Below are positions 1-34,144 of a stretch of DNA of 34,144 bases, in pieces. A program made the translations under genes and the position numbers. This DNA is from Flavobacteriaceae bacterium. Its GTDB lineage: Bacteria; Bacteroidota; Bacteroidia; Flavobacteriales; Flavobacteriaceae. The stretch lies in assembly GCA_024643425.1 (NCBI GenBank), contig JAHEMY010000017.1, positions 1 through 34,144 of the forward strand, given 5' to 3'. The stretch's first letter is position 1. The number at the start of each line of letters is the position of its first letter. The notes under the pieces were generated by a model. The model searched no databases, was not told the origin of the DNA, and saw only the letters and a program-made list of their open reading frames with translations.

Positions 1-1380
1 GCCCGTTGCCGGAAATGCAAAATCGCAAGGTGTAAATACCATCGATTGCGCAAACTGCATGTCCATATTGTGTACTTTCGGTAAGTTTCCAACACTCCCT
101 GCAATAGCCACATAGCATTCGTTTTCGATGGCGCGTGCCTGGGCACAGTTTCGAACACGAGAATAACCATTCTGGGTATCGGTCAAGAAAGGGATAAATA
201 GTATGTCCATGCCTTCATCCGCAAGTAGTCGACTCAATTCAGGGAATTCAGAATCGTAACAAATTAGAATACCTATTTTTCCACAGTCGGTGTCAAACAC
301 TTTTAAATCATGACCACCTTGAAGTCCCCAAACCTTCGCTTCGTCGGGAGTAACGTGTAATTTCTCATAACGCTCAACATTACCATCACGCTTGCATAAA
401 TAGCCTACGTTGTAAAGATTCCCATCTCTGATTTCAGGCATGGAGCCGGAAATAATATTGATGTTGTACGATATCGCTAATTCCGAGAACTTTTGAACAA
501 TGGTTTCGGAGAATCCTGCTAATTCCCGAATCGCTTCATGGGCGTCTAAATGATTGTATTCTGCCATGAGTGGCGACATAAAGAACTCAGGAAATAGGGC
601 AAAGTCGGAGCGATATCCGGAAACAGCATCCACAAAAAATTCTACCTGCTGCATCAATTCTTCAAAATCTTTATACGCCCGCATTTGCCATTGCACCAAT
701 CCAAGTCGGATAATCTTTTTAATGGTCTGCGCTTTTTTGGTTTCCTTTTCATAAAGCACATTATCCCATTCTAAAAGGACGGCATATTCATTAGAAGCGG
801 TATCACCTTCCAAGTAATTCTTTAATACTTTGGCAGGGTGGAAATCGTTCGAGATTTGAAAGTTTAGGACAGGATCTTGAATTTCCTTCTTTCGTACTTT
901 GTCTATATATTCTTTTGGGGATAGTTCATTTTTGAATTTGTGGTAATTTGGAATTCTACCACCGAAGGCGACCCCTTTTAAATTCCATCGCTCACAGAGA
1001 TCTTTACGGTAATCGTACAAACGTCTTCCTAAGCGTAAGCCTCTAAACTCAGGCTTAATAAACACATCGATTCCATAAAGCACATCCCCATCGCTATCAT
1101 GAGTGCTAAAGGTATAATTCCCTGTAACTTCCGCGTAAGAGTGACCATCTTCAAACCGATCGTAATCCAAAATAATGGACAAGGCACAGCCTGCAATTTG
1201 ATTGTTCACTTTCACCACCACCTGACCTTCCGGAAAAATGTCGATTAACTTCTTTATCTGAGACTCTTTCCAATACATTTCCGGCATGGTTGTATAAGCC
1301 GAAATCATCGCTTCTTTTAATTCTTGGTAATCTTCAAGGCTCAAAAATGAAAGTTCAATATTTTCAATGTTAGTGATCAT
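1..1380 (-). CDS. GNAT acetyltransferase-nitrilase fusion (partial, 3' end outside window)
   Basis: The frame is open from an ATG at 1380 to the window edge: 460 codons with no stop. Residues about 1-190 look like a GNAT N-acetyltransferase (FIKPEFRGLRLGRRLYDYR is the acetyl-CoA loop region). Residues from about 212 form a carbon-nitrogen hydrolase (nitrilase superfamily) with a complete Glu-Lys-Cys triad: Glu265 in FPEFF, Lys340 in EKLHVTPDE and Cys374 in ICYDSEFPE. The family (GNAT fused to C-N hydrolase) is usually about 500 residues, so perhaps 40-50 residues are missing. Nitrilase-superfamily enzymes hydrolyse or transfer amide bonds; the exact substrate is unknown. It lies 63 bases after the formylglutamate-amidohydrolase-like gene on the same strand, with a good Bacteroidota -7 box between them, so it may be both read through from and expressed separately from the ligase cassette. 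Family call is secure; function is inference. Confidence 0.93.
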   Translation of the reverse strand, partial: MITNIENIELSFLSLEDYQELKEAMISAYTTMPEMYWKESQIKKLIDIFPEGQVVVKVNNQIAGCALSIILDYDRFEDGHSYAEVTGNYTFSTHDSDGDVLYGIDVFIKPEFRGLRLGRRLYDYRKDLCERWNLKGVAFGGRIPNYHKFKNELSPKEYIDKVRKKEIQDPVLNFQISNDFHPAKVLKNYLEGDTASNEYAVLLEWDNVLYEKETKKAQTIKKIIRLGLVQWQMRAYKDFEELMQQVEFFVDAVSGYRSDFALFPEFFMSPLMAEYNHLDAHEAIRELAGFSETIVQKFSELAISYNINIISGSMPEIRDGNLYNVGYLCKRDGNVERYEKLHVTPDEAKVWGLQGGHDLKVFDTDCGKIGILICYDSEFPELSRLLADEGMDILFIPFLTDTQNGYSRVRNCAQARAIENECYVAIAGSVGNLPKVHNMDMQFAQSMVFTPCDFAFPATG

Positions 1381-1412
1381 CTAATAGGGATTTTTTAAAA
1401 ATTGATAGATTG

Positions 1413-1420
1413 CAAATATA
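1413..1420 (-). promoter_or_regulatory. Bacteroidota-type -7 promoter box (TATATTTG)
   Basis: On the minus strand TATATTTG matches the Bacteroidota sigma-A -7 consensus TAnnTTTG and lies 32 bases before the ATG at 1380, in the gap between two minus-strand genes. No clear -33 TTTG was found at the usual spacing, so this rests on the -7 element and position. Confidence 0.55.
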
Positions 1421-1443
1421 CAATAATTCAGAGGTTCGGAATG

Positions 1444-2145
1444 TCATCTAAAACGTTGCCGATCTATCTGTGCAATTGCGCCATAAATAAGTGATTTTAT
1501 ATCTTTATGAAATGCATTGTTCTTCACCCATTTCTGGTTAATTTCCAATTCGATTCCAACATATTTTCGAAGAAAAATTCTTCGCAAGGAGGTGGTGAGT
1601 CCATCTGCAGTCCCTAAGTAGGGATAATTATAGCGCACGGTGAATGAGGTGTCAAATTTCAGTATTGATTCCTTGAATTGCTTCGCAAATTCCTTTTCTT
1701 CTTTTCGTTTTGGATCGTAGAGCAGTCCGAAATCGTTGTTTCTAGGTTGCCCGTTCAATTCCGGTGTAAATGAATGTAGGGAAAGGTGAATTACCGTATC
1801 CTCATGGTGTGTTAAAAGGCTGGCGATGGCCGCTATCAGTTTTTCCCTGTACGGATTATAATAGTGGCTGATGAGCCTTTCCTTTTCGAGAGATGAAAGT
1901 GATTGACTCCATTCTGAAAACAAATGTGGGTGATGCTTGGAGCGATTAAATTCTATGAGTAGTCGACTTATCTCATTTTTTATACCGAAATCAGCTAAAG
2001 GAATCAAGAAATCAAATAGATCGCTTGTCCCGGGGTCAAATCCCCGATGACTATTCAGTACGGTTTCATTTCCTTGAAATTGTGATTTCCAAACCTCAGG
2101 AACCTGATTCCCTCCGTGTTCGCAGGACAAAACAATTTTTATCAC
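1444..2145 (-). CDS. N-formylglutamate amidohydrolase-like protein
   Basis: A 233-residue protein with the signs of the N-formylglutamate amidohydrolase (FGase, HutG-type) family: an N-terminal SCEHGGNQVP metal-site motif, HRGFDPGT, FNRSKHH and the later HLSLHSFTP histidine segment. FGases are zinc-dependent and cleave N-formyl-glutamate or related N-acyl amino acids. No histidine-utilisation genes are nearby, so a role in histidine breakdown is unlikely. The start codon is GTG (2145-2143), overlapping the upstream gene's stop as GTGA, which implies translational coupling to the GCS2-type ligase. In context it may trim or recycle a glutamyl or aspartyl peptide made by the two upstream ligases; that role is inference. 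No other in-frame start is a better candidate because the SCEHGG motif begins at residue 7. Confidence 0.88.
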   Translation of the reverse strand: MIKIVLSCEHGGNQVPEVWKSQFQGNETVLNSHRGFDPGTSDLFDFLIPLADFGIKNEISRLLIEFNRSKHHPHLFSEWSQSLSSLEKERLISHYYNPYREKLIAAIASLLTHHEDTVIHLSLHSFTPELNGQPRNNDFGLLYDPKRKEEKEFAKQFKESILKFDTSFTVRYNYPYLGTADGLTTSLRRIFLRKYVGIELEINQKWVKNNAFHKDIKSLIYGAIAQIDRQRFR

Positions 2146-3359
2146 TTAAACAATTTGTTTTCATGAAGACACAATGCTAATTGTGCATACACATTTAAAA
2201 TATTCTTTTCAGTAAAGGAATTACCGATTGCTTTTAAGATTCGTGATGAAAGAGTACCTTCTTCTAGAATAATTTCTATGGCGGGCCTGTGTTCCAAATC
2301 GATAAATTCTTTAGATTGCTCATAGAGCATTTTCCATAACTGACCAATAAAGGTGGGCTTATTTAATCCAAAAACGTGCAGGTATAAAGGATGCGCTATC
2401 TGCGCTCCTTCTCCATTTCGAATGGCTTCATTGAAAATTTCTAATAAATCGTGTTCTTTAAACGACTTTTGGAATTCCAGATCGATGATAGTTTCGCTTA
2501 CCCAAAGTTTTAACACACCTACTATTAAAGCAGCAATGGCAAGATCTGCTTGAGGGCATTCTTGAATATCGATCACTCGAATTTCTATGGCGTTTCGATC
2601 AAATCTGGCAATAGCGCCTCGGGAATTTAAAAAATGATGATCCAGAATATGTTCCGTATCGTAGGGCTTGATTGCGTTGTTAATCGGATCGAAAATAGTT
2701 TTGTAATAGGCCGCTTTGGAAAAAACGGCTTCAGGAATTACCTGACCTGTCATTTCAGGAATTTCTTTCTGATTTGTTTTGTATACTTCGAGTCGGCTGT
2801 CCCAGAATCCGGTAAAATTTCCTTCAAAAATAGGCGAGCTGGCACTTAACCCAGGTATGATGGGCAGTAATAAACGCACAGCGGCATGTAATCTTTCAAA
2901 TTCCTTATCATCGTAGAAGGGTAAATTGATATGCATACTTTGCACATTGGCCCAACCATGACCACTGCAATTGAAGATACGATTGTAAAGTGCATATACC
3001 TCACTATAGGTATGTTGCCAAAGTTTCAATTCCTTTTTTGGATCCATTAAAGGATGGGAAGCAGTGGGAAGTAGGGTACAATTGATTTTATCGAGCAGAC
3101 CATTAATTTCAATAACATTGGAATGAAACTTATTAGATAGTCCTGACAGATTAGCGGCAGGTCCATTGGTCTTCAATTCGATCACATGGGCCACCAATTC
3201 ATTGCTCCATTCAATTGCTCCATTGTCGATATCCGATACTAGATCCCCGTTTTTAAGAATCATCAATTGGTCCACAACTGGAGCAATATTGAGATGGTTT
3301 TTATGAATAACCATATATTCCAATTCAATACCAATTACGTCAAACAAATGAAAGGCCAT
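2142..3359 (-). CDS. GCS2-family carboxylate-amine ligase (glutamate-cysteine ligase-like)
   Basis: A 405-residue protein that starts with the glutamine-synthetase-fold signature of the GCS2 family (GIELEYMV at about residues 10-17, acidic residues that bind Mg-ATP). Later segments such as SMHINLPF, NSRGAIARFDRNAIEIRVID and the overall length fit the YbdK/GCS2 group. Members join the carboxylate of glutamate (or a similar acid) to an amine at the cost of ATP; the best known product is gamma-glutamylcysteine, but many GCS2 proteins have other or unknown substrates. Its ATG overlaps the stop of the ATP-grasp gene by one base (TAATG) and its stop overlaps the next start by four (GTGA), so the three genes are made together. 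No gshB-like glutathione synthetase is adjacent; the ATP-grasp partner is of a different (RLAN) type, so classical glutathione synthesis is not the obvious reading. Confidence 0.9.
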   Translation of the reverse strand: MAFHLFDVIGIELEYMVIHKNHLNIAPVVDQLMILKNGDLVSDIDNGAIEWSNELVAHVIELKTNGPAANLSGLSNKFHSNVIEINGLLDKINCTLLPTASHPLMDPKKELKLWQHTYSEVYALYNRIFNCSGHGWANVQSMHINLPFYDDKEFERLHAAVRLLLPIIPGLSASSPIFEGNFTGFWDSRLEVYKTNQKEIPEMTGQVIPEAVFSKAAYYKTIFDPINNAIKPYDTEHILDHHFLNSRGAIARFDRNAIEIRVIDIQECPQADLAIAALIVGVLKLWVSETIIDLEFQKSFKEHDLLEIFNEAIRNGEGAQIAHPLYLHVFGLNKPTFIGQLWKMLYEQSKEFIDLEHRPAIEIILEEGTLSSRILKAIGNSFTEKNILNVYAQLALCLHENKLFK

Positions 3360-4810
3360 TATTTATCTTCTAATCGTTTTACCAATGCTTCTATGATCTT
3401 ACTATAAACTTGATCCCCATAATAGCGATCTTCTACTCCGAAGTCGATATTAGGGTTATCGTTGATCTCGATAACGATAGGATTTCCATTCACCACTTTA
3501 ATATCAATTCCGAAGAGGCCTAAACCCATGATTTTGGTTGCGTCTAAAGCCATTTGAATGATCCTTTCAGGCACATCCTCTAGGGCCATAGTATCTGCAT
3601 TTCCATCCTGATCATCTTTTTTGGGAGCGCTCCAATTGTAAATTTGCCAATGTCCTTTTGCCATATAATATTTACAGGCAAAGAAGGGATGATGATCCAA
3701 TACACCAATGCGCCAGTCGTATTCCGAGGGGCAATACTCCTGAGCAATAATCAGGTCTGATTCTTGCAGCATCGATTTTACCAATTTTAAATATTCTTCC
3801 TGATCGTGTGCTTTTTTAACACCAAATGAAAATGTGGAATCGGGCGCTTTTAATACCAATGGGAAATGCAAAATTGCCGGAACTTCAAATACGTTTTCAG
3901 CATGTACGATTACAGTTTTTGGAGCAGGTATTCCGGCATTTTCAAGTGCTTCAGCCATAAATACCTTGTTACAGCATTTTACAATGGCATCGGGATAATC
4001 TACAATGGCAATATTCTCTTGTTGTGCTTTTCGTGCAAATGCATATGCCTCATTATTCACGTCGGTACTTTGACGAATAAGTAATGCATCAAACGAGGAG
4101 ATGCGGGAAAAATCCTTAGGATATACTATTTCAACATAGAAATTATTCTTTTCAGCAATTTCCACAAATTTTTTCAGTGCCTTTTTGTTACTGGGTGGGG
4201 CGGGATCGTTCGGATCGATTAAAATGGCTAGATCGTAAATAGCCTTGGACGGTTTTGCGGTATCGTATCTTTTTTTAGAAAAAAAGTCTTTCGCGAACTT
4301 ATGTGCGATCGATTTATGTTCTTCTTGGATATCCAATATCGAAATAGTCTTGATATATTGTATTTTCCATCGATTGGTGAACACAAATTTTACCTTTAGG
4401 AATGGGATCTGAAAATGCTTAAAAAAGGAGGCACTAAGTTCTTTATATTTACTCGCAACATTTTGACCGAAATAAACGCTCAATTCAAATTCCCGCGATT
4501 TAATGCTTTTTAAATTTTGCTGAATTAGCTCATCAAACTCTTCTGAAATTACACGTACCAATCTTGGAGCCTTGAGGTCTACCAGATTTTTTGTAGTTGG
4601 AATAGGAATATGCCCGCGAGCCTCTGCCAACAAAGAAACATAGTACCCTTTTGATTGATAAGAGTAACTGCGACATAAATTAAAAATTCGTGCTTTCTTT
4701 ATTTTTGAAAAATCCGGATTTGTAATATAATCCCGAGAAGAGATAATTGGGATATTCCCTTCTAAAAACTCCCAGTTTTTGGGAGTATCAACAACAATGT
4801 ACTTGTTCAT
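3359..4810 (-). CDS. RimK-like ATP-grasp ligase with RLAN N-terminal domain
   Basis: A 483-residue protein. Residues about 1-190 resemble the RimK-like ATP-grasp N-terminal (RLAN) domain; about 200-480 are an ATP-grasp ligase, seen in VKCCNKVFMAEALENAGIP, the FPLVLKAP lysine strand, IAQEYCPSEYDWRIGVL and the metal-binding EINDNPNID (448-456). ATP-grasp enzymes of this type activate a carboxylate as acyl-phosphate and couple it to an amine, making peptide or amide bonds. It is the first gene of the cassette, 17 or more bases behind a TACATTTG -7 box. Paired with a GCS2 ligase it could add a second residue to a glutamyl product. RimK proper modifies ribosomal protein S6, but that enzyme is about 300 residues and lacks the RLAN domain, so I do not call this rimK. 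Substrate unknown. Confidence 0.9.
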   Translation of the reverse strand: MNKYIVVDTPKNWEFLEGNIPIISSRDYITNPDFSKIKKARIFNLCRSYSYQSKGYYVSLLAEARGHIPIPTTKNLVDLKAPRLVRVISEEFDELIQQNLKSIKSREFELSVYFGQNVASKYKELSASFFKHFQIPFLKVKFVFTNRWKIQYIKTISILDIQEEHKSIAHKFAKDFFSKKRYDTAKPSKAIYDLAILIDPNDPAPPSNKKALKKFVEIAEKNNFYVEIVYPKDFSRISSFDALLIRQSTDVNNEAYAFARKAQQENIAIVDYPDAIVKCCNKVFMAEALENAGIPAPKTVIVHAENVFEVPAILHFPLVLKAPDSTFSFGVKKAHDQEEYLKLVKSMLQESDLIIAQEYCPSEYDWRIGVLDHHPFFACKYYMAKGHWQIYNWSAPKKDDQDGNADTMALEDVPERIIQMALDATKIMGLGLFGIDIKVVNGNPIVIEINDNPNIDFGVEDRYYGDQVYSKIIEALVKRLEDK

Positions 4811-4831
4811 CGGCTTGGTTAGAAATCATAT

Positions 4832-4839
4832 CAAATGTA
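4832..4839 (-). promoter_or_regulatory. -7 promoter box (TACATTTG) of the amidoligase cassette
   Basis: TACATTTG on the minus strand is an exact TAnnTTTG match 21 bases upstream of the ATG at 4810, in the 79-base gap after the acyl-CoA carboxylase gene. It gives the cassette its own transcription start. The -33 region is AT-rich with no clean TTTG. Confidence 0.6.
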
Positions 4840-4889
4840 GAAGAAATTAATATGAATATATATGTGCTAATAAAAAAATATGTCAAAGA

Positions 4890-6518
4890 TTAAACTTGAA
4901 TAACTCCGAGATTAAAGGGCTTTTCAATAGGAGCGTGATTCGCCGCTTCAATTCCCATCGAGATCCAGGTACGTGTTTGTAAAGGATCGATAATAGCATC
5001 GGTCCAAATACGAGCCGCTGCATAATAAGGCGATATTTGTTCGTCGTAACGCGCTTTGATGCGATCGTATAGTTCTTGCTCGACTTCAGGGGTGATGGTC
5101 TCTCCCTTCTTTTTCAAGGAAGCTGTTTCAATTTGAAGCAGCACTTTTGCAGCACTGTTTCCACTCATTACCGCCAATTCGGCGCTTGGCCAAGCTACAA
5201 TAAGTCGGGGGTCGTAAGCCTTCCCACACATGGCATAGTTTCCGGCACCGTAAGAATTTCCAATCACAATGGTAAACTTTGGTACTACAGAATTGGCAAC
5301 GGCATTTACCATTTTTGCCCCATCTTTTATAATACCACCGTGTTCACTCTTACTGCCTACCATAAATCCGGTAACATCTTGAAGGAACACCAAAGGAATT
5401 TTTTTCTGATTGCAATTGGCAATAAAACGAGTGGCTTTATCGGCACTGTCGCTGTAAATAACACCTCCAAACTGCATTTCTCCTTTTTTGCTTTTCACCA
5501 TCTTTCGTTGATTGGCAACAATTCCCACAGCCCATCCATCGATACGGGCATACCCGGTAAGGATGGTTTTCCCGTAGCCTTCTTTATATTCTTCGAATTC
5601 GGAATCGTCCACTAAGCGCTTTATCACTTCGAGCATGTCGTATTGTTCTGCTCTCGACTTGGGAATAATACCGAAAATTTCTTCTTGTTTTTCTTTCGGG
5701 GGAGTCGATTTTTCTCGGTTGTATCCCGCTTTGTCGTAATCACCTATTTTAGAGACAATGTTTTTAATCTTGTCCAGGGCATCTTTATCGTCTTTGGCTT
5801 TATAATCGGTAACGCCGCTAATTTCACAATGTGTGGTCGCACCTCCCAAGGTTTCATTGTCGATGGTTTCCCCGATGGCGGCTTTTACCAAATAACTTCC
5901 TGCAAGAAAGATACTTCCAGTTTTATCCACAATAAGAGCCTCATCACTCATGATGGGTAAATACGCTCCTCCGGCCACACAACTTCCCATCACGGCTGCA
6001 ATTTGGGTAATACCCATGCTGCTCATCACTGCATTGTTTCTAAAGATACGTCCGAAGTGCTCTTTATCGGGAAAGATCTCGTCTTGCATTGGCAGATAAA
6101 CGCCTGCACTATCTACGAGGTAGATAATGGGTAATCTATTTTCAATTGAAATTTCTTGTGCCCTTAAGTTTTTCTTTCCGGTAATGGGAAACCAAGCACC
6201 TGCTTTCACCGTTGCATCGTTGGCAACCACAATACACTGCTTTCCCTTCACGTAACCAATCTTCACCACTACACCGCCGCTGGGACAGCCTCCATGTTCT
6301 TTATACATGCCGTCACCGGCGAAAGCACCTATTTCGATGGAAGGTTTTTTCTCGTCCAATAAATACGCGATACGCTCACGAGCTGTCATTTTACCTTTGG
6401 CATGATGTTTTTCGATGCCTTTAGTGCCTCCACCTAATTTGATTTGGGTGAGTTTTTTACGTAAATCGGATAAAAGTAATTTGTTATGATCTTCGTTTTT
6501 ATTGAAGGTAAGGTCCAT
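4890..6518 (-). CDS. Acyl-CoA carboxylase beta (carboxyltransferase) subunit, methylcrotonyl-CoA-type
   Basis: A 542-residue carboxyltransferase subunit of a biotin-dependent acyl-CoA carboxylase. It shows the two crotonase-like halves: KMTARERIAYLLDE near residue 45, then DSAGVYLPMQDEIFPDKEHFG and MGSCVAGGAYLPIMSDEA in the N half, and LQDVTGFMVGSKSEHGG and GNSYGAGNYAMCGKAYDPR in the C half. The FPDKEHFGRIF and GSCVAGGAY segments look more like methylcrotonyl-CoA carboxylase beta (leucine breakdown) than propionyl-CoA carboxylase beta, but I would not fix the substrate. It carries no biotin domain, so it needs an alpha subunit encoded elsewhere; none is in this window. It has its own -7 box. 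Length is normal for the family. Confidence 0.92.
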   Translation of the reverse strand: MDLTFNKNEDHNKLLLSDLRKKLTQIKLGGGTKGIEKHHAKGKMTARERIAYLLDEKKPSIEIGAFAGDGMYKEHGGCPSGGVVVKIGYVKGKQCIVVANDATVKAGAWFPITGKKNLRAQEISIENRLPIIYLVDSAGVYLPMQDEIFPDKEHFGRIFRNNAVMSSMGITQIAAVMGSCVAGGAYLPIMSDEALIVDKTGSIFLAGSYLVKAAIGETIDNETLGGATTHCEISGVTDYKAKDDKDALDKIKNIVSKIGDYDKAGYNREKSTPPKEKQEEIFGIIPKSRAEQYDMLEVIKRLVDDSEFEEYKEGYGKTILTGYARIDGWAVGIVANQRKMVKSKKGEMQFGGVIYSDSADKATRFIANCNQKKIPLVFLQDVTGFMVGSKSEHGGIIKDGAKMVNAVANSVVPKFTIVIGNSYGAGNYAMCGKAYDPRLIVAWPSAELAVMSGNSAAKVLLQIETASLKKKGETITPEVEQELYDRIKARYDEQISPYYAAARIWTDAIIDPLQTRTWISMGIEAANHAPIEKPFNLGVIQV

Positions 6519-6534
6519 GCAATCTTGTTTTTTT

Positions 6535-6542
6535 CAAAAATA
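6535..6542 (-). promoter_or_regulatory. -7 promoter box (TATTTTTG) of the acyl-CoA carboxylase gene
   Basis: On the minus strand TATTTTTG, an exact TAnnTTTG match, lies 16 bases before the ATG at 6518. The short leader is typical of Bacteroidota genes. No convincing -33 TTTG at 17-23 bases. Confidence 0.5.
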
Positions 6543-6585
6543 CGAAATGCCCTGCAATGACACCTAAAATGTGCGATTATTTACC

Positions 6586-6593
6586 GATATTTG
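6586..6593 (+). promoter_or_regulatory. Near-match -7 box (GATATTTG) just before the structured element
   Basis: GATATTTG differs from TAnnTTTG only at the first base. A start 6-8 bases downstream would fall at 6599-6601, exactly where the structured GC-rich element begins, so the element could be the 5' end of the transcript for the downstream small membrane protein and ettA. Tentative. Confidence 0.3.
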
Positions 6594-6601
6594 CCCTAAA
6601 C

Positions 6602-6679
6602 CGCGTTAGGGATTGAGGCAGGTACCGTGTACCACCGAAAGCCCGGCCCTAATCCCGAGTACTCGGGAGGGGGAACGCC
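6602..6679 (+). repeat. GC-rich structured intergenic element (GCGTTAGGGATTGA...GGGAACGCC type)
   Basis: This 78-base stretch is much richer in G+C than its surroundings and is full of complementary arms. GCGTT (6603-6607) pairs with AACGC (6674-6678), closing the whole element. GGTAC (6621-6625) pairs with GTACC (6629-6633) around a 3-base loop. CCCGAGTACTCGGG (6654-6667) is a perfect 14-base palindrome. GGGATT (6609-6614) can alternatively pair with AATCCC (6651-6656). From memory, the GCGTTAGGGATTGA start, AAGCCCG middle and GGGAACGCC end occur repeatedly in intergenic regions of many Bacteroidota genomes, so I read it as one copy of an interspersed structured repeat or RNA. Whether it is transcribed and its role are unknown. 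It is easily mistaken for coding sequence. Confidence 0.55.
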
Positions 6680-6696
6680 AAAATGATACTATACAC

Positions 6697-6876
6697 ATGA
6701 TGAATAAAAATACCGTATTGGCTTGGGCTACTTTTATAATGATTATTGTTGGGTGCGCTTTAATTGCCATGGGCGCTTTTAGATACGACGATGTTGCCGG
6801 ATGGGGCTTTGCCTCGGTGGGCATTGGCTTTTTTGCCATTGCCTGGGTGTTTAATGCGCTCAAAGGACGTGTTTAA
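6697..6876 (+). CDS. Small two-helix membrane protein (CAL67264-family-like)
   Basis: A 59-residue protein starting with two adjacent ATGs (6697 and 6700; either may be used). The frame stays open upstream to 6613, but that part translates the structured repeat and has no membrane or protein-like character, so I start at 6697. Two hydrophobic helices are visible: about residues 7-24 (VLAWATFIMIIVGCALIAMG) and about 33-51 (WGFASVGIGFFAIAWVFNAL), joined by a short charged loop FRYDDVAG, with a basic C-terminus KGRV. I recall a short flavobacterial membrane protein family with the same MNKNTVLAWATF start, named CAL67264 in NCBI annotation. No function is known. It lies 65 bases before ettA on the same strand. 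Confidence 0.8.
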   Translation: MMNKNTVLAWATFIMIIVGCALIAMGAFRYDDVAGWGFASVGIGFFAIAWVFNALKGRV

Positions 6877-6941
6877 CAAAAGGGATGTGTTGTTTCAAGC
6901 ATTCTAATTACTAAGAACTTATAATTAAATAGCAAATTTAT

Positions 6942-8633
6942 ATGTCGGACGATAAGAAAGTAATCTTCTCCATGTCCGGGGTGTCAAAAACGTATCAAAA
7001 CGCGCAGACCCCGGTATTAAAAAATATCTACCTCAGTTTTTTCTACGGAGCCAAAATTGGAATTTTAGGACTCAATGGTAGTGGAAAATCTACCTTGCTT
7101 AAAATCATCGCCGGCTTGGATAAGAACCACCAAGGGGATGTTGTGTTTGCTCCCGGGTATACGGTGGGTTATTTGGAGCAGGAGCCACTATTGGATGAAT
7201 CCAAAACAGTGCTTGATATTGTTAAGGAAGGAGTACAAGAGGTGGTCGATATTCTAGATGAATATAACAAGATTAACGATATGTTCGGACTTCCGGAGGT
7301 GTATGAGAATCCGGACAAGATGGACGAACTTATGGCAAAACAGGCCAAGCTTCAAGACAAAATTGATGCGACCAATGCCTGGGAACTGGATACCAAATTG
7401 GAAATTGCCATGGATGCCCTTCGTACGCCGGATGGCGATACTCCTATAAATGTTTTATCTGGAGGGGAGCGCCGCCGCGTTGCCTTATGCCGACTGTTGT
7501 TGAAAGAACCCGATGTCTTGTTGTTGGATGAGCCTACCAACCACCTCGATGCCGAAAGTGTACATTGGTTGGAACATCATTTAGCACAGTACAAAGGAAC
7601 TGTTATTGCCGTTACGCACGACCGTTATTTCTTGGATAATGTAGCCGGATGGATCTTAGAGTTGGATCGAGGAGAAGGAATTCCTTGGAAAGGGAATTAT
7701 TCGTCTTGGTTGGAACAAAAATCCAAGCGTCTAGCACAGGAGCAAAAACAGGCAAGCAAGCGTCAGAAGACCTTAGAACGCGAGTTGGAATGGGTTCGCA
7801 TGGCACCCAAGGGGCGTCAATCGAAGCAGAAGGCCCGTTTGAACAACTATGAAAAATTAATGAGCCAGGACCAAAAGCAATTGGACGAGAACCTGGAAAT
7901 ATACATCCCTAACGGTCCGCGTTTAGGGACCAACGTTATTGAAGCCAAAGGCGTTGCCAAGGCATTCGGTGATAAGCTCCTTTACGACAACCTAAATTTC
8001 AAATTGCCTCAGGCAGGGATTGTTGGGATTATTGGTCCGAATGGCGCCGGTAAAACTACCATTTTCAAAATGATCATGGGGGAGATCGAGCCCGATAAAG
8101 GAACTTTTGAAGTAGGCGATACAGCTAAGATTGCTTATGTGGACCAGAGTCATTCGAACATAGACCTGGAAAAAACCATTTGGCAGAATTTCAGCGACGG
8201 ACAAGAATTGATTATGATGGGTGGCCGCCAAGTAAATTCCAGGGCGTATCTAAGTAGGTTTAATTTCTCCGGAAGTGAACAAAATAAGAAAGTATCGATG
8301 CTTTCGGGAGGGGAGCGTAACCGACTCCATCTGGCAATGACCCTAAAAGAAGAAGGAAACGTGCTCTTGCTCGATGAGCCAACCAACGATTTGGATGTAA
8401 ATACGTTGCGTGCCTTGGAGGAGGGATTAGATAACTTTGCGGGATGTGCCGTTGTAATTAGTCACGACCGTTGGTTCTTAGACCGAATCTGTACGCATAT
8501 TTTGGCTTTTGAAGGAAATAGTGAAGTGTATTTCTTTGAAGGAGGATTTAGCGATTACGAAGAGAATAAAAAGAAACGTTTGGGTGGCGATATCATGCCT
8601 AAACGAATTAAATACAAGAAGCTTATTCGCTAA
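6942..8633 (+). CDS. ettA: Energy-dependent translational throttle protein EttA (ABC-F ATPase)
   Basis: A 563-residue ABC-F protein with two ATPase domains and no membrane segments. Domain 1 has Walker A GLNGSGKST (43-51), signature LSGGE (172-176) and Walker B LLLDEPTNHLD; domain 2 has Walker A GPNGAGKTT (365-373), LSGGERNRLHL and LLLDEPTNDLD. Between them lies the basic helical linker (WLEQKSKRLAQEQKQASKRQ onward, about 245-325) that contacts the ribosomal P/E sites in this family. The opening VIFSMSGVSKTYQ and the QSHSNIDLEKTIWQNFSDG region fit EttA rather than Uup or antibiotic-protection ABC-F proteins. EttA gates the 70S initiation complex in response to the ATP/ADP ratio. Its TAA overlaps the ATG of the HAD gene (TAATG), so the two are translationally coupled. 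Confidence 0.95.
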   Translation: MSDDKKVIFSMSGVSKTYQNAQTPVLKNIYLSFFYGAKIGILGLNGSGKSTLLKIIAGLDKNHQGDVVFAPGYTVGYLEQEPLLDESKTVLDIVKEGVQEVVDILDEYNKINDMFGLPEVYENPDKMDELMAKQAKLQDKIDATNAWELDTKLEIAMDALRTPDGDTPINVLSGGERRRVALCRLLLKEPDVLLLDEPTNHLDAESVHWLEHHLAQYKGTVIAVTHDRYFLDNVAGWILELDRGEGIPWKGNYSSWLEQKSKRLAQEQKQASKRQKTLERELEWVRMAPKGRQSKQKARLNNYEKLMSQDQKQLDENLEIYIPNGPRLGTNVIEAKGVAKAFGDKLLYDNLNFKLPQAGIVGIIGPNGAGKTTIFKMIMGEIEPDKGTFEVGDTAKIAYVDQSHSNIDLEKTIWQNFSDGQELIMMGGRQVNSRAYLSRFNFSGSEQNKKVSMLSGGERNRLHLAMTLKEEGNVLLLDEPTNDLDVNTLRALEEGLDNFAGCAVVISHDRWFLDRICTHILAFEGNSEVYFFEGGFSDYEENKKKRLGGDIMPKRIKYKKLIR

Positions 8634-9325
8634 TGACTTTATCCAAAATCAAAGTCATTGCCTTTGATGCAGACGATACCTTATGGGAAAACGAGATGTT
8701 ATTTCGGGATGCGGAAGAACGTTTTTGTGTTTTGATGAAGGATTTTATCGATGCTGAAACCTGTAACCGTAGGTTGTTTGCCATGGAGATGAAAAATCTT
8801 TCGCGCTATGGCTATGGGATCAAGCCTTTTATTTTATCCCTTATCGAAGCGGCATTGGAATTCTCGGAGGGTAAAGTATCCAATCACATCATAGAACAGC
8901 TTATCGATTTAGGCAAAGAGATGCTCGAAGCCCCTGTGGTGCTGCTCGAGGGAATTGAAGACAGTTTAAAGGAACTTTCAAAAAAATACCGACTCGTGAT
9001 GGTGACCAAGGGAGATCTTTTGGATCAAGAACGAAAACTCCTGAAGTCGGGACTCGAACCCTTTTTTCATCACATTGAGATCGTTTCCGATAAAACACCA
9101 CGTCAATATTTAAAGCTAATCAAGCATTTGGACGTTGAACCTTCGCAATTTCTGATGGTGGGGAATAGTTTAAAAAGTGACATACTTCCTGTATTGGAAG
9201 TAGGGGCTTATGGAATTCATATTCCGTTTCGCACAACCTGGGAGCATGAAATGGTTCATGAACCGGTAGAACACCCTAAGTTCAAATTATTGCAACATTC
9301 AAGTGAAATGCTCAGCTTGCTATAA
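8633..9325 (+). CDS. HAD-superfamily hydrolase (subfamily IA)
   Basis: A 230-residue HAD phosphohydrolase: motif I is FDADDTLWEN with nucleophile Asp12 and acid/base Asp14, followed by a helical cap, motif II VMVTKGD and the C-terminal motif near MVGNSLKSDILPVLEVG (about 177-193). This type dephosphorylates small phosphorylated metabolites; the YjjG-like arrangement is consistent with a nucleotide or sugar phosphate but the substrate cannot be read from sequence. It starts inside the last base of the ettA stop codon and lies 34 bases before the S9 peptidase gene, so it is probably cotranscribed with ettA. Nothing unusual in length or motifs. Confidence 0.88.
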   Translation: MTLSKIKVIAFDADDTLWENEMLFRDAEERFCVLMKDFIDAETCNRRLFAMEMKNLSRYGYGIKPFILSLIEAALEFSEGKVSNHIIEQLIDLGKEMLEAPVVLLEGIEDSLKELSKKYRLVMVTKGDLLDQERKLLKSGLEPFFHHIEIVSDKTPRQYLKLIKHLDVEPSQFLMVGNSLKSDILPVLEVGAYGIHIPFRTTWEHEMVHEPVEHPKFKLLQHSSEMLSLL

Positions 9326-9359
9326 ATTCATTATGTTCATTCAATTCAAATAATTAAAA

Positions 9360-11390
9360 ATGAAACAACTTTTTACGATCCTTTTCTTAGTAGCTGTGCA
9401 CCATGTGCAGAGTCAGATAAAAACAACCTTTGAACCGCTGGATGTTTTTCAGTTAGAGTATGCCAATCATCCGGCCATTTCTCCTGATGGCACCTATATT
9501 GTGTACGAACGTTCAGGATACGATATTATGAGCGATGGAAGCAAGAAGGCATTGTGGTTGTTAGGAACCGATAAAAATAAAACGCATCATAAACTTACTT
9601 CGCGTGAGTCGAATGAGAGCAGCGCACAATGGTCGCCAAATGGCGATCGCATTGCCTTCGTGAGCAGTACCGATGAAGGCAGTGAGATTTATGTGTATTG
9701 GACTAAGAATGGGGTAACGGCCAAATTAACCCAATTAAGCAGCAGTCCTTCGAACCTAACCTGGTCTCCCGATGGAACCGAACTTGCTTTCACCATGAAG
9801 GTAGAAGCCAAGCCTCCAGTTTTAGCCAAGATGCCTGAAAAGCCTAAAGGGGCGAAATGGGCAGATGCTCCTCGAATTACCGATCGTTTGAAGCATGAAG
9901 CAGACGGCTCAGGATATATCAAGCCCGGATTTACCCATATTTTTACGATTCCCGCAGAAGGAGGGTCTCCTCGTCAGTTAACTTCCGGCGATTACAACCA
10001 TAATGGACCTTTATCTTGGTCAACAAGTGGTGCTAAAATCTATTTTTCGGGCAATAGAAACGACGACTGGGAACATGATTTTAGAAACAGCGAGATTTAT
10101 TCGATCAATAAAGCTACCGGGGAGTTCGAAACATTAACCGATCGTACAGGGCCTGACACCAATCCAAAGGTGTCTCCCGATGGAACACGCATCGCTTATT
10201 TAGGTTACAAGGATAAGTTTGAAGCCTATCAGGTAACGCAGCTCCAAGTAATGAATATTGATGGTTCGAATAAGAGCGTAATCTCCGGAGCGATTGACCG
10301 CGATATATCTATCGCAGTTTGGGCTTCCGACAGCAAAGGATTTTATATTCAGTATAACGATTGGGGACTTACAAAACTTGGGTACCTGGATTTAAATGGT
10401 AAACTCACCGAACTGGTTGATAATATTGGAGGAACTACCTTAGGAAGGCCTTATTCGAGTGGAGATTTCAGTGTTTCTGAAAAGGGAGCGATTGGTTATT
10501 CACTGTCAAGACCAGATCGTCCCGCAGATGTTGGATATTGGAATCAGAAAACAAAGAAAGTTCAAATTCTTACTCAATTAAACGAGGACCTTCTATCCAC
10601 AAAGAAAATGGCTCGGATTGATGAGGTTCGTTATAAATCGTCTTTCGACGGAAGAGATTTGCAGGGATGGTTAATGTATCCTGCAAACTTTGATGAAGGG
10701 AAAACCTATCCATTGATTGTTGAAAATCATGGGGGCCCCATCTTGAACTACGGACCGTTTTTCTCTGCCGAAATGCAGTTGTTTGCTGCGGAAGGCTATT
10801 TTGTTTTTTATCCTAATCCCAGAGGAAGTACTAGTTATGGTGAAGAATTCGGAAACTTGTTGCTCAACAACTATCCGGGAGAAGATTATAACGACGTAAT
10901 GGATGGTGTGGATGAAGTACTGAAAACAGGCAAGATTGACGAAGGTCGGTTGTTTGTCACCGGTGGAAGTGCCGGAGGGATTATGACAGCTTGGATTATT
11001 GGAAAAAATAACCGCTTTAAGGCAGCCGCCGTAGTGAAACCGGTAATGAATTGGATTAGTAAGACCTTAACGGCCGATAACTATTACAGCTATGCCAACA
11101 ATCGCTATCCGGGTCAGCCATGGGAGAACTTCGAGAACTACTGGAAATTTTCGCCTATTTCCTTGGTGGGGAATGTTGAAACTCCGACCATGGTAATGGT
11201 AGGAATGAACGATTTGCGAACCCCTCCAAGTGAAGCAAAACAATTGTACCACGCATTAAAACTGAGAAAGAAGGAAACAATTTATGTTGAAATTCCTGAG
11301 GCCTCACACGGCATTGCCAACCGTCCGAGTAATTTAATTACGAAAGTTGCCCATATCTTGGCGTGGTTTGAAAAATACGATGCTAAATAA
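9360..11390 (+). CDS. Secreted S9 (prolyl oligopeptidase) family peptidase
   Basis: A 676-residue protein with a short signal peptide (MKQLFTILFLVAVHHVQSQ, cleavage near residue 18). Residues about 30-400 form a TolB/PD40-like beta-propeller with repeated SPDGT / SPNGDRIAF / SPDGTELAF / SPDGTRIAY blades. Residues about 425-676 are the alpha/beta-hydrolase domain with a complete triad: Ser537 in GGSAGG, Asp618 in GMNDLRTP, His650 in ASHG. Such enzymes are periplasmic or surface dipeptidyl/acylaminoacyl peptidases that trim oligopeptides taken in as nutrients. The start fits the signal peptide and is preceded by an A-rich stretch. The gene ends the plus-strand cluster at a strong intrinsic terminator. 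Confidence 0.93.
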   Translation: MKQLFTILFLVAVHHVQSQIKTTFEPLDVFQLEYANHPAISPDGTYIVYERSGYDIMSDGSKKALWLLGTDKNKTHHKLTSRESNESSAQWSPNGDRIAFVSSTDEGSEIYVYWTKNGVTAKLTQLSSSPSNLTWSPDGTELAFTMKVEAKPPVLAKMPEKPKGAKWADAPRITDRLKHEADGSGYIKPGFTHIFTIPAEGGSPRQLTSGDYNHNGPLSWSTSGAKIYFSGNRNDDWEHDFRNSEIYSINKATGEFETLTDRTGPDTNPKVSPDGTRIAYLGYKDKFEAYQVTQLQVMNIDGSNKSVISGAIDRDISIAVWASDSKGFYIQYNDWGLTKLGYLDLNGKLTELVDNIGGTTLGRPYSSGDFSVSEKGAIGYSLSRPDRPADVGYWNQKTKKVQILTQLNEDLLSTKKMARIDEVRYKSSFDGRDLQGWLMYPANFDEGKTYPLIVENHGGPILNYGPFFSAEMQLFAAEGYFVFYPNPRGSTSYGEEFGNLLLNNYPGEDYNDVMDGVDEVLKTGKIDEGRLFVTGGSAGGIMTAWIIGKNNRFKAAAVVKPVMNWISKTLTADNYYSYANNRYPGQPWENFENYWKFSPISLVGNVETPTMVMVGMNDLRTPPSEAKQLYHALKLRKKETIYVEIPEASHGIANRPSNLITKVAHILAWFEKYDAK

Positions 11391-11407
11391 TGCAAGTATC
11401 ATAAACG

Positions 11408-11440
11408 AAAAATGGCAGCTTTACGCTGCCATTTTTTTTT
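11408..11440 (+). terminator. Strong intrinsic terminator after the S9 peptidase
   Basis: AATGGCAGC (11411-11419) pairs perfectly with GCTGCCATT (11425-11433) around a 5-base loop, followed by an unbroken T-run to 11440. A run of five A's precedes the stem, so it could also act weakly on the minus strand. It starts 18 bases after the peptidase stop. Confidence 0.93.
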
Positions 11441-11830
11441 GATTTCACGGGACACATTTTTATAAACCTAGTAATACAAAACCTAAAATGTATTCGTTCG
11501 ATCAATCAAATTCCATCACCAGCATTCATTATTAATAACTCCCCAATTACTTCTTAAAATGCGCCGGGTTTTGGTCTTTGTTGGAACAAATTTGAGAAAG
11601 AAAATACAGCTGCACAAGCCCGTTATATGGGCTTTTATAAATACTTAGGACTAATTTATAAATTCAAAGGCAGAGTAGGGTAAAACTTGAATATGCATCT
11701 TACTTACTATCAAGTTACTGAAAGAAACATTCGACAAAAAATGCAAAATCATACTAAATAAGCTTAGGCAGTCTAGGTTGAATGTTCAAATAGGTGGTAT
11801 TTAGCCTTCACTCAATAAAAAAGCGATCTT
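11441..11830. other. Convergent intergenic region with no supported gene
   Basis: This 390-base stretch lies between the peptidase terminator and the 3' end of the symporter gene. It holds a weak hairpin AAGCCC/GGGCTT (11616-11621 with 11629-11634, followed by four T's), a small inverted repeat TTTGTT-GG-AACAAA (11577-11590), and on the plus strand a 42-codon open stretch at 11558-11683 that reads protein-like toward its end (ENTAAQARYMGFYKYLG) but has no credible start. I see no mobile-element ends, tRNA or promoter. It may be degenerate former coding sequence. Confidence 0.5.
11616..11636 (+). terminator. Weak hairpin, possible secondary terminator
   Basis: AAGCCC, a 7-base loop, then GGGCTT followed by TT. 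The stem is only six pairs and the T-run is short. It could back up the main terminator at 11408 or end the possible remnant frame; weak evidence. Confidence 0.3.
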
Positions 11831-11834
11831 TTAA
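11820..11834 (-). terminator. Weak A/T-rich hairpin at the symporter 3' end
   Basis: On the minus strand AAAAG-ATCG-CTTTT followed by more T's overlaps the symporter stop codon. Only five pairs, four of them A-T, so it is a poor terminator by itself; it is the only candidate end for the long minus-strand operon. Confidence 0.3.
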
Positions 11835-13540
11835 CTACTTACACGCTCGGGATTTTGGTTTGAAATAAAGACATTCAGTACCATGGCAATGAGCATTACG
11901 GTTAGACAGCCTACAAAATTCAACCATAAATAGGGAAGGTTGATAATTTCGTATTTATCCATAAAGAACAATCCAATTACTAATAATTGGTTGATAATGG
12001 CTGCAATGAACACCGCGTTGGAGGATACTTTTTTAACAAAAAAGGCCATTAAAAATACCCCTAAGATGTTGCCATAGAAGATGGATCCGATAATATTCAC
12101 CAACTGAATTAAATTATCAAATAAGTTGGCCGTACATGCGACGATAATAGCAATAACACCCCACATCAATGTAAACCAACGCGAAGCAGCTACATAGTGT
12201 CGGTCTGACTCTCCTGGAGAATTTCTTCGGTATAAGTCCATGGTGGTGGTAGAGCCCAGCGCATTGAGTTCACTTGCAGTGGACGACATGGCAGCACTCA
12301 AAATAACCGCCAGCAATAATCCAATTAAGCCTCGTGGCAATTGCGTAAGAATAAAGTGAATAAACACGTAATCCTTGTCGTTGGTTTCTGCGTTTGGATT
12401 GGCTTGCTTAATAAGGGTCTTCGCTTGTTCTCTTAAAACCTCTTCGGATTTGTTCAGCGTAGCAATTTCGCTGCTCAGAGTTTTTTTCTGAGCAGGATCC
12501 TCAATTTCAGCATATTTTAATTGAAGGTGCGTAATGTTTTCTTGCAAGGCTGCTTTTTCCGATTCTAAAGCTCTGTAGTCATCCGCATATTGTGACGTCA
12601 TAACATCCTTTACTGCAGAAGGGTTAAAGTTTAGCGGGGAGGTGTTAAATTGATAAAACACAAAAACCATCACCCCTATAAGCAAGATGAAAAACTGCAT
12701 CGGCACTTTTAAGAAGCCATTCATGATCAAGCCCATCTGACTCATTTTTACAGAACGGCCTGAAAGGTAGCGTTGCACCTGACTTTGGTCGGTACCAAAA
12801 TAGGAGAGGGCCAGAAAGGTTCCTCCGATGATTCCACTCCAAAACGTATAGCGGTTTTCAAAATCGAAAGAAAAATCTAGGATATCCATCTTTCCATTGG
12901 CACCGGCAATTTCCAATGCTTTATTGAAGGAAACATCAAGCGGAAGGTAATTCAGTATAATTAAAAATGCGAGAAACATTCCTCCGAAAATCACGCCCAT
13001 CTGTTGCTTTTGTGTAATGCTCACCGCCCGAGTTCCACCACTTACGGTATAGATAATGACGATAATTCCTATTAGAATATTTAAATAGAATAGGTTCCAG
13101 CCCAGCACAGCCGATAGGATAATGGACGGAGCGAAAATGGTAATCCCTGCCGATAATCCACGCTGAACTAAAAAGAACAGTGCGGTTATGGTTCTGGTTT
13201 TCAGGTCAAACCTGCTTTCCAGATATTCATAAGCCGTAAATACTTTGAGTTTATGATAAAGAGGTATAAATACTAAGCTAATCACCACCATAGCAATGGG
13301 CAGCCCAAAATAGAATTGCACGAATCCCATTCCGTCATGAAATGCCTGTCCGGGTGTGGATAAAAAAGTAATGGCACTTGCCTGAGTGGCCATCACACTT
13401 AAACCAATGGTCCACCAATGCGCCTGACTCCCGCCTTTAATAAAATCGGTTACGTTCTTGCTTCCTCTTGCCTTTAAAGTGCCGTAAATAACTATGAAAG
13501 CTAAGGTGCTAATGAGTACAACCCAATCGATTTGTGTCAT
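11831..13540 (-). CDS. Sodium:solute symporter (SSS family) with coiled-coil insert
   Basis: A 569-residue polytopic membrane protein of the sodium:solute symporter family. About 13 hydrophobic helices are visible; landmarks are the N-terminal MATQASAITFLSTPGQAF segment, YEYLESRFDLKTRTITALFFL, YTVSGGTRAV and LLAVILSAAMSSTASELNALGSTTTMDLY, which carry family residues for sodium binding. The solute is unknown. Between two helices, about residues 314-390, is a hydrophilic helical block (ALESEKAALQENI onward, heptad-like) that is long for the family. Its ATG follows directly on the stop codon of a 43-residue membrane peptide, which itself follows a secreted PIG-L deacetylase by one base. That order suggests the three act together, for example uptake of a sugar freed by the deacetylase; inference only. 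Confidence 0.92.
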   Translation of the reverse strand: MTQIDWVVLISTLAFIVIYGTLKARGSKNVTDFIKGGSQAHWWTIGLSVMATQASAITFLSTPGQAFHDGMGFVQFYFGLPIAMVVISLVFIPLYHKLKVFTAYEYLESRFDLKTRTITALFFLVQRGLSAGITIFAPSIILSAVLGWNLFYLNILIGIIVIIYTVSGGTRAVSITQKQQMGVIFGGMFLAFLIILNYLPLDVSFNKALEIAGANGKMDILDFSFDFENRYTFWSGIIGGTFLALSYFGTDQSQVQRYLSGRSVKMSQMGLIMNGFLKVPMQFFILLIGVMVFVFYQFNTSPLNFNPSAVKDVMTSQYADDYRALESEKAALQENITHLQLKYAEIEDPAQKKTLSSEIATLNKSEEVLREQAKTLIKQANPNAETNDKDYVFIHFILTQLPRGLIGLLLAVILSAAMSSTASELNALGSTTTMDLYRRNSPGESDRHYVAASRWFTLMWGVIAIIVACTANLFDNLIQLVNIIGSIFYGNILGVFLMAFFVKKVSSNAVFIAAIINQLLVIGLFFMDKYEIINLPYLWLNFVGCLTVMLIAMVLNVFISNQNPERVSS

Positions 13541-13672
13541 TTAAGAATAGGTTTTCATTAGTAAATAAAACAACACGACATAAATGGCATTGAGCAGTAA
13601 TAAAAGCGTGTACTTACGTTTCCATGTGAAACGTACTTGCTTAGGATCGGGTGAGGTTGAATCTGTTTTCAT
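13541..13672 (-). CDS. 43-residue single-pass membrane peptide upstream of the symporter
   Basis: A complete small frame, ATG at 13672 and TAA at 13543-13541. The first 20 residues are polar and basic (MKTDSTSPDPKQVRFTWKRK), then one hydrophobic helix at about 22-38 (TLLLLLNAIYVVLFYLL), ending MKTYS. The start lies one base after the PIG-L gene's stop and the stop abuts the symporter's ATG with no gap; such exact packing and clear membrane topology argue that it is a real gene and not chance. By analogy with small partner proteins encoded next to some SSS transporters (for example YhdT beside PanF), it may be an accessory subunit; I do not recognise the family. Positive-inside rule predicts the N-terminus in the cytoplasm. 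Confidence 0.75.
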   Translation of the reverse strand: MKTDSTSPDPKQVRFTWKRKYTLLLLLNAIYVVLFYLLMKTYS

Positions 13673-13673
13673 T

Positions 13674-16175
13674 TTAGTTTCCTAAAGATAGCAAATTAGC
13701 AAACAATCGATACGCCCCCGAAACTCCGGCCGGAAGTTCCCTAAAAAAGCTCAGTCCCGTATAGACGTAATGGCCCTTTCCATATTCTGCGACCAGTAAA
13801 GAGCCTTTGGTTTCAGCTTCTCCCGGGTCACTCATGCCTAAAATTGGCTCAAAAGCAGGATCCCATTCATCAGGGAAATACAAACCTCGCTCTTGCACCC
13901 AACCGTTAAAATCGTCTTTGGTTATTTTGTTTGGCGTATTTAGTACTGCGTGTTTTGGTGCCAAAAGATCTACTTCGGCAAATTCATTTGTCACACGCTC
14001 TCTAGAAAGTGAAAGTTTATAAGGAGCTAAATGGTCCGTGACCAAACCCCTGGAAGTGTTGTACTGAACAATTAACGTACCTCCCTGTTTCACATATTCG
14101 TCTAAAATAGGCTGCTTAAACTGAAGCTCATCTTGGGTGTTGTATGCTCGAATCCCCATAACGATGGCATCAAATGATTTTAATGCATCAAGTTTAAGTT
14201 CAGCAACATTTAATTCGGTAACCTGAAAGCCAATTTGTTTTAAACTCTCGGGGATGGCATCGCCGGCACCATTGATGTATCCAATGTTTTCTCCTTTTTT
14301 CTGAATGGGGATGCGAACTACTTTGGACTGAGAGGGTAGAAGTAGTTGTTGTAAAGGAATATGCTCGTAATCCAGCGTGACCAATTCCTTATCTATGAAT
14401 TGGTCTCCTACGTGAATTAGGGGTTTAATATAGCCTTCGCTTTGATCTTTCGGAGGAACTACTTTAAACATAAAGGTCTGGGTAGCACCTTTATTTTCAA
14501 GATTGAATGTTTGTTCCTCAGGAATTACTGTCCATCCTTTTGGATGATCCAAACGAACCGAACCGGATACATTGTTTTTCCCTGCTCTCACAATGACGGG
14601 TATATCTTTGGATTCAGCGGTTGAAAAAATAATCACTTTTTCTGCAATAGAGGAAGTGGCTACAGGAAGTAATTCAAAAGGTTGATAAACCTCACCCTTC
14701 ACAGGGTCGTTGAATTTATAAACGATGGAACGTTCCAATTTAATAGGAACGCCCTCGATGGATAAGTTGAAATACACGGGAAAGTGGTTGGTTTGCTCTG
14801 GAAGTCCAATAAGGGATTCATCGGAAACCTTGTACATCCCTAAAGTGCCCTCTTCTTTCAACCAATAAGGCGTTGAATATTCTTTAGCTTGAAACGTATA
14901 TTCCACGCTTTGTAGCGTATAAGGAGTGTTGTTCTTTAGTGGGGTTGGTACAAATGTGGTTGGAAATTGAATAATGGGGGAGCTCACGCCACCTAATTGA
15001 ATATCGGCGGAGGATCGGTTGATTGCCTCTATCTTTACCGACACTTCGCCACTTGGCGTAACTGAAGCTTCACTGGCGGTAGCCTCTAGAAACAAACCGG
15101 CACAGTCGGCAATAATATCTTCCAATTCTTTTAGCTTTACTTCTTTCCAGTATCCATCCGGTACCTTCTGAAGCAATTGGTAGGCGCTCATTAGATTTGC
15201 CAAATGATAGGAGGGGTCTTTAAAGTTAAAATTACTTTGAATCGCATATAAGATGGGACCAATTACGTCACCACCTTCAATTCGTGTCCAAGTTGTGTCA
15301 ATTCCTTCGAAAAGTGAAGCTCCTTTTCCGGGAAGGGTTCCTTTAATTAATTCGAGGTATTCCGTTTCTGTACCCCTAGAACCGCTACTTCCAAATCCTT
15401 GTGATTTGTGCATGCTTCTGCTTAAAGCAGCGATTTCACCATTCGAGAGTCCTAATTCAGGATAATAGCTTCCTGTTTCTACCTCAACCAAATTTGATTT
15501 GTCGGCTTTCTCAAAATTTTCCTGACTCCCATAGAACCACCAGGAAGTATTGAAAAACAATCGTTGTGGTTGCCAAGTTCCGCATTGCTCTGCCGTTTTA
15601 GGATATTTTGTAGCGTCTCCAACTAAGTCAAAAGCCTCCACACTTAATATGGCTGAAGAAGTATGATGCCCATGGGTGCTGCCCGGTGTTCGATGGTTAA
15701 ACCGGTTTACAATAACATCGGGTTTAAATTTTCGAATCATACGAACCACATCACCTAAAACTTGTTCTTTGTTCCAAATCTCAAGTGTTTCATCCGGATG
15801 CTTGGAGTAGCCAAAATCATTGGCTCGGGTAAAAAACTGTTGTCCTCCATCTTTGCGTCGGGCGGCAAGTAATTCTTGCGTACGAATAACCCCTAATTGT
15901 TCTGTTAATTCCGGGCCAATTAAATTTTGTCCGCCATCCCCGCGTGTAACCGATAAATAGGCGGTTCTGGCATTCATTTCATTAGACAAATATGAAATAA
16001 GCCGTGTATTCTCATCATCCGGGTGTGCTGCGATGTACAAAGCAGATCCTAAAAAGTTTAATTTTTCAAGTTTGTGAAATATTTCGGAGGTGCTCGGTTT
16101 CTGTGGTGTCTGCGCGAAGGAAATTGCACTTATACTTAATAGAAACAGAAGGGTTGTTCGTAATTTATATCGCAT
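13674..16175 (-). CDS. Secreted PIG-L family deacetylase, large multidomain form
   Basis: An 833-residue protein with a signal peptide (MRYKLRTTLLFLLSISAISFAQ, cleavage near residue 21). Residues about 40-290 are a PIG-L/LmbE zinc-dependent N-deacetylase with the metal motif AHPDDE (50-55) and the second histidine motif HGHH (168-171). The middle (about 360-610) is beta-rich with segments like NGALP-type Ig-like domains (SGEVSVKIEAINRS, VSGSVRLDHPKGWTV). The C-terminus (about 640-833) includes FDAIVMGIRAYNTQDELQ and GGTLIVQYNTSR, resembling a GATase-1/ThuA-like fold. PIG-L enzymes remove N-acetyl groups from N-acetylglucosamine-type sugars; BshB of bacillithiol synthesis is a short cytosolic relative, whereas this is exported and much larger. 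Cotranscribed with the small membrane peptide and symporter. Confidence 0.9.
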   Translation of the reverse strand: MRYKLRTTLLFLLSISAISFAQTPQKPSTSEIFHKLEKLNFLGSALYIAAHPDDENTRLISYLSNEMNARTAYLSVTRGDGGQNLIGPELTEQLGVIRTQELLAARRKDGGQQFFTRANDFGYSKHPDETLEIWNKEQVLGDVVRMIRKFKPDVIVNRFNHRTPGSTHGHHTSSAILSVEAFDLVGDATKYPKTAEQCGTWQPQRLFFNTSWWFYGSQENFEKADKSNLVEVETGSYYPELGLSNGEIAALSRSMHKSQGFGSSGSRGTETEYLELIKGTLPGKGASLFEGIDTTWTRIEGGDVIGPILYAIQSNFNFKDPSYHLANLMSAYQLLQKVPDGYWKEVKLKELEDIIADCAGLFLEATASEASVTPSGEVSVKIEAINRSSADIQLGGVSSPIIQFPTTFVPTPLKNNTPYTLQSVEYTFQAKEYSTPYWLKEEGTLGMYKVSDESLIGLPEQTNHFPVYFNLSIEGVPIKLERSIVYKFNDPVKGEVYQPFELLPVATSSIAEKVIIFSTAESKDIPVIVRAGKNNVSGSVRLDHPKGWTVIPEEQTFNLENKGATQTFMFKVVPPKDQSEGYIKPLIHVGDQFIDKELVTLDYEHIPLQQLLLPSQSKVVRIPIQKKGENIGYINGAGDAIPESLKQIGFQVTELNVAELKLDALKSFDAIVMGIRAYNTQDELQFKQPILDEYVKQGGTLIVQYNTSRGLVTDHLAPYKLSLSRERVTNEFAEVDLLAPKHAVLNTPNKITKDDFNGWVQERGLYFPDEWDPAFEPILGMSDPGEAETKGSLLVAEYGKGHYVYTGLSFFRELPAGVSGAYRLFANLLSLGN

Positions 16176-16206
16176 GAATTATTTTTTAAAGGTTCTTTGT
16201 GATGAA

Positions 16207-16761
16207 TTAATCATGAGGTAAGTCGGTGGTATTTTTATCATCCTCCAAGAGGAATTCGTCTACTTCTTCGGGTTTTATAACACTTACTCCTTTTTGGAGC
16301 ATCAAGCTATTAGGGTAGGAAATAAGTCGGTCATCTTGTGTCTTTAGAAGCACATGAAACCCTTTGATGTCTTCGATGGTTCCTTGAAAATCGTATTCTT
16401 TGTCGTGAATAATAATGTAGTCGCCTATTTTATAAGGAAAGGTGAAAAACATAATAATGCCGCTGGTAATATTACTAAGGATGGACCATTGTGCAAAGAG
16501 TCCGATACCGATTACGGCAAAAACGGAAGATAAGACAACACCAACATCTTCAAAGCGAACCCCCCAAATAAGAAATAAACACAAGATAATCGCAAAGACA
16601 ATAGCGAAGTCGATGTACTTAATAATAAGCCCTGTCCGGTGTTCGACCTTTTCAAGTTTTTTAGCGAAGCGCCTTACGATGGCAGCCAGAATCCAGCGGA
16701 CCAATAAAAATACTACGAGGATGGAAATGGATAAAATTGCTTCAAATAAATATGCTTTCAT
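16207..16761 (-). CDS. Small MscS-type mechanosensitive channel family protein
   Basis: A 184-residue protein starting at the ATG at 16761; a TTG one codon earlier is also in frame but I prefer ATG. Three hydrophobic helices (about 4-28, 45-68, 72-105) end in the pore-like MscS helix SSVFAVIGIGLFAQWSILSN followed by ITSGIIMFFTFPYKIGDYIIIHD, the start of the beta domain. MscS channels open under membrane tension to release solutes at osmotic downshock. At 184 residues it has a truncated cytoplasmic cage compared with MscS (about 286), as in many short Bacteroidota versions. It ends with an acidic tail. Gap to the upstream lipoprotein gene is 7 bases. Confidence 0.87.
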   Translation of the reverse strand: MKAYLFEAILSISILVVFLLVRWILAAIVRRFAKKLEKVEHRTGLIIKYIDFAIVFAIILCLFLIWGVRFEDVGVVLSSVFAVIGIGLFAQWSILSNITSGIIMFFTFPYKIGDYIIIHDKEYDFQGTIEDIKGFHVLLKTQDDRLISYPNSLMLQKGVSVIKPEEVDEFLLEDDKNTTDLPHD

Positions 16762-16768
16762 CAAGGAA

Positions 16769-17680
16769 TTAATTAAGTAATAAAGAATCTCTTAAAGCCT
16801 CATGTTCGGTTCCATTTTGACTCCAATACGCTGTTTTCATTCGTTTCATCTTTTCGGCTTTCGTAATTAAACCGTTTGGGTTTGTTTCTTCCCACTGCTC
16901 AATTTCATAAGGGAATTCACTATGAAAATAAATGCGTAATTCGCGCTTTAGGGTTGGGTAGGTAAGGGTGTATTGGGTAAGGGAATCTCCCTTCATCAAA
17001 TGTGCATTGGCCTCAACCTCCTTTAGTTTTTGATGACCTGTTCTGCTAAATTCAAAACTTGGAATCACCGAAATCGAACCGGTAGGCAGTTCTTCAGGGT
17101 TAATGCGAATTAAATTCCAAAGTTCTGTTTCAATCCAGGTCTTGTCTAATTCGAAGCGTTGGTCGGCTTCCCCGTCAAAGTAAGAATGACTCTCGATTTC
17201 AAAATTTTTCTTGTTATTGAGTTGCACATATACATGGCCACACCACTCTTGCATCGTATGGGATACTTTCAAGGCGTGCGCTTTATTAGGCAATGGACTG
17301 AAAGTGCTCGTCATAACAGAATAGGGGTAGATCCCGGTAATGTATTTTTTAGTCTGATTTAATTTAAGAACGGGAATGGTCGAGGAACTCGCTTGATTAG
17401 CTTTTACTTGCGTGTCGGGCTGAAATTCTTCAGTCACAAAAATGGTCATGGCCGTTCCATTGCGAAGTTCGCCATAGCGTTCTTGGGATAATTTGTAGGA
17501 AGTGATTTCTGCCTTTCCTGAAAACCAATAGTCTTTAAAGTCGTTTGTTAACGTTCGATGATCTGAATTTTTAAGGGTTGAAGAAGCTGCAGGGATTAAG
17601 TTTTCTTCCGATTTTCTACAGGAAGTAAACAGTAGGCAACACACAAAAAGAACTGGAAGTAATTTCCGTTGAAATGACAT
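16769..17680 (-). CDS. Predicted lipoprotein of unknown function
   Basis: A 303-residue protein from the ATG at 17680; the frame is open to 17725 but earlier starts would overlap maf and spoil the signal. MSFQRK, then the hydrophobic LLPVLFVCCLLF, then a lipobox ending at Cys21 (TSC), then RKSEEN: a lipoprotein signal with acidic residues soon after the cysteine, which in flavobacteria often marks surface export. The body is a mix of beta strands without recognised motifs; segments include KDYWFSGKAEITSYKLSQ and GSISVIPSFEFSRTGHQ. Bacteroidota genomes often have a gene like this beside maf, and its annotation is sometimes confused with that of maf. No function assigned. Starts 31 bases after maf and ends 7 bases before the MscS gene. 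Confidence 0.82.
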   Translation of the reverse strand: MSFQRKLLPVLFVCCLLFTSCRKSEENLIPAASSTLKNSDHRTLTNDFKDYWFSGKAEITSYKLSQERYGELRNGTAMTIFVTEEFQPDTQVKANQASSSTIPVLKLNQTKKYITGIYPYSVMTSTFSPLPNKAHALKVSHTMQEWCGHVYVQLNNKKNFEIESHSYFDGEADQRFELDKTWIETELWNLIRINPEELPTGSISVIPSFEFSRTGHQKLKEVEANAHLMKGDSLTQYTLTYPTLKRELRIYFHSEFPYEIEQWEETNPNGLITKAEKMKRMKTAYWSQNGTEHEALRDSLLLN

Positions 17681-17711
17681 GAGCAAGGTTTTGAGTAAAA
17701 TTACCATAAAA

Positions 17712-18299
17712 TCAGCGGCTGGCAAGTTCCATTAACGTTTTGTAAACAAGTCGGGTGGGAAGCCCCATCACGTTGAAAAAACAACCCTCTAACTTTTCAA
17801 TACCTATGTAACCCAGCCAATCCTGAATTCCGTAACTCCCGGCTTTATCGTAGGGCTTGCAGGTGTCTAGATAATATTCTATCTCGGCTCGATGTAGTTT
17901 TTTAAACCAAACCATCGTACTGTCGTTAACCGTAATTTGCTCGTCTTTTAATGTAAAGCAAACCGAGGTAAACACTTGGTGCATCGAACCACTTAAGTTT
18001 TCAAGCATCGATATCGCATCTTCACGGTCGATGGGTTTTCCAATCGCTTTACCATCCTTCCAAACGATGGTGTCGCTGGTGATCACAACCTCGTTTGGAG
18101 CAATCGTTGTAAATGCAGTTGCTTTTAGTTTAGCCAGGTAGTCTGTGATTTCTGAACCAGCTAAATGATTAGGAAAAACTTCCTCAATTTCACGAACATC
18201 GATGGTGAAGTCGACATCAAGGGCCTTAAAAAAGTGATGCCGCCGAGGAGATCCCGAAGCTAAAATGATTTTGTAGTGTTTTAATTTTTCTTTCAGCAT
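17712..18299 (-). CDS. maf: Maf family nucleoside-triphosphate pyrophosphatase
   Basis: A 195-residue protein with the Maf signature LASGSPRR (13-20), the catalytic aspartate at Asp76 in ITSDTIVW, KDGKAIGKP and the later SYGIQDWLGYIGIEKLEGCFFNVMGLP. Maf proteins hydrolyse dTTP, UTP and modified or non-canonical NTPs, a house-cleaning role; they were first named for an effect on septum formation. Length and motifs are normal for the dTTP/UTP-type (YhdE-like). Its ATG is one base after the UbiA stop codon (TGATATG), so translation is coupled. Confidence 0.92.
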   Translation of the reverse strand: MLKEKLKHYKIILASGSPRRHHFFKALDVDFTIDVREIEEVFPNHLAGSEITDYLAKLKATAFTTIAPNEVVITSDTIVWKDGKAIGKPIDREDAISMLENLSGSMHQVFTSVCFTLKDEQITVNDSTMVWFKKLHRAEIEYYLDTCKPYDKAGSYGIQDWLGYIGIEKLEGCFFNVMGLPTRLVYKTLMELASR

Positions 18300-18300
18300 A

Positions 18301-19209
18301 TCAATATAAATTCTTCATAAAAGGTATAGAACAGACCCCTAAAAGAAAAATGATTTTCAGTAAAGAGGAAAGGAAGGCGTATTCTTTTTGTTTTTCAGCA
18401 TTCCAGGCCTTAATACAAAACAGCAATAATGGGCCTCCAAGGGCAAAGAGGAAATACATGAGCACATAGGTTGAGGTGTATAATTCGTAATAAGCATACA
18501 AAACCAACATAAAAAAAGCAAATACGCCAAAACCAAAGACAAGCATTGTGGTTCGGTGGTTGCCTAAAAGAATGGGAAGGGTAGTCCTGCCTCCATTTTT
18601 GTCTCCATTCACATCCTGAATATCTTTTACCCATTCCCGCATTAGGTTCAAATAAAAAGCTGCCACAGCGTAATACCAGACAACCTTTGCATAATGAATT
18701 TGTTGTGAGCGGTTAAGCTCATCCAGCATAGGATAGATATCAAATAAAACTAAGATAAGTAGGCTTAAACCCACTAAAACCGCAATAAGGATATTTCCTA
18801 ATATCAGCATAGATTTTAAGAAGGAGGCATAGAAATAAAGGAGGGCAGCACATATCACAAACATGCCCGCTAATCCAGGTTTTCCTATGCTATTGGCTAC
18901 GTAAAACCCCAATAACACCCCAAGGCTTGTAATGATAATATAGCTGTTATAGGCTGCCGTTTCTGAAATACTCTTTCCAATATAAACCTTTTTAGGCTTG
19001 TTGATCCGGTCAATCGCAAGGTCGTAGATGTCGTTAATGATGTTACCCCCGGCCGCTATAAAAACGGTTGCTAAAACCACCAAGGCAAATTGAAAATCGT
19101 CAAGGGCTAGGGGAATGTTAACCTGTTCAAACAGGGTGTACTTGATTAAAAACTGCGTCAAACCAATAAGCAGTAAATTAACCGGTCGTATGATCTTAAA
19201 GAATCCCAA
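18301..19209 (-). CDS. UbiA-family prenyltransferase (annotated elsewhere as geranylgeranylglycerol-phosphate geranylgeranyltransferase)
   Basis: A 302-residue integral membrane prenyltransferase with both aspartate-rich motifs that bind Mg and the polyprenyl diphosphate: NDIYDLAID (59-67) and DIQDVNGD (196-203), the latter followed by GGRTTLP. About eight hydrophobic helices. Flavobacterial members of this group are usually labelled geranylgeranylglycerol-phosphate geranylgeranyltransferase from similarity to archaeal enzymes; other UbiA members make menaquinone or heme. The true substrate pair is open. The start codon is TTG at 19209, five bases after the kdsC-like stop; no in-frame ATG precedes the first conserved motif, and the opening GFFKIIRPVNLLLIGLTQ is typical for the family. 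Confidence 0.88.
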   Translation of the reverse strand: MGFFKIIRPVNLLLIGLTQFLIKYTLFEQVNIPLALDDFQFALVVLATVFIAAGGNIINDIYDLAIDRINKPKKVYIGKSISETAAYNSYIIITSLGVLLGFYVANSIGKPGLAGMFVICAALLYFYASFLKSMLILGNILIAVLVGLSLLILVLFDIYPMLDELNRSQQIHYAKVVWYYAVAAFYLNLMREWVKDIQDVNGDKNGGRTTLPILLGNHRTTMLVFGFGVFAFFMLVLYAYYELYTSTYVLMYFLFALGGPLLLFCIKAWNAEKQKEYAFLSSLLKIIFLLGVCSIPFMKNLY

Positions 19210-19214
19210 GGTGC

Positions 19215-19748
19215 TTATCCTTCTTTGGCACTGGCGTCTCCGCCGCTAAACCATTTTCCCTGAACCTTCAGCACTTGCTCAATCACATCGCGTGCACATC
19301 CTTTCCCTCCCTTTTTATGAGAAACATATTTTGAAATATGTTTGATTTCCGGAACGGCATCTTGCGGACAACAGGGCAGGCCAATCATTTTCATGGCGGT
19401 GTAATCGGGAAGATCGTCACCCATATAGAGTACATGTTCGGGTTGTATGCCGTGGGTATCAAAATAATCTTGCAGCGTTTTTGTTTTGAAGTGAGCTCCT
19501 AAGTGAATATCGTTAACTCCCAGTCCCTCAAGACGTTTACGCACTCCTTCATTGGTCCCTCCACTAATGATGCATACATTATAACCACGGTCCATCGCGG
19601 TCTTTAGCGCAAAACCATCTTTGATGTTCATATTTCGAAGCATCTCTCCGTCGGTATTAACAATTACTGTTCCGTCGGTGAGCACTCCGTCGACGTCAAA
19701 GATGAACGTAGTAATGTGTTGTAAGTATTCTTTATAGCTTTTTTCCAA
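19215..19748 (-). CDS. KdsC-like HAD phosphatase (3-deoxy-D-manno-octulosonate 8-phosphate phosphatase type)
   Basis: A 177-residue, cap-less HAD phosphatase. Motif I is FDVDGVLTDG with Asp18 and Asp20, then KDGFALKTAMDRGYNVCIISGG (motif II) and MGDDLPDYTAM (motif IV). The pattern and length match KdsC, which removes phosphate from KDO-8-phosphate for lipopolysaccharide synthesis; related proteins act on other 8- or 9-phosphates such as N-acylneuraminate. The start is TTG at 19748, five bases after the upstream stop; the next in-frame ATG (MLRNMN) would delete the catalytic motif, so TTG must be used. No kdsA/kdsB nearby. Same operon as the UbiA gene. Confidence 0.88.
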   Translation of the reverse strand: MEKSYKEYLQHITTFIFDVDGVLTDGTVIVNTDGEMLRNMNIKDGFALKTAMDRGYNVCIISGGTNEGVRKRLEGLGVNDIHLGAHFKTKTLQDYFDTHGIQPEHVLYMGDDLPDYTAMKMIGLPCCPQDAVPEIKHISKYVSHKKGGKGCARDVIEQVLKVQGKWFSGGDASAKEG

Positions 19749-19753
19749 GATGA

Positions 19754-20509
19754 TTATTTTAAATTAAAATGCTCCTGAATGGATTCGGTAAGCAATTTAT
19801 AAATTTCTTTCTGTTTTGGGTGGTCCAGTAAGGCTAAATGTGCTTCGATCGTGCTTTGGTCATTTCTTTTGGCGGGCCCTGTTTGCGCTTCTGATGGCAT
19901 CATGTGCTGCACCTTTTCAGCAGTTTCCAAAATAAGCGGTTTCAATAAGGAAAAAGGCAATTGGTGTTCGTTTAAATATTCCTCCGCCATATGAAACAAA
20001 TGATTGCTAAAATTATTCACCCAAACGGCTGCCATATGAAGTCTTTTTCGTTCTTCGGAAGTTAGGGTCACTACTTTATCGGACAGGCTGTTGGCTAATT
20101 TCTTGAGTACCTCCAAATCGTTTGGATTGGCAGCTTCAAGACAAATAGGGACAGTACTGAAATCGATGCTCGCTTCCGCCGAAAAAGTTTGAAGCGGATA
20201 AAACACTCCTTTTCGGTTCTTTCCATCGATGGCATCAATAGAAACGGTTCCCGACGTATGCGCGATAAGCTGGTTTTCAATAGGAATTTGCTGCGAAAGT
20301 TCTTTGATTAGATCGTCGTTTACTGCCATGAGGCAGACATCGGAAGGGATAATTTCAGTTAGGGAATTTATAAATTCCGTAGCACCTTTTTTTCCTTTGG
20401 GTGCCGACGGACTACAAACTTGAAGCACCTTCACCGATTCAGACTGCTGCAATGCTTTGAACAAATGTTGCCCCACATTGCCATAACCAATTAATACCAC
20501 TGTAGTCAT
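19754..20509 (-). CDS. Rossmann-fold protein with DUF2520 C-terminal domain
   Basis: A 251-residue protein with an N-terminal NAD(P)-binding fingerprint VVLIGYGNVGQHL (glycines at 8, 10 and 13) and a helical C-terminal half with EERKRLHMAAVWVNNFSNHLFHMAEEYL, the mark of the Rossmann-like plus DUF2520 family. The fold resembles F420-dependent NADP reductase and pyrroline-5-carboxylate reductase, so it is probably an oxidoreductase, but no substrate is known. It is the first gene of the nine-gene minus-strand run and diverges from ccsBA over a 114-base region that carries a perfect inverted repeat. TAA is followed after 5 bases by the kdsC-like gene. Confidence 0.88.
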   Translation of the reverse strand: MTTVVLIGYGNVGQHLFKALQQSESVKVLQVCSPSAPKGKKGATEFINSLTEIIPSDVCLMAVNDDLIKELSQQIPIENQLIAHTSGTVSIDAIDGKNRKGVFYPLQTFSAEASIDFSTVPICLEAANPNDLEVLKKLANSLSDKVVTLTSEERKRLHMAAVWVNNFSNHLFHMAEEYLNEHQLPFSLLKPLILETAEKVQHMMPSEAQTGPAKRNDQSTIEAHLALLDHPKQKEIYKLLTESIQEHFNLK

Positions 20510-20542
20510 GATGCTAAATTAAACAATCCCAATTTCATGAAA

Positions 20543-20563
20543 GTATATTTTCATTGAATATAC
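20543..20563. promoter_or_regulatory. Perfect 7-7-7 inverted repeat in a divergent promoter region
   Basis: GTATATT (20543-20549), a 7-base spacer TTCATTG, and AATATAC (20557-20563). It sits between the divergent DUF2520 gene (start 20509) and ccsBA (start 20624), just upstream of the ccsBA -7 box. This is the shape of a dimeric repressor or activator site. No regulator can be named. Confidence 0.4.
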
Positions 20564-20599
20564 ATCTACTTTTAACAAAGATTCTCTCTTTACTTTCCT

Positions 20600-20607
20600 T
20601 ATTTTTG
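20600..20607 (+). promoter_or_regulatory. -7 promoter box (TATTTTTG) of ccsBA
   Basis: Exact TAnnTTTG match, 16 bases before the ATG at 20624. A TTTTAAC segment about 20-25 bases upstream is only a weak -33 candidate. Confidence 0.55.
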
Positions 20608-20623
20608 CACTAAAATTAGCAGA

Positions 20624-23600
20624 ATGCAGAAGAAACTTGCCGCAATCCTTTTCTCTACTCGACTTACTGCCATATTGTTTATTGTTTTTGCCACAGCCAT
20701 GGCAATTGGAACGTTCATGGATCAAGGGTATGAAAGACCACCGTCACCTTATGCCCGGGAACTTATCTTTAACGCTTGGTGGTTTGAGGCCATCATGGGA
20801 ATGTTTGTGATAAACTTTGTGGGTAATATCTTTCGGTTTCGCTTGCTTCGAAAAGAGAAATGGGCGACACTATTGCTACATATTTCCTTTATCTTAATTA
20901 TTGCTGGGGCTTTTGTGACTCGGTACATTGGTTTTGAAGGGGTAATGCACATTCGTGAAGGTGCTACCGAAAATACATTTCTTTCAGACGACACTTACCT
21001 TACTACCTTCGTGGATGGAGATTACGTGGTGAACGGGGTGCAAATGCGTCGTCATCTCACTCCTGAAAAACTGCGACTATCCGAACGCCTAAACAACGAT
21101 TTTAAAATAAACTCGGATTATAACAAGCAAGATTTTAGCATTCAGTTTAAAGAATTTATTTCAAACGCCAAGGAAGATCTAATCCCTTCTGAGGATGGCG
21201 ATTCCTATTTTAAGATTGTAGAAGCGGGAGATGGTAGCCGACATGAACATTGGTTGAAAGTAGGGGAAGTAGCCAATATTCACAATTTATTGTTCGCGGT
21301 GAATAACGATACTTCGGGGGCGATTAATATTACCGTTTCTGAAGCCGGGGATTTTACCATCGAGAGTCCGTTTGAAGGATCATTCATGCGAATGGCCGAT
21401 CAATTTAAAGGGGAAGTCATTGCCGACAGCGTCATGCCCTTACAATTGCGTTCGCTCTACCAGCTCGCAGAAACCGCCTTTGTTTTCCCGGAACCACTTG
21501 TAAAAGGGACGTATGGTGTGGTGAAAGCCAAAAGTCCTGAAAAAACAGGAACCGATGCCCTTACCTTAGAGGTATCTTCTAATAATGAAACTAAAACAGT
21601 AACCTTGCTGGGAGGCAGAGGATTGAGTCCGCAACCTGAAACGGTTGAAGTTGGCGGATTAAAAGTAAGCATGGCGTATGGCTCAAAGTCGCATGAATTG
21701 CCATTCAGTATAACATTGAATGATTTCATCGCCGATAAATACCCCGGTACTGAAAAGGCCTATGCGGCGTTTAAAAGTAAGATTACCGTAAATAATTCGG
21801 AGAACGATTTTTTTGACTATGAGATTTTTATGAATCATGTTTTGGATCATGGCGGGTATCGATTCTTTCAAGCCTCCTTCGATCCGGACGAACAAGGAAC
21901 AGTCCTTTCTGTGAACCACGATTGGTGGGGAACTTGGATAACTTACATTGGTTATTTTCTCCTCTACTTAGGATTGATGGCTATTCTATTCGATCGCAAT
22001 ACACGCTTTGCCGATTTAAAGCGATTGTTGGATAAGGTAAAAAAGAAGAAAACACAGCTTTCTACGATTTTTCTATTGCTCCTTGGAATGACTGGCTTTT
22101 CTCAACAAGAGCAGCACCAAATGCAAAAATGGCAGGCAGATTCTATCATTAAAGCGAATGTTGTGAGTGAGGCTCATGCCGACGAATTTGGAAGCTTGGT
22201 GATTCAAGACAATGGTCGAATGAAGCCCGTAAATACCTTTGCAAGTGAATTGTTGCGAAAGGTGAGTGGTTCGGATAAGTTTCAAGGTTTGAATGCCGAT
22301 CAGGTGTTTTTAAGCATGACCGAATTTCCAACGTATTGGTATGGCATTCCGCTTATAAAACTGGATTGGCGCAACGACAGTATCAAGCGAGTTTTGGGTG
22401 TTTCAGACGATACACGAAGCATTTCATTAATCGATTTGTTCGATGAACGAGGCAATAATAAAATTGACCCTTATATTCAAGAAGCTTCCGCTAAAGTAAA
22501 TCCCAATCAGTTTGAAAAGGACTTTATTAAGCTTTATGAAAAATCCTATCTATTGAACACTGCTTTGGGTGGAGGGATCTTAAAGATTTTCCCTATTCCC
22601 GGAGATCCTAATAACAAATGGGTTTCCTATCCCGAATTGGATGAGGCTCAATTCAAAGGAATGGATTCTTTGTACACAAAGAACATTCTTCCGCTGTATT
22701 TTGATAGCCTAAGAAATGCCCGCGAATCCGGAGATTACAGTAAGGCAGAAGAGTTTCTGGCAAGCATTGAGGGGTTTCAGAAAAAGTACGGAAGCGATGT
22801 GATGCTTTCAGAACAAAAAATTAAAACAGAGATTACCTACAATAAAGTTAATCTTTTCAATAGGCTCTATCACTACTTTGTGATGTTTGGGGCATTCATG
22901 TTTATCTTCATCATCCTTCAGATTTTTAAGGAGCGTACACTGTATTATTGGATCATTAAGTCATGTAAGGTCGCTATTTGGGGCTTATTTATTCTCATGA
23001 CCCTAGGATTGGTCGCTCGCTGGTACATAAGCGGTCATGCACCTTGGAGTGATGCGTACGAAAGCGTGATATACGTGAGTTGGGCAACGGTATTTTTCGG
23101 GCTGGCATTTGGAAGGAAAAGTGACCTTACGGTAGCGGCTACTGCGTTTGTAGCTTCAATGTTACTTTGGGTCGCTCATTTAAGTTGGGTAGATCCGGCT
23201 ATTGCCAACTTACAACCTGTATTAGATAGTTATTGGCTCATGATTCACGTTGCCGTTATTGTGGCTAGCTATGGTCCGTTTACCTTAGGATTGATATTGG
23301 GAACCGTTTCACTGCTCTTGATTCTTTTAACCACAAAAAAGAATCTACACAAAATGGATTTAAATCTCAAGGAACTTACTGTAATAACAGAAATGTCCTT
23401 AACAGTTGGTCTAGTAATGCTCACCATTGGAAATTTCTTGGGAGGGCAATGGGCGAATGAAAGTTGGGGGCGTTACTGGGGCTGGGATCCAAAAGAAACA
23501 TGGGCCCTTATAAGCATTATGATCTATGCCTTTGTAATTCATGCTCGATTAGTGCCTGGGTTAAGAGGAAGGTGGACTTTTAATGTATTTGCAATTTTTG

Positions 23601-23782
23601 CCTATGCAAGCATCATGATGACCTACTTCGGAGTAAACTTTTATTTAACAGGATTGCATTCTTATGCGAGTGGTGACGTGCCTGTAACTCCGAATTTTGT
23701 TTATTATTTGATTGTATTTTTTATCGTTTTAAGTGTGGCCTCTTACTTTAGAAATCAAAAGTTCTACAATAAAAAAGGGTGA
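20624..23782 (+). CDS. ccsBA: Fused cytochrome c biogenesis protein CcsBA (ResB-CcsA, System II)
   Basis: A 1052-residue fusion of ResB/CcsB and CcsA. The N-terminal part has membrane helices near 12-32, 45-66 and 83-103 and a ResB-like segment (EKWATLLLHISFILIIAGAF, GYRFFQASFDPD), a large periplasmic domain, and a helix at about 440-462. A further helix near 478-495 precedes a second periplasmic domain. From about 745 to 1045 is the CcsA haem-handling domain with the tryptophan-rich motif ESWGRYWGWDPKETW (WGWD at 952-955) and several conserved histidines (SGHAP, LMIHVAV, FVIHARL). The complex exports haem and attaches it to CXXCH apocytochromes. Fused CcsBA is usual in Bacteroidota. Its stop codon lies inside a terminator hairpin. 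Confidence 0.94.
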   Translation: MQKKLAAILFSTRLTAILFIVFATAMAIGTFMDQGYERPPSPYARELIFNAWWFEAIMGMFVINFVGNIFRFRLLRKEKWATLLLHISFILIIAGAFVTRYIGFEGVMHIREGATENTFLSDDTYLTTFVDGDYVVNGVQMRRHLTPEKLRLSERLNNDFKINSDYNKQDFSIQFKEFISNAKEDLIPSEDGDSYFKIVEAGDGSRHEHWLKVGEVANIHNLLFAVNNDTSGAINITVSEAGDFTIESPFEGSFMRMADQFKGEVIADSVMPLQLRSLYQLAETAFVFPEPLVKGTYGVVKAKSPEKTGTDALTLEVSSNNETKTVTLLGGRGLSPQPETVEVGGLKVSMAYGSKSHELPFSITLNDFIADKYPGTEKAYAAFKSKITVNNSENDFFDYEIFMNHVLDHGGYRFFQASFDPDEQGTVLSVNHDWWGTWITYIGYFLLYLGLMAILFDRNTRFADLKRLLDKVKKKKTQLSTIFLLLLGMTGFSQQEQHQMQKWQADSIIKANVVSEAHADEFGSLVIQDNGRMKPVNTFASELLRKVSGSDKFQGLNADQVFLSMTEFPTYWYGIPLIKLDWRNDSIKRVLGVSDDTRSISLIDLFDERGNNKIDPYIQEASAKVNPNQFEKDFIKLYEKSYLLNTALGGGILKIFPIPGDPNNKWVSYPELDEAQFKGMDSLYTKNILPLYFDSLRNARESGDYSKAEEFLASIEGFQKKYGSDVMLSEQKIKTEITYNKVNLFNRLYHYFVMFGAFMFIFIILQIFKERTLYYWIIKSCKVAIWGLFILMTLGLVARWYISGHAPWSDAYESVIYVSWATVFFGLAFGRKSDLTVAATAFVASMLLWVAHLSWVDPAIANLQPVLDSYWLMIHVAVIVASYGPFTLGLILGTVSLLLILLTTKKNLHKMDLNLKELTVITEMSLTVGLVMLTIGNFLGGQWANESWGRYWGWDPKETWALISIMIYAFVIHARLVPGLRGRWTFNVFAIFAYASIMMTYFGVNFYLTGLHSYASGDVPVTPNFVYYLIVFFIVLSVASYFRNQKFYNKKG

Positions 23783-23798
23783 GACCAAAATCTCACCC
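23771..23798 (-). terminator. Intrinsic terminator (perfect 8-bp stem) shared by two converging genes
   Basis: GGGTGAGA (23777-23784) and TCTCACCC (23791-23798) pair perfectly round a 6-base loop. On the minus strand six T's follow (23776-23771), making a classic terminator for the opposing membrane-HTH gene, with the T-run inside the antisense of ccsBA's last codons. On the plus strand the stem contains the ccsBA TGA stop and is followed only by CTTCTTC, so action there is weaker. Confidence 0.88.
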
Positions 23799-23830
23799 CT
23801 TCTTCAAATTAACTAACTGAATTAACTAAA

Positions 23831-25132
23831 TTAATTATAAATATAATCTGGTTGCTGATCAACTAAACGGTAATCTTGTTGAATTTGCTCACCAATTTCC
23901 AATTTATGATATAGCTCTTTGGTGAGTTCTTCCACTTCCGAAATGGTAGTCTTAAGTTTTCTTGCAATTTTGGTATTGTTTTTCCCTTCAGAAATATATT
24001 GAAGGAGTTTTATCTCTAAACCGTCAAGGTCGTAATGCATGATTAAGTTTTCTAGATATACATCTTCTACCATTTTTTCGGTTTTTCTTCGAGCCGTAAT
24101 GACTTCCTGACGTTTCAAAAAGATGCGCATTTCAACTTGACGTAGTTCATTTTCTTCTTTAACAGCTTGCATGCGGTACATAATTCCGTACGTAAGAATT
24201 ATCATTTCGGCAATGGCTGCTGCTTTTATATGTCCACTATCCGTACCTAAAAACTCGATTCCCATAGGTCTTAAAATAAAGAAGTCGATAGAGAACAATA
24301 ACGGGATAAAGGTGGCTATTACGTAAAATTTAGCATAGTTCTTTCTGCTGAATAAAGATACTCCCGTTAGGAAATAGGTGATAAGTACCGAGAACAATGA
24401 CAAATTTGCGATGTGTGAAAATACTTGGTTGTCGGTTACCCAATGAAAAGCACTCGCTATTGCTGCAATTGTAAGCATTACCATGGCAGACCATTTAAGT
24501 TTAGGTGCAAACTCTTTAAGGGATAGGTACTTTGAAGCAAAAAGTATTTGCAAACCAACGGCTCCCAGCAATAGGAGGGTTTCGATGGAAAAGCTATGGG
24601 TGACATCGGTAAAGAATAATCCTACCAATCCATCACTGAAAAAAAGTAGCAAGGATAAGCTTGCCAGACTGAAGGAATAAAATAAAAACGACTTTTCTTC
24701 AAATAGGAAAAAGCAAGTAAGATTTAATAATACAAGCATGACAGCGAAGCCATAAAACATACCTTGTCGAAATAATTCGGCCGTATCAATAGTCGCTTCA
24801 TGGACCATCAACGGACTCACCATAGCCGTTGCACTACCACCGCCGGAATAAAGAACATTATTGTAGGAATTTTCTGATTCATTGAAAAAATGATCAGAAA
24901 ACGCTAAATAATCGGTAGGGGTAAAAGATTTCTCTTGAGACACATTAAATTGAGTCTTCGAAGACGCATACTTAGCGTCATAAAAATCGTAGGTGTTACT
25001 GTTAGATAACTCTTTAATTTCAGGGCTTTTCAGAGCTGTTGAAGTGGTTTTGGCTTCAACGCGAATCGCCTTCTTTTTAGCATGTACTGCCGTACTGAGA
25101 CACAGTAAAAGCACGAATAAAAATGTCCTCAT
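23831..25132 (-). CDS. Membrane protein with 7TM (DISM-like) region and C-terminal LuxR-type HTH
   Basis: A 433-residue protein from the ATG at 25132, which begins a clean signal peptide (MRTFLFVLLLCLSTAVHAKK); the open frame continues to a TTG at 25165 but that extension breaks the signal. A periplasmic stretch of about 90 residues is followed by seven to eight hydrophobic helices (about 110-320) opening with FRQGMFYGFAVMLVLLN, like the 7TMR-DISM membrane domain. Next is a short coiled coil (VKEENELRQVEMRIFLKRQE) and, from about 369, a LuxR/GerE-type helix-turn-helix (EIKLLQYISEGKNNTKIARKL then a recognition-like helix). This would be a one-component membrane-bound transcription regulator. 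The signal it senses is unknown. Ends at the 23771-23798 terminator. Confidence 0.8.
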   Translation of the reverse strand: MRTFLFVLLLCLSTAVHAKKKAIRVEAKTTSTALKSPEIKELSNSNTYDFYDAKYASSKTQFNVSQEKSFTPTDYLAFSDHFFNESENSYNNVLYSGGGSATAMVSPLMVHEATIDTAELFRQGMFYGFAVMLVLLNLTCFFLFEEKSFLFYSFSLASLSLLLFFSDGLVGLFFTDVTHSFSIETLLLLGAVGLQILFASKYLSLKEFAPKLKWSAMVMLTIAAIASAFHWVTDNQVFSHIANLSLFSVLITYFLTGVSLFSRKNYAKFYVIATFIPLLFSIDFFILRPMGIEFLGTDSGHIKAAAIAEMIILTYGIMYRMQAVKEENELRQVEMRIFLKRQEVITARRKTEKMVEDVYLENLIMHYDLDGLEIKLLQYISEGKNNTKIARKLKTTISEVEELTKELYHKLEIGEQIQQDYRLVDQQPDYIYN

Positions 25133-25221
25133 ACATCGTAGGTTTAACAAATTTGGGTAGACCAATATACATAAAAATTACATTTAATCTATAAAATTTG
25201 CACTTAATCGATAATTTTAAC

Positions 25222-25254
25222 AAAAAAAATAGCGACTCGTATGAATCGCTATTT
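25222..25254 (-). terminator. Intrinsic terminator of fumC
   Basis: AAATAGCGA (25227-25235) pairs perfectly with TCGCTATTT (25246-25254) around a 10-base loop. Read on the minus strand, the stem is followed by a run of eight T's ending at 25222. It lies 19 bases after the fumC stop. Confidence 0.88.
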
Positions 25255-25273
25255 CAATATAAGGACTTATTCT

Positions 25274-26668
25274 TTACAATTTCCCTACCATATCCTCTGG
25301 TTTTACCCAAGCATCAAACTCTTCAGCGGTGACATATCCCAGCCGAACTGCTTCTTCTTTCAAGGTAGTTCCATTTTGGTGTGCAGTATTTGCGATTTCG
25401 GCAGCCTTGTAATAACCAATCTTTGTATTTAGCGCGGTTACGAGCATTAAAGAATTATTAAGCTGTTTCTCGATAACCGGATAATTCGCTTCAATACCCG
25501 AGGCACAGTGCTCGTCAAAACTAACACAAGCATCTCCAATTAATTGTGCGGATTGTAAAATGTTTGCTGCCATCACAGGTTTGAAAACATTCAACTCGTA
25601 ATGTCCTTGCATACCACCTACACTTATGGCAACGTCGTTACCTATTACTTGTGCGCAAACCATGGTCAAGGCTTCACATTGGGTAGGGTTTACTTTTCCT
25701 GGCATAATAGAAGATCCAGGTTCGTTGGCTGGGATCATAATCTCACCAATACCACTTCGCGGACCGCTGGCCAGCATTCTAACGTCGTTTGCAATCTTAT
25801 TTAATGAAACGGCTAATTGTTTCAAGGCACCGTGTGATTCAACAATGGCGTCATGTGCTGCCAAGGCTTCGAATTTATTTTCTGCAGTGATAAATGGCAT
25901 TCCTGTAAATTCAGCAATATAACTTGCCACTTTTTCAGAATATCCTTCCGGCGTATTGATACCGGTTCCTACAGCAGTTCCTCCCAGTGCTAATTCAGAT
26001 AAATGGGGAAGGGTGTTCTTTAAGGCTTTAATCCCATGCGCTAGTTGCGCTGCATAACCGCTAAATTCTTGTCCGAGTGTTAAAGGAGTTGCATCCATCA
26101 AATGGGTACGTCCAATTTTTACTACCGACTTAAATTCTTTGGATTTTGCAACCAATGTTTTGTGTAGTTGTTCAACGCCCGGAAGGGTTACCTCCACTAT
26201 TTTTTTATACGCAGCAATGTGCATACCGGTAGGGAAGGTGTCGTTAGAGGATTGCGATTTGTTCACATCATCGTTGGGTTGCAAGGTTTTTTCACCTTCA
26301 CCAATAATTTTTCCGGCGAGTTGATGTGCTCTGTTAGCAATCACCTCATTCACATTCATATTGCTTTGAGTTCCACTTCCGGTCTGCCAAATCACCAAAG
26401 GAAACTGGTCGTCGTGAGTTCCTGCCAAAATTTCATCACAAACCGAAGCAATCAAGTTTCGTTTTTCTTCTGAAAGAACTCCCAAGGCACAATTGGTATA
26501 GGCAGCTGCTTTTTTCAAATAGGCAAAGCCATAAACAATTTCCAAAGGCATGGAAGCCGGAGCTCCTATTTTAAAATTATTTCGAGAACGCTCGGTTTGA
26601 GCCCCCCAAAGCTTGTCGGCGGGTACTTGAACCTCACCCATAGTGTCTTTTTCGATGCGATACTTCAT
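25274..26668 (-). CDS. fumC: Class II fumarate hydratase
   Basis: A 464-residue enzyme of the aspartase/fumarase superfamily. The class II signature [11 protein letters not shown] is at 318-328, with [19 protein letters not shown] (about 97-115), [11 protein letters not shown] and [20 protein letters not shown] in order; these distinguish FumC from aspartase and adenylosuccinate lyase. It interconverts fumarate and L-malate in the citric acid cycle and, unlike class I enzymes, needs no iron-sulfur cluster. Length is normal. The gene stands alone with its own -7 box and terminator. Confidence 0.96.
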
Positions 26669-26688
26669 AATAGGTATTTTTTGCCTTG

Positions 26689-26696
26689 CAAAGGTA
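26689..26696 (-). promoter_or_regulatory. -7 promoter box (TACCTTTG) of fumC
   Basis: Exact TAnnTTTG match on the minus strand, 20 bases before the ATG at 26668. A TTTG lies only 8 bases upstream, too close to be the -33 element. Confidence 0.55.
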
Positions 26697-26822
26697 CTTG
26701 TTACAAAGGAAAAGAGGAAAGGATTTCAGCGCAAAAACAACGTTTTAGCGATTCATTATTCACTTGTTAATAGGACTGTTGAAAAGCATTCGTAAAACCG
26801 TGTATTTTTAAAAATTTCATTT

Positions 26823-26830
26823 TATATTTG
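26823..26830 (+). promoter_or_regulatory. -7 promoter box (TATATTTG) of the 56-residue gene
   Basis: Exact TAnnTTTG match 20 bases before the ATG at 26851, at the spacing seen for other genes here. Supports a separately expressed small gene. Confidence 0.6.
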
Positions 26831-26850
26831 CACAACTAAAACGCAGTATT

Positions 26851-27021
26851 ATGTTCGACTTTGATCAATATTTAGGATTTTTGGCATTCTTGACCATTTT
26901 AACCATTGGTTTTTGGTTAATGATTTTTTTGATCTCATTTATCCCATATTGGATTGGAGGCGCTTTGATTGAAAGCATCAAAATGAAGCGTGAAGCTCGT
27001 AAGAAAGAAATGGAAGGGTAA
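26851..27021 (+). CDS. 56-residue small membrane protein, unknown function
   Basis: A complete frame from ATG 26851 to TAA 27019-27021. MFDFDQYLG, then one long or two short hydrophobic helices (about 9-40: FLAFLTILTIGFWLMIFLI and FIPYWIGGALI) and a basic tail IKMKREARKKEMEG. Tryptophans and a PYW motif break the hydrophobic stretch, suggesting a hairpin or kinked helix with the basic tail inside the cell. A -7 box 20 bases upstream and a strong terminator 24 bases downstream frame it as a monocistronic gene, which makes it convincing despite its size. I do not recognise the family. Confidence 0.78.
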   Translation: MFDFDQYLGFLAFLTILTIGFWLMIFLISFIPYWIGGALIESIKMKREARKKEMEG

Positions 27022-27044
27022 GTACCGCCACACAGATATAAATG

Positions 27045-27069
27045 AAGCCGACCTACGTCGGCTTTTTTT
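27045..27069 (+). terminator. Strong intrinsic terminator after the 56-residue gene
   Basis: AAGCCGAC (27045-27052), loop CTAC, GTCGGCTT (27057-27064), then T's to 27069. The stem may also slow minus-strand transcription from the TerC gene, though no good T-run follows on that side. Confidence 0.92.
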
Positions 27070-27070
27070 A

Positions 27071-27091
27071 TTGAGTAGTCTTACTGCTCAA
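27071..27091 (+). terminator. Second hairpin directly behind the first
   Basis: TTGAGTAGT (27071-27079) pairs with ACTGCTCAA (27083-27091), nine pairs including one G-T, 3-base loop, followed by TTTATTT. A tandem back-up terminator or part of the end signal of the converging TerC gene. Confidence 0.45.
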
Positions 27092-27115
27092 TTTATTTAC
27101 TTCCTGAAATAGGAT

Positions 27116-28075
27116 TTAACTTTCGCTTGTTTCTTCATTTTCTGAATCCTCCATAAGCGAAACATAAATTCCAACTCCTAGGGATATGGCTATGAATAGT
27201 AAAGAGAACCACTCAGGAATTTCGGTCCAGGCAGAAGTCATAAGCTTAATAGAAACGAAAATTAATATCGAAAAAACACTGTATTTAAGGTATTTGAATC
27301 GCTCCAGCATATTGGCCAAGAAGAAATACAATGATCTTAATCCCATAATGGCAAAGATGTTCGAGCTGAACACGATATATGGGTCTGTAGTAACCGCAAA
27401 AATAGCTGGAATGCTGTCCAATGCAAAAAGAAGATCGGTAAATTCGATGGTTACCAATGCCCCAAACATAGCGGTAAATACTCTTTTTCCATTCACGTGA
27501 GTCATAAATCGATCACCATCAATTTCCCTAGAAAATCGAAACAGTTTTGCTAGCCCCTTTGGTTCTTGAGGTTCTTCCTGCTTCTTCTCTTTTTTCAACA
27601 TTTTAAAAGCGGTAAACAACAAGAAAAGACCAAAAATGATCGTCATTTGATGGAACTTATTGATCAAAATAATTCCTATTCCAATTAAAAGTCCCCTAAA
27701 TATAATGGCTCCTAAAATTCCAAGAAAGAGTAATTTGTGCTGATGGTTACTTGGTATCTTGAAGGATGTAAATATTACCGCAATAACGAATAGATTGTCT
27801 ACACTAAGGCTCAATTCAATGATATAGCCCGTTAAGTAGTCTACCCAGGCTTTTCCAGGAGTATAATTATTTGGGTTTTCTACCCAACCTTCTTTAAAGA
27901 ACCAATAAAGTACTCCAGAAAAAAGTAAAGCATTGGCAACAAAGAATAAGGTTTCCTTAAAAGCTTTGGCAGAAGTAGGTGATGTCCCACGTTTGTGGAG
28001 GACAAAAAAGTCGAGGGCCAATAGTGCCAACACATAGCCAATTAAAATTGCCCAAGGTAAAAATGTGGGATTCAT
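27116..28075 (-). CDS. TerC family integral membrane protein
   Basis: A 319-residue membrane protein of the TerC/Alx family: about eight to nine hydrophobic helices, an early DFFVLHK, the family's ELSLSVDNLFVIAVIF acidic membrane motif (about 86-101), and a matching later half with FTDLLFALDSIPAIFAVT (about 209-226). Characterised members export manganese or help metal loading of exported enzymes, and one gave tellurite resistance. It starts 18 bases after an outer-membrane receptor gene and is probably cotranscribed with it. The tail is acidic (EDSENEETSES). No yybP-ykoY-type leader could be present in the short gap. Confidence 0.92.
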   Translation of the reverse strand: MNPTFLPWAILIGYVLALLALDFFVLHKRGTSPTSAKAFKETLFFVANALLFSGVLYWFFKEGWVENPNNYTPGKAWVDYLTGYIIELSLSVDNLFVIAVIFTSFKIPSNHQHKLLFLGILGAIIFRGLLIGIGIILINKFHQMTIIFGLFLLFTAFKMLKKEKKQEEPQEPKGLAKLFRFSREIDGDRFMTHVNGKRVFTAMFGALVTIEFTDLLFALDSIPAIFAVTTDPYIVFSSNIFAIMGLRSLYFFLANMLERFKYLKYSVFSILIFVSIKLMTSAWTEIPEWFSLLFIAISLGVGIYVSLMEDSENEETSES

Positions 28076-28093
28076 ATAACTAAGATAGCGAAA

Positions 28094-30562
28094 TTATCCT
28101 TCGAAACCTTCGCCATCATAATCACCATTGCCTCCTCTTCTTTGACGCTCTTTTTTCTGGTTAAATCGATAGGTGAGTGAGAGTGTAAATTGTCGTTCGC
28201 GCCATTGAAATTCATTATCACTAATAAAACTAGGCGTGGTAGTCAGGGATCTACGCTTGCGAGAGTTAAACAAGTCACTTACGTTAAATCCAACGGTAGC
28301 ATTATCGTTCATAAAGTCTTTACTAAAGGCCAAATCAACCGAGAGAATTCCTTCATTTTCCGTTTGCGCATTATTGTCTGGACCTCTATAGAATACATTG
28401 GTTTGCCAGTCTATTTTGGTTGGCAAGGTCACTTTCGCGCTTCCACGAGTAAACCAGCTTGTGTTTTTGGCTCCATAATCGACCTCGTTAAACGATCCTT
28501 CGCTTTCAAACTGGAAGAAGTTGAAACTTCCGTTAAGTCGAAGCCATCGCGTTGGATTGTATAAAACACCCAATTCCGCTCCGATACGTTGGTTGGTGGA
28601 AAGGTTTATAGGGATGGTACGAATAATTGGAATTCCGTTTGGGGTAAGTAGTCCGGTATCTTCTTGAACACGTTCGAACGAATCGGTTTCATATTGATAA
28701 TATACCGAAGAAGTTAAGGTAATCTTGGACCATCGTCTCAAATACCCTAAATCAAAAGCACTTGCGTAGGCAGGGTTTAGATTGGGATTTCCTTGAAAGA
28801 TGTTTGCTTCACTCGATCGTGAAGGAAAAGGATTGATGTACCAACTACGCGGACGATTAATACGGCGGTTATATCCTAGGGTAATGTTCTCACTTTCTCC
28901 CAGTTCGTAAACGAGATTTACCGTAGGGAAGAGGCCTAAAAAGTTTTTATCGAAATTAATAAATAATTCATCGTTGGTCTGGGAGGTAACATCTGTAGCA
29001 CTTACTTCTCCCTTTAATTGGGTATTCTCTAAACGCAACCCTAAGAGAAATGAAAATTGACCAAACTTATTTCCATATTGGCTATAAGCAGCCATGACGT
29101 TTTCAGTAAAATCGAAAATATTTGAAAGGCTATCGTTTCTTACAAACGCACCACCAGTAACTTGTTGCTCCAACAACAAGTAATCGGTAATGGTGTTTTC
29201 AAACGTACCTCTAAAACCTGCTTCGAACTGAGCATTTTCTCCAATAGGGAGCACATAGTCTGCTTGAATTAAATATTCTTTCTGATCTTCTATTTCGGTG
29301 ATTCGCTCCGAGGGAAGTATATCGGTATCGGGGAAGGAATTAAATTCTTCTATGAGCGATTTTTGAGTTTCACTGCCGGTTTCCCACTGGAAATCGGCTG
29401 TAAGTTTATGTCCATTTGTATCAAAATCATTCACATAATTCAGCGAAAGTTGAAAATTCTCGTCATCTTCTCCCTCTGTTTCATTTCTATTTCGCGCAGT
29501 AACGAGCGCATCGTCCAATCCAAATTCTTGAGTGAAATTGGTTGTAAAATCGTTATCGTCACTCATGCGATAAAACCCGGAGGCCGTTAGGGAAGACGAC
29601 TTTGTTAAGAAATACTCAATCCCTAGATTGGTGTTAAATCCTTGACGTACTCTGTTGTACTTTCGATCTTCTATCACCGAAGGATTTTCAACCGACTCTC
29701 CAAAATACGTGTTATTGAAATTCGCATTTCCGGGATTCTCGTTGTAGCGAACCCCTGTTGTATTGAAAATATTGAATTTATCAGTTCTTAGATTTATGTT
29801 TCCTGTAACATTACTTCCGAACGGATGTGAGAAGTTGGACTGAATGGAGCCATTTAGGCCTAATGTTTTTTCTTTTCTTAAAATTATATTCAAAATACCC
29901 GCAGTACCTTCTGCATCATACCTAGCGGAAGGAGAGGTAATTACCTCAACACGCTCAATTGCCTCGGCAGGCAGTTGTCGCAAAGCATCGGTATCGCCAA
30001 AACCAGCGATGGCCGAGGGTCTTCCGTTAATTAAAATACGTACATTTTCATTTCCTCTCAAGGCAATAGCGCCGTCTACATCTACCGTTACGGATGGAAC
30101 GTTGTTTAATGCATCGCTCACCGTTGCACCACTTGTAGTGAGGTCTTTTCCGATATTATACACTTTTTTATCGAGGCGAATTTGAACTTCCGTTGTTTCT
30201 GCCCGCACCACAACCTCTTCCAAACTCTCTGTGTTTAAAGCCAACTTTACTATAGGAAGTTGTGTATTTTTAACTAATTGTTGCCCGGTTAGTTTTTTTG
30301 TTTTGTATGAAATAAATTCGAACTGTACCGTGTAAAGCCCAGGATTAATCTCAATCGAATAAACTCCTTTTTCATCGGTAATTCCACCGCCGGAAACAGA
30401 TCCATCGGCTTTGATAAAAGCTACGGTCGCATATTCAAGGGGTGCATTTGTTCCCTCTTCTAAAACTTTCCCGGTAATTGTGATATCTGCTGAGCCTTGA
30501 TTTCGCTGGCCAAAAGTAACGGTCGAAATCGAAAAAATTAAGGCAAAAAGTAGGTGCTTCAT
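28094..30562 (-). CDS. Outer-membrane beta-barrel protein, TonB-dependent-receptor-like
   Basis: An 822-residue protein from the ATG at 30562 (MKHLLFALIFSISTVTFGQ is a clean signal peptide; the frame extends five codons to a TTG). Residues about 27-110 form a carboxypeptidase-regulatory-like beta sandwich (ITGKVLEEGTNAPLEYATV). About 115-225 are a plug-like domain (LEEVVVRAE, ALNNVPSVTVDVDGAIALRG, VRILINGRPSA, ERVEVITSPSARYDAEGTAGI). The rest is barrel strands ending SLTYRFNQKKERQRRGGNGDYDG; it ends in a basic glycine-rich tail, not an aromatic residue. This is the outer-membrane beta-barrel family 3 type. The ligand is unknown; TerC downstream hints at a metal link. Confidence 0.88.
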   Translation of the reverse strand: MKHLLFALIFSISTVTFGQRNQGSADITITGKVLEEGTNAPLEYATVAFIKADGSVSGGGITDEKGVYSIEINPGLYTVQFEFISYKTKKLTGQQLVKNTQLPIVKLALNTESLEEVVVRAETTEVQIRLDKKVYNIGKDLTTSGATVSDALNNVPSVTVDVDGAIALRGNENVRILINGRPSAIAGFGDTDALRQLPAEAIERVEVITSPSARYDAEGTAGILNIILRKEKTLGLNGSIQSNFSHPFGSNVTGNINLRTDKFNIFNTTGVRYNENPGNANFNNTYFGESVENPSVIEDRKYNRVRQGFNTNLGIEYFLTKSSSLTASGFYRMSDDNDFTTNFTQEFGLDDALVTARNRNETEGEDDENFQLSLNYVNDFDTNGHKLTADFQWETGSETQKSLIEEFNSFPDTDILPSERITEIEDQKEYLIQADYVLPIGENAQFEAGFRGTFENTITDYLLLEQQVTGGAFVRNDSLSNIFDFTENVMAAYSQYGNKFGQFSFLLGLRLENTQLKGEVSATDVTSQTNDELFINFDKNFLGLFPTVNLVYELGESENITLGYNRRINRPRSWYINPFPSRSSEANIFQGNPNLNPAYASAFDLGYLRRWSKITLTSSVYYQYETDSFERVQEDTGLLTPNGIPIIRTIPINLSTNQRIGAELGVLYNPTRWLRLNGSFNFFQFESEGSFNEVDYGAKNTSWFTRGSAKVTLPTKIDWQTNVFYRGPDNNAQTENEGILSVDLAFSKDFMNDNATVGFNVSDLFNSRKRRSLTTTPSFISDNEFQWRERQFTLSLTYRFNQKKERQRRGGNGDYDGEGFEG

Positions 30563-30636
30563 GATGGTTTTTCGCAATTTGACTACGAAATTAACCTTAG
30601 GTTTAAGCTTGTGCTCCCAAATTTCTGTTAAACTTT

Positions 30637-30978
30637 TTATAGAATTTCTTTAACAAATTCTGGAGGTCGCCCAATACGCGCTTTCCCGTTTTTTATAACG
30701 ATAGGACGTTCAATAAGTTTTGGGTGTTCAATCATTATTTGAATCAATTTCTCGGAGGAAAGCTGCTGACTTCTATATTGCTCTTTCCAGATGGGCTCAT
30801 TTTTTCGAATTAAATCGAGAGGCTTTATTTTCAGCAGTTTGAGAATGTGATGCAAATCTTTCGAGGAAGGAGGATTTTTAAGGTATTCAATAATTTCAAT
30901 TTCCTCACCGGCATCTTTTAATATTTCTAGTGTTTCTCTAGATTTTGCACAGCGTGGATTGTGATAAATTTGGGTCAT
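30637..30978 (-). CDS. ArsC/Spx-family arsenate reductase-like protein
   Basis: A 113-residue thioredoxin-fold protein with the ArsC catalytic motif H-x3-C-x3-R at His6, Cys10 and Arg14 (HNPRCAKSR), IIEYLKNPPSSKDL and the substrate-site IERPIVIKNGKARIGRPPE. ArsC reduces arsenate using glutaredoxin and glutathione. In Bacteroidota these stand-alone copies are common and often outside arsenic operons; no arsR, arsB or acr3 gene is near, so the role may be different. Starts 27 bases after the PfkB-type kinase gene. Confidence 0.9.
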   Translation of the reverse strand: MTQIYHNPRCAKSRETLEILKDAGEEIEIIEYLKNPPSSKDLHHILKLLKIKPLDLIRKNEPIWKEQYRSQQLSSEKLIQIMIEHPKLIERPIVIKNGKARIGRPPEFVKEIL

Positions 30979-31005
30979 TTCAACAGTAATTTCGGATAAG
31001 TCAAG

Positions 31006-31989
31006 CTAGACTTTTTGATAGACTTTATCGAGAATGGCTTTGGTTTCTTCATATGACTTAAAAACTTCAAAGGTTTTACCCTGGGTACGTTGTGCGCCCA
31101 TAGCATTTCCATATTGCGCTGCCTGAATAAAGTCGTTGGCATTGTCTAAAAGACTAAATGCGATTCCACCGGCGAAGGAATCGCCACAGCCTGTTGTATC
31201 GACTACATGACTCACCGGAACCGAAGGGACCAATTCTTGATGGAGTTCTCCATCGACCAACGTGTACACCATCACTCCTCTTGAATCTAAAGTGACATAA
31301 AGGGCACGAAGGCCATGACTAAGACAGTATTTTGCAAATTCGGGTAATTGTTCCGGGTCTATTTCGTCGTTGGTTTTAAGATCGTCCAAAGAGTATTCAT
31401 TTTTAAACCAACTGCAATTGGCCTCTTCTAAATTCATCTTTAATACATCGATGTAAGGAAGCCAAAGGTCACGATCCACCCAAAACTTTGTTACTCTTTC
31501 ACCACGGACTGTTAAGGCAGTAGTAGGTCCGTGAGCATCAAATACAATCGATGCATTGCTATTTTCTTTTATATAAATAAGCGTTTCTAAAGGCACTTCA
31601 AAATCGGTTACTGGAACACAAACAAATACCTCGCAATCCAAGAGCGGTTTTACATCTTCTGGCATGATGGGTTTCATAAATGCCGTTTGAGTTTCCACAC
31701 GCTTGTTTTGGTCAAGAAAGCGAAGTTGAATCACATCCCCTTGATCGGCTTTCGATGAGATATGTTCTGTATGGATATTCTTATAGGGTTCGAAAAGCGC
31801 TTTTATACCTGCTTCATCTTGTTTTCGGATGTGGGTTACAGGGTAAATATCTCCCTTCTCACCCAATAAGCTGGAGATGGCGATGGCGGTATGAGTAGCA
31901 CAGCCATACTTTTGAATTATTTCATTATTGTGGGTAATAATATAATCCCTTGGAATAGGCCCTAAAACCGCAATTTTATGTTTTGTCAT
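31006..31989 (-). CDS. PfkB-family carbohydrate kinase
   Basis: A 327-residue kinase from the ATG at 31989; a TTG two codons upstream is in frame but not preferred. The PfkB signature 2 is DTTGCGDSFAGG (264-275) with catalytic Asp270. An N-terminal glycine-poor sheet (KIAVLGPIPRDYII) and the sugar-pocket region are present, though the usual N-terminal GG signature is replaced by YGCATHTAIAISSLLG. Members phosphorylate sugars, nucleosides or related alcohols. Substrate not assignable. Likely cotranscribed with the downstream ArsC-like gene; 116 bases from the upstream HAD gene. Confidence 0.88.
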   Translation of the reverse strand: MTKHKIAVLGPIPRDYIITHNNEIIQKYGCATHTAIAISSLLGEKGDIYPVTHIRKQDEAGIKALFEPYKNIHTEHISSKADQGDVIQLRFLDQNKRVETQTAFMKPIMPEDVKPLLDCEVFVCVPVTDFEVPLETLIYIKENSNASIVFDAHGPTTALTVRGERVTKFWVDRDLWLPYIDVLKMNLEEANCSWFKNEYSLDDLKTNDEIDPEQLPEFAKYCLSHGLRALYVTLDSRGVMVYTLVDGELHQELVPSVPVSHVVDTTGCGDSFAGGIAFSLLDNANDFIQAAQYGNAMGAQRTQGKTFEVFKSYEETKAILDKVYQKV

Positions 31990-32105
31990 TTTCAATCGTT
32001 AGGTTCTACATAAAGAAGGAATGTACGAAAACCGACGGAAATATTCGTAAAAACAAACCCTAAAATTATCAATCCGATAAATTATTAGAATGATTGTTGA
32101 GAAAG

Positions 32106-32723
32106 TTATAACCGAATACCTAAGGAACGGAGTTCATTTCGAAGTTGTCCGGCATTAGAAAAGTGAATTCCCTTGATGCCAGCTTGTTCACTTCCTACAA
32201 TGTTTTTTAAACTATCGTCAATAAATACCGCTTCAGAAGCTTTAATATCAAAACGAGAGAGCATTAATTTATAAATTTCTTGATGGGGTTTGCGTATACC
32301 TTCATCGCCACTTACCAAAATTCCTTCGAACCATTGAAGCCATTCAAATTTTTGTCGTGCTAAGGGGAAAGTCTCTCCACTCCAATTAGTTAAGGCATAA
32401 ACGCGGTATTCGGGATGATCAATAGCTGCCTTCAAAACTTCAAGCGTATCATCATGAGCATGTCCAAGCATTTCTTCCCAACGGCCGTAATACATCCTAA
32501 TTAAAGATTCGTATTCTGGAAATAACGCAATTCTTTCTTCAGTTGCCTTTGCTAGGGGATACCCTGCATCCTGATTCATATTCCATTCCCAAGCGCAAAC
32601 TTCATTTAAAAACCATTCCATTTTATCGCGATTGCCACGGAATTCTTTTAAATAAACATATTCGGGACTCCAGTCAATCAAGACTCCTCCTAAATCGAAA
32701 ATAAGGGTGGAAATTTTATTCAT
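32106..32723 (-). CDS. HAD phosphatase, FDLGGVL subgroup (YihX-like)
   Basis: A 205-residue HAD subfamily IA protein. Motif I is FDLGGVLIDW with nucleophile Asp10; the usual second aspartate is Gly12, as is normal for the FDLGGVL/FDLGNVL group that includes the glucose-1-phosphate phosphatase YihX. Then ALTNWSGET (motif II), SGDEGIRKPHQEIYKLML (motif III, lysine) and FIDDSLKNIVGSEQAGIKGIHF (motif IV). A sugar phosphate is likely the substrate, which would suit the neighbouring carbohydrate kinase, but this is inference. Confidence 0.9.
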   Translation of the reverse strand: MNKISTLIFDLGGVLIDWSPEYVYLKEFRGNRDKMEWFLNEVCAWEWNMNQDAGYPLAKATEERIALFPEYESLIRMYYGRWEEMLGHAHDDTLEVLKAAIDHPEYRVYALTNWSGETFPLARQKFEWLQWFEGILVSGDEGIRKPHQEIYKLMLSRFDIKASEAVFIDDSLKNIVGSEQAGIKGIHFSNAGQLRNELRSLGIRL

Positions 32724-32781
32724 AGGAAATGGATTAGTGCCCGCTGATAAAAATTATTATTTGTGAGCAGGCTGCTACTTT

Positions 32782-33636
32782 TTAAAAATACGTAATTACG
32801 TATTGAAACGATTCTCCGGGAACTATTTCACTCACTGAAGTTGGAAAACCTTCGTTGTCGTATGCATAAAGATACGTAATCAAGCTTACTCCATCTTTAA
32901 TGACCTTTTTAAGGTTATTCTTATTATAAGGAAATGAATAGCCTTCTAATCCTGTGTAGTAGATTCCGTCGAATTCCCAAAAGAATTCCATAAATCGTTC
33001 TAAATAAACACTCTTCATTTGTCCGAAATAAGGGTTGGTGTTCATGTCGTAAAGAAAGGTAAATTCATTGAGTAGATTGTCGTCCAAATCAAAGCGCAAG
33101 ATTCTATCTATGTTCCCATTTGCATCATAGAAGAGGTTTGTATACTGAGTACTTTCTGTAAATTTAATGACACGCCCGGCAGCATTAAGTTCGATTAGAG
33201 CAGAAGCGTTTTCGACACCCTCAATAGTTCCGGTAACGGTGACTAGATTTCCATTATATGACAAGGTTACATCCTCTGAATCGTTTAGGTACCTATTTAA
33301 TCTACCTTGACCATCGTAAGTGAACCCTTGGCTAAAAGTTACATCGTCACTATCGACGTAATTCCATACCGTAGCATTCCCATCTGTGTTATAGCTGGCT
33401 TGAATTTCATAACCAAAGCCGGGATAAGTAGCCGTCCAAACACTTAATAAATCTTCGTCGTTGTATTCGTATTGTACATTAGTTCCCGGGGGCCCTATTT
33501 CCGCTTTTACCATATGTGTTCCGGCCATAGGATCGTCAGGAATATTACTTCCATTGTTTCCACCATCGTCATTTGAACACGAAAAAAATATTAAAGTGAT
33601 TAAGAAGATTCCAGGGAGGTTTCTAAGTTTCATCAT
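32782..33636 (-). CDS. Predicted surface lipoprotein with YD-repeat-like strands
   Basis: A 284-residue protein, starting at adjacent ATGs (33636, 33633). A hydrophobic signal is followed by a lipobox cysteine at Cys20 (FFSC) and SNDDGG, acidic residues typical of surface-exported Bacteroidota lipoproteins. The body repeats short strand-turn units such as VQYEYNDEDLLSVW, ASYNTDGNATVWNY, FTYDGQGRLNRYLN and LFYDANGNIDRIL, like Rhs/YD-type repeats found in many flavobacterial lipoproteins. No catalytic motif. The last codons and stop lie in an 18-base perfect palindrome. Function unknown. Confidence 0.85.
   Translation of the reverse strand: MMKLRNLPGIFLITLIFFSCSNDDGGNNGSNIPDDPMAGTHMVKAEIGPPGTNVQYEYNDEDLLSVWTATYPGFGYEIQASYNTDGNATVWNYVDSDDVTFSQGFTYDGQGRLNRYLNDSEDVTLSYNGNLVTVTGTIEGVENASALIELNAAGRVIKFTESTQYTNLFYDANGNIDRILRFDLDDNLLNEFTFLYDMNTNPYFGQMKSVYLERFMEFFWEFDGIYYTGLEGYSFPYNKNNLKKVIKDGVSLITYLYAYDNEGFPTSVSEIVPGESFQYVITYF
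32787..32804. repeat. 18-base perfect palindrome at the end of the lipoprotein gene
   Basis: AATACGTAATTACGTATT is its own reverse complement. On the minus strand it forms a 7-base-pair stem with AATT loop followed by TTT and the stop codon, so it may serve as an A/T-rich terminator stem. It encodes the last residues of the protein (QYVITY). Confidence 0.5.
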
Positions 33637-33704
33637 AGTATGTTTAAATTGTTTCTATTGTGTCAATAACATTAAAGATTTCAATATCTATAAAGCCTAT
33701 CGTG

Positions 33705-33729
33705 CGATATTTACATGTAAAATTTATCG
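33705..33729. promoter_or_regulatory. Nested inverted repeat between prfB and the lipoprotein gene
   Basis: A 12-base perfect palindrome TTTACATGTAAA (33710-33721) is flanked by CGATA (33705-33709) and TATCG (33725-33729), with a 3-base asymmetry. It lies 69 bases or more before the lipoprotein ATG and after prfB's stop; it could be an operator or a weak end signal. No factor can be named. Confidence 0.3.
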
Positions 33730-33765
33730 TATCACCACCTTTAAAACGTTCATTATTTTCTGAAA

Positions 33766-34144
33766 TTATAAAGAATTCCGTTCTTTTTTTTGACCGGTCA
33801 TCATCAAGAAAGCCTTTAAAAATCCATCAAGGTCTCCATCCAGCACTGCATCGGTGTTACCGGTTTCATGCTGGGTGCGCACATCTTTTATTAATTTATA
33901 AGGATGAAGCACATAATTCCTAATTTGACTTCCCCATTCAATGGCCATTTTTCCGGCTTCGATTTCATCTCTTTGCGCTTGTTGTTTCCGTAATTCGATT
34001 TCATACAATTGAGACTTTAGCATTTGCATCGCTTTTTCTCTGTTTTCCAATTGCGAGCGAGTTTCACTGTTATGAATGACAATACCACTGGGGTGGTGTG
34101 TTAAGATTGCTTTAGTTTCAACCTTATTTACGTTTTGACCACCG
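33766..34144 (-). CDS. prfB: Peptide chain release factor 2, C-terminal part (5' end outside window)
   Basis: The frame is open from the window edge, 125 residues to the stop, and begins with GGQNVNKVETKAILTHHP: the universal GGQ motif (codons 34143-34135) that triggers peptidyl-tRNA hydrolysis in the ribosome. It continues with SGIVIHNSETRSQLENREKAM and IEWGSQIRNYVLHPYKLIKD, the RF2-type C-terminal region (WGSQIRxYVLHPY is RF2-specific versus RF1), ending VLDGDLDGFLKAFL. The SPF tripeptide domain and any programmed frameshift site would be upstream outside the window. A start at 34050 inside this gene is an internal methionine and not a separate gene. Confidence 0.96.
   Translation of the reverse strand, partial: GGQNVNKVETKAILTHHPSGIVIHNSETRSQLENREKAMQMLKSQLYEIELRKQQAQRDEIEAGKMAIEWGSQIRNYVLHPYKLIKDVRTQHETGNTDAVLDGDLDGFLKAFLMMTGQKKERNSL

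Follow-up and report, generated by a model that had tools for sequence, protein, structure and literature searches.

The described family closest to the sequence studied here is the Flavo-1 RNA motif (Rfam RF01705), which Weinberg et al. (2010) named without giving it a function in the part that concerns it (PMC2864571). Rfam files Flavo-1 as an sRNA, and a review counts it among the sRNA families of highest abundance without giving a function (PMC9029176). According to the lines on this family in a further source, some Flavo-1 matches lie in transcribed 5′ regions and many lie outside transcribed regions (PMC9723704). In the open-licence literature we found no published function for Flavo-1 or for the element described below, no description of Flavo-1 as mobile, and no mention of the string GCGTTAGGGATTG.

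The second group for comparison is that of the REP-type repeats, associated with RAYT (TnpA-REP, Y1 HUH) transposases. In the relevant part of one study, these repeats are short, folded, intergenic and multi-copy, and are found in either orientation (PMC6006769). For the transposase genes of Bacteroidetes subclass 2.6, the same part mentions “atypical” structures alongside the genes, with copies elsewhere, and subclass 2.6 is said there to be without the GT[AG]G foot as well (PMC6006769).

Here we analyze one intergenic spot in a stretch of 34,144 nucleotides from a Flavobacteriaceae bacterium (contig JAHEMY010000017.1 of assembly GCA_024643425.1), referred to as the window. An earlier sequence-only reading had proposed that a switching RNA, perhaps a transcribed leader, lies at this spot. 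On balance, we think it likely that the spot is instead one copy of a short non-coding interspersed repeat of the Bacteroidota, homologous to Flavo-1, that spreads as DNA.

Structure of the element

The features of the locus are collected in Table 1. Window positions 6603-6679 fold into a three-way junction with an interrupted stem, GGG.TT..GG / CC..AA.CCC (P2), whose 5′ strand presents in order GGG, an A.G mismatch, two Watson-Crick pairs, a G.A mismatch and a short stem. The closing stem, the inner hairpin and the perfect 14-base palindrome (CCCGAGTACTCGGG) on which the sequence-only reading was built are all confirmed in the sequence. The consensus of the element starts GCGTTAGGG. An attC-like site was considered as well; compared with an attC site, the GTT and AAC boxes stand here in the reversed order.

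Table 1. Features of the element and its surroundings, in window coordinates
Feature	Position	Strand	Evidence or remark
Acyl-CoA carboxyltransferase-type gene	4890..6518	-	PF01039, E 9.9e-148; divergent from element
-7-like promoter box CGATATTTG, outside element	6585..6593	+	conserved at homologous loci of downstream gene
Element of the dispersed family, Flavo-1 relative: GCGTTAGGGATTG ... AAAGCCCG ... AACGCC	6603..6679	+	77 bases
Closing stem P1, 5′ strand GCGTT	6603..6607	+	partner 6674-6678
P2, 5′ strand of interrupted stem	6609..6618	+	covariation, alignment rows
Hairpin 1, short variant GGTAC-CGT-GTACC = GGTACCGTGTACC	6621..6633	+	fold
P2, 3′ strand CCGAAAGCCC	6635..6644	+	fold, covariation
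Hairpin 2	6647..6673	+	holds 14-base palindrome 6654-6667
Closing stem P1, 3′ strand AACGC	6674..6678	+	fold and covariation
CAL67264 family membrane protein gene	6697..6876	+	NCBIfam NF040514, 119 bits; 5′ UTR holds element
ettA-like ABC-F ATPase gene	6942..8633	+	TIGR03719, 921 bits

Folded by RNAfold on their own, the 77 bases adopt the family fold. As RNA it reaches -32.1 kcal/mol (z -1.7, with 15 of 200 shuffles equally good), and as DNA the window copy gives z -2.6 (3 of 200 shuffles equally good). When the upstream flank is included, a hairpin between CCCTAA (6594-6599) and TTAGGG (6606-6611) displaces the closing stem; this is a chance pairing. Taken alone, the window copy is structured just modestly above chance, and it is the comparison across copies that secures the structure.

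For this comparison we use an alignment of 36 distinct copies (A2), which were gathered by model search and fitted to the model structure, six of the rows having also been used in building the model, so that A2 is biased towards it. In A2, 82.2% of the cells pair, against 69.7% in shuffles; both sides change at 17 of the 23 pairs, and the covariation is 0.272, against 0.083 when shuffled. None of 500 shuffles attains any of the five measures, and slid partners are at most 46% paired. The covariance search over the Bacteroidota that had been suggested as a check thus finds stems that do covary. P1 is 100% paired, both sides change at three of its five pairs, and the innermost of these is T-A in 19 copies, G-C in 16 and A-T in one (n = 36). 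The second inner pair of P2, inside what appears to be an internal loop, is T-A in 26 rows, A-T in 5, G-C in 3 and unpaired in 2, and the adjoining A.G and G.A mismatches are seen without exception in all 37 of 37 rows. The pairs of hairpin 1 score poorly in A2, since that alignment mixes long hairpins with short ones. Mismatches in hairpin 1 comprise 79 A-C and 5 G-T; because A-C dominates, which we read as probably one recurrent mismatch, these counts were not used as a test of strand. In another alignment (A1) the covariation is weakened, most of its rows having been collected with an exact pattern. The three-way-junction fold is conserved across the family. Hairpin 2 is variable in sequence, yet self-complementary in most copies, with a stem of at least three pairs in 101 of 105. 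In four copies (L028, L042, L088, L124) a second palindromic repeat, CTCTCC...GGAGAG in type, expands hairpin 2 to approximately 65-80 bases, and it looks as if other repeats enter the hairpin tip.

Distribution and relation to Flavo-1

An exact pattern made from the ends of the element occurs at 115 loci in named genomes, 19 of them in a single metagenome-assembled genome, and every title is from the Bacteroidota. Of 116 pattern matches, 110 copies (105 distinct) could be delimited at their ends; the six without an end by the rule were left out of later counts. Sampled copies range from 58 to 141 bases. We built a covariance model, R1, on 40 copies, the window copy among them, so that the 60.2 bits scored by the window copy hold by construction. 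Of 296 Bacteroidota genomes, 42 have an R1 match, as do 25 of the 30 listed genomes of the host's family (host counted); because scoring was limited to 15 candidates in each genome, copy counts from this search are lower bounds. The sequence-only reading had placed these ends in many intergenic regions of the Bacteroidota, and in this it was right. In stretches chosen away from known copies, we find 5 copies in 720 kb (G138), 6 in 360 kb (G276) and 1 in 380 kb (G183), which extrapolate to roughly 24, 58 and 11 copies per genome. One query each of plasmid records and of phage records gave no match. Four contigs filed as viral in IMG/VR (L382-L385) each have a consensus copy of the element. In two genomes a Bacteroidales small SRP RNA (L219 459-564, L220 119-224) lies approximately 0.9 and 1.3 kb from an element.

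The host genome, in which the earlier reading had looked to further copies as a check, holds at least four in total: C65 (the window copy), C195, C79 and C102. The C195 copy lies antisense between trpB and trpA. The four copies differ strongly in sequence; in their RNA folds all four nevertheless form P1, the GGG/CCC stem and hairpins 1 and 2, with z values of -1.7 (window), -0.7 (C195), -4.1 (C79) and -3.2 (C102), the C195 fold, taken singly, being not above chance.

The Rfam model of Flavo-1 scores above threshold at the same place as the R1 element in 18 of 36 loci (12 of 20 and 6 of 16). In the window, an Rfam scan gives no match, Flavo-1 with its gathering threshold of 42 bits included, and at E-values up to 1 there is no Flavo-1 match at the loci of C195, C79 and C102 or of five related copies. 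On the host genome the Flavo-1 model has no match among the 150 of 521 candidates scored, a result that is weak alone, since control genomes gave none either. The fold of the window copy has the Flavo-1 layout (three pairs, a single mismatch, two pairs, an internal loop and a hairpin), and the interrupted stems are alike, ccG-A-UuG ... AaAGCgg in Rfam and GGG-A-TTG ... AAAGCCC in the window, both with a variable hairpin. Like the window element, Flavo-1 belongs to the Bacteroidota, is multi-copy and has no described function. However, besides the interrupted stem the Rfam consensus has a hairpin 1 that is longer, as in the type of copy that its model matches, whereas hairpin 1 of the window copy is short. 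The Rfam structure line also has neither the closing stem nor hairpin 2, both of which covary here. Judged by these comparisons of sequence, the window copy is homologous to Flavo-1 but falls below the Rfam threshold; it represents a variant with a short hairpin and is not a filed member. The recurrent ends had been called apparently undescribed; this holds for their function, on which we found nothing in print, but the family itself overlaps Flavo-1 (RF01705), already named in the part of the source that concerns it (PMC2864571).

Mobile DNA or functional RNA

We favor a non-autonomous mobile DNA repeat over a gene switch. Orthologous sites differ in the presence or absence of the element, all such comparisons being between species. 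Both trpB and trpA could be resolved in 15 genomes, the host counted (one further trp locus had no trpA match), and four of these have the element at the junction, antisense in the host (G000), G035 and G028 and sense in G040. Junctions free of the element measure 2-26 bases in seven genomes, and in four others there are spacers of 56-137 bases without an R1 match. The evidence at trpB-trpA suggests a favored target. The occupied junctions (L244-L247) show both orientations and come from different genera. In genus g57 of the host's family, with genomes chosen from best hits, one 5′ flank has the element in 3 of the 11 genomes looked at (the G410 copy is weak, at 23.6 bits and E 0.0017), and a second 5′ flank has it in 2 of the 9 looked at. 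Each empty site comes from a different species, and a single old insertion may account for all three of the antisense copies at trpB-trpA.

The copies show no preferred orientation to genes. Among the 83 that could be classified, 27 are sense, 29 antisense, 15 convergent and 12 divergent; the rest of the 110 lie at contig edges (14) or overlap an ORF call (13). The neighbor genes, which the earlier reading had proposed to check, encode diverse proteins, the commonest Pfam family accounting for 4 of 136.

The chief alternative is that Flavo-1 and the variant are functional structured RNAs, each copy being transcribed from a neighbor or from its own promoter, with the plus strand binding a protein or acting as an sRNA. 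We rate this as rather unlikely. The strong covariation and the purine mismatches fixed on one strand would be expected of such an RNA, and the Rfam class and the matches in transcribed 5′ regions agree with it, but the even orientation to genes (27 versus 29) and, in the part of the source on this family, the many matches outside transcribed regions do not (PMC9723704). Neither do the copies share an upstream promoter motif, a T-rich flank aside. The pairing in hairpin 2 also speaks against RNA. In 123 distinct copies there are 848 Watson-Crick pairs, 11 G-T, 8 A-C and 72 other mismatches, so that G-U is not commoner than A-C. In contrast, 24 tRNAs taken for comparison from the analyzed loci have 480 Watson-Crick pairs, 36 G-T and no A-C (Fisher p-value 4e-8 for the G-T share), a contrast to which the ARAGORN pairing rules may add. 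As the A.G and G.A mismatches are fixed, and the opposite strand would have T.C and C.T, one strand is probably the folded one. Together with the even orientation, these fixed purine mismatches point to folded single-stranded DNA. In the mechanism that we propose for the mobile repeat, the plus strand would fold as single-stranded DNA, a trans-acting enzyme would recognize the folded strand, and the repeat would spread as DNA, inserting between genes in either orientation.

Several results do not favor mobility. No mobilizing gene was found: for 136 of 197 ORFs flanking the copies, the 25 most frequent of 216 Pfam families include no transposase, and the lone ends in 1.77 Mb of loci give no autonomous long version and no transposase gene between ends. 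Among 107 copies there is no target duplication of fixed length. Flanking direct repeats have a mean of 3.1, against 2.9 when permuted, and reach 6-7 bases in 5 copies, against 1.5 expected (p-value 0.02). No replication-strand bias is seen in 45 copies from three genomes, with origin and terminus placed from skew (19 leading, 26 lagging; p-value 0.37). An outer stem formed with the flanks, which had been seen by eye in one genome, was rejected by permutation (mean 4.16 versus 4.06, 107 copies). Copies within one genome differ and their stems stay paired. In orthologous copies of G138 and G467, hairpin 2 is paired despite base changes, with one site changed almost throughout. Such upkeep, which a functional RNA would also show, could be due to selection after insertion or to replacement by another copy. 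It is because of the missing enzyme, the lack of a fixed duplication and of strand bias, and the upkeep of hairpin 2 that we retain the functional RNA at the strength given above.

The element as an insert in a 5′ UTR

A more specific possibility, closest to the sequence-only reading, is that the element is a cis-regulatory leader (a switch) of the CAL67264-family gene of the window. The element does lie downstream of a promoter-like box that is conserved, and ahead of the start codon. The box CGATATTTG, which we take to be the -7 box of the Bacteroidota, is found with no more than one mismatch in the upstream 200 bases at 25 of 26 homologous CAL67264-family loci (window counted), compared with 3 for a reversed control pattern. 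At 22 of the 26 loci it is kept without the element. A sense R1 element in this 5′ UTR occurs at three loci, the window (G000), G035 and G037, the last being a divergent copy (31 bits, L182 1370-1470); the other 23 have none there. Without the element, 18 of 22 loci have 30-45 bases from box to start codon (11, 53, 62 and 81 bases in the rest). With it, the distance is 106 bases in the window, 133 in G035 and 142 in G037, and when the element is subtracted, 29 (106-77), 55 and 41 (142-101) bases remain. The conserved box and these distances indicate that the box belongs to the downstream gene and not to the element, which is, by this layout, an insert in the CAL67264-family 5′ UTR. The box from which transcription of the element had been proposed to start is thus present, but it is not a part of the element.

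Since it lies between box and start codon, the element is probably transcribed here as a leader, and the layout suggests that this happens passively, adding approximately 77 bases. A transcribed leader is therefore a probable description of the window locus, but not of the family, as the other copies are not consistently leaders: elsewhere the element adjoins unrelated genes, and it takes no consistent sense position upstream of one gene class, as a riboswitch or leader family would. The switch fares worse. Its two competing sequences, GGGATT (6609-6614) and AATCCC (6651-6656), are present in the window copy, but AATCCC is found in hairpin 2 of none of the 110 relatives found by pattern, so that the competing pairing is private to the window copy and a switching RNA is unsupported. 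A regulatory leader thus seems improbable to us, even with the sense copies of G035 and G037 in the same 5′ UTR. That 3 of 26 loci have a sense copy could be due to a favored target, to a single old insertion or to a leader role that has been kept.

The other copies have no box in common: TAnnTTTG occurs at any single position in at most 2 of 108. Their upstream flank is T-rich between -16 and -10; 43% have G at -9, and TTG stands at -11 in 12 of 108. A promoter borne by the element was rejected, no upstream box being shared.

Comparison with transposase-associated repeats

Could the mobile repeat be a REP-type repeat moved by a RAYT transposase, such as those of subclass 2.6? It is a dispersed folded repeat of the Bacteroidota, and “atypical” structures with dispersed copies are mentioned for subclass 2.6 in the relevant part of the source (PMC6006769), but we hold this to be very unlikely. 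In 30 Y1 loci, which span approximately 1.5 kb on each side of the gene, a clear element is present in only two, approximately 1.4 kb (L134) and 1.0 kb (L146) from the gene, and no clear copy lies less than 900 bases from a Y1 gene. Nine Y1 genes inspected have other flanking repeats or none that is obvious. Searches for a Y1 gene gave nothing in the host and in 6 of 23 named element-bearing genomes; in the sample used for co-occurrence (32 of the 42 R1-positive genomes, host included, and 20 listed negatives), none was found in 8 of the 32, the single-contig G110 among them. A Y1 gene is present in 24 of these 32 genomes and in 11 of the 20 without the element (p-value 0.22). A Y1/RAYT partner was therefore rejected as an adjacent gene, and co-occurrence does not discriminate. 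Unlike REP repeats, the element has no GTAG/GGAG foot, the GT[AG]G foot being absent from its consensus; its three-way-junction fold is larger, no Y1 gene is adjacent, and some of the genomes that carry it gave no Y1 gene in the search.

With the ends of IS200/IS605 elements the repeat would have in common that a single-strand fold is likely the recognized form. The difference is that no transposase gene was found between the ends of the element; one IS200-type gene (L134) lies approximately 1.4 kb from a copy.

Other palindromic repeats, separate from the element family, occur at RAYT-type genes and at one trpB-trpA junction (L146, L158, L149, L162, L256); examples are GCGGATT...AATCCGCGC and GACCTCACAGG...CCTGTGAGGTC. 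In the region of an IS200-type gene (L137; 1467, 2008) a palindrome like AATCCCGTTAGGGATT occurs several times, and its sequence is similar to the first bases of the element.

A classical MITE of a DDE transposon, which would also be short and non-coding with complementary ends, and to which the 6-7-base flanking direct repeats (5 of 107 copies versus 1.5 by permutation) might be credited, is extremely unlikely, as the terminal complementarity is only 5 bp, the interior is conserved, the duplication length is not fixed and a longer gene-bearing version is absent among the lone ends.

Implications

The wider model, with the closing stem, hairpin 2 and the short-hairpin variant, catches copies that Rfam misses and sets the ends of the element; with defined ends, searches for insertion sites and for the enzyme become possible. 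It is tempting, though we put this forward only tentatively, to see in Flavo-1 as a whole no family of RNA genes but a novel type of mobile element spread across the phylum: a gene-less single strand folded as a three-way junction, which would be moved by a non-RAYT enzyme and would repeatedly enter operon junctions and 5′ UTRs. If Flavo-1 is a mobile DNA repeat, there should be an enzyme, still to be discovered, that acts on a folded three-way junction, and the annotation of many Bacteroidota “sRNAs” would change.
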